DNA from: Sneathiella aquimaris
GTDB lineage: Bacteria > Pseudomonadota > Alphaproteobacteria > Sneathiellales > Sneathiellaceae
Reading direction: 5' to 3'
Assembly (NCBI RefSeq): GCF_026409565.1
Contig: NZ_CP112881.1
Location: forward strand, 1,163,501-1,227,500
Length of the DNA: 64,000 nt
Positions 1 through 64,000 of the stretch are shown piece by piece. The number at the start of each line of letters is the position of its first letter. Within the stretch, counting starts at the first letter, position 1. The position numbers were made by a program, and so were the translations under genes. The notes under the pieces are model-generated. The model saw only the letters and a program-made list of their open reading frames with translations, was not told where the DNA came from and did no database searches.

Positions 1-55
1 AAGATTTGCAGGCTAGGCTTTTTTCTGGCTTGTCTGCATCTCTTACCCAAAGGAA

Positions 56-676
56 ATGTCTTTGGATGATTTGAATGTAATCAACAGGTTTTTATATTTT
101 GGCGCCCAAAAGCCGGTTGTGTCCGACCGGCTTTATATCCGCTATCCAAGGCTATCAGACTGGCAGCAATGGTCTGCGGTTCGGACGATTAGCCGGGATC
201 ATCTGGTCCCGTGGGAACCTGTATGGTCACCCAATAATCTCAGTAAGGTGAATTTTAAAGCGCGGCTTCGGCATTACGCTCGGGATGCACGCGAAGATAT
301 AGGTCATGCCTATTTTCTGTTTCGAAAAGACAATCATCAACTGATCGGTAGCATAACGCTGAGCAATATACGGCGGGGTGTTTCGCAAACCGGAAGCATT
401 GGTTATTGGACTGGGCTGCCTTATATCCGAAAAGGTTACATGTTCGAAGCGTTATGTGCCTTGCTGCCGTTTATTTTTGAACATCACAGACTGAGGCGTG
501 TTGAGGCCGCCTGTGTACCAGAGAATGCGGCCAGTGGATCCTTGTTGAGAAAAGTCGGTTTCATTGAGGAAGGGCGTGCGCGCGAGTATTTATGCATCAA
601 TGGAACCTGGCAGGATCACCTTCTTTTTGCGTTGCTGGAGTCAGATAAAATTAACAGCACCGGCCCTCAGGCGTGA
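56..676 (+). CDS. GNAT N-acetyltransferase, RimJ/RimL type
   Basis: Predicted cytoplasmic acetyl-CoA-dependent N-acetyltransferase of 206 residues. The fold is recognisable from the RimJ-like entry segment (DRLYIRYPRLSDW, about residues 24-36), the central strand ending in LIGSITLSNI (about 99-108), the acetyl-CoA loop region around GYWTGLPYIRKGYMFEAL, and the C-terminal NAASGSLLRKVGFIEEG that is typical of this family. The RimJ/RimL group acetylates ribosomal protein N-termini or other small amines; the actual substrate cannot be told here. The ATG follows an AAAGGA stretch almost without spacer, so the true start may be slightly further downstream. It ends tail-to-tail with the next gene, overlapping its stop by 10 bp. 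Confidence 0.82.
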   Translation: MSLDDLNVINRFLYFGAQKPVVSDRLYIRYPRLSDWQQWSAVRTISRDHLVPWEPVWSPNNLSKVNFKARLRHYARDAREDIGHAYFLFRKDNHQLIGSITLSNIRRGVSQTGSIGYWTGLPYIRKGYMFEALCALLPFIFEHHRLRRVEAACVPENAASGSLLRKVGFIEEGRAREYLCINGTWQDHLLFALLESDKINSTGPQA

Positions 677-1242
677 CCAAGGTCAGAAGATAAGAGGCCC
701 GGGTCAAATCCAAGTTTGTTAATTGCCGCTTGCCACTTTTTCTCTAGTTTCTCACCAAAAACCAGATCACTGTCGGCCTCGACAACCAGCCAGCCATTTC
801 CCTGAATTTCCTGTTCCAGCTGACCGGGTCCCCACCCAGAATACCCCAAGGCAAGAAAACTGCTGTCTGGTCCATTTCCTTCTGCCATGCATTGGAGCAT
901 GTCTAACGTCGCGGTGAGGGCAATGCCTTGACCTATTGGAATAGTTGTTTCGTGCACAAGATCGGTTGAATGAAGGACAAAGCCTCGTTCTGTTTCAACC
1001 GGGCCGCCAAAGTGGATATGTGGATTAGTTGACCTGGCGGTAACCGGAATATCAAGTTGGTCGAGCAATTCCTTAAAGGAAAGGACGCCCAGATCCTTGT
1101 TTAAGACAATGCCCATGGCACCGTCTTCAGTATGCGAGCAGAGCAGAATGATGGAGCGTTTGAACCGCGGGTCGGGCATTGTGGGCATTGCGACCAGTAT
1201 TTGACCTTCGAGATATCCTGTATCAATTTTTGTGCCTGTCAT
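667..1242 (-). CDS. YqgE/AlgH family protein (UPF0301)
   Basis: A 191-residue member of the YqgE/AlgH family, widespread in proteobacteria and without an agreed biochemical role. The family signature is clear: an N-terminal LEGQILVAMPTMPDPRFKRS-type segment (about 10-30), SHTEDGAMGIVLNK (about 36-49), HFGGPVETERGFVLHS (about 77-92), and a C-terminal LALGYSGWGPGQLEQEI segment (about 131-147). Length is that of the family. The ATG is preceded by an AGAGAGA purine stretch. It is divergent from the DsbD-alpha-like gene, leaving 136 bp for both promoters. Confidence 0.92.
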   Translation of the reverse strand: MTGTKIDTGYLEGQILVAMPTMPDPRFKRSIILLCSHTEDGAMGIVLNKDLGVLSFKELLDQLDIPVTARSTNPHIHFGGPVETERGFVLHSTDLVHETTIPIGQGIALTATLDMLQCMAEGNGPDSSFLALGYSGWGPGQLEQEIQGNGWLVVEADSDLVFGEKLEKKWQAAINKLGFDPGLLSSDLGHA

Positions 1243-1378
1243 GATCTCTCTTTAGTTTTTGTGTTTAACCCTCATCATATCGATGAAATAATTGTGACGT
1301 GCAACCTGAGCATATTGCCCTATATTTTAAAGCATTACGAACTCAATAACTATTAATCTGGTGCTGGGCTTTTAAAAA

Positions 1379-2203
1379 ATGAAGAAGAAAATTCTGGTTT
1401 TTATCGGAAGCGTCACTTCTTTCAGCGTTTTATTTTTATCTTTACTGGCGTTTGCTGCGCAAGGGCAGGTATCAAAAACGAACCTGATTTCAGGCGTTCA
1501 GGCCGTCGGCGATGATGCAGTTATCATGATGGGACTGCATATTGCGTTGAATAAAGGATGGAAGACCTATTGGCGAAGTCCAGGGGATGCCGGTATCCCG
1601 CCGCAGTTTAATTGGTCAGGATCTGAGAATATCGAGAAGGTGGAAGTTCTTTGGCCCAAGCCTGTCGAATTTAGCAGCGCTGGCCTTTCATCCTGGGGAT
1701 ACAAGGATGAAGTTGTCTTTCCGTTACGGGTGACGTTAAAGCAGCCGGGTCAAGCCGTTCGGGCCAGTCTGGATGTGTTTTACGGTGTATGCGAGATGGT
1801 TTGTATCCCAGTGAAACAGGAAGTTGCCCTCAGTCTGCCCCAAGGACCTGCCGAAACGTCGAAGGATGCACCGCTAATACAATTATTTGCTGAGCGGGTT
1901 CCGTTGTTACTGTCGATGTCAAACCAGGTTCATGATATGAAGGTTGAATCAAATGGAACACAGGGACTGACAATTACAATCAAGTCTGACCTTCAGTTTA
2001 ACAATCCGGCTTTAATCCTCGAAGGGGAACAAGGGGATTTTTTCCAGATTTCGCCTAAGACCACTAGTCAAGCAGCGGGCTATCTGGTTTTTACTGCGAC
2101 AGCCGACCTTGCACGCAAAGGGCCGCCCTTAAAAGGGCGGAAAATAACCGCGACAATTCTCGATAAGGGGGTTGCTGTTGAAGGCCAAATAACTGTTAAA
2201 TAG
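1379..2203 (+). CDS. Exported protein with DsbD-alpha-like (thiol:disulfide interchange N-terminal) domain
   Basis: A 274-residue exported protein. Residues 1-29 form a signal peptide (Lys-rich start, hydrophobic core, cleavage near AFAAQG). The body resembles the periplasmic N-terminal domain of DsbD/ScsB: a segment like W-x-T-Y-W-R-S-P-G-D-A-G-I-P with the conserved aromatic and proline residues (about 61-75), and a pair of cysteines in YGVCEMVCIP (about 138-147), equivalent to the DsbD-alpha active pair. There is no transmembrane electron-transfer domain and no C-terminal thioredoxin domain, so by itself it cannot receive electrons from the cytoplasm. It ends 89 bp before the peroxiredoxin gene and is probably co-transcribed with it, suggesting thiol-redox or oxidant defence. 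That linkage is an inference. Confidence 0.78.
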   Translation: MKKKILVFIGSVTSFSVLFLSLLAFAAQGQVSKTNLISGVQAVGDDAVIMMGLHIALNKGWKTYWRSPGDAGIPPQFNWSGSENIEKVEVLWPKPVEFSSAGLSSWGYKDEVVFPLRVTLKQPGQAVRASLDVFYGVCEMVCIPVKQEVALSLPQGPAETSKDAPLIQLFAERVPLLLSMSNQVHDMKVESNGTQGLTITIKSDLQFNNPALILEGEQGDFFQISPKTTSQAAGYLVFTATADLARKGPPLKGRKITATILDKGVAVEGQITVK

Positions 2204-2292
2204 ATCTATTGGATTATGCGGATCAGCCAGGTTACAAGGCAAGATCTGTAAACTCGAGTGAAGAAAACAAACTACCACATAGGGAAAAAAGT

Positions 2293-2772
2293 ATGACAAT
2301 CAAAGTAGGCGATAAACTTCCAGCAGGTGAATTGATGGAAATGACCGGAAGCGGTCCTGCAAAACTCTCTGTTGAGGAAATTTTTGGCGGTAAGACGGTT
2401 GCTTTATTTGCTGTTCCGGGCGCCTATACCCCAACATGTTCTGCAAAACATCTTCCAGGTTTTGTTGATAATCTTGAGTCTCTGAAGTCAAAAGGCGTTG
2501 ATGAGGTGATTTGCCTGTCCGTCAACGATCCTTTTGTGATGGCTGCATGGGGTCAGGCGCAAGCGGCAGGTGAAGTTCGCATGCTCGCCGATCCAGATGC
2601 TGCATTCACCAAAGCAATGTCTGTTGAATTTGACGCGTCCGGCGCTGGTCTTGGTGTTCGTTCTCGCCGTTATTCTATGCTGGTTGAAGACGGAACAGTG
2701 AAACAGCTCAACCTGGAAGAAACAGGCGGCTTCGAGGTTTCTGATGCAGAAACTTTGCTCGGCCAGCTATAA
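2293..2772 (+). CDS. Peroxiredoxin, Prx5 (AhpE/Tsa-like) family
   Basis: Cytoplasmic thiol peroxidase of about 159 residues that reduces hydrogen peroxide and organic hydroperoxides, usually with glutaredoxin or glutathione. The peroxidatic cysteine is Cys49 in the family motif PGAYTPTCSAKHLPG; the Arg-containing segment GLGVRSRRYSMLVEDG near residue 120 is also typical of Prx5. The ATG at 2293 is chosen over an upstream in-frame TTG at 2209: AGGG lies 8 bp before it, and the protein then begins with the family start I-K-V-G-D-K-L-P. A strong terminator follows. Confidence 0.93.
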   Translation: MTIKVGDKLPAGELMEMTGSGPAKLSVEEIFGGKTVALFAVPGAYTPTCSAKHLPGFVDNLESLKSKGVDEVICLSVNDPFVMAAWGQAQAAGEVRMLADPDAAFTKAMSVEFDASGAGLGVRSRRYSMLVEDGTVKQLNLEETGGFEVSDAETLLGQL

Positions 2773-2799
2773 GGTATATTCTTAATATATGACGAATGG

Positions 2800-2825
2800 G
2801 GGAAGAGCTTGCTCTTCCCTTTTTT
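2800..2825 (+). terminator. Rho-independent terminator after peroxiredoxin gene
   Basis: Perfect 9-bp stem GGGAAGAGC / GCTCTTCCC with a TT loop, followed directly by six T. It lies 28 bp after the peroxiredoxin stop and ends at the stop codon of the convergent rnhA gene. Confidence 0.92.
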
Positions 2826-3266
2826 CTATCGAACTGTTTCCATTCCCTGGTTTGCGAGCTCATCAGCTTTTTCGTTACCGGGGACACCGGCATGCCCCTT
2901 AACCCATTTCCATTCAATTTGATGACGGGCAATGGCGTCGTCCAGCAAGACCCACAGATCCTTGTTCTTGACCGGTTTCCTGGCGGCCGTTTTCCAACCG
3001 TTCTTTTTCCAGTTTACCATCCATTTTGTAATGCCATCCTTGACATAAGTGCTATCCGTATGCAGTTCGACAACTGATGCGCGTTTAAGTGCGTCCAACG
3101 CTTTAATAGCCGCGGTTAATTCCATACGGTTATTTGTGGTATCGGCTTCGCCTCCGCATATTTCCTTGATTTTACCGTCACATTCCAGCATCGCGCCCCA
3201 TCCGCCCGGACCGGGATTTCCAGAACATGCTCCATCTGTGTAAATAACTACTTTTTTACCGCTCAA
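2826..3266 (-). CDS. rnhA: Ribonuclease HI
   Basis: Cleaves the RNA strand of RNA-DNA hybrids (R-loops, Okazaki primers). All catalytic elements are visible: the first Asp in [17 protein letters not shown], the Glu in [10 protein letters not shown], the Asp in HTDSTYVK, and the His/Asp of the C-terminal [16 protein letters not shown]. An in-frame ATG exists 84 bp upstream (3350), but the extra 28 residues match nothing in RNase HI. The TTG at 3266 has AAAGG at good distance and gives about 146 residues, the family's usual length, so I use it. Convergent with the peroxiredoxin gene. Confidence 0.93.
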
Positions 3267-3430
3267 AATGACACCTTTAGGGATGATTTCTAAGTTCAGA
3301 CCCTTCCTAACACATTCATAGATAAAGGAGGTCTGTAAAATTTGATGCAATTAACAGAATATTAGGTGCTTTTTGTCAAAATCGAAGACTAGGAACAAAG
3401 TCTTGATAACGGTAACGGCTGGGAGCTCCC

Positions 3431-4180
3431 ATGAGCACAACACAAAAGAAGATGTATTCTGCAGAAATCAGGCAGCTTCAAAAAGATGGCAACGAAACAC
3501 AGAGTTCTGTCGTGGGGGAAGGAATAAGCCAGCAACAATACCAGGAATTGCTGGATGCTATTAACTCTGTAAGAGAGGACATCAATAACGCTGATCCATC
3601 TTCTGCTGCCACGGCTGCAGTCAATGAAGCCGTGATGGAAGATTTCAAGAAAGAATTCGCCGAATCACTCCAGTTGAAAAGTGAGCTTGAAGAGTTATCA
3701 CGTGTCATTCTGGACACTCGGCGCGAAATCGCGTCTTTGAACGCTCATGATTCCGGCCCTAAAATCCACGCAATGACCGACCAGTTGGACGCCGTTGTTG
3801 GCGATACTGAAGGGGCGACTAACGCAATCCTTGAAGCGGTAGAGGTTATTGAAGACAAAAACGAAAGCCTTCAGTTGAACGCGACAGATCCTGACGAAAT
3901 TGAAATTACCGAAGGCATTAGCAACGCGATAATGAAAATCTATGAAGCCTGTAACTTCCAGGACATTACAGGGCAAAGAATTTCCAAAGTCGTTGGCACG
4001 CTAAAATTTGTCGAAGACCGTATCGCTGCCATGATCGATATCCTTGGTGGAGATGGCGAACTGGCAGAAATTGAAACAATCAGCCAGCCGTCTCGTATGG
4101 ACGGTGAAGTTGAACTTAGTGGACCAACTGTCGAAGGCCACGAAATCAGCCAGGACGAAATCGACGCCCTGTTCGATTAA
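3431..4180 (+). CDS. cheZ: Protein phosphatase CheZ-like
   Basis: A 249-residue acidic, largely helical protein. The CheZ signature is in NFQDITGQRISKVVGTLKFVEDRI (about residues 176-199, with the conserved D-x-T-x-Q-R-I), which in CheZ provides the Asp/Gln that dephosphorylate CheY-P. The C-terminus ends ISQDEIDALFD, the short motif shared by CheZ and flagellar switch proteins. Residues 75-165 are predicted helical bundle. No cheA, cheY, cheW or flagellar gene lies nearby, so this is an orphan cheZ, a known arrangement in alphaproteobacteria. It overlaps the stop of the convergent thrB by 4 bp. Confidence 0.85.
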   Translation: MSTTQKKMYSAEIRQLQKDGNETQSSVVGEGISQQQYQELLDAINSVREDINNADPSSAATAAVNEAVMEDFKKEFAESLQLKSELEELSRVILDTRREIASLNAHDSGPKIHAMTDQLDAVVGDTEGATNAILEAVEVIEDKNESLQLNATDPDEIEITEGISNAIMKIYEACNFQDITGQRISKVVGTLKFVEDRIAAMIDILGGDGELAEIETISQPSRMDGEVELSGPTVEGHEISQDEIDALFD

Positions 4181-5151
4181 GGAAGGTCGATACCAAATTC
4201 TGCGACGGATTTTACGTCTCGCAGAAAGCGGATTTTCTGTAAATATTCTGACGGGTCTTTTGGTTTTACCAAGGCCCCGTCAATCTGATTAATCCAGTCA
4301 TACAACCGTGTTAGATAAAATCGCATTGCTGCCCCGCGAGATAAGAGGGGGAGGGCTTGGAGTTCGGTTTTTTCCAATGGCCGGGCGCGTTGATAGCTGT
4401 TTAGAAGACGCCGGGCCTTTGTAATGTTAAAGCTCGCATCACTTTCAAAACACCAGGCATTCAGGCAGACAGCAATATCGTATGCCAGGAAATCATTGCA
4501 GGCGAAGTAATAGTCGATAACGCCGCTAACCTGACCGTTCAAAAAGAAGATGTTATCCGGAAACAAGTCTGCGTGAATGACACCTTCTGGCAGATTTTCA
4601 GGCCAGTTTTTCTCCAAATCGCCAATTTCTGTGGAGATCTCGCTGATTTCCCGTTTTGAAATGAGGTCGATACCCTTACTGGCAAGACTGGCCTCAAAAA
4701 GGGGACGCCAGCTGTCTATGGTCAAAGAGTTGGGTCTTTGTATTTGAAATCCGCCACCCGCAATGTGTAAATCAGCCAGTGAACGCCCCAGCAGGGCACA
4801 GTGTTCAGGGGAGACGCGCCGCATCGACCGGCCTTCAAGAAATTCGATTAAGGCGGCAGGTTTGCCCGCAACGCGGGACAGGCTGTCACCGGTTTTGGTT
4901 TTAACCGGGCGCGGCGAAACATATCCATGATCTGCAAGATGTTCCATCAATCCGAGGAAAAAAGGCAGGTCTGCTTCATTTACCCGTTTTTCGTAGATCG
5001 TTAGAATATAATGTCCAGTTTCTGAATGAAGCAGAAAATTGGAATTTTCGACCCCTTCCGCGATCCCCTTACAGGACAGTATCTCGCCTATGGGATAATC
5101 CCCGGCAATCAGATCAAGATCATCGTCAGATATGTCGGTGTAAACAGCCAT
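4177..5151 (-). CDS. thrB: Homoserine kinase (aminoglycoside phosphotransferase fold)
   Basis: Phosphorylates L-homoserine with ATP in threonine biosynthesis. This is the alphaproteobacterial APH-fold enzyme (324 residues), not the GHMP-kinase type. Diagnostic segments are the N-terminal G-I-A-E-G-V-E-N-S-N-F with YILTIYEKRV (about 29-57), the Brenner-type catalytic loop VIHADLFPDNIFF (about 193-205), and GVIDYYFACNDFLAYDIA (about 210-227) that supplies the metal-binding Asp. It lies 22 bp downstream of ispH on the same strand and is probably translated from the same transcript. Confidence 0.92.
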   Translation of the reverse strand: MAVYTDISDDDLDLIAGDYPIGEILSCKGIAEGVENSNFLLHSETGHYILTIYEKRVNEADLPFFLGLMEHLADHGYVSPRPVKTKTGDSLSRVAGKPAALIEFLEGRSMRRVSPEHCALLGRSLADLHIAGGGFQIQRPNSLTIDSWRPLFEASLASKGIDLISKREISEISTEIGDLEKNWPENLPEGVIHADLFPDNIFFLNGQVSGVIDYYFACNDFLAYDIAVCLNAWCFESDASFNITKARRLLNSYQRARPLEKTELQALPLLSRGAAMRFYLTRLYDWINQIDGALVKPKDPSEYLQKIRFLRDVKSVAEFGIDLP

Positions 5152-5173
5152 GGTGGTTCTGCCATTCCTATTC

Positions 5174-6130
5174 TTATTCGCTCACATTTTCCAATTCGCG
5201 CGGAAGTTTGAACGTTACATGCTCTTCGGTCTTTACAACTTCTTTTATGGTTACGTCATACCGTTTTGCAAAAGCATCAGTTACCTCTTCAACAAGTGTT
5301 TCCGGGGCAGAAGCGCCGGCTGTTATCCCAATCGTCTGGCAGCCTTGCAGATTGTCCCACGGGATGTCCGTCGCCCGTTGAACCAGTGATACATGCTGGC
5401 AGCCGATCTTTTTTGCAACTTCCACCAAACGCATGGAATTTGACGAGTTTGGTGCGCCGATGACCAGAATACCATCACATTGCGAGGCAAGTTCCTTTAC
5501 GGCGGCCTGCCGATTGGTCGTCGCGTAACAGATGTCTTCTTTCTTGGGTGCCGCGATTGACGGGAAACGGCGGCTTAACGTCGCGACGATGTCTCTAGTT
5601 TCATCAACAGATAAGGTTGTTTGCGTCAAATAGGCAAGCTTGCCATCTATATTTTTTGGCTCAAAATTCTCGGCATCCGCAACCGTTTCGACCAGACTGA
5701 TTTCTCCCGCGGCCAATTGTCCCATTGTGCCAATGACTTCCGGGTGCCCTTTATGGCCAATCAGAATAATTTCCTGACCGTCCTTTTTGTGCCGTTCTGC
5801 CTCCCGGTGGACTTTGCTGACCAGTGGGCAGGTTGCATCAATGAAGAACATTTTCTTTGCTTCTGCCTCGGCTGGAACTGACTTTGCAACACCGTGCGCG
5901 GAGAAAATGACAGGGACGTCAGCGGGGACATCTGACAGTTCATCAACGAAAACAGCCCCCTTTTTTTCCAGATTTTCAACCACATAACGATTGTGAACAA
6001 TCTCATGGCGGACGTATACGGGAGCGCCATATTTTACCAACGCTTTTTCAACGATTTGAATCGCTCGATCAACGCCAGCGCAGAATCCGCGCGGAGCGGC
6101 GAGAAGAAGAGTTCTTTTTTCACGTGTCAT
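5174..6130 (-). CDS. ispH: 4-hydroxy-3-methylbut-2-enyl diphosphate reductase (LytB)
   Basis: Final enzyme of the MEP isoprenoid pathway, converting HMBPP to IPP and DMAPP with a [4Fe-4S] cluster. The three cluster cysteines sit in [25 protein letters not shown] and [13 protein letters not shown]; the Glu of the [10 protein letters not shown] segment and the [19 protein letters not shown] segment are also family hallmarks. I choose the ATG at 6130 over 6139 because GGAGG then has normal spacing; the product is 318 residues. ispE, another enzyme of this pathway, lies at 42.3 kb in the same window. ispH leads the ispH-thrB pair. Confidence 0.96.
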
Positions 6131-6308
6131 ACCATCCACCTCCGGCAGAAATAGCTGAATTATTCCTGCTTTTCAGAATTATCCAGCAACAATGCGCCGC
6201 GTCGCTTGCTAAAAGGAGCCGTCCATCCTAAATTCGGCGAATTAGTACATCAATTTCCAGATGAACACCAGTGTGAGACGTACTAATCCGGTCATAGAAT
6301 TTGGAATA

Positions 6309-6896
6309 ATGAAAGAAAAGCAGGGTATGATACGTTTTTTCAGTCGCGGAAAACTTGTAGCTTCGATGATTTCACTGTCTTTGTTAAGCGCGTGTAGTGG
6401 ATCTTTTGATGCGGCCCTGCCAGATATTTTTAACCCAAATAAAGTCGTCCTGCCGTGCCCTGCCGTTTCAGTTCTGCCAAACGCGGACACAATTACCGTT
6501 TTTCAGGATGGCCCGGGCCGCGATCTTGTCGATGTCGAATATGAGGGGATTATCGCACCTGTCAGCGGGGAGTGTTTTTATGAAAATGATGATACCGAAC
6601 TGGTCGTGGAGTTAATTTTGCGAATTGGTGCGATCAAAGGGCCGGCGGCGAAAGGCCAAACCCATACATTCCCGTTCTTCGTTGCGATTGCAGACAGCTC
6701 ACGCCGGATTTTGACAAAGAAGATCCTGCAAAGTCCGGTAGAGGTTGCAGAAGGTCGGCGTCGGGGTGCTGTTCAGGAAGAGATTGTACAGCGAATCCCT
6801 TTGCCAACCAATCGGGACGGCCGTGATTATACGATCGTTTTAGGACTGCAACTCACCAAGGAAGAGCTGGAATATAACCGTAACAAAGTCAACTAA
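6309..6896 (+). CDS. Putative lipoprotein, unknown function
   Basis: An exported protein with a lipoprotein signal: a basic N-terminus (about residues 1-15), a hydrophobic run, and the lipobox LLSAC at about residues 26-30, so it should be anchored to a membrane by its cysteine. The mature part (about 165 residues) has alternating hydrophobic patterns suggesting beta structure, with two further cysteines (VVLPCPAVS and SGECFYEN). I do not recognise a named domain. The start is uncertain: 6309 has a weak GGA upstream, 6327 is an alternative, and 6261 would add a stretch that does not look like a signal peptide. It is divergent from ispH and convergent with the chemoreceptor gene. Confidence 0.72.
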   Translation: MKEKQGMIRFFSRGKLVASMISLSLLSACSGSFDAALPDIFNPNKVVLPCPAVSVLPNADTITVFQDGPGRDLVDVEYEGIIAPVSGECFYENDDTELVVELILRIGAIKGPAAKGQTHTFPFFVAIADSSRRILTKKILQSPVEVAEGRRRGAVQEEIVQRIPLPTNRDGRDYTIVLGLQLTKEELEYNRNKVN

Positions 6897-6940
6897 CTAC
6901 GGCACCGGGACGCGGACCCGCTTTCAAAAACGACTTATCG

Positions 6941-8350
6941 TCAAATGACCTTTCGAACATGTTCAAGGAAGGAAGAAACATTGTCTTCCAGTCCTTTTGA
7001 ATGTTCCTGAAGGGTGTCGGCTTCGGTAAGGAGTTTTTTACTGGTGGCGGAGGTTGCCTCCGTCGATACTTTTACAGTCTTGATATTATTTGACACCGAT
7101 ACAGTGCTTTCAGAGGCACTTGCAACACTTTGCGCAATCTCCTGAGTGGCCGCATTTTGCTCATCCATGGCCGAGGAAATGGCGGTGACAGCATGGTTGA
7201 TATCGCTGACCGATGAATTGATTGTCTCCATGGAAGAGACGGCTTCATCCGTCGCGTTTTGAATATCAACAATCTGCTTGCTGATATCTTCGGTTGCCTT
7301 TGCTGTTTGATTGGCCAGATTTTTAACTTCGTTGGCAACGACCGCAAAGCCCTTACCCGCATCGCCCGCCCGGGCGGCTTCGATGGTGGCATTCAAGGCC
7401 AGAAGATTTGTCTGGCTCGCGATATCCTCAATCAGCTTCACAACTTCGCCAATTGATTGGGCGGCGAGTGCCAGACCTTTGATTTTCGTATTTCCGCTAT
7501 CGGCCATTTGCGAGGCCGTTTGGGCATTTTCAAGAGAGTTCCGAACTTGTCGTCCGATTTCCTGAATAGAGGCTGACATTTCTTCAGCTGAACTTGCAAC
7601 CGTTTGAAAGTTAGAGGAGGCATTTATCGCAGCATTGTTGACATTATCGACCTGTGTTGCCGCATCACTTGCATGACTTGAAAGGAGATCGGCTGAATGG
7701 TGCAACCCTTCGGCGCTCTCATATATTGATTTTGAGACGCTGCCGATTGTGTGTTCAAACTGATAAATGACGTCGCTGAATTCATTCGTTCGATGCTCAA
7801 ACATGTTTGTGCATTCATTAATGGTGGCAGCCGTGCGCTTGAAAGCACCATCCATGTCAAAATCAATAATTCGGCGGTAATATTTCTGGTCGGCCACATG
7901 TTGCATGGATGCTGCGGCTTCCCTCATAAAGGCATCAGTCCGATCTGCTAATTCGTTGATGGACCACATTAATTCAGTGAGCTCGGTGCCTTCTTCTATG
8001 TGGGAAATTCGGGCTTCAAAATCACCCACGGCCAGTCGTTTGCAAATATTTTCAACTTTTTTGATTTCGTCAGCGGAATGGGAGGGAGTTTGAAATCCGG
8101 TATGGGTCATATCGCCCGCCCGTGCTTCCAGCATCAATCTCATATTGTCCCGCTCCTGCATCGCTTTTCGGGCATCCCGCCTGAACTTAATTGCGACAAC
8201 AGCCACTGCCACCAAAGCACCGACAAATGCAATGGACATGAAGTTGAACGAATTTTGAGTATACAGGTAAATCGCGAAGGCCGCACTGGTAACAAGGGCG
8301 GCTCCAATTACGGGCGAAATGGATTTAAAGAGAGAAGAGCCATTTGTCAT
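6941..8350 (-). CDS. Methyl-accepting chemotaxis protein without periplasmic sensor domain
   Basis: A 469-residue chemoreceptor. Two membrane segments (about 12-30 and 36-54) are joined by only a few residues, so there is no periplasmic ligand domain; a charged linker and a coiled-coil signalling region follow. The conserved hairpin tip that contacts CheA/CheW is present ([20 protein letters not shown] followed by [17 protein letters not shown]). The start at 8350 is preceded by AAGGAGG; the longer frame from 8401 only reaches into the upstream gene. It overlaps the PAS gene by 26 bp, so the two are translationally coupled, and together they have the parts of an Aer energy-taxis receptor. Confidence 0.93.
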
Positions 8351-8846
8351 AGTTGCCTCCTTGATCCTGGATAAATGTTGAGAGCAAGCCAAGGGAGGCA
8401 TTTAATCCTTCTTTCGGCGACGAATGGGATTTCTCTTCGGCAACAAGTTTCTGATAGAAGGGGGCGATTATTTTGGTGACGATGTCTGGATCGACGGCCC
8501 GCCTGTTGGAATGGTATCCGACTGTGACGTCATCTTGAACAGAAGGGGTTACATGAGCGAAGACCCAGTAGTAATCACCGTTCTTGCACAGGTTTTTAAC
8601 ATAGGCAAAGACTTCATTGCCTTTTTCCAGCTGATCCCACAAATAATGGAAAATCGCTCTTGGCATATCTGGATGGCGGATCAGGTTATGTTGGACCCCA
8701 AGTAGTTCCGGTTCGGAAAAATCTGATATCTCCATAAATTTCCGATTTGCGTAGGTAATTTTACCACTGAGATCTGTCTTACTGACAATGATTTCTTTTC
8801 TGCCAAGATGGCGTTCCTGATCTGTGGGCGGAGTGTCTGGGCGCAT
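8325..8846 (-). CDS. PAS-domain protein, Aer-type sensor module
   Basis: A 173-residue soluble protein built mainly of one PAS domain. The sequence from [18 protein letters not shown] (about 28-45) through [21 protein letters not shown] (about 50-70) to [18 protein letters not shown] (about 85-102) closely follows the Aer receptor PAS fold, which binds FAD and reports redox or oxygen state. A cofactor cannot be proven here. There are no membrane segments. The C-terminal 70 residues are less conserved and end 26 bp inside the downstream chemoreceptor gene. It most likely senses for that receptor. Confidence 0.87.
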
Positions 8847-9000
8847 TCTGTTTTAAACCATCTTTGTTTCACAGTTCTATTTCCCCCACAGTGGCTCAAA
8901 ATGGTTAATACTTTGTAATATTATTAATTTACTGTTGTTAAAGGCAGCAAGAAAATAAAGATCGAAATGATCTTAGTTCGCAGGAAGGTCGTTTGTTCGT

Positions 9001-9028
9001 TTGACAGAACGAAAAGCTTGGCTATTAT
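9001..9028 (+). promoter_or_regulatory. Sigma70-type promoter of the glycine riboswitch / gcv operon
   Basis: A consensus -35 TTGACA (9001-9006), a 16-bp spacer, and a near-consensus -10 TATTAT (9023-9028). Transcription would start near 9035, just before the riboswitch. Read from sequence only. Confidence 0.75.
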
Positions 9029-9044
9029 CACGGCTTCATACAGA

Positions 9045-9240
9045 TGATCCCTGCGGGAGAGATGGATTTATCCATCGCCGAAGGAGCAACCGCCCCGGAA
9101 ACTCTCAGGCACCCGGACCGCAGGGGGATGAAACTCTGGAAAGCAAATTACCGTTGGTAATTTCACCGAAGGGGTAAGCGTTAGAATCCAGTAGGATTCG
9201 CAACGTCAAATCTCTCAGGTCCTTAAGACAGAGGGGGTTG
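9045..9240 (+). promoter_or_regulatory. Tandem glycine riboswitch
   Basis: Two consecutive glycine aptamers upstream of gcvT. Aptamer 1 (about 9047-9130) is closed by ATCCCTGCGG pairing with CCGCAGGGGGAT and contains GGGAGAG, GCCGAAGGAGCAA and ACTCTCAGGCACC. Aptamer 2 (about 9133-9236) is closed by CTCTG/CAGAG and repeats the pattern with CACCGAAGGGGTAAGCG and AATCTCTCAGGTCC. Glycine binding normally switches glycine-cleavage expression on. The aptamers are followed by about 55 nt to the gcvT ATG with no clear terminator stem, so control of translation or of the leader downstream of aptamer 2 is likely. Confidence 0.95.
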
Positions 9241-9293
9241 CTTTCGGTACAAGTGTATCGCGGCATAACCTCTTTGCTGGATTGAGATTTCTT

Positions 9294-10403
9294 ATGGTAA
9301 ACACTTCTGATGTTAATCGGACCGTTCTTTACGACCTTCATATAGAGCTAGGCGCCAAAATGGTCCCCTTTGCCGGGTATGATATGCCTGTGCAATATCC
9401 TGATGGAATTATGAAGGAACATTTACAAACCCGCGAATCTGCCGGGTTGTTTGATGTGTCTCATATGGGGCAGGTAGTGATCACCGGGAAAGATCCTGCA
9501 AAATCCATTGAAAAGCTTGTTCCCGGCGATATCCAGTCCCTAAAAGATGGCGAAATGCGCTACAGCTTTTTTACAAATGAGCAGGGCGGTATTCTGGATG
9601 ATCTTATTATCACCCGCCGCGAGAATGATCTGTTTGTTGTCGTGAACGCTGCCTGCAAAGAACAGGATATTGCCCTTCTAAAAGACGGATTGGCGGGAGA
9701 GGCCGTTGTTGAAGAACTGACAAACCGGGCTCTTGTCGCTTTGCAGGGCCCAAAAAGTGCCAGCGTTTTAGCGCGTTTTAATCCGGAAGTGGCGACTATG
9801 CCATTTATGAGTTTCAAGGAACTCGAGATCGATGGCATCCCGTGCTTTGTAACCCGGTCAGGGTACACAGGTGAAGACGGGTACGAAATTTCCATTCCAA
9901 ATGAAAACGCCGTTGCAATTTGCAAGAAACTCCTCGCAGAGGAGGAAGTCGCCGCCATTGGTTTGGGGGCGCGAGACTCCTTACGTTTGGAGGCAGGCCT
10001 GTGTTTGTATGGCCATGACCTGACAACAGAAACAACGCCCGTGTCAGCGGGCCTGTTATGGGCAATCAGCAAACGGCGACGGGAAGAAGGCGGATTTCCC
10101 GGCGCCGATATTATTGTAAAAGAAATTGCGGACAAGCCAGCCATGAAACGCGTTGGAATTCTGCCTGAAGGGCGGGCACCCGCAAGAGAACATACAGAAA
10201 TTGCAGATATGGACGGAAATGTTGTCGGCGAGATTACGTCCGGCGGATTTGCGCCCAGCCTGCAGGCACCGATTGCCATGGGCTATGTTCCTTTGGGACT
10301 CGCAGCTGCCGGAACAGAAGTTCAACTTATTATCCGCGGAAAAGCAAGGGCGGCAAAAATCGTCAAGATGCCGTTTGTCGAACAAAGATATTACCGGGGC
10401 TAA
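9294..10403 (+). CDS. gcvT: Aminomethyltransferase (glycine cleavage T-protein)
   Basis: Transfers the one-carbon unit from aminomethylated H-protein to tetrahydrofolate, releasing ammonia. About 369 residues. Family segments include the N-terminal HIELGAKMVPFAGYDMPVQY (about 14-33), GLFDVSHMGQV (about 52-62), the folate-site region GYTGEDGYEI (about 188-197), GLGARDSLRLEAGLCLYGHDL (about 224-244) and the C-terminal GEITSGGFAPSL. The ATG at 9294 is preferred over a TTG four codons upstream. First gene of the riboswitch-controlled gcvT-gcvH-gcvPA-gcvPB operon. Confidence 0.97.
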   Translation: MVNTSDVNRTVLYDLHIELGAKMVPFAGYDMPVQYPDGIMKEHLQTRESAGLFDVSHMGQVVITGKDPAKSIEKLVPGDIQSLKDGEMRYSFFTNEQGGILDDLIITRRENDLFVVVNAACKEQDIALLKDGLAGEAVVEELTNRALVALQGPKSASVLARFNPEVATMPFMSFKELEIDGIPCFVTRSGYTGEDGYEISIPNENAVAICKKLLAEEEVAAIGLGARDSLRLEAGLCLYGHDLTTETTPVSAGLLWAISKRRREEGGFPGADIIVKEIADKPAMKRVGILPEGRAPAREHTEIADMDGNVVGEITSGGFAPSLQAPIAMGYVPLGLAAAGTEVQLIIRGKARAAKIVKMPFVEQRYYRG

Positions 10404-10445
10404 GTCCTCAAACCTGAAAATTTAGATTGAATTTGGGAAAATCAG

Positions 10446-10820
10446 ATGAGCATTAAATATACCAAAGATCACGAATGGATTTCCATTGAGGGTGACATCG
10501 CGACCGTCGGCATTAGTGATTACGCACAGCAGCAACTGGGCGATGTCGTTTTTGTCGAAGTCCCCGAAGTGGGCGCTAACCTCGGAAAAGGGGATGAACT
10601 TGCTGTTGTTGAAAGTGTTAAAGCGGCATCAGAAGTTTATGTTCCAGTTGCCGGTGAAGTTGTTGAGGTGAACGGTGATCTTGAAGATACGCCTTCTCTG
10701 GTAAATGACGAAGCGTTGGGCAGTGGCTGGTTTGCAAAGCTTAAAGTCGCTGACGCCTCTGAACTGGACGATCTGATGGATGAAGATGCGTACAAGTCTT
10801 ATATTGAAGGTCTTGGCTAA
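10446..10820 (+). CDS. gcvH: Glycine cleavage system H-protein
   Basis: Small lipoyl carrier (124 residues) that shuttles the aminomethyl group between P-, T- and L-proteins. The lipoylated lysine is Lys59 in the [14 protein letters not shown] motif, and the N-terminal TKDHEWI is typical. Forty-two bases separate it from gcvT; its TAA stop overlaps the gcvPA ATG by one base. No lpd (L-protein) is in this operon, so dihydrolipoamide dehydrogenase must be encoded elsewhere. Confidence 0.97.
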
Positions 10821-12163
10821 TGAGATATATGCCGCATACCGCTGCCGAAAGGCAGGCGATGCTGGAAAAAATCGGTGTTGGGTCGGTTGATGATCTCTTC
10901 GTTGATATTCCAGAGGACGCTAGACTGAAAGGCCTGTTGGATTTGCCTAAACATGCACCCGAGATGGATGTGGATGCGCAGATGCAAGCCTATGGCGCGA
11001 AAAGTCTTTCGCCGACAAAAGCCCCCTTTTTTCTAGGGGCTGGTGCTTATCGACATCACGTTCCTTCGGTTGTTGATCATTTGATACAGCGATCAGAGTT
11101 TCTGACTGCCTACACGCCCTATCAGCCGGAAATCAGTCAGGGAACGCTGCAGGCGCTGTTTGAATTTCAAAGTCAGGTGGCATTGATCACCGGAATGGAT
11201 GTGGCAAACGCTTCCATGTATGACGGTGCAACATCCTGTGCGGAAGCCGTCTTGATGGCATGTCGTGTGACACGGCGCAAAAAAGCAATCCTGTCCGGTA
11301 ATCTGCATCCGCATTACCGCGAAGTTACTCAGACAACGCTGCAATATACTGATTTTGAAGCTGTCGAATATCCAACAGTCCCAATGGGAGATGAGGATTA
11401 CACAGCGGGTCTTGGAAAAGATATTGCCTGTGTTGTTGTTCAGAACCCGGACTTCTTTGGTCGTTTGCAGGATCTTAGTGACCTTGCGGAACAATGCCAC
11501 GAAGTCGGGGCATTGCTGGTCGTTGTTGTGAACGAAATTGTATCACTGGGCGCGGTAACACCGCCCGGAGAGATGGGGGCTGATATTGTTGTGGGTGAGG
11601 GACAGTCTATTGGCGTTCCTTTGTCTTATGGGGGGCCTTATGTTGGTCTGCTTGCAACGCGCGATAAGTTTGTCCGGCAGATGCCCGGCCGGCTGTGCGG
11701 CGAAACAACGGATCAAGAGGGAAAACGCGGTTTCGTTTTAACCCTTTCCACGCGAGAGCAGCATATCCGCCGAGAAAAGGCGACCAGTAATATCTGTACC
11801 AACGCTGGTTTGTGTTCATTGGCGTTTAGCATTCACATGAGCCTTCTGGGAGAAACTGGTCTTGCCAAGCTTTCAGAAATCAATCATGGCGAAGCGGTTA
11901 CGGTCGCTGAAGCCATTGATTCTTTGGAAGGTTTTGATGTTCTGAACGACACTTTCTTCAATGAATTTACGGTGAAATTACCATGTTCTGCCGAAAAAGC
12001 TGTCGAAGCGATGGCTGATAACGGTGTTTTGGGTGGTGTCCCTGTCTCGCGGCTTATCCCTGGAAATGCTGCTTTGGACAACCTGCTGCTCGTTGCGGTC
12101 ACCGAAACAGTAAAAGCAACCGATGTTGAAAAATTGGTTTCTGCCCTGAAGGAGCTTGTCTGA
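10820..12163 (+). CDS. gcvPA: Glycine dehydrogenase (decarboxylating) subunit 1
   Basis: N-terminal half of the split P-protein, 447 residues. It pairs with GcvPB to form the PLP enzyme that decarboxylates glycine. Family segments: FLGAGAYRHHVPSVVDHL (about 71-88), TPYQPEISQGTLQALFEFQ (about 97-115), YDGATSCAEA (about 134-143) and GRLCGETTDQEGKRGFVLTL (about 290-309). This half lacks the PLP lysine, as expected. Start and stop overlap the neighbouring genes by one base each, indicating tight translational coupling. Confidence 0.97.
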   Translation: MRYMPHTAAERQAMLEKIGVGSVDDLFVDIPEDARLKGLLDLPKHAPEMDVDAQMQAYGAKSLSPTKAPFFLGAGAYRHHVPSVVDHLIQRSEFLTAYTPYQPEISQGTLQALFEFQSQVALITGMDVANASMYDGATSCAEAVLMACRVTRRKKAILSGNLHPHYREVTQTTLQYTDFEAVEYPTVPMGDEDYTAGLGKDIACVVVQNPDFFGRLQDLSDLAEQCHEVGALLVVVVNEIVSLGAVTPPGEMGADIVVGEGQSIGVPLSYGGPYVGLLATRDKFVRQMPGRLCGETTDQEGKRGFVLTLSTREQHIRREKATSNICTNAGLCSLAFSIHMSLLGETGLAKLSEINHGEAVTVAEAIDSLEGFDVLNDTFFNEFTVKLPCSAEKAVEAMADNGVLGGVPVSRLIPGNAALDNLLLVAVTETVKATDVEKLVSALKELV

Positions 12164-13719
12164 TGCTAAACAATGTTGGACGTCCGACCCGTCCCGGTGA
12201 ATTGGATGAGGCACAGGCCGTTTCTGATACCTTCACGGGAAACCGGGCGCTTAATCTGGAAACACCTCTCATTTTCGAACAAGGGGTGACTGGCCGCGTT
12301 GGTGTTGATTTGCCGGAACCTAAAAAGGTAAAATCCCGTCTTGGGGGGCTGGATCGCAAAAAAGCGACTGGACTACCCGATTTGTCAGAACCGCAGGTTC
12401 TTCGCCACTATGTTCGGTTAAGTCGTCAAAATTATTCCATTGATGCAGGCTTTTATCCTCTGGGTTCCTGCACGATGAAACATAATCCGCGCATCAATGA
12501 AAAAGCAGCGCGGATTGCCGGTCTTGGCGATATCCATCCTTTACAGCCAATAAGCACCGTTCAAGGGGCGCTTGCCCTTATTGATGATTTGGGTCATTGG
12601 CTGAAAACCATAACCGGTATGCCAGCCGTTGCTATGTCTCCTGCGGCTGGTGCCCATGGTGAGTTATGTGGTGTTATGGCCATACGGGCCGCGCACGAAG
12701 CAGCCGGAGAAGGTGCGCAACGGAACCGCATTCTTGTTCCTGAGTCAGCACATGGTACCAACCCTGCAACCGCAGCTCTATGCGGATATAAAGTCGACGC
12801 TGTGCCGGCAAGGGCTGACGGTCGCATGGATATGGAGGCCTTTAAAGCCAAGCTGGGACCCGATGTTGCGGGTGTTATGCTGACCAATCCAAATACCTGC
12901 GGTCTGTTTGAAAATGACGTCAAGTTGATTGCCGACCTGGTGCATGAAGCTGGTGGGTATTTTTATTGTGATGGTGCAAACCTGAATGCCATTTTGGGCC
13001 GGACCCGTCCGGGCGATCTTGGTGTTGATGCGATGCATATCAATCTGCACAAAACCTTCTCAACGCCTCATGGTGGTGGTGGTCCGGGTTCAGGCCCAGT
13101 TGTGTTATCTGATGCCTTGGCGCCTTTCGCTCCTGTTCCTTATGTGGTTAAGGACGACAGCGGTTATCGGCTTCAGGAACATGTGGAGGGGGATGCGGAA
13201 AACAGCTTTGGACGCATGAAGACCTATCATGGACAGATGGGTATGTTTATCCGGGCGCTGGCCTATATGCTTAGCCATGGTTCAGATGGACTGCGGCAGA
13301 TTGCCGAAGATGCCGTTCTGAACGCCAATTACATTCGCGCTGGCTTAAACGATGTGTTGCATGCACCCTTTGATGGAGTTTGTATGCATGAAGCGTTGTT
13401 CGATGACAGTACTTTGAAGGACACTGGCGTTACCACACTGGATCTGGCAAAGGCGATGATTGATGAAGGATATCATCCGATGACGATGTATTTTCCTTTG
13501 GTTGTTCATGGTGCGATGCTGATTGAACCGACAGAAAGCGAAAGCAAAGAAACTTTGGATTTGTTCATCGGGAGCATGCGTTATCTGATCGATAAGGCAA
13601 AAACCAGCAATGATCCGACTGTTTTTTCTCAGTCTCCGCAATATGCGCCGAGGCGTCGCCTGGATGAGACCGGGGCCGCCCGGAAGCCGATTTTGAGATG
13701 GAAACCATCTGAACAATAA
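12163..13719 (+). CDS. gcvPB: Glycine dehydrogenase (decarboxylating) subunit 2
   Basis: C-terminal half of the split P-protein (518 residues), carrying the catalytic PLP site. The Schiff-base lysine is Lys297 in MHINLHKTFSTPHGGGGPGSG. Other family segments are GFYPLGSCTMKHNPRINE (about 97-114), SPAAGAHGELCG (about 159-170) and PESAHGTNPATAA (about 193-205). Last gene of the gcv operon; a strong terminator begins 19 bp after its stop. Confidence 0.97.
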   Translation: MLNNVGRPTRPGELDEAQAVSDTFTGNRALNLETPLIFEQGVTGRVGVDLPEPKKVKSRLGGLDRKKATGLPDLSEPQVLRHYVRLSRQNYSIDAGFYPLGSCTMKHNPRINEKAARIAGLGDIHPLQPISTVQGALALIDDLGHWLKTITGMPAVAMSPAAGAHGELCGVMAIRAAHEAAGEGAQRNRILVPESAHGTNPATAALCGYKVDAVPARADGRMDMEAFKAKLGPDVAGVMLTNPNTCGLFENDVKLIADLVHEAGGYFYCDGANLNAILGRTRPGDLGVDAMHINLHKTFSTPHGGGGPGSGPVVLSDALAPFAPVPYVVKDDSGYRLQEHVEGDAENSFGRMKTYHGQMGMFIRALAYMLSHGSDGLRQIAEDAVLNANYIRAGLNDVLHAPFDGVCMHEALFDDSTLKDTGVTTLDLAKAMIDEGYHPMTMYFPLVVHGAMLIEPTESESKETLDLFIGSMRYLIDKAKTSNDPTVFSQSPQYAPRRRLDETGAARKPILRWKPSEQ

Positions 13720-13737
13720 GATCGGTTAAGAACCTGC

Positions 13738-13770
13738 AACGCCCGCCATAAAAATGGCGGGCGTTTTTTT
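13738..13770 (+). terminator. Rho-independent terminator of the gcv operon
   Basis: An 11-bp stem ACGCCCGCCAT / ATGGCGGGCGT with a short A-rich loop, followed by seven T. Confidence 0.95.
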
Positions 13771-13899
13771 GTGGGATGGTCAACAGGGGCCAAGCCTATC
13801 CCCTTTTACGAGGAGGAGAGGGAAATTGATACCAAACAGCGTGATAAGGCGCTCATTCGCGCTTTAACGCAGTTCTATGAACGGATTTCAGGGCGGTAA
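13771..13899 (+). other. Possible small ORF or gene remnant in the gcvPB-atpF gap
   Basis: The 304-bp gap between gcvPB and atpF holds two terminators and, between them, a GTG-initiated frame of 42 codons ending with TAA at 13897. Its C-terminal part is protein-like and charged (EEEREIDTKQRDKAL, then IRALTQFYERISGR). There is no convincing ribosome site and the GTG sits directly after the terminator T-tract, so it may be the tail of a decayed gene rather than a translated peptide. A GGCGG/CCGCC hairpin lies at its end (13892-13909). I do not recognise it. Confidence 0.25.
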
Positions 13900-13968
13900 A
13901 GCTCCGCCATCTACTTCCAATGATCCTTACTTAAGGGAAAGACGCTTTCCATGAAATATCGAAGGCAT

Positions 13969-13998
13969 AAAAAAACCCTGCATCGAAATGCAGGGTTT
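13969..13998 (-). terminator. Rho-independent terminator of the F0 ATP synthase operon
   Basis: On the minus strand an 11-bp stem AAACCCTGCAT / ATGCAGGGTTT with a four-base loop (TTCG read on this strand), followed by a T-run; it lies 25 bp beyond the atpF stop. Confidence 0.92.
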
Positions 13999-14023
13999 GT
14001 GAATTTTTGCGTTGGAACGGCAA

Positions 14024-14509
14024 TCAGTTCAGCTGTGACCCAAGATCCTTGATCGACTGATCGATCAGGCTTCCGGCTTCTTTAGCCTTCAGGTTATCTT
14101 TCATCAGCTTCTCGGACGCTGCGATCGCAACATCAACGGCAATATTCTGAACTTCAGCGAGGGCTTTTTCTTCGGCCTGTTTAATTTTGGCTTCAGCAAG
14201 TTCCTGCCGTCGTTTTAGCGAGGCCTGCAATTCAGCTTCACTCTCTTTACGGAGAATTTCAGCATCTTCTTTGGCTTTTGCAACAATGTCTTCAGCCGTA
14301 GCGAGAGCATCCCGCTGGCGGCGCTGATAATCAGCAAACATTGCCTGGGCTTCTTCGCGAAGCTTCTGCGCTTCGTCGAGCTCGTTTTTAATACGATCAG
14401 CCCTGTCGTCGAGCTGCTTACCGACAATGGCAGGCAGCTTGTAATAAATAACGACAGCAATAAAACCAATAAAGGCAATTGCAACCCAAAATGAAGGAGA
14501 CTGTAACAT
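14024..14509 (-). CDS. atpF: ATP synthase F0 subunit b
   Basis: Peripheral-stalk subunit b of 161 residues. One N-terminal membrane segment (about 5-25, FWVAIAFIGFIAVVIYYKL) is followed by a long charged helix rich in Ala, Glu, Lys and Arg that forms the coiled-coil stator with b'. Last gene of atpI-atpB-atpE-atpF'-atpF. The start shares one base with the stop of the upstream b' gene. The F1 genes are not in this window, as usual in alphaproteobacteria, where F0 and F1 operons are separate. Confidence 0.94.
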   Translation of the reverse strand: MLQSPSFWVAIAFIGFIAVVIYYKLPAIVGKQLDDRADRIKNELDEAQKLREEAQAMFADYQRRQRDALATAEDIVAKAKEDAEILRKESEAELQASLKRRQELAEAKIKQAEEKALAEVQNIAVDVAIAASEKLMKDNLKAKEAGSLIDQSIKDLGSQLN

Positions 14510-15000
14510 TATGCGTCCCCTTTCAGATTAGCATTTACGGCGGCTTGCAGATCTTTATCTGCAACATCAATGGCAATCAGTCTGGAAACTGCGGCTTTTG
14601 CAGCTTCCCCAGCGATATCCTTTACGTTGGATAAGGCTGTTTCTTTCGCCTTGGCAATGCTCTGTTCTGCTTCTTTTGCATTTGCAGCAAGAGTAGCTTC
14701 CAGTTTGGCTTTGCTGGCTTCCTGATCGCTGGCGAGTTCAGCTTTTAGCCCGGCAACCATGCCATGGGCCTTGTTGCGAGCGTCATCCAAAGCAGCCTCA
14801 TATTCGGCCTTTGCTTTTTCAGATTCTTCGCTAAGCCGTTTGGCTTCGTCCAGATCCCGTGAAATACGGTCCTGACGGCCTTCCAGCACCTCAGAAATGC
14901 GAGGAATAGCAACTTTCGCCATTGCGATATACAAAATGACGAAACAAATTGCCAGCCACACAAGTTGAGGTGGGAAATCTGCTATATTTAGCTGCGGCAT
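14509..15000 (-). CDS. atpG: ATP synthase F0 subunit b'
   Basis: Second, diverged stalk subunit (163 residues): one membrane helix (about 10-29, FPPQLVWLAICFVILYIAMA) followed by the b'-typical VAIPRISEVLEGRQDRISRDLDEAKRL segment and a long charged helix. Separate b and b' genes are characteristic of alphaproteobacteria and photosynthetic organisms. The symbol varies (atpG, atpX, atpF2). Overlaps atpF by one base and lies 54 bp downstream of atpE. Confidence 0.94.
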   Translation of the reverse strand: MPQLNIADFPPQLVWLAICFVILYIAMAKVAIPRISEVLEGRQDRISRDLDEAKRLSEESEKAKAEYEAALDDARNKAHGMVAGLKAELASDQEASKAKLEATLAANAKEAEQSIAKAKETALSNVKDIAGEAAKAAVSRLIAIDVADKDLQAAVNANLKGDA

Positions 15001-15054
15001 AACCGTTCCTAAATCCTAGTGATCAAACAATTCTCTAACGGGATGTCAGAGAGA

Positions 15055-15279
15055 TTATACGAACAGGATAATAAGAGCGATAACCAGAGCAAACAGAGCA
15101 ACAGCTTCTGTCAGAGCAAAGCCGAGCAGAACGTTACCGAAAACTTTCGGAGCGGCTGCTGGATTGCGCAAAGAACCGGAGATGTAAGATCCGAAGATGT
15201 TACCCAGACCAAGGCCAACACCGGCAAGAGCGATAGTCGCGAGACCTGCACCAATCATACGAGCGGCTTCTAATTCCAT
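15055..15279 (-). CDS. atpE: ATP synthase F0 subunit c
   Basis: The 74-residue rotor-ring subunit: two hydrophobic helices joined by the polar loop RNP (residues 38-40). The ion-carrying carboxylate is Glu58 in [11 protein letters not shown]. No sodium-type binding pattern is seen around it, so proton coupling is expected. Located 55 bp downstream of atpB. Confidence 0.97.
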
Positions 15280-15334
15280 GATTAACTTCCTTCTTCAAAC
15301 AAGATCTATAAAGATATTGGGCTAACAGTAAAAC

Positions 15335-16084
15335 TTAGTGATGCAGGTTGACCGCATCGTTCAAATACAGGCACGACAGGATGGCGAATACGTAGGCCTG
15401 CAAAAATGCAACCAGGAATTCCAGTCCAGTCAAGGCTGTGATAAATCCGAGTGGCAACCAGCCACCCCACCAGCTCAGGCCGACAACAAAGGCGCCGAAA
15501 ACTTTCAGCAATGCGTGGCCCGCTACCATGTTGGCAAAGAGACGAACAGAAAGACTGATCGGCCGAACAAAGTATGAGATGATTTCGATAGGCACCAGGA
15601 TCACCAGCAAAAAGACCGGGACACCGCTTGGTGCGAAAAGAGAGAGAAACTTGAAGCCGTGGCGGAAGATACCAACAAGGGTGACCGTGATGAATACGGT
15701 GGCCGCCAAGCCAAAAGTAACAACGATATGGCTTGTTACAGTAAAGCTGTAAGGGACCATACCGATAAGGTTACAGAATAGAACAAACATGAAGATTGAA
15801 AAGATGAACGGGAAGTATTTACGACCTTCCGAGCCCACATTCTCTTTCAGCATGTTGGCGATAAACTCATAGCTGAGCTCAGCGATTGACTGCATACGGC
15901 CTGGCACCATGGCGCGGCCACGCATGCTCAGCGTCAGAAAAAGTGTAATGGCCGCGATAACGATAACCATTAACAAGGATGAGTTGGTGAATGAGACGTC
16001 GACGCCGCCCACTTCCATTGGAATCAGTCTTATGATTTGAAACTGCCCCATAGGGTCGATCACAAGCCCTTGACCTTCTGCCAC
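15335..16084 (-). CDS. atpB: ATP synthase F0 subunit a
   Basis: Integral membrane stator subunit of 249 residues with five to six hydrophobic helices. The essential arginine is Arg181 in RPISLSVRLFANMVAGH. N-terminal segments LIPMEVGGVDVSFTNSSL and the RMQSIAELSYEFIANML region (about 63-80) match alphaproteobacterial AtpB. Provides the proton half-channels against the c ring. Confidence 0.97.
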   Translation of the reverse strand: MAEGQGLVIDPMGQFQIIRLIPMEVGGVDVSFTNSSLLMVIVIAAITLFLTLSMRGRAMVPGRMQSIAELSYEFIANMLKENVGSEGRKYFPFIFSIFMFVLFCNLIGMVPYSFTVTSHIVVTFGLAATVFITVTLVGIFRHGFKFLSLFAPSGVPVFLLVILVPIEIISYFVRPISLSVRLFANMVAGHALLKVFGAFVVGLSWWGGWLPLGFITALTGLEFLVAFLQAYVFAILSCLYLNDAVNLHH

Positions 16085-16136
16085 GATACTATTCCCGCCT
16101 TGTCTGTTTCACATGCATAAACAGGCAAACCCCTGT

Positions 16137-16451
16137 TTACTGTTCAAAATCATCTGGGTTCATTGCTTTGGCTACTTTATAGACGTTGTACACGCCAACG
16201 ACCATACCAATTACAGCAAACACCAATATAAATACTGGCCGAGTGTCCAACCAACTGTCGATCGCCCAACCAAATCCACCGCAAACCACAAAAGCCGCAA
16301 CCATCTCTACAGAAAGTCGCCAGGCCCGGCCCGCTGCGCCAGATCGCTCGACACCAAGCTGCCCATCCCATGAACTTTCGTCCCGTTTATGTTGGGCGGC
16401 CTTTAGCCGAGCTTTAAATTCCTGCTTCTGCTGGTCAGTCGGCTCATTCAT
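16137..16451 (-). CDS. atpI: AtpI/AtpZ-like F0 assembly protein
   Basis: A 104-residue membrane protein with a charged N-terminal 45 residues and two transmembrane helices (about 48-67 and 73-92). The second region contains WLDTRPVFILVFAVIGMVVGVYNVYK, typical of AtpI/AtpZ. First gene of the F0 operon; AtpI assists c-ring assembly or cation handling but is not a core subunit. The operon promoter should lie in the 161 bp between it and the smc stop. Confidence 0.9.
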   Translation of the reverse strand: MNEPTDQQKQEFKARLKAAQHKRDESSWDGQLGVERSGAAGRAWRLSVEMVAAFVVCGGFGWAIDSWLDTRPVFILVFAVIGMVVGVYNVYKVAKAMNPDDFEQ

Positions 16452-16612
16452 TTTTCGTCACTTACACGAAAAATTAACATAACACAATTCCCCCTACAGA
16501 AAGCGCGGGAAACATACGGTCTGGCTATCCCACTGTCAAGGTCCAAACCGCATGCAAATATACTCTTTCGTAAAAAACAGAAAAGCGTGAAAAATAAGCT
16601 GTATTTCAAGGG

Positions 16613-19600
16613 CTAGACCGTTTCATTTGTCATCAGCTGGGCGCGGGTAAGATCAACAGAGACCAACTGGGAGATACCGCGCTCCGCCATGGTGACGCCA
16701 AACAATCGGTCCATCCGCGCCATCGTTATGGGGTGATGCGTAACAACCAGAAAGCGGGTGCTTGAATTTTCCGAGATACTATCCAGCAAGTTGCAAAGGC
16801 GTTCCACATTGACGTCATCCAATGGCGCATCCACTTCGTCCAGCACGCAGATCGGCGCGGGATTTGTAAGGAAAACAGCGAAAAGCAATGCTACCGCTGT
16901 CAGGGCCTGCTCGCCACCAGATAACAAAGACATCAGTTGCAGCCTTTTTCCAGGTGGGCTTGCCATAATTTCCAGTCCCGCAGCAAGGGGATCGTCCGAT
17001 TCCGTTAATGTAAGATGGGCATGACCGCCACCGAACACCTGCTTGAACAGGGTCTGGAAATGGGCATCTACCTTTTCAAACGCGATGAGAAGGCGTTCCC
17101 TGCCTTCTTTGTTAAGGCTCGCAATTCCCTGCCGAAGGCGAAGAATGGCATCTTCCAGATCTTTTCGTTCTTTCAATAGGGTGGAAAGCTGTTCGTCAAT
17201 CTCATCGGCTTCGATTTCGGCTCTAAGATTAACCGGGCCCATACCGTCCCGTTCTTTTTTCAGGCGTTCGACCCTGCGTTCACTGACATCAACAGGCGGG
17301 ATTTCTTCATCCTCTTCGATTTCCCCGGCTTTGCGAATGTCTTCAGGGCTGCATTCCAGTTTTTCGTATATCTGATGGGCCAGTTGCTGCAGGTTGTCGA
17401 TGCTGTGATCTTTATCAGCTTGAAAACGCACCCGTTCTTCCCGGCATAGTGCAAGTGATTCTTGGCTTTTTCTCAACGCTTCATTGCACTCCGAAACAAC
17501 AGCTTCTCCCTCACTTAATTGATCCTTTGCCGTTGATCTGGCGCCTTCTGCTCTCGCGATTTCGTCCATCAGCTGCCCGCGTTTCAGCAAGATCTCTTCT
17601 GGTTTTCCTTCAAGGTCTTTGAGTTCCTGTTCGGTAGAGGAAAAACGCATTTCAAGTTGGCTGAAGTGACTGGCCACACTGTTACTGCGCTGTATCCAGC
17701 TTTCTTTTTCCACCGCAATGGCGTCCAGCCGATCGCGACGCAATGCTGATTCGCGGGTAAACTGATCAAAGGTTGAGCGCATATTGCCAAGAGATTCGCG
17801 TTCTTCTCGCAAAACCTGACGGGCTGTTTCCAATTTTTGCTGGGCGTCAGTAATATCAGGAAGAGAAGAGCGTTGCTGTTTGATGTGGGATAATAACTGT
17901 TCCAGATCGGCTTTTTCCTGCAAAAGGGTTGTCTTGCTTTCCGCGAGTGAAGATTGTCTGGACTGCAAGGTTGCAAGTTTACGGGTCTGCTCTGAGACAA
18001 GTGCGCGAAGGGAGTTCGCTTCCTGCTCTTTTGTTCGCAAAAGTGTCCTGAGTTCTTTTTCCTGCAGGCGTAAAGCCGATAGCTTCTTTTCGAATTGTTC
18101 CAATTCAACCCGTGATTTTTCAGCTGCCGCTTCTTTGCTCGATTTTTCCTTTTCCAATCCAGCCAGTCGATTGCGTTGCTCCAGCCTTAGGGCCGCCGCC
18201 GTTTTAGCACCGGCCTTGCGGACAAACCCATCCCACCGCCAGAGATCCCCTTCTTTGGAAATTAGGCGTTGGCCGGGTTTAAGGGTTTTGGACAGGCGGT
18301 CTCCTGCTTCGGCGGCCGTTATGCCGATCATTTTAAGGCGGGACACCAGGATTTCTTCACCTGAGACGAATTGATCCAAGGTGACAAGGTCATCTTCAAA
18401 CAAGGGCAGTGGGTGTTCGGTGCAGGCATCCGCCGACCAATAGGATTGTGCACTTTGATCCAAAGGCGCTTCCAAATCCTCGCCAAGGGCAGCACCAAGG
18501 GCTGCTTCATAACCCTTTTTAACCGAAAGATTTTCAGCAATGGGGGTCCATTTTCCCTCTGAACCATCTTCCAGCAGGGATAGAAGTGCTTTTATTTCAG
18601 CCTGTACAGCTGATGTTTCTTTTTCTGCCTCTCTAACCCGATCTCGTGCTTGCCGTTCTTGTTGATCCGCGGTTTTGCACTTCTCGTCAAAGGCCTCAAT
18701 GTCAGAAGAATAGTTGAGAATTTCTTTCAGATGCAGTTCCAGTTTGGCCTGAACATCCTGATTGTTGGTCAGGGATGTAAGCGCCGCGTCAATTCTATTC
18801 GTCTCGCTTTCGATTTCGGTCAATCGCTGGGTCAGTTTGCTCATTGACGCTTCGGTGTTTTTTTGCTGATCAAGAAGACTATGTTCTTTCGCCTTGTGAG
18901 CCGCCAGTTGTTCCGTTTCCAAGTCGAAATCTGATTGCAGCTTGCGAACCTGATCCTGACGGTCGCTAATTTCACTCTGAACGGTTTTCAGTTTAGGGGC
19001 ATCTTTTGCCGCTTTTTCATGAATGCTTTTTTGCTCTTCTGTCAAACGGGTGACCGCATCGGCCGCATCTTTTTCAAGAGACTTCTCGCGGCTCATATCA
19101 TGGGAAATTTGTACCCGTTGGTCTTCCAACTGCTGGCGCGTACGTTTTAAGCGTTCTTCCTCTGCATCCAGATTTTCGCGTTCTAGCGTTAATCGTTGAA
19201 CCTTGGCCGCGGCGGACGCTTCGCGTTCACGGAGTGGTGCCAGGATCTCATTGGCTTTTAGCGCGGCATTCTGTGCGATGGCGACCTGCTTTGTCAGTTC
19301 GGCAACAGCGGCCGATGCGTCCGCGAGCTCTTTCGTTGCTTTTTCCTGTGCGCGAAGGGCCTGCTCCTGTTTTCGAAGTAATAAAAGAGCTTCGGCTTTT
19401 CGTATATGACCTGAAATATTTCTGTATCGGTTGGCTTGGCGAGCTTGCCTTTTAAGGCTGCCTAACTGGACTTCGAGTTGCCCGGCAACATCATCAACAC
19501 GTTCCAAGTTGGTTTCTGCAGCTTTCAGCCTGAGTTCGGCTTCATGCCGACGGGAGTGGAGGCCGGATATGCCCGCGGCTTCTTCCAGCAGGTGACGGCG

Positions 19601-20077
19601 ATCTTTAGGTTTCGCATTGATCAGTGAGCCAACCCGGCCCTGACTGACAATTGCGGTCGAATTCGCACCGGTTGCCATATCCGCAAAAAGAAGCTGAACA
19701 TCACGGGCGCGGGAAACGCGGCCATTGATACGATAGTCCGATCCGGAATCCCGCCTGATCCTCCGGGTAATGTCCACTTCACGGGAATCATTGTAAGCGG
19801 CAGGTGCAATTCGGTCAGAGTTATCCAGACCCAGCGTAACTTCTGCCATATTGCGGGGGGGACGGCTGGACGTGCCAGCAAAAATAACATCGTCCATTGC
19901 GCCGCCGCGCATATTCTTGGCAGATGTTTCCCCCATAACCCATCGAAGGGCCTCGACCAGGTTGGATTTACCACACCCGTTGGGACCGACAATGCCGGTG
20001 AGGCCGTCTTTAATCAATAATTCCGTTGGCTCCACAAAAGACTTGAAACCAGACAGACGCAATTGAGTAAATTTCAC
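16613..20077 (-). CDS. smc: Chromosome segregation protein SMC
   Basis: ATPase of 1154 residues that organises and segregates the chromosome. The N-terminal Walker A is GPNGCGKSNLVEALRWVMG (about 31-49). Two long coiled-coil arms flank a hinge-like region (about 500-640, with GYEAALGAALGEDLEAPLDQ). The C-terminal head has the ABC signature LLSGGEQALTAVALL and Walker B VLDEVDAPLDDVNVE. Length is normal for bacterial SMC. It lies 20 bp downstream of the dsbA-like gene in a dciA-dsbA-smc operon. The partners scpA and scpB are not in the window. Confidence 0.97.
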   Translation of the reverse strand: MKFTQLRLSGFKSFVEPTELLIKDGLTGIVGPNGCGKSNLVEALRWVMGETSAKNMRGGAMDDVIFAGTSSRPPRNMAEVTLGLDNSDRIAPAAYNDSREVDITRRIRRDSGSDYRINGRVSRARDVQLLFADMATGANSTAIVSQGRVGSLINAKPKDRRHLLEEAAGISGLHSRRHEAELRLKAAETNLERVDDVAGQLEVQLGSLKRQARQANRYRNISGHIRKAEALLLLRKQEQALRAQEKATKELADASAAVAELTKQVAIAQNAALKANEILAPLREREASAAAKVQRLTLERENLDAEEERLKRTRQQLEDQRVQISHDMSREKSLEKDAADAVTRLTEEQKSIHEKAAKDAPKLKTVQSEISDRQDQVRKLQSDFDLETEQLAAHKAKEHSLLDQQKNTEASMSKLTQRLTEIESETNRIDAALTSLTNNQDVQAKLELHLKEILNYSSDIEAFDEKCKTADQQERQARDRVREAEKETSAVQAEIKALLSLLEDGSEGKWTPIAENLSVKKGYEAALGAALGEDLEAPLDQSAQSYWSADACTEHPLPLFEDDLVTLDQFVSGEEILVSRLKMIGITAAEAGDRLSKTLKPGQRLISKEGDLWRWDGFVRKAGAKTAAALRLEQRNRLAGLEKEKSSKEAAAEKSRVELEQFEKKLSALRLQEKELRTLLRTKEQEANSLRALVSEQTRKLATLQSRQSSLAESKTTLLQEKADLEQLLSHIKQQRSSLPDITDAQQKLETARQVLREERESLGNMRSTFDQFTRESALRRDRLDAIAVEKESWIQRSNSVASHFSQLEMRFSSTEQELKDLEGKPEEILLKRGQLMDEIARAEGARSTAKDQLSEGEAVVSECNEALRKSQESLALCREERVRFQADKDHSIDNLQQLAHQIYEKLECSPEDIRKAGEIEEDEEIPPVDVSERRVERLKKERDGMGPVNLRAEIEADEIDEQLSTLLKERKDLEDAILRLRQGIASLNKEGRERLLIAFEKVDAHFQTLFKQVFGGGHAHLTLTESDDPLAAGLEIMASPPGKRLQLMSLLSGGEQALTAVALLFAVFLTNPAPICVLDEVDAPLDDVNVERLCNLLDSISENSSTRFLVVTHHPITMARMDRLFGVTMAERGISQLVSVDLTRAQLMTNETV

Positions 20078-20097
20078 GGCCCCTCCATTCTATGTCT

Positions 20098-20766
20098 TTA
20101 GATGCCTGCGAGATACGGCCCCAATACCTCGTATTCACGGGAACCTTCGTATTTTTCGCCGTTAATGAAGAGGGTAGGGGTACTGTTAACACCATATTCA
20201 TTGGCGCCAACCATCCGGTCCGTTAAAATACTTTCTCCCAGTTTTTCATCTGCGAGGTTCTTTTCGTAAGTGGCTTTCGAGACGCCAACCATATTTCCGA
20301 TCTTGGTTAAAGCCGCAGTTATGTCCGGTGCTGTTGTCCATTCTGCTTGCTTCTCAAAAAGGATCTTAAGTACAGCAAAGAAACGATCTTTCCCGGCGGC
20401 ATGGGCGAGAACTGATGCCTGAAAGGCAAAGCGATCAAGCGGGAAGTCCCGATAAATAAGAAACGCTTTTCCAGTATCTATATAGTCTTCCTGAATATTC
20501 TTGAACGCGTTTGTATGAAAATTGGCACAATGCGAACAAGTTAAGGATGCATATTCGACAATTGAGATAGGGGCCTTCGGGTCACCTAAAATATTGTCAT
20601 TTTCCAGAATGTCCATGACACCGGCCTGCGCAGTTGCCGGAGACAGCAAAGAGCCCGCTGCACCCAATGCAAGAGGGGCGATACCGGCAGAAGCCACAAA
20701 ATGTCGGCGTGATAGTGTCATTGTTTGCTCATTCATACTAGATGTGGTGTTAGTATAGCTTTTCAT
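20098..20766 (-). CDS. DsbA-family thiol:disulfide oxidoreductase, Tat-exported
   Basis: Periplasmic thioredoxin-fold protein of 222 residues. A twin-arginine signal SRRHFVA lies near residue 20, with the hydrophobic core and a cleavage site near ATAQA (about 44-48). The catalytic pair is CSHC (Cys77/Cys80) followed by NFH, and the cis-Pro loop is VNSTPTLFING (about 197-207). The ATG at 20766 is chosen because GAGGA precedes it; the frame is open up to 20811. The Tat motif suggests export in folded form, unusual for DsbA proteins but seen in this alphaproteobacterial DsbA/DsbG-like group. Confidence 0.9.
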   Translation of the reverse strand: MKSYTNTTSSMNEQTMTLSRRHFVASAGIAPLALGAAGSLLSPATAQAGVMDILENDNILGDPKAPISIVEYASLTCSHCANFHTNAFKNIQEDYIDTGKAFLIYRDFPLDRFAFQASVLAHAAGKDRFFAVLKILFEKQAEWTTAPDITAALTKIGNMVGVSKATYEKNLADEKLGESILTDRMVGANEYGVNSTPTLFINGEKYEGSREYEVLGPYLAGI

Positions 20767-20844
20767 AAACGATTCCTCAATCTTTCGAATATTCCTTAAT
20801 AAACCCAGCATTTGTGCGGGTTTGATGGGTGATGTGTTGATAAT

Positions 20845-21330
20845 TCAGGTGTTGTTCTTTGCCAGAATTGCGGCTCCCAGTGTTATTAAATGAGCTTTCA
20901 GCTCTTCATCTTTGACCTCTTTAACAGAGTGCTCCAGCCATTTTTTTTGTTCCAAGGTTGGCTCCGGGGGCGCAGTTTTCTTGGGTTTTTTGGCTCTTTT
21001 TACCGGCGCCTGAATGATGCTGATACGGCTGACCGCCTTATAGCCAAAGAAACTATTGATTCGTTCAATGATCAAAGGCTCAAAATGTTGAAATTCTGGC
21101 GCGTGCCCGGGCGCTACTCTCACTTTAAGGGTTGCTTCTGCATTTTTGTTCTTGGAATAAGTCAATCTTTCCGGGCTGGAGAAGTGATAGAGCGTCGGGC
21201 CGACAACATTCTGCCAATGAGACAAAATGTCGGCTTGGGCAAAGCCACGCTTGACCAAAGCTGCGCGTGCAGTTTTGCCGACATAGCTGCCAATGGCCTT
21301 CGGTCCTTTTAAATGTCCGACTTTTCTCAC
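20845..21330 (-). CDS. dciA: DciA-like protein (DUF721)
   Basis: A 161-residue DUF721 protein. The N-terminal domain carries the family pattern ...ALVKRGFAQADILSHWQNVVGPTLYHFSSPERL, followed by a strand-rich region VRVAPGHAPEFQHFEPLIIERINSFFGYKAV. DUF721 proteins of the DciA type act as replicative helicase (DnaB) operators in bacteria lacking DnaC/DnaI. GTG start. The C-terminal 50 residues are basic and less conserved. First gene of dciA-dsbA-smc, divergent from mutY. Confidence 0.85.
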   Translation of the reverse strand: MRKVGHLKGPKAIGSYVGKTARAALVKRGFAQADILSHWQNVVGPTLYHFSSPERLTYSKNKNAEATLKVRVAPGHAPEFQHFEPLIIERINSFFGYKAVSRISIIQAPVKRAKKPKKTAPPEPTLEQKKWLEHSVKEVKDEELKAHLITLGAAILAKNNT

Positions 21331-21409
21331 CGGATCTCTTCTCCCTCGCCTGATTGTTCCTGTATATAGGTGGCAATGTCCTCTTTGAGAATGGTATGAT
21401 CGAAAAATT

Positions 21410-22513
21410 ATGGATAATCAACTTTTTGCGACCAAGGTTTTCTCTCAGAAGATCCTTAAATGGTACGATGTAAGGGCCCGAATTTTACCGTGGCGAAGCC
21501 CTCCCGGGAAAACAGCGGATGCCTACCATGTCTGGCTGAGTGAAATCATGTTGCAGCAAACAACGGTTGCAACAGTTGGGCCGTATTTTGAAAAATTCCT
21601 GAATTGCTGGCCGACTGTGCAACATCTTGCGAATGCCTCATTAGATGACGTTTTGGTCGCTTGGGCAGGCCTTGGATATTACGCTCGTGCCCGAAATCTT
21701 CACAAATGTGCAGGCGAGGTTTGTCAAAAATATGGCGGACATTTTCCTCAATCCGAGAAGGAACTCCTGACCTTGCCTGGTATCGGTGAATATACAGCGG
21801 CGGCGATCGCCTCGATTGCCTATGGTGTTCCGGCAGTGGTAGTGGATGGAAATATTGAACGCATCATCACCAGAGTTTACCGGGTTCAGGAGGCTCTTCC
21901 AAAGTCTCGATCCCAAATTCGGGAGCTGGCAGCCAGAGTCTCTCCTGAAAGCAGGCCAGGCGATTATGCACAGGCCTTGATGGATATTGGGGCGACAATC
22001 TGTACCCCTAAAAAACCGCGTTGTTCCGACTGTCCGGTAAATGTGGAATGTGCAGCATATGTAACAGGGGATCAGGAACAATTTCCAAAAAAGGCGCCCA
22101 AGAAGACGAAACCAACCCGAAAAGCCGCGGTTTTATGGATCGAAAACCATCACGGTGAAGTTTTGTTGCGCAGAAGGGAAGAGAAAGGGTTGCTGGGTGG
22201 TATGATGGAGTTCCCATCCACTTCGTGGGTTGAGGCTGACTATTCAGAAGACGATATCAATGCGCTGCTTTCCGAGTTGGGAGATCTTGATCATCAGGAC
22301 GTGCACAAGCTAGGTGACCGGATTACCCACACATTTACGCATTTCCATCTGCATTTTACGCCACACATCCTGCGTTTGAATGAAGAGGATCGGGTTATCT
22401 CAAACCACCTTTATTGGGTGTCGCCCGAAAAATTTGCTGAAATCGCCTTACCCACCCTGATGACCAAGGTTGTGTCTTCGGTAAAAGCAGGGCAAGGCAT
22501 TCTGGGATTATAA
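21410..22513 (+). CDS. mutY: A/G-specific adenine DNA glycosylase
   Basis: Removes adenine mispaired with 8-oxoguanine. 367 residues. The catalytic Glu is in SEIMLQQTTVATV (about 44-56), the helix-hairpin-helix in LPGIGEYTAAAIAS (about 122-135) and the catalytic Asp in VVVDGNIERIITRVYR (about 142-157). The [4Fe-4S] cluster is C-x6-C-x2-C-x5-C in ICTPKKPRCSDCPVNVEC. A C-terminal NUDIX-like 8-oxoG recognition domain follows (from about 230). The ribosome site is weak. It ends one base before the stop of the convergent EF-hand gene. Confidence 0.96.
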   Translation: MDNQLFATKVFSQKILKWYDVRARILPWRSPPGKTADAYHVWLSEIMLQQTTVATVGPYFEKFLNCWPTVQHLANASLDDVLVAWAGLGYYARARNLHKCAGEVCQKYGGHFPQSEKELLTLPGIGEYTAAAIASIAYGVPAVVVDGNIERIITRVYRVQEALPKSRSQIRELAARVSPESRPGDYAQALMDIGATICTPKKPRCSDCPVNVECAAYVTGDQEQFPKKAPKKTKPTRKAAVLWIENHHGEVLLRRREEKGLLGGMMEFPSTSWVEADYSEDDINALLSELGDLDHQDVHKLGDRITHTFTHFHLHFTPHILRLNEEDRVISNHLYWVSPEKFAEIALPTLMTKVVSSVKAGQGILGL

Positions 22514-22514
22514 C

Positions 22515-22934
22515 TTAGAGACCTGGCGCGACAAATTCCGGTTGAGAGATCATTCCGTCATTATTCGTATCCAAAGCCTTAAACGCGGCTTTCCCGGCAG
22601 CCATAAATTCTGCCAGCGTCAAAACGGTGTCGCCATTTTCGTCGTTCCGTTTATAGGCGTCGGGTACTGGAACGGCTGATCCGGGCTCGGCGGTCGCGTC
22701 TCTTAGCTGATTGGCTTTTACATATTCTTCGAATTCGACACTGCCGTTGGCATCAAGATCAAGGTTGGTAAATAGTCTTTCCCGATAGGTCGCGGCTTCA
22801 GCTGGGGAAATGGTATTGTCGGCGTTCCGGTCAATTCCAAGGAACTGAGCAGAATTAAACTCTGCCGCGTGAAGCGAAGGGGCTGCAAATAGTGTAATCA
22901 TGCAGCCCAGTGCGATTGAAATAACCTTTGTCAT
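22515..22934 (-). CDS. Exported EF-hand calcium-binding protein
   Basis: A 139-residue protein with a signal peptide (about 1-23, ending SLHAAEF). It has four EF-hand-type loops: DRNADNTISPAE, DLDANGSVEFEE, DENGDTVLTLAE and DTNNDGMISQPE, all with Asp/Asn at positions 1, 3 and 5 and Glu at 12, so most should bind calcium. A strong AAGGGGGG ribosome site precedes the ATG. Such calmodulin-like periplasmic proteins are common in marine alphaproteobacteria; the role is unknown. Confidence 0.9.
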   Translation of the reverse strand: MTKVISIALGCMITLFAAPSLHAAEFNSAQFLGIDRNADNTISPAEAATYRERLFTNLDLDANGSVEFEEYVKANQLRDATAEPGSAVPVPDAYKRNDENGDTVLTLAEFMAAGKAAFKALDTNNDGMISQPEFVAPGL

Positions 22935-22974
22935 CGTGCCCCCCTTGGTGGTTGAAGGGACAACAATATCCCTT

Positions 22975-24156
<1,182 letters not shown>

Positions 24157-24774
24157 TTAAATTATAATCTCATTATCCTCCAAAATTTTTCGAATTGGGG
24201 CAAAACTTCGCCTATGTTGTGGTGTGACACCAAAGAGACTCAACCCCTTGCGATGCTCGGCCGTGCCGTAACCCGCATTTTTCTCCCATCCGTAGTGAGG
24301 ATACTGCTTCGCCAGAGCACACATTTTTCGATCGCGTGTCACTTTTGCAACAATCGAAGCGGCCGCAATTGACACTGAAATACTGTCGCCTTTTACAACA
24401 AGTTGTGTCGGGATCCCCAGTTTTGGATCCCGATTACCATCAACCAAGGCGAAGTCTGGCGTAATATTTAATGCGGTTACCGCCCGCTTCATTGCCAGAA
24501 AAGTAGCTTGCAAGATATTCAGCTGATCCACTTCCTGAACGGTGGCCTCGCCGATACCGACATTGGCACAGGCCATCAATGTCTCATAAAGGGCTTCGCG
24601 TCTATTTTTGCTGATCTTTTTTGAATCTTGAAGACCATCAGGAAAGTTCTGAGGATCCAGAATAACAGCGGCAGCAACTACCGGCCCGGCAAAGGGACCT
24701 CGGCCCACTTCATCGATGCCGACAATCCGCCCGGCCAATTTTGTCTCTAGAGAATAATCTGGTTTATCAGGCAT
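24157..24774 (-). CDS. rnhB: Ribonuclease HII
   Basis: Removes RNA from RNA-DNA hybrids and single ribonucleotides from DNA. 205 residues. The active-site motif is GIDEVGRGPFAGPVVAAAVIL (about 19-39, Asp-Glu pair), with the third Asp in FALVDGNRDPKLG and the fourth acidic position in SIAAASIVAKVTRDRKM. Length and motifs are normal. It lies directly upstream of ccrM on the same strand, an order also seen in other alphaproteobacteria, and may supply part of its transcription. Confidence 0.96.
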   Translation of the reverse strand: MPDKPDYSLETKLAGRIVGIDEVGRGPFAGPVVAAAVILDPQNFPDGLQDSKKISKNRREALYETLMACANVGIGEATVQEVDQLNILQATFLAMKRAVTALNITPDFALVDGNRDPKLGIPTQLVVKGDSISVSIAAASIVAKVTRDRKMCALAKQYPHYGWEKNAGYGTAEHRKGLSLFGVTPQHRRSFAPIRKILEDNEIII

Positions 24775-25056
24775 TTTATCAGAGATGTTGACTATCCAAG
24801 ATGTCTACTTAGACGAATATATTGATTGACTTGACCCGCTATTTACCGGATTCGTGGCTCATGATTATAGGCGGTATCAGAGCCTCAAGACAACAAAGTA
24901 TGAAGCCAATAGGTCACAAATACCTAATTTCTGATTTAAAATGGGGTCTCTGTGAAGCAATTTATTGCGTTCTTGTCGTTTAGTTTTTAATCATGTGATG
25001 GGGAAGCACCCGCAAGAAAGTGTTTTTGCTAAGTTAAACGGGGGATTGGTCTCTTC

Positions 25057-27153
25057 ATGATGCGTTTTTTTGGCCGCATGGCGATCGTTATGCTGGTTTT
25101 TGTAATGGGACTCCCATCGCATGCGAGCGCGGACGAGAAATCGTGGCCTGCTGAATTTCTGGCTGAGGCCAATCACGATGGCCGCTCTTCCCTTATAATA
25201 AAAGTCAATGAGGAAGTTCGAAAGGCTGAAGAGAGCAATTTTGCTGTTGAGCTGGATAACATCGACATCACAGGGCTGGTAGAACAAACCCCAGACGCTC
25301 TTATTTTTAAGCCGATCGAAATCTTGCAGCCCGGATATCATTCCCTGCGCTTATATCAGGTGACCAGTTCTGGTGAATATATTGAGCAGCATTTCTGGGA
25401 GTTTAAAGTTCAGGGAAGCTCAGCTTTGGCAAGGAACAGCTCCTCCGAGCAGGGGGGTGCGGCGCAAACGGTTACCAGTGACCAACAGTTGGAGCAAGGG
25501 GATCTGATTGTTGAGGCCTCAGCTGATAATAATATTGAAATCTCCCAAAGGCTATTTGATAGCAACATTACATCGTCGCCAAGCGATCTGACGGTATCGG
25601 GTTCGGGTAATGGCGCCCTGAATATGACCGGTGGGCGCTGGACGTTTGATGCGACCGGAAATTATTTCATTGAGTCTGAAGAAGACTTATCTGTAACCGG
25701 GAACGAAATTGATTTGGGGGAGTATACGATCAACCTTGGGTACCGCGGGGCCTCTGTCAACGGATCGGCCATTTTGGGGCATCAGGACATCGGCATTGAA
25801 AGTCTGTCCATGTCTTCGTATACGCGCCGGGGCGCATCCATCAGCGTTGGTACGGCTGATGACCGGTTGAAATTTACAGGCTTTTCACTGAGTAGCGATT
25901 CACTTGCGGGGGCTGACGATTTTACCGGTCTACAAGGGAAATCCGGGTATGTAACCGGGGGGGCTGTTGTTGGACGGCCCGTTTGGCTGGAAGAAACAAA
26001 AATCGAACTGACCGGATTGTATTTTACCTCTGAGGGGGGAGAAGATGATTTCGGGAGCGGAGGTGGACTGACATCGGACGGCGCCCCAAAGGGAAGCGGC
26101 GGCGCCTTGATTGCCGACAGTTATTGGGGGCAGGATAGATTGCGATTGCGCGGGGAACTTGCATTTTCAAATATGGACCTTGATGGGTCGGGGAGTCTGG
26201 GCACTGATTTTGCGGACGCCGAAACTGTCGATATCAGTTACGTTCTTATTCCAGATGATGGCCAATCAGATGTGCCGCTTTCGATGACGGTTGGCGGAAA
26301 ATGGGAGCAGGTTGATACTTTTTTCTACAGCCTTGCCAATCAGGGGTTAAGTGTCGACAGAAACAGTTATTCTGTATTCTCCAATCTGTATTGGGGGGCC
26401 TTTAACCTAAATGCGCAAGCCAGCTACGAAACCAACAACACCGCGGACCTTGCTGATGTTGCCACTGATCAGGTTATGATGGCGGGTGTTGACGGAAGTT
26501 ATTCTTTCTCCATTGACCGGGAAACACCGGATGATCGTGCCTGGTTGGGCACGCCGTTTGTTGGATTTGGTTTTAATCTGGTTGATGCGGATCGAAAAGA
26601 GACACCGCTTGGTTATTTAGGGGATCAAACAGATAATATATCAGTAAATTATTATGCCAATGTCGGGTCGAGTTACGAACGCTGGAACTGGCAACTTTCC
26701 TATAACCGGTCGACATTTACCGATGAAACTGAAGTGTCGTCCGATACGACAGACCAAACGTTGGATCTGTCTGCATACTGGACTGTTTCGGATGCTTTGA
26801 ACCTGTCTCTTGGTACAAGTTACAATCAATATGTTCAAAAGACTGATGGTGAACGGTCATATAATGTGACCGGTAATCTTGGCGTTCAGGCAAGCTTGAT
26901 GCCGCAAACACTTACAACGAATATCAATTATAATATGAACCTTTCTTCAGGCAGCGGCGACTTACCAGATAAGCATATTCTATCAGGTGAGATGGAATGG
27001 ACGTTTATTCCGGCAGACGTTAACAGACCGGGTGTCGCGCTTGCTTTCCGCGGCGCAATGGAGAAAGAAAATGGAAATTCGGATACTGCGCTGGATGACA
27101 CGAAATATGAGGGATTTATTGTCCTGCGCCTCAAAGCGCCGGTTGTATACTAG
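25057..27153 (+). CDS. Large exported protein, probable Ig-like domain plus outer-membrane beta-barrel
   Basis: A 698-residue exported protein I cannot name. It has a signal peptide (about 1-25, MVFVMGLPSHASA region). Residues 40-125 resemble a bacterial Ig-like domain (D-I-T-G-L-V, then L-x-P-G-Y-H-S-L). From about 180 the protein is a long series of alternating polar/hydrophobic strands with frequent aromatic ends and Gly/Asp/Ser turns, ending AFRG...GFIVLRLKAPVVY, which suggests a C-terminal beta-barrel. It has no obvious catalytic motif. It is followed after 4 bp by another exported gene and then by an ECF sigma/anti-sigma/protease set, so it is probably the first gene of that cluster. 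Confidence 0.7.
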   Translation: MMRFFGRMAIVMLVFVMGLPSHASADEKSWPAEFLAEANHDGRSSLIIKVNEEVRKAEESNFAVELDNIDITGLVEQTPDALIFKPIEILQPGYHSLRLYQVTSSGEYIEQHFWEFKVQGSSALARNSSSEQGGAAQTVTSDQQLEQGDLIVEASADNNIEISQRLFDSNITSSPSDLTVSGSGNGALNMTGGRWTFDATGNYFIESEEDLSVTGNEIDLGEYTINLGYRGASVNGSAILGHQDIGIESLSMSSYTRRGASISVGTADDRLKFTGFSLSSDSLAGADDFTGLQGKSGYVTGGAVVGRPVWLEETKIELTGLYFTSEGGEDDFGSGGGLTSDGAPKGSGGALIADSYWGQDRLRLRGELAFSNMDLDGSGSLGTDFADAETVDISYVLIPDDGQSDVPLSMTVGGKWEQVDTFFYSLANQGLSVDRNSYSVFSNLYWGAFNLNAQASYETNNTADLADVATDQVMMAGVDGSYSFSIDRETPDDRAWLGTPFVGFGFNLVDADRKETPLGYLGDQTDNISVNYYANVGSSYERWNWQLSYNRSTFTDETEVSSDTTDQTLDLSAYWTVSDALNLSLGTSYNQYVQKTDGERSYNVTGNLGVQASLMPQTLTTNINYNMNLSSGSGDLPDKHILSGEMEWTFIPADVNRPGVALAFRGAMEKENGNSDTALDDTKYEGFIVLRLKAPVVY

Positions 27154-27157
27154 GCCC

Positions 27158-28330
27158 ATGATAAATAGTTTGAAAAACATAACGGTTGTTTTATTTACCC
27201 TTCTGTCGCTGACACTCTCGGCGGAGGCGAGTGTCAGTAGTGTTACGGCCGTTCCCAGCAAGGTGACGGTTCTGCCGACCGGCGGCGGCGTTAGTGTTAC
27301 CTGGCGTGTGGTTCACACAATCAGCGCGCCGGCTACGACAGTCACATCGTCCCCTTCCTATGATATTATCATCAACGGTTTGACCGTTCTGACCGTTTCG
27401 AAAAGTTTGAGCAGAACAACAACGCCGACTGTTGGTGTGCCAGAGACCCTGACCTTCTCTGAGGTTATTCCTGTCTCGGTGACCCTTGCGAAGCAAATCG
27501 CCAAAGGTGGCAATAACGCCCGTATTCAGCGTATTTTTAATGATGGTTTAGGGGCCGGAACGGGATTTGCTCAACTGATTGCTGGCGGCGGTGCGTCTGG
27601 CGCACTTAATATAAACCGGATTGAATTGTCATTTGAAAATGGCGGCAAAACGAACGTTGTCGGCCAAAATAGCGATTTGAGAGCTGTTGCAGAAATCAAT
27701 TTTGTCTCGCGGGGCTTGTTGCAGGCCGAATGGCGTGTAATTGATAGCCCCTCTATTCGGGGTGGGCAGTTTGAGCGGCGGTTATCACAAGTGCGTCGAC
27801 AGTTGTCGTCTTCCGGGAACGGTCGTGTTCGCCTGGTGAGCCCAAAACTACCAACAGGAACAACAGGATTGCATGAAGTGAAGCTGGTTTTGATTGACCC
27901 GCAAACTCAGTTTACCCAGCCTGTTCTAAGATATTATGTAAATCCTAATTCCACACCGGGTTTGTCACGTTTGTCGCCATTGGAAGCGTTTCGCCCGGTC
28001 GAGGGGGTGCCGTTCAATTCAAACACAGTATTTGATTGGCATCCAGTTGCTGGTGCCGCAGCTTATCAGATTGAACTTTTTGATCTTCCGGGCGGGAAAA
28101 ATCCGCTCAACAACTTAAATGCTGCCCCATTGATTGTCAGCCCATTTGATACGGATGCGGAGCTTGTTGTTGGTAAAATTGTTCCTGGCACGCAGACCTC
28201 ATCGACATTTGCGGGATTTGCCGAGAAACATTTGCTGCACGGCAGTACTTATTTGTGGCGTATTCGGGCGATCAGTTCGGGCGGCACTGTCCTCGCTCAG
28301 TCAGATTTTAGAAAGATCCTATACCCTTGA
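27158..28330 (+). CDS. Exported protein with Ig/fibronectin-like repeats, unknown function
   Basis: A 390-residue exported protein. A signal peptide spans about 1-24 (hydrophobic core VVLFTLLSLTLS, cleavage near AEA). Several beta-sandwich-like segments follow; near residues 285-300 the string TVFDWHPVAGAAAYQIELFD is typical of fibronectin type III-like or sugar-binding sandwich domains, and it ends YLWRIRAISSGG with the same flavour. The ATG at 27158, 4 bp after the upstream stop, gives a proper signal peptide. The frame is open further upstream inside the previous gene but is not used. It is co-directional with the ECF/protease genes and may be a surface partner of the upstream barrel protein. 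Confidence 0.72.
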   Translation: MINSLKNITVVLFTLLSLTLSAEASVSSVTAVPSKVTVLPTGGGVSVTWRVVHTISAPATTVTSSPSYDIIINGLTVLTVSKSLSRTTTPTVGVPETLTFSEVIPVSVTLAKQIAKGGNNARIQRIFNDGLGAGTGFAQLIAGGGASGALNINRIELSFENGGKTNVVGQNSDLRAVAEINFVSRGLLQAEWRVIDSPSIRGGQFERRLSQVRRQLSSSGNGRVRLVSPKLPTGTTGLHEVKLVLIDPQTQFTQPVLRYYVNPNSTPGLSRLSPLEAFRPVEGVPFNSNTVFDWHPVAGAAAYQIELFDLPGGKNPLNNLNAAPLIVSPFDTDAELVVGKIVPGTQTSSTFAGFAEKHLLHGSTYLWRIRAISSGGTVLAQSDFRKILYP

Positions 28331-28411
28331 TCTGTTTCAGGGGAACATAGCAAGGCAGTTGAAACGCCGTGACGACTTGTTCGCCACGGTTTTCTTCTTG
28401 GAGAGCAGCGG

Positions 28412-28981
28412 ATGATGAATGTGACCGGTTCCTTGAACGACTTAGAGCTTATTGAACATATTAAAAAAGGCGATAAACAAGCCTTTGACGAGTTTTATCG
28501 CCGGTTTGAGAAGAAAATCTACCATTTTATTCGTCAAAAATTGAACGATCCCTTCGAAGCATACGACATACTTCATGAAGTCTTCCTCGATGTCTGGCGT
28601 AAGGCCGACGGATTTGAAGGTCGGTCTAAAGTCTCAACATGGGTCTTTGGGATCGCTTTCAATAAATCCATCGACCGCCTTAGAAAACGCACAGTGGACC
28701 AGCTTGATGAAGACAAGCATGAAACAATGGCGGATGATGAAGGATTGAGTCCCATGGAATTATTAAACGCAACTGAAGAGGCGACCTTTCTTCAAAAATG
28801 TGTCGAGACGCTGAGTGAAGCGCAGCGCATGGTTGTCCATATGGCTTTTTTCGAGGATCTCTCATATCCTGAAATTGCTGCCATCATTGATCGGCCCGAA
28901 GGAACGGTAAAGACCCGGATTTTTCATGCAAAACAAGCGTTAAAGCGGTGCGTTGAAAAATTCACAGGAGCAAGATCATGA
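28412..28981 (+). CDS. ECF-family RNA polymerase sigma factor
   Basis: A 189-residue sigma-70 family factor with only regions 2 and 4. Region 2 spans about 15-85 (FDEFYRRFEKKIYHFI, then YDILHEVFLDVWRKAD and STWVFGIAFNKSIDRLRKR). Region 4 spans about 125-180 (LSEAQRMVVHMAFFEDLSYPEIAAI followed by PEGTVKTRIFHAKQALK). Its 3' end overlaps the next gene by 4 bp, a classic sigma/anti-sigma arrangement. Target promoters cannot be identified; autoregulation of this cluster is the usual expectation. Confidence 0.95.
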   Translation: MMNVTGSLNDLELIEHIKKGDKQAFDEFYRRFEKKIYHFIRQKLNDPFEAYDILHEVFLDVWRKADGFEGRSKVSTWVFGIAFNKSIDRLRKRTVDQLDEDKHETMADDEGLSPMELLNATEEATFLQKCVETLSEAQRMVVHMAFFEDLSYPEIAAIIDRPEGTVKTRIFHAKQALKRCVEKFTGARS

Positions 28982-29604
28982 GTAACTTTACAGACAAAGA
29001 ACTGGATCACCTTCTGCCTTTTTACGTCAATAATTCCCTATCCGGAGCAGAGAAACAAGCGGTTGAAGATCGTTTGAAAACCGATCCGGATTTTGACGCG
29101 GAACGTCAGTTCCTGGTTGCTTTACAAGGGAAGATCAAAGAGCAGGTGTTTGAAAAAAGCCCTGGTGAAATGGGGCTCGCCCGTCTTCATGCTGCTATGG
29201 GTGAACACGGAAAATCTTTCAAATCGACAGATGTATCAAAGGGTGTTCTTGCGAATGACAATAGCGTGCAGGGATGGTGGCGACCTGTTGCTGTTGCGGC
29301 CTGCATCGCATTGGCTGTGCTAGGTGGCATTCAGGTGAATTCTACCCTGACGGAAGAAGGAATGGTCACAGCGTCTGGCGGAAATGCTTCTGGCCCTGTC
29401 TTACAGGTGTTTTTTGAAGAACGATCAACGGAAAAAGATATTCGAAGTCTTCTTAGGCAACAGCAGCTCAATATTATTGAAGGGCCTACGGCACTTGGTT
29501 TTTACCGCGTTGAAATTTTAGGGGCTGACAAAGGCAAGGATGTTGAAGCGCTCATCAAAAAGCTGGTGGCCAACGTTCATGTGACTGAGGTGTTGGAGGA
29601 GTAA
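28978..29604 (+). CDS. Membrane-bound anti-sigma factor
   Basis: A 208-residue protein encoded directly behind the ECF sigma gene (4-bp overlap). The N-terminal 55 residues (DKELDHLLPFYVNNSLSGAE onwards) look like an anti-sigma domain without the zinc-binding His/Cys pattern. One transmembrane helix spans 101-120. The periplasmic C-terminus (about 141-181) has VLQVFFEERSTEKDIRSLL and LGFYRVEIL, a strand-helix-strand pattern reminiscent of small protease-prodomain or ferredoxin-like modules. It should hold the sigma factor at the membrane until an envelope signal arrives. Confidence 0.85.
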   Translation: MSNFTDKELDHLLPFYVNNSLSGAEKQAVEDRLKTDPDFDAERQFLVALQGKIKEQVFEKSPGEMGLARLHAAMGEHGKSFKSTDVSKGVLANDNSVQGWWRPVAVAACIALAVLGGIQVNSTLTEEGMVTASGGNASGPVLQVFFEERSTEKDIRSLLRQQQLNIIEGPTALGFYRVEILGADKGKDVEALIKKLVANVHVTEVLEE

Positions 29605-29605
29605 A

Positions 29606-31321
29606 ATGCTTACTCTGTTCCTGAAGGACCGCTTTTTCAAATTCTTGCTCATCATTGCACTGTTTGCCGGACCTGTCGCGGCGAAAGGGGAAGGGCGGCC
29701 TTTGTCTCAACGCATTGATATGGTTGCGTCTTCTTCAACTGCGCCGGGGACACCGCCAGCAACGGATCCAGCGGCTCAGCCTTTGACGGTCACGCCTTCG
29801 CGCCCGACAGGTGCTGAACCGGGAACTGCTGCCCCTCGCCCGGCAGGCAGCAATAGCCGGGAGGTGACCCCTGAATTGAAAAGAGCACTTCCGGTTTATT
29901 TGCGAACAGCCAGTGTCTGCTTGGACAAGCAAAAACAGGTTCGCCTGATTGGTCGTAATTTAGGCGATATCCCCCCCGGGGTTCGGGCAGCTACACTCAA
30001 GGGGGCGGGACAGTTGGCTTCTCTTGAAATCAAAAGCTGGTCTGGAAAAGAAATAATCGTCGCCTTTCCTAAATCGCTCGTTTTGCAGCCGGGTCAGAGG
30101 TACCAGATTATTCTTAAAATAAATGGTCTGATTGTTGCCGGGGAGGGCAATCGGAGGTCATATAGGATGTGTGATCCAGTTGACGCGAACGCACCTGCCA
30201 AAATCCAACCCAAAAAGGCTGATCACATTGCTGCCGAATTGCTTATTTTACTATCTAAAGACCTGTTCGCTCAGGCACGTGTAGACGCAATTAAGCAGGA
30301 ATTGGATCGCGCCGGTTATTTGCTGTTAAAGGAAAGTAATCTTGCAGGGCTAAATTTTGTCCTCCTGCGCGTTAAAACGCCAGCTGCACTGGATGAAAAT
30401 GAAGGTCTGAAGGCGTTGCGCATACAATATCCTGATGCGGTAATTGACTTCAATCATATCAGCGAACTATCAGGGCAGCCCAGACTTTATGCCGATACGT
30501 TGACGGCCCGGACAGTTCAGGCAAAAAAATGCCAGACGGCAGATGGTGAGGGCTTTTCGATCGGTGTTTTGGATGGCGGGGTGGATCTGAATCACCCTGC
30601 GATCCGGGGGGACAGAAACATAAAGATGGCCGCCTTTGGCCTCGATGGGGGCGGGTTGCCAAAGGCATCGGATCATGGGACAGCAATCGCCGTGCAATAT
30701 AAAGGGCGTTTGCCGGACGAGGGATATGACGGCTTAATGGTACAGTCTTCCCTATTCATTGCAGATATTCTTTCGTGGAAATCGGGTCGCATCTATGCTG
30801 CGACCAGCTCTTTTCTAGAAGGAATGAACTGGCTGATCGGAAGAAAAGTCGACGTTATCAATATGTCGTTGGAAGGCCCTGAAAATAAGGCTATGGGAAC
30901 AGTCCTAACCGAAGTATCTAACAAAAAGATCGGCCTGTTTGCGGCAGCTGGGAACGGTGGCGCAGAGGCGCGCCCTCCTTATCCTGCTGCGCATTCGGAT
31001 GTGGTTGGTGTTACGGCTGTAGATCGCGAGAAGCAGGTGTATCGCCTGGCAACGCGCGGCTCGCATGTAGACCTTGCGGCGCCGGGGGTTATGTTATGGT
31101 TGGCAAAGGCAGGGGGCAACGGCAGTTACCGATCAGGAACGTCGTTTGCAGTTCCGTATGTTGTCGCCAGAGCCGCGTCGGAAATGGCAAAGGAGGGTTC
31201 TAAACAGCAAAATAGTCGTTTGATGATTTTACCCAAGCTATCCGCATCGGCACTTGATCTGGGGCAGAACGGTCCAGATCCTGTTTTTGGCTATGGTCTT
31301 GTTCAATTTGAAGGATGTTAA
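29606..31321 (+). CDS. Exported S8 (subtilisin-like) serine protease
   Basis: A 571-residue protease. The N-terminus has a signal peptide (about 12-27), then a Pro/Thr/Ala-rich linker (about 42-85), a beta-rich segment (about 95-190) and a prodomain-like region (about 205-290). The catalytic triad is Asp323 (SIGVLDGGVDLNHP), His357 (SDHGTAIA) and Ser513 (SGTSFAVPYV), with oxyanion Asn450 (AAAGNGG). It ends DPVFGYGLVQFEGC, the usual tail of alphaproteobacterial S8 proteases. It starts 1 bp after the anti-sigma stop, so protease and regulator are co-expressed. The substrate is unknown; the co-encoded surface proteins are candidates. Confidence 0.93.
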   Translation: MLTLFLKDRFFKFLLIIALFAGPVAAKGEGRPLSQRIDMVASSSTAPGTPPATDPAAQPLTVTPSRPTGAEPGTAAPRPAGSNSREVTPELKRALPVYLRTASVCLDKQKQVRLIGRNLGDIPPGVRAATLKGAGQLASLEIKSWSGKEIIVAFPKSLVLQPGQRYQIILKINGLIVAGEGNRRSYRMCDPVDANAPAKIQPKKADHIAAELLILLSKDLFAQARVDAIKQELDRAGYLLLKESNLAGLNFVLLRVKTPAALDENEGLKALRIQYPDAVIDFNHISELSGQPRLYADTLTARTVQAKKCQTADGEGFSIGVLDGGVDLNHPAIRGDRNIKMAAFGLDGGGLPKASDHGTAIAVQYKGRLPDEGYDGLMVQSSLFIADILSWKSGRIYAATSSFLEGMNWLIGRKVDVINMSLEGPENKAMGTVLTEVSNKKIGLFAAAGNGGAEARPPYPAAHSDVVGVTAVDREKQVYRLATRGSHVDLAAPGVMLWLAKAGGNGSYRSGTSFAVPYVVARAASEMAKEGSKQQNSRLMILPKLSASALDLGQNGPDPVFGYGLVQFEGC

Positions 31322-31325
31322 ACAA

Positions 31326-31358
31326 GGCTCTGCAGTTTAAGCCGCAGAGCCCCGTTTT
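31326..31358. terminator. Hairpin terminator between the protease and peroxidase-like genes
   Basis: Perfect 8-bp stem GGCTCTGC / GCAGAGCC with a 10-base loop, followed by CCGTTTTG. It sits between convergent genes and may stop transcription from the protease operon. Confidence 0.7.
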
Positions 31359-31359
31359 G

Positions 31360-31932
31360 TCAGCCTCGGCCCATGGTGAAAAACTCATCGTTTGGCCGCA
31401 TGCTTGTTAAGTTTGCCATGCGATTGCTGAGCCCGAAGAACGCTGTGATGGCCGCAATATCCCAGATATCCTCCTCCGTGAAAGCATGGCTTTTCAATAG
31501 GTCAAAATCGCTTTCGCCAATTGACTGGGCGTCATTGGATACCTTGAGGGCAAAATCGAGCATGGCCTTTTGTCGATCCGTTATGTCGGCCTTGTGGTGA
31601 TTGGTCGTCAATTGGTCGGCAATAAGCGGGTTTTTAGAGTAAATCCGCAAAATGGCACCGTGGGAGACGACGCAATAAAGGCAATTGTTGTCGGACGAGG
31701 TTGTCACGACAATCATTTCTTTTTCGGCTTTCGTCAGGTTACTTTCTCGTAGCATGATCGCGTCATGATAGTTGAAAAAAGCCCGCAATTCGTCGGGGCG
31801 GTGAGCCAATGTCAAAAAGACATTGGGAATGAAGCCTGCTTTTTCCTGTACGCCCAGAATTAGTTCCTGCAGATCTTCGGGCAGATCCTTTATCTCTGGG
31901 ATCGGGTAACGGCTAATTGCTTGATCGCTCAT
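31360..31932 (-). CDS. Peroxidase-related / carboxymuconolactone decarboxylase-family protein
   Basis: A 190-residue AhpD-like all-helical protein. The redox motif C-x2-C is in NNCLYCVVSHG, with the downstream His of the AhpD proton-relay set, which identifies the 'uncharacterised peroxidase-related enzyme' group. It probably acts as an alkylhydroperoxidase. It lies 26 bp downstream of the acuI-like reductase and probably belongs to the same TetR-controlled operon, suggesting a shared role against reactive electrophiles or peroxides (inference). Confidence 0.88.
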   Translation of the reverse strand: MSDQAISRYPIPEIKDLPEDLQELILGVQEKAGFIPNVFLTLAHRPDELRAFFNYHDAIMLRESNLTKAEKEMIVVTTSSDNNCLYCVVSHGAILRIYSKNPLIADQLTTNHHKADITDRQKAMLDFALKVSNDAQSIGESDFDLLKSHAFTEEDIWDIAAITAFFGLSNRMANLTSMRPNDEFFTMGRG

Positions 31933-31958
31933 GTTGCGCCTCTTTCTTATGCGTTTCT

Positions 31959-32939
31959 TTATGCGTTAACGTTAACGACGGCCCGGCCTCGAATGGTTCC
32001 CTTCATCAGGTCGCTCGCGGCTGAAATGGCTTCAGACAGTTTTATTTCATTGGTGATCAGATCGATGTGTTTCGTATCCAGATCCTGAGCCAGTCTATTC
32101 CAGGCTTCAATGCGGGTTTCAATCGGGCAATATACACTATCAATCCCGTTCAGAATAACACCGCGCAGAATAAAGGGCATCACTGTTGCAGGAAGATCCA
32201 TCCCTTGAGCAAGTCCGCAAGCTGTAACAACACCACCATATTTTGTACCAGCGCAGATATTTGCAAGGGTGTGGCTGCCAACCGTATCGACTGCGCCAGC
32301 CCAACGCTCTTTGCCAAGAGGGCGGCCCGGAGCAGACAGTTCTTCTCTGTTAATGATGTCAGTAGCACCCAGTTCTTTCAGGTAATCCGCCTGATCTGCA
32401 CGGCCTGTAGATGCGATAACGGAGTAACCCAGCTTTGCGAGAAGCGAAACCGCAACACTACCAACACCACCCACAGCGCCGGTGACCAAAATGTCCCCTT
32501 TGTCTGGTGTCACGCCTTGCCGTTCAAGCGCCATGACACACAGCATCGCTGTATAACCTGCAGTTCCAATTGCCATTGCCTGTTTAGTTGAGAACGCAGC
32601 GGGGAGCGGCACCAGCCATTTAGATTTTAGTCGGGCCTTCTCAGCCAATCCACCCCAATGGGTTTCGCCAACACCCCAGCCGTTCAAAATGACCTTGTCG
32701 CCTGCCTTGAATTGACTGCCCCGACTGTCAACAACTGTACCAGCGATATCGACCCCAGGAACCATCGGAAATTTACGAACAACCGGAGAAGAGCCAGTGA
32801 TCGCGAGGCCGTCTTTATAGTTTAACGTCGAATATTCGACCGCAACCGTTACATCCCCTTCAGGAAGGTGGTCTTCTGAAACATCGTTGAGCTCTGCTTT
32901 GTATTCGTCATTTTCTTTGGTAATCAGAATTGCTTTCAC
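31959..32939 (-). CDS. MDR-family oxidoreductase, AcuI/YhdH type (acryloyl-CoA reductase-like)
   Basis: An NADPH-dependent medium-chain reductase of 326 residues without zinc ligands. Diagnostic segments: STLNYKDGLAITG, FPMVPGVDIAGTVV, the nucleotide-binding VTGAVGGVGSVAVSLLAKLGY, and GKERWAGAVDTVG. The YhdH/AcuI group reduces acryloyl-CoA, a step in DMSP and 3-hydroxypropionate metabolism and in acrylate detoxification. I choose the GTG at 32939 because AGGAG precedes it and the protein then begins VKAIL like its relatives. It overlaps the upstream TetR gene by 32 bp. Confidence 0.9.
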   Translation of the reverse strand: MKAILITKENDEYKAELNDVSEDHLPEGDVTVAVEYSTLNYKDGLAITGSSPVVRKFPMVPGVDIAGTVVDSRGSQFKAGDKVILNGWGVGETHWGGLAEKARLKSKWLVPLPAAFSTKQAMAIGTAGYTAMLCVMALERQGVTPDKGDILVTGAVGGVGSVAVSLLAKLGYSVIASTGRADQADYLKELGATDIINREELSAPGRPLGKERWAGAVDTVGSHTLANICAGTKYGGVVTACGLAQGMDLPATVMPFILRGVILNGIDSVYCPIETRIEAWNRLAQDLDTKHIDLITNEIKLSEAISAASDLMKGTIRGRAVVNVNA

Positions 32940-33606
32940 GGTTTTCACTCCTGTTATTCTCAATTGGATTATTTTTCTTGATCATGCCGAAAAACTGATC
33001 GGCAAATAACTCTAATGGATCGCAGGACTGGGCGAGTTTGGCCCTCAAAATGGCACCTTCCCAACCAATCCAGAAAAAGGAAGCCAGATCCTGGCAGTTT
33101 AGATGATGGGCAATCTCGTTTTGTTGCTGGGCCTCTTCAAGGCATCTTGAAACCCGGGTTTGCCAAGTCAGGAAAACTTTTTCCAAGGGATGCCGAAATG
33201 TTTCGTCCACGCCTGCGAGTTCCTGACCCAAGTTGCCGATCAGGCAGCCCCGTTTAAACCGGTATCGTTCCATGCCATGTTTGGCATCCGCAATAAAGTC
33301 AGCCAATCGATCTAGGGGAGAGCGGCTGTCATTCAAAAGCCACTTGTCCAGTTTGGCGCAAAAATAGGCGTTATAGTTGTCAATGACAGCGAGCCCGAAC
33401 GCTTTCTTATTGGCAAAGTAATGATAAAAAGAGCCTTTTGGAATGCCTGCTTCTTTTAAAATGCTATCCAGCCCCGTGCTGGAAAACCCTTTTTCTGTTA
33501 AAACCTGAGTGCCCATCCGAAGAAGTTTTTCTTTGGTTTCCAGATGGCCATTGTCCATTTTTGGTGGGCGCCCACGGCCTCTTTTTAAGGGTACTTCCTG
33601 TTGCAT
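32908..33606 (-). CDS. TetR-family transcriptional regulator
   Basis: A 232-residue repressor. The N-terminal basic arm KRGRGRPPK leads into a helix-turn-helix (about 25-70: KEKLLRMGTQVLTEKGFSSTGLD, then KEAGIPKGSFYHYFANKKAFGLAVI), followed by a helical ligand domain of the NemR/AcuR type. It overlaps the reductase gene it precedes, and a TAGAC-GTCTA inverted repeat lies just upstream, so it most likely represses its own operon and responds to an electrophile such as acrylate or a quinone. Confidence 0.92.
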   Translation of the reverse strand: MQQEVPLKRGRGRPPKMDNGHLETKEKLLRMGTQVLTEKGFSSTGLDSILKEAGIPKGSFYHYFANKKAFGLAVIDNYNAYFCAKLDKWLLNDSRSPLDRLADFIADAKHGMERYRFKRGCLIGNLGQELAGVDETFRHPLEKVFLTWQTRVSRCLEEAQQQNEIAHHLNCQDLASFFWIGWEGAILRAKLAQSCDPLELFADQFFGMIKKNNPIENNRSENRESNSDYQRK

Positions 33607-33616
33607 TTGTTGTTTT

Positions 33617-33631
33617 TAGACTGATCGTCTA
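33617..33631. promoter_or_regulatory. Probable TetR operator
   Basis: Inverted repeat TAGAC-TGATC-GTCTA, 11 bp before the TetR start. TAGAC half-sites are typical of NemR-type TetR repressors; assignment to this regulator is by position and motif type. Confidence 0.6.
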
Positions 33632-33653
33632 GTAAAATGCAATGAAAATCAGA

Positions 33654-34751
33654 TTAATCATCAAAAAGAGAATATTGATTGATGGGTCCAGTAGGCTTTT
33701 TAAACAAGTCGGTCGCAAGGTCGTGTTTTCGTCTTTTCAGGCCGTATTTGCGGCAAGCCAGCGTGAACCGGTTAGCGATGAGATCTGCGTAGGCGCCCTG
33801 ACCTCTCATCCGGGTTCTGAAATCAGGGTCATAATCGCGGCCTTTTCGCATCGATTGGATCAGCGACATGACTTTGGCGGCCCGATCAGGAAAATGTTCG
33901 CGCAGCCAATCTCGAAAAAGAGGAGAGACTTCACGCGGCAACCTGAGGAGCAGGTAAATAGCGTCAGACGCACCATGTTCCTTGGCAGCTTTCAGGATTT
34001 GTTCCATTTCCATATCATTCACAGCCGGGATGATAGGAGCCATTTGCGCAACGACCGGAATTCCGGCATCGCTTAGTTTCCGAACGGCGTTTAATCGTTT
34101 GTGGGGTGCACTGGCGCGCGGCTCCATTGTTCGGGACAAACGATTGTTTAAACTTGTTAAAGAGATGCCGACCGTTACAAGCCTTTGTTTTGCTAGAGGC
34201 TGCAAAATGTCGAGGTCACGTAAAACAAGATCAGATTTCGTTGTAATCGTGAAGGGGTGCTTTGTTTTTGCTAAAACCTTCAAAATCTCTCGGGTAATGC
34301 GTCTGTCTTTTTCGATTGGCTGATACGGGTCCGTATTGGTTCCCAGTGCAATGGGGGCACATTCATATTGGCTGCGGCCAAGTTCATTCCATAGAAGGTC
34401 CGGTGCGTTCGGTTTTTCAAAGAGTTTACTTTCAAAATCCAGACCGGGTGATAAATCCATATAGGCATGCGACGGGCGGGCATAACAATAAATACAACCA
34501 TGTTCACAGCCGCGGTAGGGGTTTATCGAACGGTCAAAAGGCAGGTCTGGTGATTGATTGCGGGATATAATCGATTTTGCCCATTCAATCGTCACCGATG
34601 TGCGAAGGGCGTCGTGGGCGTCGTCATCCTTTTCCCATCCATCATCTATCCTGACATGTTCAGCCGTCTGAAAGCGGCTCACCGGGTTGAGCGTCGCGCC
34701 GCGCCCGCGTTTACTTATTCCAGAAGTTGGAAGGGTAGGCTGAGTTTCCAT
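33654..34751 (-). CDS. PA0069-family radical SAM protein
   Basis: A 365-residue radical SAM enzyme related to the SplB group. The [4Fe-4S] cluster motif is C-x3-C-x2-C in GCEHGCIYCYARPSH, with the family-typical KRGRGATLNPVSRF near the N-terminus and ITTKSDLVLRDLDILQ further on. The reaction is unknown for this family. The ATG at 34751 is preferred; the frame stays open for 47 more codons upstream, but that stretch runs into the PilZ gene and lacks conservation. It lies 79 bp downstream of the PilZ gene on the same strand. Confidence 0.88.
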   Translation of the reverse strand: METQPTLPTSGISKRGRGATLNPVSRFQTAEHVRIDDGWEKDDDAHDALRTSVTIEWAKSIISRNQSPDLPFDRSINPYRGCEHGCIYCYARPSHAYMDLSPGLDFESKLFEKPNAPDLLWNELGRSQYECAPIALGTNTDPYQPIEKDRRITREILKVLAKTKHPFTITTKSDLVLRDLDILQPLAKQRLVTVGISLTSLNNRLSRTMEPRASAPHKRLNAVRKLSDAGIPVVAQMAPIIPAVNDMEMEQILKAAKEHGASDAIYLLLRLPREVSPLFRDWLREHFPDRAAKVMSLIQSMRKGRDYDPDFRTRMRGQGAYADLIANRFTLACRKYGLKRRKHDLATDLFKKPTGPINQYSLFDD

Positions 34752-34830
34752 TCTTTTATGGTAAAACCAAAAAAAGAACATTTCAAGAACATTTGTTCGG
34801 GTGGCACTGATTATGCGCAGATTGGGTTCG

Positions 34831-35196
34831 TTATTTACCAGCGCTGGAAAGTAGCGTGAGGCGCTGCATACTGGCTTTTTCAAGAAAATCAAATGCGGCT
34901 TCGTCCAGCTTGTTAAAGGCGAAGGCCACCTGGTTTTTACCTAGAATAATACGGGTTACCGTCGCGCGGCAGTCAACAGACACCGAATTTTCAAGGGAAT
35001 AGGACAGCTCTGAGATGCGGACAACTTCACCAACTGGCGGACGACCTCGGTAATCATCTATTCTGAAGCCTCCAAGGCTCCAATCATAAGTATCAAATCG
35101 GATTGCACCGATCTGGATTGTCATGCATGGCAACTCATGACGGTGATCCCGTCGGTTGTGAGGTCGGTATTTTCCAACTGTAAAAAAGTTTGCCAT
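34831..35196 (-). CDS. PilZ-domain protein (predicted c-di-GMP binding)
   Basis: A 121-residue single-domain protein. The c-di-GMP signature is visible as RRDHR (R-x3-R) near residue 15 and DWSLGGF (D/N-x-S-x2-G) near 40, followed by beta-barrel-like strands. It should be a soluble effector of cyclic-di-GMP signalling, with an unknown target. The ATG at 35196 is used; the frame extends 13 codons upstream. The ribosome site is weak. Confidence 0.8.
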   Translation of the reverse strand: MANFFTVGKYRPHNRRDHRHELPCMTIQIGAIRFDTYDWSLGGFRIDDYRGRPPVGEVVRISELSYSLENSVSVDCRATVTRIILGKNQVAFAFNKLDEAAFDFLEKASMQRLTLLSSAGK

Positions 35197-35312
35197 GGTT
35201 AAACTTGGAGTGCTTTCAAATTTGTGTAGGCCCAACTATCAAGCTAAAAAATTAACAAACTGTTTTCGAGAAGCGACTTGTTTCATTTATAGGGAAATTA
35301 GCATTAGAAGGC

Positions 35313-35861
35313 TTACGATTTACTGCGTTTTAGATGTTCCTGAAGGCGCGGAAAGAGTTCAACAAAGTTACACGGCATGAATCGGTAATCCAATTGATGA
35401 ACCAAAATGCCATCCCAAGCGTCTTTAACAGCCCCTGTCGACCCAGGCAGGGCGAACAGATAAGTGCCGCCAGCGACCCCCGCCGTCGCTCGGGACTGAA
35501 TGGTGGAGGTTCCAATTTTTTGATAGCTCAGCATTCGGAATAACTCACCAAAACCCGGTATTTCTTTTTCATATAGGGCTGTAAACGCTTCGGGGGTTAC
35601 GTCTCGACCCGTCACACCCGTTCCACCGGTAGATATAACGACATCGACTTCCTCATTGGCAATCCAGTCTTTGAGAAGTGCTTGAATTGCCGGGATTTCA
35701 TCTTTGACGATTTGTCGATCCGCAAGCAGGTGGCCGGCGTCTTTCAGGCGATCAACGAGCGTTTGACCGGAGCGATCTTCAGACAACTCTCTTGTATCTG
35801 AAACGGTAAGAACGGCAATTCGAACAGGAATAAAAGTCCTGCTATCATCAATTCCGGGCAT
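35313..35861 (-). CDS. moaB: Molybdopterin adenylyltransferase-like MoaB
   Basis: A 182-residue protein of the MoaB/MogA family in molybdenum-cofactor synthesis. Motifs: [21 protein letters not shown] at the N-terminus, [20 protein letters not shown] (about 75-95) and [18 protein letters not shown] near the C-terminus. The ATG at 35861 with AGG upstream is chosen; it overlaps the stop of the lytic transglycosylase by 14 bp, so the two are coupled. Confidence 0.92.
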
Positions 35862-37629
35862 TGTCTGCAACCTTTCTATTCTTTTTGTCCAACGAACGGT
35901 ACTGGGGCCATCTTCCCTGTGCAATGTCGTCAAGCGCAGGCAGGTCTTGTCCCAATCTGTGCCGGTAGATCCAGAAGTTGGTCAGTACCCGTTTTATGAA
36001 ACTTCTGGTTTCACGGCTTTGCATGGCTTCGATAAAGAAAAGTGGGTCTCCATTTGCTTTTGTTCTGGATTTCCATTTTATCAAATTTCCAGGCCCGCCA
36101 TTATAGGCGATTGTAAGATGGAACAAATTTGTCTGAACTGTTTTGTCTTGCATCAAATAGGTCAAATATTTTTGACCCAGCTTCAAATTGTAAGACGGGT
36201 TAAAAAGCTTCCTGTTCTTTCGATTGCGCAGGCTTTTGTCGCCGGCAAGATAACTTGCGGTGGACGGCATCAGTTGCATAAGGCCCTTAGCCCCAACGGG
36301 GCTCTCGGCACGTGAATAAAATCCTGATTCTTGACGCATAAAAGCATAGATCAAGGCGCGGTCTACTTTGAAACCGCCCTGAGGGATCCATTGGGGCAGC
36401 GGATATATAGCGGCGTCAATTGCAGTATCTTTTCTTTCCCATAGATACAAACCCATCCGCATGGCAACGGCAGGAACGCCAATGCGCTCGGAAAGGGTCA
36501 ATAAAAGGTTCCCGTCTTTTGACCGCAATTTAGAAAAGGAGGATCGTAATTCGCGTTCCGCCAAGTGGAACTGGCCCGCTTCGCTTAGGGCAATTGCTCG
36601 TTTAGCGGCCGGCAGCTTTAGCAGTTTTTCAATATTTGCTGCTGTTAATTTCGGCAAATCCCAGTCGAAAGGCTTGTAAACGCCAAGTTGCCGCAACGCT
36701 AACAACCCATAAAATGTCCTTGGATAGGTTGCCGCCTTTTGGAGATACTCAATCGCTTTTTCAGCCTCGCCCAATTTCAGGAAACTGCGCGATGCCCACC
36801 AACTGGACCGACTGGCTGTCCAACCAGAGATCCGTTTAACATCGCTTAACGCTGTGAAATGCCTGGCAGCCTTTTTCATCTTTCCAAGACGCCAAGCCGT
36901 CAAGCCCGCAGTCCAGTGGGCGAGGGGGACATAACGACGGGACTTCTGCAAGGCAGCTTCTGCGTGTTCTAAAGCAAGGTCATCTTTTGCATAGAGAAAG
37001 AAGCTTTTGGCAATTTGCGCCTGCAAAATGGCGTACTCGGTTTTATCTAATAACTTCTGGATTTTCTTTTGTTCCAGATACTCGATCGCCTTTGTTGGCT
37101 GACCTCGATATAAATATCGCCGAACTACCCGATGCGCATGTTTGACTTCAGTAACTGTTTTTGTGCTTCGCGAACGTTTGCTCTTATAGGACCTTGAAAG
37201 ATAAAACGGTTGGCCCGGGCCTGTTCCACCGAGATATTGGCCGGTTTTAGGCTTTGGCGTGGCTTTCCAATCAGATAAATGGCGACTGACGGCCAGTCGG
37301 TAAAGCTTGTCGGCACCGGGATGATCCGCATATTGTTTTAACCATAGATGCAATTCGGGGTAAGAAGCCCGATAATGGGTTGGGTGCATGTATCGCTGTT
37401 GCTTGACATGTCCCATCAGCAGAGGGTCTTCAATTTTTCTGATGAGTTTGTCTGCTTTTTTCCAGTTGCCCTCTTCTTGCTCCCGAAAAATTTGCTGATA
37501 TAGACCAGCGTCCTTGTCACTGAGAATTGTCGGTATTGTGTCGGCGTTTACTTTTCCCGGCAGTGCAGAAAAAGAAATCAGGATCAGTAATCCGATCAAA
37601 ATGAGGCGTTTTGAGAAGGTCAAGTTCAT
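35848..37629 (-). CDS. Soluble lytic murein transglycosylase
   Basis: A 593-residue periplasmic enzyme. A signal peptide (about 9-29) precedes a long alpha-helical superhelix rich in TPR-like pairs (about 40-420), followed by the SLT catalytic domain. The catalytic Glu is in [20 protein letters not shown] with the GLMQLMP motif, followed by the [13 protein letters not shown] segment typical of family 1 transglycosylases. It cleaves peptidoglycan between MurNAc and GlcNAc, making 1,6-anhydro ends. First gene of the slt-moaB pair; udg lies 45 bp upstream on the same strand. Confidence 0.93.
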
Positions 37630-37674
37630 TACATGCTACTTGTGATTAAACGGTTACTGTTGTGAGGGGCGATG

Positions 37675-38499
37675 TCATGGGTGCGCGGCATTGATCGCAG
37701 ACTGTATGGCCAACAGGTCTTTCCAGGCAATCTTTTTTGATGCGGGATGTTCTAGCAGGAAGGCAGGATGGAACATTGGCAAGGCCCGGACACTGGTTTC
37801 ACCATATTCCATGGTCAACCACTTTCCGCGTAACCGGTTAATGCCAGATTTTTGACCGGTTAAGAAAGAGGCGGCTTCTCCGAATAAGATAACGGTCTGT
37901 GGGGCAGTCAGTTCAATATGCCTTTCGACAAAGGGCAGACAAACAGCTTGTTCTTCGGTTGTTGGCGCGCGTCCTCCCGGTGGACGCCAGGGAAGAATGC
38001 TTGTCATGTAGACGTCGTCTTCCGAAAGGCCAATGGCATTTAACATTTTGCTGAGTAGTTCTCCGCTCTGTCCAGAAAAAGGAAGGCCTGTTCGATCTTC
38101 ATCTGACGCTGCTGGCCGATCAATCAGCATAAGCGGGCTTTTCGCGTTGCCCCGGGCGAACACGGTATGGGTGGCAAGCTCTTTAAGCGAGCAACCGTCG
38201 AACAATTCGATGGCATTTTTCAGGGCGTCAATCGTGGCACAGTCAGCCGCCACAGATTTGGCATGGTTCACCAGCTCAGCATTGGGGCGTGGCGGTTTGG
38301 CTGCTGACACGGAGACAGTCGCTGCCCGAGCCGTTGGCAGGGGCCGACGGGCTGTCTGTTCTGCTGGGGCTGATTTTACGGGTGGTTTAAGGGCAAAATG
38401 ATCGATCGGTGTCTCACCGATGGTTTCATTGACGCCCGCCTCCAGATAAAAGTCCAGAATTTGTTTTATGTTTGCATTCCCGTACATGACGCGCATCAT
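37675..38499 (-). CDS. Uracil-DNA glycosylase superfamily protein with aberrant motif
   Basis: A 274-residue protein of the family 4/5-like uracil-DNA glycosylases. The fold is clear from DRTGLPFSGQSGELLSKML, ILPWRPPGGRAPT, CLPFVERHIELTAP and the C-terminal MFHPAFLLEHPASKKIAWKDL. However, the first active-site motif, normally G-E-x-P-G-x-x-E, reads IDRPAASDED (about 126-135), losing the Gly-Glu and Pro-Gly context. The whole protein has only three cysteines (87, 103, 187), too few for the four-Cys iron-sulfur cluster of classical family 4 enzymes. The N-terminal 80 residues are a low-complexity Ala/Pro/Thr extension. Activity is therefore uncertain. Three nearby ATG starts are possible (38499, 38496, 38487). 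Confidence 0.8.
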   Translation of the reverse strand: MMRVMYGNANIKQILDFYLEAGVNETIGETPIDHFALKPPVKSAPAEQTARRPLPTARAATVSVSAAKPPRPNAELVNHAKSVAADCATIDALKNAIELFDGCSLKELATHTVFARGNAKSPLMLIDRPAASDEDRTGLPFSGQSGELLSKMLNAIGLSEDDVYMTSILPWRPPGGRAPTTEEQAVCLPFVERHIELTAPQTVILFGEAASFLTGQKSGINRLRGKWLTMEYGETSVRALPMFHPAFLLEHPASKKIAWKDLLAIQSAINAAHP

Positions 38500-38809
38500 A
38501 GCAGCAGTCGATTATAAATTTGAACCCTGTGTCGTGTCTCATTATTATAATCGCAAATTATGTTTCACGGACTTTCCCAAGGGGAAATCTGCATGTTTGT
38601 GCATATTCAAAGCTCCTGATTTTCCAATCGCAACTGCAGAAGGGCAGAAAACTGCCAATGCGTTCGAAAAAAACAGGATTGACGCATTATAAAAAAAATA
38701 TAGTGTCAGGAAAAAATAAAGTTGGACACTCGTTTGGTTTACCGAGAAAAGACGATTGCAGGCGGCTTGTTCGGCCCGATTAAATAAAAATGCTAGAAGA
38801 GGCTTTATA
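38500..38809. other. 310-bp divergent intergenic region
   Basis: Lies between the divergent uracil-glycosylase-like and ETF-QO genes, so it must contain both promoters. It is A+T-rich with scattered TATAAT-like strings. I see no RNA gene, repeat or convincing coding frame. Confidence 0.5.
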
Positions 38810-40459
38810 ATGGAACGCGAATCTATGGAATTTGATGTCGTAATTGTTGGCGGAGGACCGGCTGGTCTGTCTGCGGCGATAAAATTGCGGCAATTGAGCA
38901 TGGAAGCTGATATTGACATCAGTGTGTGCGTTCTGGAAAAGGGCTCTGAGATTGGCGCGCACATTTTGTCGGGCAATGTTTTTGAGCCACACGCGCTGGA
39001 AGAACTTTTTCCTGACTGGAAGGAAAAAGGCGCTCCGCTTAACACTCCGGTGAAATCAGAAAATTTCTATTTTTTGACAGAAGCAAGTGAGATTGCTTTT
39101 CCAAACTTCCTTTTGCCTAAGCAATTGCATAACAAGGGCAATTACATCATCAGCCTTGGAAATTTGTGTCGCTGGCTGGCCGAACAGGCTGAGGCGCTGG
39201 GTGTGGAGGTCTATCCTGGTTTTGCAGCAGCAGAGGTGTTGTATCATGAGGATGGCAGCGTTAAAGGTGTCGCAACCGGAGATATGGGGATCGGCCGCGA
39301 TGGCACGCCGAAACCGACCCACGAGCCGGGTATGGAACTGCATGCGAAATACACGCTTTTCGCGGAAGGGGTTCGCGGATCTCTTACCAAGACATTGTTT
39401 GAAAAATTTGACCTGCGCGAAAACTGTGACCCACAGTCCTTTGGGATCGGCATCAAAGAAATTTGGGAGCTGGACCCTTCACAACATCGCGAAGGACATG
39501 TTTTCCATACGGCGGGCTGGCCGATGGATATCAAGACCTATGGTGGTTCTTTCGTATATCACCTTGAAAATAATCAGGCTTATGTCGGCTATGTTGTCGC
39601 ACTCGATTATGAAAATCCTTATCTGTCACCGTATGACGAATTCCAGCGTTTCAAATCTCATCCAATGATGAAAGAAATGCTTAAAGGCGGCAAGCGGATT
39701 GCATATGGTGCCCGGGCGATTAATGAAGGGGGCCTTCAATCCGTTCCCGAGCTGGTATTCCCAGGCGGTGCGATTGTTGGTTGTTCAGCCGGTTTTGTGA
39801 ACGTGCCGAAGATCAAAGGATCTCATACGGCGATGAAAACAGGGATGATGGCTGCTGAAGCGATCATGGCTGAATTCAAGGAAAATGCAGAGACCCCTGC
39901 GAAGGTTCTGGAAACCTATCCAAAGCTGTTTAAAGATTCATGGGTATATAAAGAACTTTATGAAGTTCGAAATTCAAGGCCAGCCTTCCGGTGGGGTCTT
40001 CTTGCAGGAACACTTTATACAGGTATTTCACTGAAACTCTTTGGCGGTAGAGAGCCTTGGACCTTCAAGATCCATGATGATCATTCTGCGCTGAAAAAAG
40101 CAAAAGATTGCAAGAAAATTGAATACCCGAAATATGATGGTGTTTATACATTTGATAAACCCTCTTCTGTCTTCCTGTCCGCTACAAACCACGAGGAAGA
40201 CCAGCCCGTTCATTTGACGTTGAAGGATGACACGGTCCCGGTTCGTATTAATTATAATGAATATGCGGGCCCGGAACAGCGGTTCTGTCCAGCCGGTGTT
40301 TATGAGTATTTGACGGACGACGACGGCTCCAACCCTCGTCTGCAGATCAATGCTCAAAACTGCGTGCATTGTAAAACCTGCGATATCAAGGATCCAACCC
40401 AGAATATCAATTGGGTCGTCCCTGAAGGAGCGGGAGGACCAAATTACCCGAATATGTAA
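38810..40459 (+). CDS. Electron transfer flavoprotein-ubiquinone oxidoreductase
   Basis: Membrane-associated FAD/iron-sulfur enzyme (549 residues) that passes electrons from ETF, and hence from acyl-CoA dehydrogenases, to ubiquinone. The N-terminal FAD site is [17 protein letters not shown] (about 9-25), followed by [31 protein letters not shown] segment (about 320) completes the flavin site. The C-terminal [4Fe-4S] ligands are in [10 protein letters not shown] and [17 protein letters not shown], and the protein ends GGPNYPNM as expected. The ATG at 38810 has AGAGG upstream. The acyl-CoA dehydrogenase at 52.1 kb is a likely upstream electron donor via ETF. Confidence 0.97.
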
Positions 40460-40507
40460 GATATTAACCGCTTACATATTGAAATCGCTCCTCATAACAT
40501 CCTATTT

Positions 40508-40576
40508 CTGTTACCTGGATATCAAAAATAAGTTAGTGTCTTATCGCTAAAAGTAGAGATAGTATCCGGGTAACAG
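40508..40576 (+). repeat. 14-bp inverted repeat in the leader of the TPR lipoprotein gene
   Basis: CTGTTACCTGGATA (40508-40521) and TATCCGGGTAACAG (40563-40576) are reverse complements apart from one position that would be a G-U wobble in RNA. The right arm ends at the AGAGGT ribosome site of the next gene, so the folded mRNA could hide or expose it. It could also terminate ETF-QO transcription inefficiently; no T-tract follows. Confidence 0.55.
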
Positions 40577-40587
40577 AGGTATTTTGA

Positions 40588-42348
40588 ATGAAAAAACAGA
40601 CATCACGACGCTTTGTATCCCTATTGACCGGATCGGTCTTTCTTGTCTCGCTTGGGGCGTGTGCAGGGACGGGCTCGGGTGCTGGTAGTGAAACCTTACC
40701 ATTTTCTTTTCAGGATGACGGGGGGATCGCCGATCCTTATCCTTCATCTTTCGCCGGTCAGTATCTGGCAGGCCGACAAGCCTTTCGAGAGAAAAATTCT
40801 GAAGAAGCTGCCAAATATTTTGATCAGGTTCTGGAACAGTATCCGGAAGACGGGTTTATTCTACAAAATACGTTTCAGGTAGCGCTTGCCAACGGCGATA
40901 TGGAGAAAGCATTATTGCTTGCCCGGGACATTACAGCGCAAAATGCCAACGACGACGGCGCTGCGCGCCTTATCCTTGCTATTGACGAAATCCGGTCCCG
41001 CAATTTTCTGAAAGCCGGCGAGCATTTGTCGAAGACCCGTGCAGCCGGGTTCAATATCCTTATCCGCCCTGTTCTTGGCGCCTGGGTCAAGTTGGGTCAG
41101 GGGCAAAAAGAAGCAGCTTACAAAGCGCTGGATGAACTTGACAATTATGATGGCTTTAAAGCCTTGAAATCCTATCATTTGGCATTATTGGCGCATGTGT
41201 CCGGGGACCGCGAAGAAGCCCAAAAACAGTTTGAAGCGGCGTATTCCGGGCCCGCCGGGCGCGCCGTTCGGTTTGTGCAGTCCTACGGTCGTTTCCTGAT
41301 GGAACAGTCGGATAAAGAAGCAGCCCTGAAGATTATTTCGGACTATCAAAAACAGTTCCCGCTCAGTCCAACGGCAAACCGCCTGTTGGAAGATCTGACG
41401 AAAAACAACAATGTCGAGCCAGTATTGAACAACCCCATCGATGGCGCAGCAGAGGCCTTGTACAGTTCGGCGACGATCGTAAGTCAAGAACGGGTGCGTA
41501 GCGTCGCCGCGACATATGCCTATTTCTCCTTGATGTTGCGTCCGGACCTGGTGGAAGCAAAGGCGTTGCTCGCTGAAATCGCGGAGGACGAGCAAAAATG
41601 GGAGAAAGCGCTTTCTTTCTATCAAGCGATCCCGGAAGGCTCACCGTATACACTCAACGCTCGTATCCGATCCGCGTGGATTGCGCACCGGCTGGGAGAA
41701 ACGGACCGAGCTGTTTCCCGGTTGGAACGACTGGCAAAAGACAACCCGGATAATATTGAGCCACTGGTGGTTCTGGCGGACTTGAACCGAGATGTAAAAA
41801 ATTGGCGCCGGGCTGCGAGTGCCTATGGCCGCGCGATTGATAATATTGGCGAAGCAAAAAGCAGGTTATGGTCTTTGTTATATGCCCGTGGCATCGCTTT
41901 TGAACGCCTGAATGAATGGAATAATGCGGAGGCAGATCTGGTGAAGGCGCTTGAGCTCCGCCCAGATCATCCGCAAATTTTGAACTATCTCGGATATTCT
42001 TGGGCTGACCGTGGTGAAAATCTGGAAGAAGCCAGGAAAATGTTGACGAAGGCCGTCTCGTTGCGCCCTCGGGATGGCTATATTGTTGATAGTCTGGGAT
42101 GGCTGTATTACCGGATCGGTGACTATGAAAATGCAGCGTTGCAACTGGAAAAAGCCGTGGCCCTTCAGCCGGAAGACCCGACAATAAATGATCATTTGGG
42201 CGACGCTTACTGGCAGGTTGGCCGGTATAAAGAAGCACGATATCAGTGGCAGCGGTCTTTATGGCTGGATCCGGAAGAAAAGTTGATCCCGATTATTGAA
42301 GATAAACTGAAAAATGGCTTACCTAAGGGGAATGGCACAGGTCAATGA
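40588..42348 (+). CDS. TPR-repeat lipoprotein
   Basis: A 586-residue lipoprotein: basic N-terminus, hydrophobic core and lipobox SLGAC (about 21-25). The mature protein is almost entirely tetratricopeptide repeats, clearest near the C-terminus (ILNYLGYSWADRGENLEEA, YIVDSLGWLYYRIGDYENA, TINDHLGDAYWQVGRYKEA). It probably serves as a periplasmic scaffold. The same TPR-lipoprotein/ispE order occurs in other alphaproteobacteria. Its stop overlaps the ispE start (ATGA). Confidence 0.9.
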   Translation: MKKQTSRRFVSLLTGSVFLVSLGACAGTGSGAGSETLPFSFQDDGGIADPYPSSFAGQYLAGRQAFREKNSEEAAKYFDQVLEQYPEDGFILQNTFQVALANGDMEKALLLARDITAQNANDDGAARLILAIDEIRSRNFLKAGEHLSKTRAAGFNILIRPVLGAWVKLGQGQKEAAYKALDELDNYDGFKALKSYHLALLAHVSGDREEAQKQFEAAYSGPAGRAVRFVQSYGRFLMEQSDKEAALKIISDYQKQFPLSPTANRLLEDLTKNNNVEPVLNNPIDGAAEALYSSATIVSQERVRSVAATYAYFSLMLRPDLVEAKALLAEIAEDEQKWEKALSFYQAIPEGSPYTLNARIRSAWIAHRLGETDRAVSRLERLAKDNPDNIEPLVVLADLNRDVKNWRRAASAYGRAIDNIGEAKSRLWSLLYARGIAFERLNEWNNAEADLVKALELRPDHPQILNYLGYSWADRGENLEEARKMLTKAVSLRPRDGYIVDSLGWLYYRIGDYENAALQLEKAVALQPEDPTINDHLGDAYWQVGRYKEARYQWQRSLWLDPEEKLIPIIEDKLKNGLPKGNGTGQ

Positions 42349-43226
42349 AGCGGGTCGCCTATGCTCCTCCGAAGGTTAATCTGTTCCTGCATGTGACGGG
42401 GAAACGGCCCGATGGATACCATTTTCTGGAGAGCCTTGTCTGTTTTCCAAGGGGTGGGGACGAGCTCACTCTTACAGAAGATGAGTCACAGCTTCAATTG
42501 TTTGAAACAGGGCCTTATGCTGCGCAGACAGGGTGCCAGTCTCGCAATCTTGTGATGCGGGCGGCGGATCTGTTGAAACGAAAATATTCAGTACCAACCG
42601 GAGCGCGTTTTCTTTTGCAGAAGAATTTACCGGTTGCGTCCGGCATTGGCGGTGGGTCAGCTGATGCCGCGGCGGCGTTATTACTTCTCAATGAAGCCTG
42701 GGGCTTGAATTTGTCAAAGGAGACGCTGGGCGAAATTGGCCTGACGCTTGGTGCCGATGTACCGGTATGTCTTTTGCAGCAGACCGCAATGATGCGCGGA
42801 ATAGGGGAGCAGGTTACCCCGGTAGCCAACGGGCCAGCCTGTTCCATTCTTCTTGTTAATCCCGGAATATCGATTTCAACGCCCGATATTTTTAACGCGC
42901 TAACGCTCTCTGGTAACACTTCTGATTGTCCTGGTTTTGAAGATCTGGATTTCGAGCAATTTATCGAGGCGCTTCGTGCGTGTAGAAATGACCTTCAATC
43001 CGTGGCCGTTGATCTGGCACCTGACATTCAGACTGTTCTGAATAAAATAAACGACACGGAGGGGTGCCATCTTGCGCGCATGAGTGGCAGCGGGGCAACC
43101 TGTTTCGGGCTTTACAAGACAGTGCCTGAAGCGGAAAAGGCACGCGCGGAACTTTTGGGCAGCAATCCAGCCTGGTGGGCGCTGGCCTCTCATTTCCCAC
43201 ATCAGGACCACCCTGATGACCAGTAG
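42345..43226 (+). CDS. ispE: 4-diphosphocytidyl-2-C-methyl-D-erythritol kinase
   Basis: GHMP-family kinase of the MEP pathway (293 residues). N-terminal APPKVNLFLHVTGKRPDGYHFLES, ATP-binding LPVASGIGGGSADAAAALLLLN (about 97-118) and C-terminal ARMSGSGATCFGLY are hallmark motifs. It shares the ATGA overlap with the TPR lipoprotein gene and overlaps the next gene by 11 bp, so the three form an operon. Confidence 0.96.
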   Translation: MKRVAYAPPKVNLFLHVTGKRPDGYHFLESLVCFPRGGDELTLTEDESQLQLFETGPYAAQTGCQSRNLVMRAADLLKRKYSVPTGARFLLQKNLPVASGIGGGSADAAAALLLLNEAWGLNLSKETLGEIGLTLGADVPVCLLQQTAMMRGIGEQVTPVANGPACSILLVNPGISISTPDIFNALTLSGNTSDCPGFEDLDFEQFIEALRACRNDLQSVAVDLAPDIQTVLNKINDTEGCHLARMSGSGATCFGLYKTVPEAEKARAELLGSNPAWWALASHFPHQDHPDDQ

Positions 43227-44049
43227 GCATTTGAGGCGCTTGTCCGCAATTTTTGGCCTGTTTGCACTGCTACTGGCAACGGCCTCCTGTTCCTCACCTG
43301 CAGATCCACCCCGTGCAAATGTACCGCAATTCAAAGCGCCCGTTACCTCTGATCTGGAACGGATCTGGCAAAATGCCGTCGTGGCGGTGCCTGTTCGCGG
43401 AACAACGGGTTCAATGGTGACGACCAATCGGGGCCGGGCCGGGCCGCCTCAAGGTCTGGCTGGAGTGGGGCCGGATATCCGATGGCCGATCATTGTTGTT
43501 GTGCAGGCCTGCGGGTTGCCTGACCCGCTTGAATTAATGCGCGCGATGGCAGAACAGGGCTATGTCGTCCTCTCTCCCGCCTCAAATTCGCGGTTTTTTA
43601 ATCCGTTGGACTGTCAGCCCGTCGCATCTGTGCACGATCGGGCGGAAGCGACACTGGATGAGCGACGGCTGGAGATCAGATATGTTCTGAAACAGTTGTC
43701 AAAGCAGTCGTGGATAGATCCTGCCAATGTTTTCCTTGTTGGTCTGCACGATGGTGCGGCGGCAGTGGCCCGCTATACTGGCCAAGACGTGAAAGCCCGA
43801 ATTCTTGCGGAATGGGACTGTCAGGGAAGCGGCAAGGTAAATGGCGTTGCCCACGCGGAACAGTCGCCAATTTTCGCCGTCACATCCGCACGAACACAAA
43901 CATTTGGTGGGGATTGCAGTCGGTTTTTTGCCCCAGCGGAGGAAAGCGTTGTCCTATCCATGCCTCAGAAATACGCCAACAATATCCTTCTGGAGCCGAT
44001 TGTTTACACGCAGTTTCTCCGTTTTCTGGACCGCCAACTTTTTAAATGA
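43216..44049 (+). CDS. Putative lipoprotein, alpha/beta-hydrolase-like, unknown function
   Basis: A 277-residue exported protein with a lipoprotein-type signal (hydrophobic FGLFALLLATASC, Cys at about 23). The body looks like a diverged dienelactone-hydrolase-like alpha/beta fold: a strand followed by GLPDPLELMRAMAEQGYVVLSPASNSRFF, a helix after it, and VFLVGLHDGAAAVARYTG where the nucleophile elbow (G-x-S-x-G in true hydrolases) reads GLHDGAA and lacks Ser. It is therefore probably not a standard hydrolase. ATG at 43216 inside the ispE 3' end. Confidence 0.7.
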   Translation: MTSRHLRRLSAIFGLFALLLATASCSSPADPPRANVPQFKAPVTSDLERIWQNAVVAVPVRGTTGSMVTTNRGRAGPPQGLAGVGPDIRWPIIVVVQACGLPDPLELMRAMAEQGYVVLSPASNSRFFNPLDCQPVASVHDRAEATLDERRLEIRYVLKQLSKQSWIDPANVFLVGLHDGAAAVARYTGQDVKARILAEWDCQGSGKVNGVAHAEQSPIFAVTSARTQTFGGDCSRFFAPAEESVVLSMPQKYANNILLEPIVYTQFLRFLDRQLFK

Positions 44050-44070
44050 CACGGGATTGTCATTTTTTTT
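44045..44070 (+). terminator. Rho-independent terminator of the TPR-ispE-lipoprotein operon
   Basis: Seven-base-pair stem AATGACA / TGTCATT with a six-base loop, then T-run, overlapping the stop codon of the lipoprotein gene. Confidence 0.85.
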
Positions 44071-44121
44071 AAATTTAGGCTTGAGATTACCGAACTTCTT
44101 GGATAGAAAGAGGCCTCTCGT

Positions 44122-44196
44122 TGGGGTGTAGCCAAGCGGTAAGGCACCGGTTTTTGGTATCGGCATGCGCAGGTTCGAATCCTGCCACCCCAGCCA
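44122..44196 (+). tRNA. tRNA-Gln (anticodon TTG)
   Basis: Complete cloverleaf with encoded CCA. The acceptor stem is TGGGGTG / CACCCCA, the D-arm GCC...GGC, the anticodon stem CCGGT / ATCGG with loop TTTTGGT and anticodon TTG at 44154-44156, and the T-arm GCAGG-TTCGAAT-CCTGC. The last 17 nt lie within the left copy of the 39-bp direct repeat that bounds the downstream island, so the gene is intact and has served as an integration site. Confidence 0.96.
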
Positions 44197-44218
44197 CTCA
44201 CTTTTCCCTTGAAAATTT
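44180..44218. repeat. Left attachment-site copy (attL/attR) of the tRNA-Gln island
   Basis: A 39-bp sequence beginning TCCTGCCACCCCAGCCACTC and ending CCTTGAAAATTT; it matches 47178-47216 at 38 of 39 positions. It starts in the T-arm and runs 22 bp past the tRNA 3' end. Confidence 0.85.
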
Positions 44219-44361
44219 GACCTTCAGAACGACACGGATAACTCCTTGCTTCAATTTTAAACTGCAAGGTGTCTATAAATCTAGGGGCATCTCATTGAGT
44301 TGTATGTTGAGTTGTTCATGGTGTGAGAGGCTAAGGCAGTTCCCCAGCCCCTCAGTCTGGT

Positions 44362-44685
44362 TTAGGAAATGACCGTCAAGCCTGCTGTCGTCTCTTTCCC
44401 ATTACCTTCACGGCCTGCTCCACCACCTGTCATGCGGTCGGTAGCTTCAACTTCATAATCCAGAATGATATGTGTCTTGCCTACCCAGAATTCCTTGGTG
44501 TGATAGCAGATGTCATCCCTGTCAAAGCATGGCCTTAGACCAGAGAACTCAACATCAAACCAAGTCCTGCCTCGAATGTGACCCCCTCGCTCTACATAGC
44601 AGTCCACTGGGAAGAAACGGCGCAAACGCTTTAAGCTACTCATCATGTACTTGTTATCCTTTTGTCCATGGTTGTTAATCGACAA
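44362..44685 (-). CDS. Hypothetical protein inside the tRNA-Gln island
   Basis: A 107-residue frame, alternatively starting at residue 14 or 15. It is basic at the N-terminus (SSLKRLRRFFPVDCYVERGGH) with strand-like segments after it (RTWFDVEFSGL, WVGKTHIILDYEVEA). No recognised domain. It lies 206 bp downstream of the tcmP stop on the same strand. It may be a real island gene or a fragment; codon use gives no strong indication. Confidence 0.4.
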   Translation of the reverse strand: MSINNHGQKDNKYMMSSLKRLRRFFPVDCYVERGGHIRGRTWFDVEFSGLRPCFDRDDICYHTKEFWVGKTHIILDYEVEATDRMTGGGAGREGNGKETTAGLTVIS

Positions 44686-44890
44686 GAGGAATCATTTCAG
44701 AATAACAGTGGGTTAACAAGTAAAATTCAAACCCTCTAATATAGTTGACTGAGCGGAACTATTATTTGAGAGCCTGCCTCGCCTTGAGCGATACCAAGCT
44801 TGCACATAGTTGACGCTGAGGAACGAGTTTTAGGGGCTGCTGAAGGGGGCACTGTTGTTAACGTGCAACACCAGCAGTGCTGGCATTATA

Positions 44891-46138
44891 TTACTTTTTT
44901 GGAAAGCCTAACAGGGAGTAAAAGCTCGTTTGTCCTTTTAGCTTTAATGTGTCTGTAGGCTTGATGGTGTTGGGTTTTCTGCGCTCTCTACCCGCCTCAG
45001 TCAATACTTCAACATCAGGGTTTTCTATCATCATTTCATGAATGTCGTCACTGTGCGCCGCCGTTTCGCTGTAAGCGGTTTTGTAGAAGTCTTCAATGGA
45101 TAGCACGTCTCCTGCATCAGAAATCACTCTCGGAATGTCATCGTATAACTCTTCTTTTGAGGAATCCCGTGCAGACTGATTGAAAAGAAATAGCTGCCCT
45201 TCCTTTGAAGGATCGTATGATAACATCTTTAGTCCCGATCTTCCGAAGTGAGCCTGTGCATTTTCATTTTCGTATAGAACATTGTTATAAACCTGCCTTG
45301 CGCGATGAGCGTTAGCAAAGTGCATTAGCCAATATTGCCAGCCATGTGGGTTGTTAATAGAGAAGGGGCTGACATATGGTGCACAGGCTTTTAAGTATTC
45401 AAACACAAGCTGTTCAGTTTTTCCCAGCCAATCAGGTTTGCTAATTACTCCGTCGCTAGACTGTAGCAAATCCTGAATTTGTGCCTTCACATTATCCTCT
45501 AACGGAACTGCATTGTTTTCATTGGAGGGAGACAAATATGTCAGAAGGCTTTTAATCATAAATGTTAAAATGATTTCTGCTGACTTCCACGAAGTCATGA
45601 TGTCCCGTAGGATGGTTGTCTTAATCTGGGAATATCCGCACTGGTCCAAGTTGAACAGAACGTTACTGCACCGTGCAGCTGTCAAGCGTTGCTTGATTTC
45701 GGGGTAGACATCCTCAAACTTTGAATGAAAATACTCTACATGGATATTCAGGTTAGGGTTTTCAGCTACTATCCCAGCAAGGTAAGGCGCTACGTTTACT
45801 TTCAAATGCTGAATTGCTGTTGGATCTGCATCATTTAACATGAGCAGGCATTCAATGAATATTGGCTTCATACCCTTATCAGTTCTACTGAGATTTATCT
45901 CTTGAACGACTTCATTGAGAGTGTGAATGAAAATGAGAGGGGAACCAAACTCACCACATGAGTACTGACCTGCGCCTGAAAAGCCATCAACTATTGCTAG
46001 GCGAAATTTCTCCATTTGAGGGATTTTGCAACGTGTGATTAAGTATTGCCTAAAATACTCTTTCAGGATTTCATGCTTTTTCTTGGTGTGGTCTTCTAGT
46101 TTAGCGCCGTTATCCCAATCGTATTCTTTCTTAGCCAA
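44891..46138 (-). CDS. tcmP: Three-Cys-motif partner protein TcmP
   Basis: A 415-residue protein recognised as TcmP. The N-terminus YDWDNGAKLEDHTKKKHEIL is followed by LAIVDGFSGAGQYS (about 48-60), which looks like the D-x-F-x-G-x-G of a SAM-dependent methyltransferase motif I, then GSPLIFI; NVLFNLDQCGYSQI (about 165) matches the family's 'LDPxG' region. TcmP proteins occur with phage Gp37/Gp68 (DUF5131) proteins, exactly the gene 20 bp upstream here. Their biochemical function is not established; nucleic-acid modification or defence is an inference. The start is a TTG with AGG 8 bp upstream. Confidence 0.85.
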   Translation of the reverse strand: MAKKEYDWDNGAKLEDHTKKKHEILKEYFRQYLITRCKIPQMEKFRLAIVDGFSGAGQYSCGEFGSPLIFIHTLNEVVQEINLSRTDKGMKPIFIECLLMLNDADPTAIQHLKVNVAPYLAGIVAENPNLNIHVEYFHSKFEDVYPEIKQRLTAARCSNVLFNLDQCGYSQIKTTILRDIMTSWKSAEIILTFMIKSLLTYLSPSNENNAVPLEDNVKAQIQDLLQSSDGVISKPDWLGKTEQLVFEYLKACAPYVSPFSINNPHGWQYWLMHFANAHRARQVYNNVLYENENAQAHFGRSGLKMLSYDPSKEGQLFLFNQSARDSSKEELYDDIPRVISDAGDVLSIEDFYKTAYSETAAHSDDIHEMMIENPDVEVLTEAGRERRKPNTIKPTDTLKLKGQTSFYSLLGFPKK

Positions 46139-46158
46139 ATGTTACCTATCTGCATTTC

Positions 46159-46950
46159 TCAAAGGGTTAAATTTAGTTCGGGCATCTCGTCCCAAGTTCT
46201 ACCTCTATACTCGCGTCCATTAGCCTTTTTTGACCTTTTCTGATTATCTTTGCCCCACGTTCCCCACTGTTTGAAAAAGAAGGCCGTGCCAAATTGTGAA
46301 CATTGCTCATGGATTTCATCTATCCATTCTTCTTTTATGGGTCGTGCACTGCTGCCACTTTCGCCGCCAACGATTGCCCAATGTATATCCGATAGATTAA
46401 CACTGCCTACGGCACCAATTAGTGGTTCGAATGAAATAAATCTAATCGTTGCAGGTGTTTCGCGCAAGTAATCAATTCTCTCCTTGGTTTCGTGGTTCTC
46501 TACACTGGTTCCTAGCCAAACATTGGCAAGTGTCGGTAGAGCCTGCTCAGCGATTACCTCAGCCATCCTGTCTGGACGTTTCGTTAGGATTTGATAATTG
46601 TGGTGAGGTGTGTCCGCCATAACGTTCCATACAGAGCAGATAAACTCATCGTCCACATCTGGGTGAAACAGATCGCTCATTGAATTTACGAATATCTTTC
46701 TAGGCTTCTTCCATTTGTATGGTATCTGAAGGGAGGCATTGTCTTGTTTTATTTTGCCATTCCAGACAGTTCGTTTACCAGTCTTGCGGGTAAGGCCAGC
46801 ATATTTCTTGACACCCATTGCTTCCAGCCTTTTAGCCATTAGCATTGCATAACAATTAGTGCAGCCAGCACTTGCTAATGAGCACCCAGCAACCGGATTC
46901 CATGTGGCATCAGTCCACTCTATTTGAGATTCAGCCAAAACCAGCCCCAT
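46159..46950 (-). CDS. Phage Gp37/Gp68 family (DUF5131) three-Cys-motif protein
   Basis: A 263-residue protein of the Gp37/Gp68 family. It has the N-terminal IEWTDATWNPVAGC leading into the three-Cys motif Cys23-x6-Cys30-x2-Cys33-Tyr (GCSLASAGCTNCYA), followed by KRTVWNGKI, KKPRKIFVNSMSDLFHPDV and NYQILTKRPDRM, all family hallmarks. The cysteine spacing suggests a metal or iron-sulfur site like that of radical SAM-related photolyase-like enzymes, but this is not proven. The pair with TcmP, 20 bp downstream, forms a two-gene operon. The family is common on phages and genomic islands. Confidence 0.9.
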   Translation of the reverse strand: MGLVLAESQIEWTDATWNPVAGCSLASAGCTNCYAMLMAKRLEAMGVKKYAGLTRKTGKRTVWNGKIKQDNASLQIPYKWKKPRKIFVNSMSDLFHPDVDDEFICSVWNVMADTPHHNYQILTKRPDRMAEVIAEQALPTLANVWLGTSVENHETKERIDYLRETPATIRFISFEPLIGAVGSVNLSDIHWAIVGGESGSSARPIKEEWIDEIHEQCSQFGTAFFFKQWGTWGKDNQKRSKKANGREYRGRTWDEMPELNLTL

Positions 46951-47073
46951 ACAATTTTTAATTAGTCGTAAATTATCATGCTGTTAGAAAAAGCCAATAA
47001 CTCATTTGTTCACTTTTTGTTCTTATTGTCAAGAGTTCTATGGACAACTTATATGGCTAAACACCTTGCCTAC

Positions 47074-47095
47074 TGGTTACACGATGGTTACACAT
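47074..47095. repeat. Tandem 11-bp repeat at the right end of the island
   Basis: TGGTTACACGA followed directly by TGGTTACACAT, 83 bp inside the right attachment copy. Short tandem repeats near one end of an integrated element can be integrase or excisionase binding sites; the function here is an inference. Confidence 0.5.
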
Positions 47096-47177
47096 TTGGC
47101 TCCTGTCGGAGTTCGGAACGTGAACAGAAAGCGCAGTATTCTGGGGATCAACGCCTTGGGTGAAATTTGAGTGGGGT

Positions 47178-47216
47178 TCCTGCCACCCCAGCCACTCACT
47201 TTTTCCTTGAAAATTT
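47178..47216. repeat. Right attachment-site copy of the tRNA-Gln island
   Basis: 39 bp matching 44180-44218 with one mismatch (C to T near the middle of the T-tract). It duplicates the last 17 nt of the tRNA but not the rest of the gene. The two copies start 2998 bp apart. Confidence 0.85.
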
Positions 47217-47384
47217 TAATATGTAGCTTTTTCGAGTTGCTGGGTCAGATGTTCTGAATATCAGGGCCGTGTATTAAGGCTGTGGGTTTGTTGTGGTTGG
47301 GCTGGGTATGACCGTTAGTTCATAGAGCCTACCTGAATTTCTATCCCAGATCAAAAGGGGGACAGGATGTCTCCGCTTTCAATT

Positions 47385-48251
47385 TTATTGTTTTCGTGTT
47401 TTTCGTTCTCGCAGGACGATATAGCAGCCGCTTGCGACGACAATTGCGCTGCCCAGGAGTGTTAGCCCGTCCGGGCGTTCTGAGAAAACAATGGCTCCCA
47501 GTATCATCGCGAATACAAGGCGGGTATATCGAAACGGCGCGACGACCGAAATTTCCCCGGTTCTCATTGCGATTGTGAGGGCGTTATACGCCACGACCCC
47601 CGCGGCGATGGTTGCCGACAACTTGAACCAGACCGTCATTTCAGGCACAACAAATGAAATGCCGTGCCACACAGACAGGATAACGCCTGCCAGGAAGAGG
47701 ATAAAAAAGCCATAGATGCCCAATTGCCGGTTGGACATGGTCATTGGGGCGGCGCGTGTGGCTAGATCGCGCCCTGCAAAGCCGAGGGTTCCCAAAACGG
47801 CGAAAAGTGAGGCCGCTTCAAAGCCGCTCCATCCAGGACGGAGGATAAGAAGCACACCTGCAAATCCAAGGATAATACCTCCCCAGCGGTGCCAGCCAAC
47901 GCTTTCTTTAAAGAAGAAAATAGCACCTAACGCCACAAATAAAGGGGTTGCCTGTAATATGGCTGAGGCACTGGATAATGGGGTATATGCAATGGCGAGC
48001 GCAAAAAACAGGCGTCCCAATAACTCACATGCCGATCTGATGATAAGGGGTGGGGCCGTGATTTGCGGATGGATGATCTTTTCCCCCTTGGCCATGCTCA
48101 AAATCATGAAGACGAGCATACCGCCCAAGCCGAACAGGATTAGGGCTTGTCCCACCGGGATGGCTTGCACGGCCGATTTGAAGAACATATCCTCCAGGGC
48201 AAAGGCTGCCATTGCGAGAACCATAAAGAGTGTGCCGCGTATATTGTTCAT
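47385..48251 (-). CDS. EamA/DMT-family membrane transporter
   Basis: A 288-residue integral membrane protein with about ten hydrophobic helices in two homologous halves of five, the drug/metabolite transporter fold (first half about 1-140, second half 150-285, with YNALTIAMRTGEISVVAPFRYTRLVFAMILGAIVFSERP as the second-half signature). The substrate cannot be told. The N-terminal ALEDMFFKSAV segment is seen in a subgroup of alphaproteobacterial homologues. It lies 168 bp beyond the right island repeat, so it is likely native flank. Confidence 0.9.
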   Translation of the reverse strand: MNNIRGTLFMVLAMAAFALEDMFFKSAVQAIPVGQALILFGLGGMLVFMILSMAKGEKIIHPQITAPPLIIRSACELLGRLFFALAIAYTPLSSASAILQATPLFVALGAIFFFKESVGWHRWGGIILGFAGVLLILRPGWSGFEAASLFAVLGTLGFAGRDLATRAAPMTMSNRQLGIYGFFILFLAGVILSVWHGISFVVPEMTVWFKLSATIAAGVVAYNALTIAMRTGEISVVAPFRYTRLVFAMILGAIVFSERPDGLTLLGSAIVVASGCYIVLRERKTRKQ

Positions 48252-48444
48252 TTTCAGCGCTTTATTATTTGTGCAATCGGGAAGAGGTGTGTGATTGGGA
48301 TTTACTGGTCTTTATTAGTGGTCGCGACCTAGGTTGGCCAGCGAGAACAAAAAATGTTCGATGAATTTGTGATCCGTGTCAAATTCTGTTTGACTAAAAC
48401 CCGCTTCAATACAGAGTGTTCATCAATAAAGACGAAAGCCGTTT

Positions 48445-49599
48445 ATGCCCCTTAAAATATCAAATCAAGATGCCCGGTTGTTGTTGTTAGAGGCGATGGG
48501 GCTTTCCGCAAAAGTGACGGGTCCTGTTGATGTCGAGGCCCTTTCTAAATCATTAGGATTTGTCCAGTTGGATACGATCCGAGTTGTTGAAAGGGCACAC
48601 GATCACATTCTATGGACGAGACACCCCAAATACAGACCCCACATGTTGCCTCAGGCCTTTTCGGAGAAACGGCAATTGTTTGAACATTTTACTCATGATG
48701 CATCGCTCATTCCCATGGCTTTTTTCCCCTTTTGGCAACGGCGGTTCTCACAGCTGGAGGAAAAAGTTGGCAGACGGTATCAGGATTTAAAGACGCTGAA
48801 CCTGGAGCATTTGTTGGAGCGGATTGAGGCGGAGGGGCCTCTGTCCACCCATGCGTTTGATACAAAAGTTGTTGGCCAAAAAAAGATGTGGCAACGGCCC
48901 CCTCACAAGCAGGGGTTGGAATATCTTTGGTATTCCGGGAAACTGTCCACGTCTCACCGCGTTAATTTCAAGAAATTTTACGATCTTACTGAGAGGGTCG
49001 TGCCGTTTGAACAGCAGCAACAAGAGATTTCTGATGAGGCTCAGATTAACTGGCTTTGTGAAGCGGCTCTCAACCGTCTTGTTTTCGCGACTGAAGGTGA
49101 AATCCAGCGGTTTTGGGAGGCGGTCAGTTTAAGGGAAGCGAAGGTCTGGGCAGAACAGAATGCAAGCAGGCTTGTGCGCGTTGAGGTGGAAGGACATGAC
49201 GGGGCGGTCCGGTCCTGTTATTCGTTTGCCGATATCGAAGAGCGGTTGAGCAAAGTTGGGGATCCATCAAAACAGCTACGTATCCTAAATCCGTTTGATC
49301 CTCTTATTCGGGACCGAAAGCGGTTAGAGCGCCTATTTGGTTTTTACTATCGTATCGAAATCTTTGTGCCGGAACAAAAACGGCAGTGGGGATATTATGT
49401 TTATCCTATTCTTGAAGGCGCAAGATTTATCGGTCGGATCGAGGTGAAGGCAGACCGTGCTTCTGGTCAGATGCAGGTTTTACGTGTCTGGATGGAAGAC
49501 GGGGTCCATATTGGCAGTGGGCGTTCGGCGAAACTGGAGGCTGAAATTAATCGTTTTAAGCGATTTGCCGGACTGGATGAAGTGTGTTGGGCCGTTTAA
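48445..49599 (+). CDS. YcaQ/AlkX-type winged-helix DNA glycosylase
   Basis: A 384-residue protein of the HTH_42/YcaQ family, which unhooks DNA crosslinks and removes bulky alkyl-purine adducts. The Q-phi-D catalytic motif is present as Gln41-Leu42-Asp43 in GFVQLDTIRVVERAHDHIL. Other family signatures are EHFTHDASLIPM (about 74-85), GLEYLWYSGKLS (about 157-168) and LNPFDPLIRDRKRLERLFGFYYRIEIFVP (about 282-310). Length fits the family. Divergent from the EamA gene. Confidence 0.9.
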   Translation: MPLKISNQDARLLLLEAMGLSAKVTGPVDVEALSKSLGFVQLDTIRVVERAHDHILWTRHPKYRPHMLPQAFSEKRQLFEHFTHDASLIPMAFFPFWQRRFSQLEEKVGRRYQDLKTLNLEHLLERIEAEGPLSTHAFDTKVVGQKKMWQRPPHKQGLEYLWYSGKLSTSHRVNFKKFYDLTERVVPFEQQQQEISDEAQINWLCEAALNRLVFATEGEIQRFWEAVSLREAKVWAEQNASRLVRVEVEGHDGAVRSCYSFADIEERLSKVGDPSKQLRILNPFDPLIRDRKRLERLFGFYYRIEIFVPEQKRQWGYYVYPILEGARFIGRIEVKADRASGQMQVLRVWMEDGVHIGSGRSAKLEAEINRFKRFAGLDEVCWAV

Positions 49600-49919
49600 G
49601 GTCTACTCTGGTCCATCTGATTCGATTTCGTGCTAAATTACTGTCCGATATACCGATATCTAGCGTGAAATATTAACTATAAAGGCCCATCACGTTAACC
49701 TAATAATTCAATTTATGGTTAATTTTTTGTACCATATTTGCCGATTTATGGTCAAATATGTTTAAAATTTTATAAAAGTATAAAGAACGCTGATCTGTGC
49801 GTTGACAAGTTTGAACGCAAACATTATTCAATCGTTAATCATTTGTTAATGTTTTCTGCAGGCGTCAACAGTATCGACGTGACTGTAGGTGTAAAATTTC
49901 CGCTTAATTGGATGGAAAA
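49600..49919. other. 320-bp A+T-rich leader of the VPLP-CTERM gene
   Basis: No gene is evident. ATTTATGGTTAA and ATTTATGGTCAA form an imperfect direct repeat around 49710-49760. A TTGACA at 49802-49807 with TATTCA 17 bp on (49825-49830) is a weak promoter candidate for the downstream gene. GGATGG before the ATG at 49920 is a good ribosome site. Confidence 0.4.
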
Positions 49920-50576
49920 ATGCTTAATCGAGTTAAACTTATTGCTGCTGCTGTCAGTGTATCTGTTTGTGCAATCGCCGCGACGCCTGCATCTGCTGCA
50001 ACAGTCTTTTTCAGTGGGTTTGAAACACCTATTGCTGACACAAACAACGACGGCTGGGACGTTATCAACCCACTTTTTGAAGGTTGGTCTGTCACAGCGG
50101 GTCCTGGTATTGAAGTTCAAAAAGGAAATATTGGCGGCGCAAGTCCTTATGCCGGCAATCAGAAAATTGAACTTGATAGTGACTTCGCGACAAATACAAA
50201 CTCTGCAATGTCACAGAGCGTAAATCTTGCTGCTGGTACATACGAATTCTCTTTCGCGTATCTTGGTCGCACAAGTGACGTGAACACGAACGGAATTGGT
50301 TACAGCATCGACACCGGTGTTCTTGCTGATACACTTGTGACTGGCGTTCGCTCAGATGGCTGGGAAATTATCTCCCACATCTTCACTTTGGCGAATGCAC
50401 AGACTATCACAATGAATTTCTGGGCATCTGGCACAGACGACACACGTGGCGGTTACCTGGATAACGTTCAGATCTCTGCAGTTCCACTTCCACCTGCTGC
50501 TCTTCTGTTCGGCGCAGCCCTTGGTGGACTTGGATGGCTTGGTCGTCGTCGTAAGAAAGCAGCGCTTACTGCATAA
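49920..50576 (+). CDS. VPLP-CTERM (PEP-CTERM-like) exported protein
   Basis: A 218-residue exported protein with a signal peptide (about 1-26, ending PASAATV) and a C-terminal sorting signal: VPLPPAALLFGAALGGLGWLGRRRKK, that is a VPLP motif, a membrane helix and a basic tail. Such signals are processed by exosortases and usually mark proteins for surface or extracellular matrix. The middle (about 27-190) is a beta-sandwich-like domain with Asp/Asn-rich loops. No exosortase is in the window. The start at 49920 is chosen over a TTG 12 bp upstream; GGATGG precedes it. Confidence 0.88.
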   Translation: MLNRVKLIAAAVSVSVCAIAATPASAATVFFSGFETPIADTNNDGWDVINPLFEGWSVTAGPGIEVQKGNIGGASPYAGNQKIELDSDFATNTNSAMSQSVNLAAGTYEFSFAYLGRTSDVNTNGIGYSIDTGVLADTLVTGVRSDGWEIISHIFTLANAQTITMNFWASGTDDTRGGYLDNVQISAVPLPPAALLFGAALGGLGWLGRRRKKAALTA

Positions 50577-50596
50577 GCGGTAAACCTAACACTAAA

Positions 50597-50628
50597 AAAC
50601 GGTGGCCTGAATGGCCGCCGTTTTTTTT
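50597..50628 (+). terminator. Rho-independent terminator after the VPLP-CTERM gene
   Basis: Eight-base-pair stem CGGTGGCC / GGCCGCCG (one G-T pair), five-base loop, eight T. Confidence 0.93.
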
Positions 50629-51071
50629 GCCTAAAGGCCAAGATCACGCCTGTTTCTGGGTAAAGACGGGAATATGATCCTCTAAGTCGTTTGATTCGTT
50701 TTTTTCGTGATAAAAAAGTGAATAAATTTTTTTTAATGTAATTTAATAATTACATAGACGTCATCTATATGACGTTAAGTAAAGAATAAAAATACTAAGA
50801 AATAAGCCTATGCTATTAGATTGCTTATTGTTTTCGTTTGACACCAGTAATTCTGTTTGTTCTTGATCTTTCCCGTCATTATGCAGATACTCAAAATCAG
50901 TTGATCAGTTCCAAGAATTGATCTGCTGGATATCCCCCCCGATATCCTAGTAGATGTAGTATCAAGTACCCTAGTATTAAGTACATAGTTGCGTATTCGT
51001 ACCGATTATTTAGTATCAAGTACCCTAGTACCCCTCTGATGTTGGAGAGATCTAATATCAGCCGATATGAT
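50629..51071. repeat. Repeat-rich intergenic region
   Basis: No credible gene in about 440 bp. The 20-bp sequence TAGTATCAAGTACCCTAGTA occurs twice exactly (50957-50976 and 51011-51030, 54 bp apart), and a partial, diverged copy lies at 50973-50990. Just before them is an inverted repeat GGATATC-CCCCCC-GATATCC (50928-50947). The region is A+T-rich, and the repeats contain many CTAG/TAGTA steps. The left part (50629-50900) shows no structure that I can name. Confidence 0.6.
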
Positions 51072-51096
51072 CCCGGCACACACCCCTCGTGCCGGG
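51072..51096 (-). terminator. Hairpin immediately after the ChaC-like gene
   Basis: Perfect 8-bp stem CCCGGCAC / GTGCCGGG with a nine-base loop, touching the TGA stop on its left. There is no T-tract on the minus strand, so it is a weak or factor-assisted terminator, or protects the 3' end. Confidence 0.5.
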
Positions 51097-51774
51097 TCAT
51101 TTCTTTTTCGGGTAGGCATTTTCCACTTTCCTCATCAGATAATGCAAATACTGATCTTTGACGTTGATTTCTTCTAGATGCGTTACCGTATTGCTTAGAT
51201 AATCACGGCATGTTCCAAGATATCCTTCTCCCGTTGCAATCAGTTTGATCTTTTCACCAATCTCGATCTCTGGCGTATATCTGCTATGCTGATGATTGAC
51301 GACAAACGTCAATGCAGGGACCTTTTTACCATTTTGAAGGGTGAGTTTGCATTCAGTTGCCCGATAGGCGCCAGAAAGCATTTCTCTCATCCACAGGATA
51401 CGGGTTTCACTCTCTACCTTATGCGATGGGATGTAGAAGCCTCTGCCATTGCAGGACCCCCCGTTATCAAGGGCGAGCATAAGCCCTGGCTTTTCAGCGC
51501 TCCCTCGCCCCATCGAAAGTTTCAGGCAAAAACTCCGTCGGTAGCCGAATAGCCTTGCTGGTATAGAGTGATCAAACTCAAACGCGGGATTCCAGAGGAG
51601 TGAACCATAACCGAACACCCATAAACCGTCCTCGCTTTTCCTGTTTTTTAAAAAGTCCTGCCGGCTATTTTCCCTTTCTTCATGAGTAAGGGCATCATAA
51701 GGGCCATGCTTGCGCGCTTCTGCGATCAGTTCATCGATCCGTTGGGGGGTGAAATCTTCTCGTTTCAGCATCAT
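51097..51774 (-). CDS. ChaC-like gamma-glutamylcyclotransferase
   Basis: A 225-residue cytoplasmic protein of the ChaC family, which degrades glutathione to 5-oxoproline and Cys-Gly. The nucleotide-like loop VFGYGSLLWNPAFEF (about 52-66) and the GYRRSFCLKLSMGRGSAEKPGLMLALD region are diagnostic. The ATG at 51774 (or 51771) has AAGGAG upstream; the frame is open 25 codons further back. The last residues are Lys-rich. Confidence 0.88.
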   Translation of the reverse strand: MMLKREDFTPQRIDELIAEARKHGPYDALTHEERENSRQDFLKNRKSEDGLWVFGYGSLLWNPAFEFDHSIPARLFGYRRSFCLKLSMGRGSAEKPGLMLALDNGGSCNGRGFYIPSHKVESETRILWMREMLSGAYRATECKLTLQNGKKVPALTFVVNHQHSRYTPEIEIGEKIKLIATGEGYLGTCRDYLSNTVTHLEEINVKDQYLHYLMRKVENAYPKKK

Positions 51775-52133
51775 TTCTCCTTTGCCAGAATGTCGTGGCT
51801 TTCGGGAATGGTCAGAAAACTCTTCCTCGGGGCCCATAAATGGAGACAAGGCTCAGGGATTTATAATCGATCGATCCTAAACGAGAATGTCGCTTGGGTG
51901 AGGACCCTTTGAAAAGCGGGGCATTTCTTTTTAAGTATGGAATTTGGTGATTGCAGGATAATCGTTTCTTTGGATGACCGCTGTATTTTCGCGTAATCCA
52001 CAGAAAGTGGGGCAGGGCCTGATGAAAAGAGCTTTGCCCGGAATGGCTAGGATGGCAAAGAACTGTCGATGAGAGGGGTATCACAGGACCTCCAGCAGGA
52101 AAGGGGGCCGGTCCGTGGACCGACCCGTTGTTC
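51775..52133. other. 359-bp intergenic region
   Basis: Lies between the minus-strand ChaC-like gene and the upstream minus-strand acyl-CoA dehydrogenase. A small GGTCC-GT-GGACC palindrome (about 52112-52125) near the dehydrogenase stop may end that transcript. Nothing else supportable; open frames here run mostly antisense into the dehydrogenase. Confidence 0.4.
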
Positions 52134-53339
52134 TTATAGGCCGAGGATAAGTTTTGCCATAATGTTCCGCTGGATCTCGTTTGAGCCACCGTATATGGAA
52201 ACTTTTCGGGCATTAAAATACCGAGGCGCGACGCCACTGGCATAATCCGCGCCAAGGGGCTCATCATTTCGTCCGGCCTGCAGCGGAATGAAAGGCGTTG
52301 AGTATGTACCGACAGCCTCATACGCAAGCTCAACAACATCCTGGTACAGGTCAGTTCCCCGACATTTCATCAAGGACGACTCGGGGCCCATATTCTGTCC
52401 GTTGCTGAGTTTACTCAAAATGCGCAGTTCGGTCATTTCAAGTGCCTGAATATCAATTTCCAGTTTCGTCAATTTTGACCGGAATGACGGATCAGACAGA
52501 AGTGCCTGACCGCCGGCAACTTCCTTTTCAGCAATCGCTTTGACCTTTTGAACTCCACGTTTCAGGCGGCCTGCATAGGCGTTTCCGCGTTCAAATTCCA
52601 ACAGATACTTAGCATATGTCCACCCCTTATTCACTTCACCGATAAGGTTCTCTTTAGGAACCTTAACATCGTTGAAAAAGACCTGATTAACCTCTTGTGC
52701 GCCTTTAACAGGAAGGTCTGTCGTTTGAATGGGGTCTACTGAAATGCCTGGTGACTTCATGTCGATCAGCAGAAACGAAATACCTTCCTGTCGTTTTCCC
52801 TCTGTCGAGGTACGCACAAGGCAGAAAATCCAATCTGCGTATTGAGCAAGGGTTGTCCAGATTTTGGAACCATTGCACAGGAAATGATCGCCCTTATCTT
52901 CAGCTTTCATTTGAAGGGACGCCAGATCGGAGCCTGAACCAGGTTCAGAATACCCCTGGCACCACCAGTCTTCGTTTGTCTGCATCCGTGGCAGGAACCG
53001 ACGTTTTTGCTCATCCGTTCCAAATTTCAAAATGACCGGCGCACACATCTTGATGCCGAACGGAATAACGCCAGGAGCGTTCGCATTCGCCATTTCAGTC
53101 TCGAAAATGTATTTTTGCGTGGTGGACCAACCGGTACCACCAAATTCTACAGGCCATTCAGGTGTCAACCACCCTTTTTTTGCAAGGGCATTTTGCCAGC
53201 GAACATGATCTTCGCGGGGTAAATAGCTATTGCGTGTATCGGCCATTTTTTTCTGGAGATCGTCGTCAAAATTGTCATTGATAAACTCGATGACTTCCTG
53301 ACGGAATTCATTGTCTTTGGGGGTAAATGAAAGATCCAT
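52134..53339 (-). CDS. Acyl-CoA dehydrogenase
   Basis: FAD-dependent alpha,beta-dehydrogenase of acyl-CoA thioesters, 401 residues. Substrate/FAD segments: WWCQGYSEPGSGSDLASLQ (about 129-147), GDHFLCNGSKIWTTLAQYADWIFCLVRT (about 153-180) and the C-terminal GGSNEIQRNIMAKLILGL. Length and the long N-terminal domain resemble the FadE-type subgroup used in sterol/branched or long-chain metabolism in many bacteria; exact chain length is unknown. Electrons should pass through ETF to ETF-QO encoded at 38.8 kb. It stands alone, not in a beta-oxidation operon. Confidence 0.93.
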   Translation of the reverse strand: MDLSFTPKDNEFRQEVIEFINDNFDDDLQKKMADTRNSYLPREDHVRWQNALAKKGWLTPEWPVEFGGTGWSTTQKYIFETEMANANAPGVIPFGIKMCAPVILKFGTDEQKRRFLPRMQTNEDWWCQGYSEPGSGSDLASLQMKAEDKGDHFLCNGSKIWTTLAQYADWIFCLVRTSTEGKRQEGISFLLIDMKSPGISVDPIQTTDLPVKGAQEVNQVFFNDVKVPKENLIGEVNKGWTYAKYLLEFERGNAYAGRLKRGVQKVKAIAEKEVAGGQALLSDPSFRSKLTKLEIDIQALEMTELRILSKLSNGQNMGPESSLMKCRGTDLYQDVVELAYEAVGTYSTPFIPLQAGRNDEPLGADYASGVAPRYFNARKVSIYGGSNEIQRNIMAKLILGL

Positions 53340-53450
53340 GATTTCCTCTTTGTGTTTTTGCTTTTATCTGCTGGCATCCCTGATCGTGAGATTGTAGCAT
53401 TCATTGGCAAGGATCAAGTGTTAAGTATAGCCACAAGTCTGGAGAATAAA

Positions 53451-53849
53451 ATGAAAAAAACAGTCAAACAGATGGTTGCTGCGGCAAATGAAAAAATTGA
53501 AACCCTGACAACTGCGGATGCAATTGCATTACATGGTCGGGAAGAGGTCACATTTGTTGATATCCGTGACGTAAGGGAATTGGAGCGTGAAGGTCAGGTT
53601 CCGGGTGCAGTGCATGCGCCGCGGGGCATGCTCGAATTCTGGGTTGACCCTGAAAGCCCGTATCACAGAGATGTGTTTGCAAGTGGTAAAAAACTGATCT
53701 TTTTCTGTGCGGCAGGCTGGCGGTCTGCTCTTGCAACCGCGACGGTAAAGGAAATGGGACTGGATAACGTAGCGCATATTGACGGTGGTTTCGGGGCATG
53801 GCGGGATCAAGGAGGGCCTGTCGAAGAGCGAGCGGCCAAGAAAGCTTAA
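53451..53849 (+). CDS. Rhodanese-like sulfurtransferase
   Basis: A 132-residue single-domain rhodanese. It has VTFVDIRDVRELEREGQVPGAVHAPRG (about 38-64) and the active-site loop FFCAAGWRSALA with the catalytic Cys, then VAHIDGGFGAWRDQGG. Cytoplasmic sulfur transfer is the family role. ATG at 53451 with GGAG upstream; divergent from the acyl-CoA dehydrogenase. Confidence 0.94.
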   Translation: MKKTVKQMVAAANEKIETLTTADAIALHGREEVTFVDIRDVRELEREGQVPGAVHAPRGMLEFWVDPESPYHRDVFASGKKLIFFCAAGWRSALATATVKEMGLDNVAHIDGGFGAWRDQGGPVEERAAKKA

Positions 53850-53866
53850 GCTTTTTCATTCTGCAG

Positions 53867-53892
53867 AAAAGGGCGCTCGGCGCCTTTTTTTG
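53867..53892 (+). terminator. Rho-independent terminator after the rhodanese gene
   Basis: Stem GGCGC / GCGCC with loop TCG, flanked by A-run and followed by seven T. Confidence 0.88.
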
Positions 53893-53951
53893 TTTATTGT
53901 TCTACACAATGGGGGACGTTCGCCTTACCTGACGTGATAAGGCGGGTTATT

Positions 53952-55034
53952 TTATTTCTCCCAGTCTTCACCTACGGGATTGCGATCCCGTTTTTTTTCT
54001 GTGTCAATTACCTCTTTCGCTTCGTCGAAATCATCCTTTGTTGCGTCGGGTGGAGTGGTGTTTTTTGCACTAAAATTCAGGGCGAGCTCGTACATCATGG
54101 GGAAGTGATCTGATCCAATAAAGGGTTGCCGCATTATATTGACGAGCTCAAATTCTTCAGAATGAAAAATATGGTCCAATGGCCACCGTAAAAAGGGAAA
54201 CCGGGCATCGAAGGAATTGTACATGCCCCGTCCTTGCCTTGGATCAAGCAGTTGAGACAGTCTCATGAAACGACGAGTGGTTGCAGACCATGCAACATCA
54301 TTTAAATCACCCGTGATAATCATCGGGCGTTTCCGATCAATGGCGATTTTACCAGCAATCAGAATTTCGGCGTCGCGGCCCATTGTATCGCTGTTCGGAA
54401 CCGGTGGATCGGGATGGATGGAAATGAGGTCAAACTGTTGATCATCATCGTTTCGAAACGTGCAATGAAAACTGGGTATTTTGTCGTTCAGCAAGAATTT
54501 TATGTCACCTGAAATCATGTCAAGACGAGAGGCAAGAAACATCCCATAACTGTTATCCTGTGGGCATGTCAACGTGTGGGGATAGTGTGAAAAAGCGTCG
54601 TTAATGGCGTCAGTCCAAGCCTGATCAGTTTCCATAAGGATAAATATATCCGGCTCACATTCGCGGAGGAGCTCGATAAGCTTTGAATAGTCACGATTGC
54701 CCTGTTTCACATTACAGATAAGAAACCGGATCACCGTCTCGTCATCAGCATTCGTTTTGGATTTCGCCGATTGTTTGAACCAAAGCGGTGTGAACCGAAT
54801 GATAAATATCGCCTGAATAACAAAAGCACTGAGAAGCATGGCCAAAAAGACAAGATCCAAGCTGTTGTCTGGCTGCGAAAGAGAAAGGATAATAGCTGTT
54901 AAAATTGCAATGGTGGCAATTTGCAAGCGCCCGAAATCGAAGATCCGCACGACCCCATGACTGATGGGTAACAGAGGAAGTAAACTGGCCAGAAGACAAA
55001 ATGATGCGATCGCGCCGAATATGTAATCTGTCAT
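53952..55034 (-). CDS. Membrane-anchored endonuclease/exonuclease/phosphatase-family protein
   Basis: A 360-residue protein with about three N-terminal membrane helices (about 4-95) and a C-terminal EEP catalytic domain: FLICNVKQGN (about 103-112), the metal Glu in DIFILMETDQAW, IITGDLNDVAW with Asp/Asn, and a terminal SDHFPM (Asp-His). Such proteins hydrolyse phosphodiesters; substrates are mostly unknown. ATG at 55034 with GAAGGT upstream. A loose GCCTTA/TAAGGC hairpin (53921-53944) follows the stop. Confidence 0.9.
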   Translation of the reverse strand: MTDYIFGAIASFCLLASLLPLLPISHGVVRIFDFGRLQIATIAILTAIILSLSQPDNSLDLVFLAMLLSAFVIQAIFIIRFTPLWFKQSAKSKTNADDETVIRFLICNVKQGNRDYSKLIELLRECEPDIFILMETDQAWTDAINDAFSHYPHTLTCPQDNSYGMFLASRLDMISGDIKFLLNDKIPSFHCTFRNDDDQQFDLISIHPDPPVPNSDTMGRDAEILIAGKIAIDRKRPMIITGDLNDVAWSATTRRFMRLSQLLDPRQGRGMYNSFDARFPFLRWPLDHIFHSEEFELVNIMRQPFIGSDHFPMMYELALNFSAKNTTPPDATKDDFDEAKEVIDTEKKRDRNPVGEDWEK

Positions 55035-55216
55035 ATGGTACCTTCGATGATGCCCTTGTATGGGGCGCACTCGGTTTGATGTGTTCTGAGTATGGAGCCT
55101 AGTCTACCGGAGCCATGTTGGCCAGCCCTCCAAATTTCAAGGCTTGTCAGTGGAAGCAATTGGAAACAGAAAAAAATATTTCACTGGTTTTCAGTTTAAG
55201 GGTTTTAGGGTCGAGC

Positions 55217-55253
55217 AAAAAAAAGCTATGGCCCCGGATGGGTGACCATAGCT
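55217..55253 (-). terminator. Rho-independent terminator of the AsmA-family gene
   Basis: On the minus strand, stem AGCTATGG / CCATAGCT with a 14-base loop, then eight T. It begins 23 bp after the asmA stop. Confidence 0.9.
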
Positions 55254-55275
55254 CGGTTTTGTTTAATAAGTCGGG

Positions 55276-57264
55276 CTAGTCTTTCTTTCCAAGAAAGCCG
55301 CCCAGGGTTTTCCCAAGGGTATCACCCAACGTTTTCTTCAGCTCTTCCTTGCCTTTGGTTTCCAGCCCTTCTTTAAGTTTTGCAGGGTCAGCGATATTTG
55401 TAATCGCGCCCGCAAGGTCTGGTGCAAATTTAGGATCATCCCAGGAACCAGAAATTTTGATCGGAACAACAAGCCCTGTTGCATCCTTGCCACCTTGCCC
55501 TTCAGTTGTCGCAACCAATTTGGGTTCCACACGGTAATCCAAGGTTTTGGGTGGCATGTTTACATCCCCTTTACCGGTGATGCGAACAAAAGGATTGAGC
55601 ATTTTCAGATCATTGTTCTTCAACAAACCATTTACAATTGTAAATGTGCCGGAAAGTTCAGCGAAATCTGTTTTCTGGGCGCCGCCACTATCGGTAAAGG
55701 CGCTGGCAACATTACGTGCCATTGCGGCCAGATTAATGCCGGAGATGGCACCATTTTCAAACAGGATCTGCCCATTGCCGTTCAATGCTTCGATGAAATC
55801 TTTTTGGGATTTGCCCGTTGCATTGATTTTCAGATCTATTTTACCTGTGCCTTCAAGTTTGTCGAAGTCAGCGGCGTCTGTCAGCATTGGCAAGAGTTGT
55901 ATGCCTTGTAACGAGAAGGATTTCGCGACTTTGGCAGTGGGGTTGCGAGCATCCAGCATGACTGATCCGACGCCCTTTCCGTCGTACAAGTCAAGTTCTG
56001 TCAAATCTACATTGAGAACGCCATCTTGCAATTTCGTTGCAACACTGCTTTTGCCGATTTTTACTTTTTGAACCAGTATTTTTCCGACAGACAAATCGAA
56101 TTTTGCATTGGCCGATTTCAGACCAGAAAAATCCATGGGTTTGTCGTCCCATTTTTGGTCACTGGCGGTTTTGGCCGGTGCGGACGCGTCAGACGCAGCA
56201 TTTTGATCGGTGCCGGCATTCTCGGGCAGATAAGGATTGATATCCAGTTCTACGATATCCAGCCGCCCTTCAAGATAAGGGATTTTCTTTCCAAGATTGA
56301 CTGAAAAGTCTCCGTTCCCGTTTATCTTGTCAAACGCCAAAGTCGCATTTTTAAAGGCGTAAGCAGTATCATTGATACTGACATCGCCTTTAACCGAAAC
56401 CAGACCAAAGGTCCCCTCTTTTGCTTCCATTGGCTGGCCAACCCAGGCCGTAAGATCTTTTAGCGATGGGATGTTGAGGTCGGTTTTGCCATTTAATTTA
56501 AGAGGCTGCGTGGCGTCGATACCGCCGTCCAGAGTAAATGTAACCTTTGAAGAAGTAACGGATGATTTCAGGCTTGTTGGTTTGTTTTCGAGAACTGCCC
56601 GTAAAGTTCCGACTTCGGTCTCAAAATCTACTTTTTCGGCATTCCAAACGGCATTGCCTGCGGCTTTGAAAGGGGCGTCCAGTCCGGTGAGTGTCAGCGC
56701 AATATTAATATCCGAAAGTATTTGGATATCACCAGTTTTCTGGTCATTGTAGGTCAGGGCTCCGTCAATGATTTGCACGTCACCCAAATTCAGATCACTA
56801 ATTCCCAAATCGCCGCCTGAAGAGTCTGAACTACTCGCCGTTTCGGCGTCCGAAGTTCCGGATGCGGTTCCTGCCGGGCTTGAGAATTCCCAGTTTTTGT
56901 TCCCCTTTTTATCACTTTCTAAATAGATGACTGGCTTGTTGAGAACAAATTTGTCCACCTGCACCTGACCTGTGATGATGGGAAGGACAGCAAGTTCCAC
57001 TGTCAGCGTATCAATGCTAACCATATTCGGCTCATTGCTGCTCGGAGCGTTGGAAAGAGAAACCGTCGACGCATTGACGCCCAATGTTGGGAAAACGCTG
57101 ACACTGAAGTCGCCATCGATAGACAGTGTTCGTCCCGTTGCATCATTAACGGCTAGTATGAGTTCTTCTTTCAGCCGTTCTGCAGGCACCAGAAATGGTA
57201 TTGCGACAACAGCCACGATAAGTAGAACAACAATGCCCAGAATACCGTAAAAGACCTTTTTCAT
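55276..57264 (-). CDS. AsmA-family protein
   Basis: A 662-residue envelope protein of the AsmA family: an N-terminal membrane anchor (about 5-25) followed by a long periplasmic beta-strand region. Diagnostic are the N-terminal IPFLVPAERLKEELILAVNDATGRTLSIDGDFSVSVFPTLGV pattern and the C-terminal LKMLNPFVRITGKGDVNMPPKTLDYRVEPKLVAT with GLVVPIKISGSWDDPKF. An Ala/Ser-rich insert (about 130-150) is a low-complexity linker. AsmA-like proteins act in lipid traffic between membranes. Single gene, divergent from the TRAP operon. Confidence 0.93.
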   Translation of the reverse strand: MKKVFYGILGIVVLLIVAVVAIPFLVPAERLKEELILAVNDATGRTLSIDGDFSVSVFPTLGVNASTVSLSNAPSSNEPNMVSIDTLTVELAVLPIITGQVQVDKFVLNKPVIYLESDKKGNKNWEFSSPAGTASGTSDAETASSSDSSGGDLGISDLNLGDVQIIDGALTYNDQKTGDIQILSDINIALTLTGLDAPFKAAGNAVWNAEKVDFETEVGTLRAVLENKPTSLKSSVTSSKVTFTLDGGIDATQPLKLNGKTDLNIPSLKDLTAWVGQPMEAKEGTFGLVSVKGDVSINDTAYAFKNATLAFDKINGNGDFSVNLGKKIPYLEGRLDIVELDINPYLPENAGTDQNAASDASAPAKTASDQKWDDKPMDFSGLKSANAKFDLSVGKILVQKVKIGKSSVATKLQDGVLNVDLTELDLYDGKGVGSVMLDARNPTAKVAKSFSLQGIQLLPMLTDAADFDKLEGTGKIDLKINATGKSQKDFIEALNGNGQILFENGAISGINLAAMARNVASAFTDSGGAQKTDFAELSGTFTIVNGLLKNNDLKMLNPFVRITGKGDVNMPPKTLDYRVEPKLVATTEGQGGKDATGLVVPIKISGSWDDPKFAPDLAGAITNIADPAKLKEGLETKGKEELKKTLGDTLGKTLGGFLGKKD

Positions 57265-58591
<1,327 letters not shown>

Positions 58592-58630
58592 TTCTCGGTT
58601 CCCGGAAAATTTCAGACAAGGGGGCCAATC

Positions 58631-59185
58631 GTGCGTCACTATGTCGAGCGTTTGGAGGAGGGATTGATTTCCCTCCTTCTCGTTATCATGACGATGCTTG
58701 TGTTTGTCGAGGTCGTCATGCGGTTTGTTTTTAACAGTGGGTTTCTCTGGCTTCAGGAACTAACCCTTCTAACCTCTGCGTGGTTTGTTCTCCTGGGTGC
58801 GTCCTACGGGGTTCGTGTGGGTGCGCATATTGGTGTAGACGCGCTGGTTCGTTTGCTCCCCCCAAACATACACCGACTGGTCTCAATCGCGGCCGTCGGC
58901 ATGTGTCTGTTTTACTGTGGGCTCCTGTTTGCGGGCTCGTGGGTTTATCTTGAAAAGATGAAGAAAATTGGGCTGGAGCTTGAAGATTTGCCGTACCAAA
59001 AATGGGTGGCGCACTCCATTCTGGTTGTTGGGTTTGGTCTTCTTTTCATTCGGTTTCTTCAGTTGCTTTGGAAAATCATCAAGGGAGAGAGTATCGGATT
59101 TCAATTGGCTGATGAGGCTAAAGAAGTTCTGGAAGAGATCGCCCATATTGAGCCAGTTAAGAAAAACGAAGGAGATGGCAGATGA
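58631..59185 (+). CDS. dctQ: TRAP transporter small permease, DctQ type
   Basis: A 184-residue membrane protein with four helices (about 10-35, 42-60, 85-106, 130-150) and the family segment FVEVVMRFVFNSGFLWLQELTLL. GTG start preceded by GGGGG. Its 3' end overlaps dctM by 4 bp (ATGA). Confidence 0.93.
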   Translation: MRHYVERLEEGLISLLLVIMTMLVFVEVVMRFVFNSGFLWLQELTLLTSAWFVLLGASYGVRVGAHIGVDALVRLLPPNIHRLVSIAAVGMCLFYCGLLFAGSWVYLEKMKKIGLELEDLPYQKWVAHSILVVGFGLLFIRFLQLLWKIIKGESIGFQLADEAKEVLEEIAHIEPVKKNEGDGR

Positions 59186-60579
59186 TTACAGCTGTTCTCT
59201 TCACACTTCTGTTTCTGGGCATCTTTATGGGGATGCCGATTGCCATCGCACTTGGTTTCTCCAGTATCGTTACAATTTACTATCTCTCTGGAGACAGTAT
59301 CGCATCGATGGGACTCAAATTTATTGAGAACCTGACAGATCACTACACATTGCTGGCCATTCCGTTCTTCGTTTTATCCAGTGCGTTTCTTTCAACCGGC
59401 GGCGTTGCTAAACGGTTAATCCGATTTGCTAACGCAGGGGTTGGCCACATTCGCGGTGGTCTCGCCATGGCTTCGGTTCTGGCCTGTATGCTGTTTGCTG
59501 CAGTGTCGGGGTCTTCACCTGCCACTGTGGCCGCGATCGGCTCAATTGTGATCGCAGGTATGGTCAAAACAGGTTACCCGGAAGAGTTCGCGGCAGGCGT
59601 GATTTCCAATGCTGGAACATTGGGTATCCTGATCCCGCCCTCCATCGTTATGCTGGTCTATGCTGCGGCAACCGAAGTATCCGCAGCCCGGATGTTTATG
59701 GCCGGGTTTATCCCGGGCATCATGATGGGGTCAATTCTGATGTTGGCGATATACATTTATGCGCGTATCAAGGGATTGCCGGCACAGGAACGCGTATCCG
59801 CAAGAGAATTTTTCTCCGCAGCGTTTAGCGCGTCGGGCGGTATCATTCTCATTGTCATCATCCTGGGCGCCATTTATGGCGGCATTGCAAGCCCGACCGA
59901 AGCTGCGGCTGTCTCCACTATTTATGCGTTTATTATCGCCGTTGCCGGTTACCGGGATATGGGACCGTTGAAGGAAATACCCTGGCGTTATGAAGGGGAG
60001 AATGCCGGTTCAGCCGTAGTAAGAAATACCTGGCAAATAATGGTCGGTATTCCAAAAGCATTTTTTGCGCCTGATGTGCAGAAGGTGGTGCTGGACGGTG
60101 CCAAGGTCAGCTTTATGCTGCTTTTCATTATCGCCAACGCAATGCTTTTTGCACATGTTTTGACGTCCGAGAGAATCCCGCATGTTATTGCCGAAGCGAT
60201 TACAGGGCTTGGATTGCCGGCTTGGGGATTCCTGATCATTATGAACCTTTTGCTTTTGGCGGCAGGTAACTTTATGGAACCTTCCGCCATTTTGCTGATC
60301 ATGGCGCCAATCCTGTTTCCGATTGGCCTCCAGTATGGCATTGATCCCATTCATCTGGGGATCATTATGGTTGTGAATATGGAAATTGGCATGATTACGC
60401 CGCCTGTAGGCTTGAACCTGTTTGTCACGGCGGGAATTACCGGGCGTAGTATTGTGTGGGTGGTGAAGGCTTGCCTGCCTTGGCTATCACTGTTGTTACT
60501 GTTCCTGATAATGGTGACCTACATACCTCAGATATCACTGTTCCTACCAGAACTGATCGATAGTTTAAGAACCCGGTAA
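59182..60579 (+). CDS. dctM: TRAP transporter large permease, DctM type
   Basis: A 465-residue sodium-coupled transporter subunit with about 12 helices. Signatures include GMPIAIALGFSS at the N-terminus, AVSGSSPATVAAIGSIV (about 107-123), GTLGILIPPSIVMLVYAAATEVS (about 147-169) and MEIGMITPPVGLNLFVTAGITGRS near the C-terminus. A hydrophilic insert around 265-310 (YEGENAGSAVVRNTWQ region) is slightly longer than in the shortest family members. Ends with a strong terminator. Confidence 0.95.
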   Translation: MITAVLFTLLFLGIFMGMPIAIALGFSSIVTIYYLSGDSIASMGLKFIENLTDHYTLLAIPFFVLSSAFLSTGGVAKRLIRFANAGVGHIRGGLAMASVLACMLFAAVSGSSPATVAAIGSIVIAGMVKTGYPEEFAAGVISNAGTLGILIPPSIVMLVYAAATEVSAARMFMAGFIPGIMMGSILMLAIYIYARIKGLPAQERVSAREFFSAAFSASGGIILIVIILGAIYGGIASPTEAAAVSTIYAFIIAVAGYRDMGPLKEIPWRYEGENAGSAVVRNTWQIMVGIPKAFFAPDVQKVVLDGAKVSFMLLFIIANAMLFAHVLTSERIPHVIAEAITGLGLPAWGFLIIMNLLLLAAGNFMEPSAILLIMAPILFPIGLQYGIDPIHLGIIMVVNMEIGMITPPVGLNLFVTAGITGRSIVWVVKACLPWLSLLLLFLIMVTYIPQISLFLPELIDSLRTR

Positions 60580-60583
60580 GGGT

Positions 60584-60617
60584 AAAAAAAAGGGCGGTAT
60601 TGCACCGCCCTTTTTTT
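60584..60617 (+). terminator. Rho-independent terminator of the dctPQM operon
   Basis: Perfect 8-bp stem AGGGCGGT / ACCGCCCT with a five-base loop, A-run before and T-run after, so it could work in both directions. Confidence 0.94.
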
Positions 60618-60640
60618 AATTGTGGAGCCCTATTTCTGAC

Positions 60641-61384
60641 ATGAAGGCTTTGCAGAGTAGGGCGGCATTGTCGTTGAAGGAATATTGCGTGCGTTTTAGC
60701 CTTTTAATCTGTTTTTTTTGCTGGTTCGGAACGAATGCGATCTTACCAACTCGCGCCGTTGCCGACGACGTTGATTTACACCTTGTGCTGGCCGTTGATG
60801 TATCTTCAAGCATTAATTACGACGAATTCGGGCTTCAGATCCGCGGATATGCCAATGCCTTTCGAAGTGCAGAGGTGCAGCAGGCCATTCAATCAGGTCC
60901 GCATAAAAAAATTGCCGTTTTAATGACCCAATGGGCGGGCTTGCAGGAACAGAAGGTGGTTATTGGATGGACGGCCCTGTCCACAGCGAATGACGCTGAA
61001 CAATTTGCCGAAAAGATTGACTATCTTTCTCGCAGCTTTCCGTTTGGCGGTACGGCAATTGCGCCTGCCCTGGAACATGCCTGGCAGCAGTTTGCCACAT
61101 CGCCGCATAAATCGGCCCGGCGTGTCATTGACCTGTCCGGTGATGGTCGTATTTCCATTGGGCCATCCTTGGGGCCGATCCGTGAAACCATTGTTGCAAA
61201 CAGTGTTGTTATCAATGGATTGGCAATTTTAAATGAAGTCCCCGACCTGGATCAGTATTATCGGAAAAACCTGATCGGTGGCAGGGGCGCTTTTGTTCAG
61301 GTTGCCGATGATCTGAACGACTTTCCCATGGCTATTCAAAAGAAACTGGCCAGGGAAATTCGGGGGATATGGTACGGGGTCTAA
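60641..61384 (+). CDS. DUF1194-family protein (VWA-like, exported)
   Basis: A 247-residue exported protein of the DUF1194 family. A signal peptide (about 18-41) precedes a von Willebrand A-like domain. The metal-ion (MIDAS) motif is D-x-S-x-S at Asp53-Ser57 (VDVSSSIN), with GGTAIAPALEHAW (about 132-144) and VIDLSGDGRIS (about 156-166) supplying other MIDAS positions. Function unknown. The start is uncertain between ATG 60641, the GTG at 60620 and later codons; all give the same mature protein. It lies after the dctM terminator. Confidence 0.85.
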   Translation: MKALQSRAALSLKEYCVRFSLLICFFCWFGTNAILPTRAVADDVDLHLVLAVDVSSSINYDEFGLQIRGYANAFRSAEVQQAIQSGPHKKIAVLMTQWAGLQEQKVVIGWTALSTANDAEQFAEKIDYLSRSFPFGGTAIAPALEHAWQQFATSPHKSARRVIDLSGDGRISIGPSLGPIRETIVANSVVINGLAILNEVPDLDQYYRKNLIGGRGAFVQVADDLNDFPMAIQKKLAREIRGIWYGV

Positions 61385-61388
61385 ATGT

Positions 61389-62030
61389 TTACTTAGTCAT
61401 CCGTTTTTCCTGAGCCGCCTGATCAGGGCGGTTCAACGAGAAAACTTCCATGACAGCCGAGTAATCCTTGTACCCCAGACGGGCCAAAGGATGAAATTTT
61501 GTCATGTCTAGCAGCCCGTCGGTAATAAATTCATCCTTGATATGAATCCCAACAACCTGTCCCAAAACCATACGGTTGGGTTGATCGGGATTATTGGACG
61601 GAAGGTCGATGGTTTGCAGATATTTGCATTCCATATTCACTGGACTTTCGAGCACCCTTGGCGGCTTGACAATAGATGAAGGGGCGGCTGTCAGACCACC
61701 AAGATCAAATTCATTGACACTTCTGGCCGCCATCTCCGAGGTTGCGTTCATGGCGTCCCGAATTTCATAAGTCACAACATTGCAAACGAATTCGCCGCAG
61801 GCTTCAATATTCGCCAATGTGTCTTTTGGTCCCCCTTCTGAATGGTTGCCGTTAAACCCAAGGACTACGGTCGGTGGGTTATCTGACATGGCATTGAAGA
61901 AGCTGAACGGTGCAAGGTTAAGGTTGCCTTGAGCATCCATACTGCTGACCCAGCCAATGGGGCGCGGGGAAACGATAGCCTTGAAAGGATTGTGCTTTAG
62001 GCCATGAGGATTGGCTGTTTCATAAAACAT
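61389..62030 (-). CDS. Flavin reductase-like, FMN-binding split-barrel protein
   Basis: A 213-residue protein of the flavin-reductase/DIM6-NTAB family. Segments: FKAIVSPRPIGWVSSMDAQG (about 17-36), NLAPFSFFNAMSDNPPTVVLGFN (about 39-61), KDTLANIEACGEFVCNVV (about 69-86) and MECKYLQTIDLPSN (about 133-146). It likely binds FMN; the substrate is unknown. Convergent with the DUF1194 gene, 4 bp apart. The 261 bp upstream hold no recognisable gene. Confidence 0.9.
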   Translation of the reverse strand: MFYETANPHGLKHNPFKAIVSPRPIGWVSSMDAQGNLNLAPFSFFNAMSDNPPTVVLGFNGNHSEGGPKDTLANIEACGEFVCNVVTYEIRDAMNATSEMAARSVNEFDLGGLTAAPSSIVKPPRVLESPVNMECKYLQTIDLPSNNPDQPNRMVLGQVVGIHIKDEFITDGLLDMTKFHPLARLGYKDYSAVMEVFSLNRPDQAAQEKRMTK

Positions 62031-62291
62031 GCAGAAAACTCCACTTTACTGGGGAAAGAGTTGGGTAACGAGTTGTGTGAGAAAATAGCAGGGCGAGCCA
62101 GTTTGAAGCAAGACAAGTTTATTTTCTTTATTTTCAAATATTTTCGTGATAGATCGCAGTCATGGTACAGAAACAAATCATACGACGACGACGACTGGTA
62201 GCGCCAATACGCGCAAACCGTTAGCCGTGCCTGTTTTCTAGTCGTTTCCGGGCATCGAGCGTTTTAAAGACTCTATTGCCAGGATAAGACG

Positions 62292-62834
62292 ATGTATAAG
62301 ATTTGTGACGAGCAGCCGCAGGATGTTGCGGCCATTGAAATTCTCCTCGATGTGTGTTTTGGGCCGGAAAGGTTCAAAAAAACTGCCTACAAAATAAGAG
62401 AAAACCTGAATCCCGACCAAGCCTTGTCTTTTGTCGCGAAAGACGACGAAAGTTTACTGGCAAGTATTCGTTATTGGCCCGTGACACTGGGCGGCACAAC
62501 AGAGGCCTTGCTTCTGGGGCCTATTGTTGTCACCCCGGATCAACAGGGAAAAGGGATCGGGGTTGAGCTTATTCGCTACAGTATGCAAAAAGCGAAAGCC
62601 GCGGGGCACAAGATTGTCGTTCTGGTCGGTGATCGAGATTATTATGCACGGTTTGGTTTTGTGTCCGCCTTTGATGCCGGTCTTTCATTGCCCGGCCCTG
62701 TGGATCCCGATCGGTTTCTGGTGGCCGAACTGGCGGAAAACGCGCTGCAAGGTGTCAGCGGCGTGGTCGCCGGTAAAGGAGCCTCAAACGGGGAGGCCGG
62801 ATCAGCGACTTTCTCGCCACCATGCCAGGCATAG
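62292..62834 (+). CDS. GNAT N-acetyltransferase, YhbS type
   Basis: A 180-residue acetyltransferase. The acetyl-CoA motif is LLLGPIVVTPDQQGKGIGVELIRYSMQKAK (about 74-103, R/Q-x2-G-x-G/A as QGKGIG), followed by VVLVGDRDYYARFGFVSA, the YhbS-type hallmark. Probably acts on a small metabolite or protein; no target can be inferred. Its 3' end overlaps the convergent gene by 33 bp. Confidence 0.92.
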   Translation: MYKICDEQPQDVAAIEILLDVCFGPERFKKTAYKIRENLNPDQALSFVAKDDESLLASIRYWPVTLGGTTEALLLGPIVVTPDQQGKGIGVELIRYSMQKAKAAGHKIVVLVGDRDYYARFGFVSAFDAGLSLPGPVDPDRFLVAELAENALQGVSGVVAGKGASNGEAGSATFSPPCQA

Positions 62835-64000
62835 GATGCCAAGCAGCAAAAATAACGCGATCGCTGGTGGCGTGAGAGCCGTTCTCGAATATCCTGTGAT
62901 TTCGTAGCTTTTATTCTTTCGAAGGCCGATCCAATTTTGTCCCGCTTGCAATCCATCTGGTGAGGTGCGCCTGATTTCCGGTATGACGCCGTTTGTCGTT
63001 CGTTTTATGGTTCCGCCTGTTTGTTGAATAAAAGGCGCCAGTGGGAGAGCCGATGATCGGATGTCCCGGCTTTCAAGTGGATTTAACCGACCCACTGCGA
63101 CCAGAGTTTTAAGGGTATCTGAACTAAGGCTGTATAAACCCGGCGATGTTATGCCCAGCGAACCGGTATCAATCCCGTTTTCATCCTTGGAAAGCGCGAC
63201 CTCCGCTGTGGTCCCATCCGGCTTTTCAACAGTGACGGTCTTGGGGCCTGGATCAAGCGACCAGCGTTCCAGTTCAAGCCGGTCAGCGTTTACCCAGCCT
63301 ATCAGTCTCTCTTCCTCCAGCTCAGGCTCCTGCATCAACCAATGGGCTATTCTCCGTAACAACTCTCCCTGCGGGCCGCCGCCTTCAAATCCGTTCCCCC
63401 ATAACCAAGCATGATCCGACAACATCTGTGCAACCCGACCTTCGCCGTAGCGTTCCAGAATGAGAAGTGGTTTCTCTGCCGGACCGGTCATTAAAACGGT
63501 GCCCGCAGTCGCGTTCGTGTCAATCATCCGAAACCAACGACCCCAGTTTTCGCGCTCTTTCGGGGTTGATAGGCGGGCGGTTACAGGGTGACGCTTGCCG
63601 GTGTCGCTCAGTAGCGGCACAAACCCCTGCTTGAAGACTGACCCTGTTGGTTGCCCCGGAAGAACGTCCGATAATGGTGTTTTGTAGAGACTGAGAGACG
63701 TCGCAAAGGAAGGGCCTGCGGCTTCAAGAAGAGCGCCCCCTTTCATGACGTAATTTACAATATTTCGAAGATAGGGGGGTGCCAATACACCTCGCCGCCG
63801 ATATCGATCAAAAATTATCAAATCAAATTCGTCCAGTTTCCGTTCGAATAATTCGTTAATTGGGAACGGAATAAGGGACAATTCGTTGATCGGTGTGCCA
63901 TCCTGTTTTTCCGGGGGCCGAAGGATCGTAAAATGCACAAGATCCACAGACGGGTCTGATTTGAGAATATTTCGCCAGCCCCGCTCTCCCATATGAGGTT
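62802..64000 (-). CDS. Large membrane protein with glutamine-amidotransferase-like domain (5' part beyond window)
   Basis: The visible 396-plus residues are the C-terminal part of a larger gene: the frame stays open through the right edge (preceding codons read Pro-His), and the first visible residues GERGWRNILKSDPSVDLVHFTILRPPEKQDGTPINELSLI fall in the middle of homologues I recall at roughly 700 residues. LDEFDLIIFDRYRRRGVL and YVMKGGALLEAAGPSFA belong to the class I glutamine-amidotransferase-like fold, probably without catalytic function. A single transmembrane helix near the C-terminus (ALFLLLGILCLAWW) follows. In alphaproteobacteria such genes usually sit with MoxR ATPase and DUF58/VWA genes. 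Confidence 0.8.
   Translation of the reverse strand, partial: PHMGERGWRNILKSDPSVDLVHFTILRPPEKQDGTPINELSLIPFPINELFERKLDEFDLIIFDRYRRRGVLAPPYLRNIVNYVMKGGALLEAAGPSFATSLSLYKTPLSDVLPGQPTGSVFKQGFVPLLSDTGKRHPVTARLSTPKERENWGRWFRMIDTNATAGTVLMTGPAEKPLLILERYGEGRVAQMLSDHAWLWGNGFEGGGPQGELLRRIAHWLMQEPELEEERLIGWVNADRLELERWSLDPGPKTVTVEKPDGTTAEVALSKDENGIDTGSLGITSPGLYSLSSDTLKTLVAVGRLNPLESRDIRSSALPLAPFIQQTGGTIKRTTNGVIPEIRRTSPDGLQAGQNWIGLRKNKSYEITGYSRTALTPPAIALFLLLGILCLAWWRESR

Follow-up and report, generated by a model that had tools for sequence, protein, structure and literature searches.

The window analysed here is a stretch of 64,000 nt from Sneathiella aquimaris (contig NZ_CP112881.1 of assembly GCF_026409565.1, positions 1,163,501-1,227,500 of the forward strand), and all positions below follow its own numbering. 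Within it, a genomic island of about 3 kb begins at a tRNA-Gln(TTG) gene and is bounded by two att copies of 39 nt (table 1). The tRNA gene is intact and its displaced 3' fragment has the same orientation, as in tRNA-targeted integrative islands. TcmP and a DUF5131 protein, encoded head to tail, are the island's only clear gene products.

Table 1. Features of the island at tRNA-Gln(TTG), in window numbering.
Feature	Position	Strand	Evidence
tRNA-Gln(TTG), integration target	44122..44196	+	ARAGORN; Rfam RF00005, 63.6 bits (44122-44193)
Left att copy (17 nt of the tRNA 3' end and the 22 bp beyond it)	44180..44218	+	Repeat search and genome scans
Solo end of an insertion sequence (IS3 type)	44242..44294		44242-44288 matches IS ends in congener loci; outer end at 44294
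Unmatched 107-aa ORF, doubtful as a gene	44362..44685	-	ORF list, profile searches
TcmP, three-Cys-motif partner protein, 415 aa	44891..46138	-	TIGR04474, E 1.5e-56; PADLOC PDC-M30A, E 1.9e-23
DUF5131 protein with three-Cys motif, 263 aa	46159..46950	-	PF07505, E 1.4e-103; PADLOC PDC-M41B, PDC-M30B
Paired direct repeat TGGTTACAC, period 11; putative integrase arm-type sites	47074..47093	+	Repeat-pattern scans
Right att copy	47178..47216	+	Repeat search

The two att copies are identical at 38 of their 39 positions and have a spacing of 2998, exactly as an earlier, sequence-only reading of this DNA had described them. Across the genome (3.94 Mb, a single contig), a 34-nt inner att pattern searched with up to three mismatches and the 17-nt tRNA-Gln end searched with up to two were both confined to these two places, i.e. 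there is no third copy. The A+T richness also ascribed to the island holds as to direction but is only modest: GC content is 0.436 in the island, 0.482 in the window as a whole and 0.492 and 0.469 in the two 10-kb flanks. Elsewhere in the window, an A+T-rich intergenic stretch at 50954-51030 carries a 23-nt direct repeat whose copies are 96% identical at a spacing of 54.

The cargo may be a phage-defence module. Both adjacent genes match the models of PDC-M30, a PADLOC candidate defence system, with the DUF5131 protein scoring slightly higher with PDC-M41B; the defence role of the pair is that of a candidate. DUF5131 stands beside TcmP in 45 of 46 survey loci, the remaining one being located at a contig end. 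Among GTDB genomes, the seven nearest relatives of the island's TcmP share 54-60% protein identity with it; they come from gammaproteobacteria, judging by their names, and each has DUF5131 beside it (one cut by a contig end). Among the 24 genomes of the genus, TcmP occurs in that of S. aquimaris alone, so the pair was acquired by horizontal transfer. With TcmP in none of the 23 congeners, the fixed, syntenic presence in all close relatives that would have spoken against mobility is also not observed. In viral contigs, the att pattern was unmatched, and a search sensitive to close relatives only confirmed no relative of TcmP.

For the function of the two proteins, there are hints from structure models. 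The model of the DUF5131 protein (pLDDT 79.3) found no PDB match at E <=0.001, its best being spore photoproduct lyase (E 5.5e-3), and the weak model of TcmP (pLDDT 71.0) retrieved methyltransferases on top, with low TM-scores, followed by unrelated ATPases; neither protein has sequence relatives in the PDB. The NCBI TcmP model presumably meets RlmJ-like methyltransferases weakly, as we read its sub-threshold matches. The structure models only hint at a radical-SAM-like enzyme in DUF5131 and a methyltransferase-like partner in TcmP. Literature searches returned nothing on DUF5131, the phrase 'three-Cys-motif partner' occurs in three papers, and the word TcmP has unrelated meanings among the 20 of 213 matches listed. 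Variants of the pair occur in other genomes: at L064 8139-11227 and L068 10001-13549, and also in G570, G597 and G650, a single DUF5131 gene is flanked by, or stands next to, two genes of the TcmP type. In a Porticoccaceae MAG (L063, 4420-5040), the pair lies ~4 kb from a short integrase ORF, putatively of the integron type.

The tRNA-Gln gene is a repeatedly used integration site in the host genus. It was matched in 21 of the 23 congeners, and the sequence beyond it was readable in 20, all of which have ispE upstream of the tRNA; the window's next gene is present in 8 of them, and the genes of its right flank (EamA, AlkZ) in none within the stretch fetched. The sequence 3' of the tRNA differs widely among these congeners. 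The island is absent at tRNA-Gln in all 20, but none of them has the window's right-flank genes. In three (G003, G009 and G018), the same 17-nt core TCCTGCCACCCCAGCCA that stands at both ends of the island recurs downstream of the tRNA, at distances of 15,251, 9,530 and 24,409 bp, respectively, most other congeners having been read for at most 10 kb past tRNA-Gln, where longer elements may be missed. Since these larger elements are integrase-bearing and bounded by the identical core, integration at the tRNA 3' end is well supported. Beyond CCA, the two copies have 0, 0 and 4 bp in common in the three congener elements, as against 22 in the window.

Directly 3' of tRNA-Gln, G002 (on a short contig), G003, G009 and G018 encode a tyrosine integrase (PF00589) of ~600 aa. 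A DUF6538 domain is present in those of G002, G003 and G009, and the G018 integrase spans two overlapping frames and may therefore be broken. All four have paired short repeats 60-110 bp behind the tRNA end, and paired repeats are also found near the right end in G009, G018 and G003, those of G003 being imperfect and read from its alignment to G018. In G007, the left repeat pair is kept and the 3.4 kb up to the contig end hold no integrase. A second integrase family (Arm-DNA-bind_3) is represented at tRNA-Gln by a full gene only in G008; in G013, G015, G017 and, behind its element, G003, fragments are left (loci L081 1-3753 for G003, L054, L055 and L048). Decay of integrases is common at this site. 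G003 was considered as a plain empty-site case and rejected, because the sequence behind its right att itself forms the left end of another integrase element. This same sequence directly follows tRNA-Gln in G008, G015 and G013 (97, 94 and 91 of 120 nt alike), which means that the G003 element is absent there. The larger elements also carry genes of their own: nuclease genes lie toward the right end in G009 (Mrr_cat, L059) and G018 (PDDEXK_4, PADLOC PDC-S26, L041/L042), resolvase genes are found in the G009 element and, in G007, near the tRNA, and the larger element of G003 corresponds to loci L057/L081.

At its right end, the island has the pair TGGTTACACGATGGTTACAC at a distance of 104 bp from the core, and the corresponding pair of G009 lies 105 bp from its core. 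A pattern built from, and written after seeing, both the window and the G009 sequence, TGGTNNCACNNTGGTNNCAC, occurs in 7 of the 268 loci scanned; five of these overlap the right end of the island and two that of G009, and with one mismatch allowed, the number expected in the window is 0.01. When the 160-nt right ends of the island and G009 were aligned, a stretch that includes the repeat pattern, the score was 87.5, which none of 3000 random segments from the own genome and the genus reached (mean 43.7, maximum 83.0). By contrast, the island's right end does not match those of G003 (47.0) and G018 (44.0), which score 135.5 against each other. The alignments thus distinguish two kinds of right end, that of the island being of the G009 kind. 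The paired short repeats of the congener elements and of the island are putative arm-type integrase-binding sites.

The left end is different. The congener elements have an integrase gene and paired repeats right behind the tRNA, and the island lacks both. Five of the ~600-aa integrases gave no tblastn match to the whole island at E up to 1, the best matches of 14 integrases to the island ends were at chance level (E 0.044 on the left, 0.15 on the right), and the 14 PF00589 matches in the genome are all outside the island, which bears out the earlier statement that it contains no recombinase; a weak integrase match (E 5.8e-4) at 48057-48260 is located outside the island and overlaps the EamA gene. 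A paired 8-mer with a different sequence, TTGAGTTG, and a period of 12 is present at the island's left end, such pairs occurring in 310 of 7086 random 200-nt stretches. This left end does not match the four integrase-bearing left ends, and its nearest counterparts are G011, where there is no integrase, and G007, with 30 and 39 of 2000 random segments, respectively, scoring as high. The solo IS end separates the left core from the cargo, and related copies have the transposase domains HTH_Tnp_1 (in L033 and L029) and rve (in L033). The outer side of this IS end is intact and its inner side is cut, so the absent body would have lain toward the tRNA.

Taken together, the island is probably the remnant of a larger DUF6538-integrase element at tRNA-Gln that was deprived of its left end and integrase by deletion. 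Of the two alternatives offered by the sequence-only reading, this one is favoured and mobilization in trans less so, because the right end matches that of an integrase-bearing element and the left end is missing and bears an IS end. The larger element would have entered the tRNA-Gln 3' end by means of a DUF6538-type tyrosine integrase, like the elements of several congeners, and a later deletion would have taken the integrase gene together with the left end. IS-assisted deletion would be the simplest reading of the solo IS3-type end, and this role of the IS, like the order of events, is what we infer from the present arrangement. Both att cores, the right end with its paired repeats and the adjoining TcmP-DUF5131 cargo would be the survivors. 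The island at full length was found in none of the relatives examined, and an exact empty site, i.e. both flanks without the island, in none of the 20 readable ones. Such a deletion leaves the 22 bp common to both copies beyond the tRNA unexplained; this stretch could either have been carried by the attP of the element or have been spread by conversion or duplication. With only one base differing between the att copies, the decay need not be old.

Alternatively, the island could be a minimal cargo element that never had an integrase of its own and was moved in trans by a helper integrase recognizing the tRNA-Gln core. Intact att copies and arm-like repeats kept at the right end would suit such a unit, and integrase-less islands are acknowledged in print (Islander paper). 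The left arm region of the congener elements is, however, missing, the solo IS end occupies the island's left end, and among the 24 genomes of the genus there is no second copy of the unit as traced by TcmP. The genome does have other integrases, and one of its 14 PF00589 matches is of the DUF6538 type (L024; L070 = G000 3340000-3358000) and ~30% identical to the integrases at tRNA-Gln. This 589-aa candidate helper adjoins a tRNA-Thr(GGT), however, and the genome has no other copy of the tRNA-Gln core; the far end of the tRNA-Thr element was not found in 18 kb. On balance, we regard an origin of this kind as unlikely. A mixed form, in which a reduced tRNA-Gln element with att cores, right arm and two-gene defence cargo would still be moved in trans by co-resident DUF6538 integrases, by analogy with MITEs and CALINs, seems a little less likely again.

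Least probable is a route that was not site-specific, such as homologous recombination, by which a tRNA hotspot would have received the pair, the 39-bp repeat being the scar of an unrelated earlier element. Small defence genes often stand 3' of tRNAs without a repeat, and fewer than half of hotspots encode an integrase (Oliveira et al. 2017, PMC5635113). Against this reading, two att copies enclose the cargo, which directly adjoins a right end of the integrase-element type. The survey of TcmP pairs fits the published view that many hotspots lack integrases (PMC5635113): further pairs, some on short contigs, are found immediately 3' of tRNAs with no integrase nearby. In unbiased samples, which leave the own locus uncounted, include DNA for the best-scoring loci only and omit second copies per genome as well as genomes already counted, a tRNA was near the pair on its 3' side within ~1.5 kb in 7 of 62 loci and on its 5' side in one. 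The controls gave 4 of 21 on the 3' side and none on the 5' side for the small defence family Abi_2, and 0 of 30 for HsdS, i.e. 7/62 vs 4/51 overall (Fisher p 0.39). A recurrent integrase-less TcmP mini-element at tRNAs was therefore dropped as a candidate, adjacency not exceeding that of the controls and bounding repeats being absent: scanning seven other tRNA-near loci revealed no tRNA-end direct repeat around the pair. At L126, 16 nt of the tRNA end recur with one mismatch 3.17 kb away (score 13, three shuffles <=11), but this copy is located within the pair and was therefore not taken for an end. At L133 (G321, another family), the pair is located 129 bp behind a tRNA-Gln(TTG), without a repeat or a nearby integrase.

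Among known systems, the island resembles the Islander-type tRNA islands of tyrosine integrases in its intact tRNA, its displaced 3' fragment in the same orientation with the cargo in between, and a crossover region at the T-stem side of the tRNA end, but it has no integrase and measures just 3 kb. Candidates that lack an integrase are rejected by Islander itself, and a focused literature search for islands lacking integrases gave no match. With the DUF6538 tRNA-Gln elements of G002, G003, G009 and G018, the island has the tRNA and the 17-nt core in common and, with G009, a homologous right end, but it is without integrase, left repeats and the resolvase gene of G009. It also shares with phage satellites and hitchers (PICMI, tycheposons, CALIN) the small size and the presence of cargo without full mobility functions, but no packaging, replication or satellite gene is found among its ORFs.

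Overall, our data show how the arm sites that survive in a tRNA island without an integrase can reveal its parent element, so that what had been an either-or guess becomes a testable statement. They also indicate that adjacency to tRNAs is a general feature of small defence genes and calls for comparison with a control family. Should mobilization in trans be true, units too small for island finders that require an integrase could spread defence cargo.
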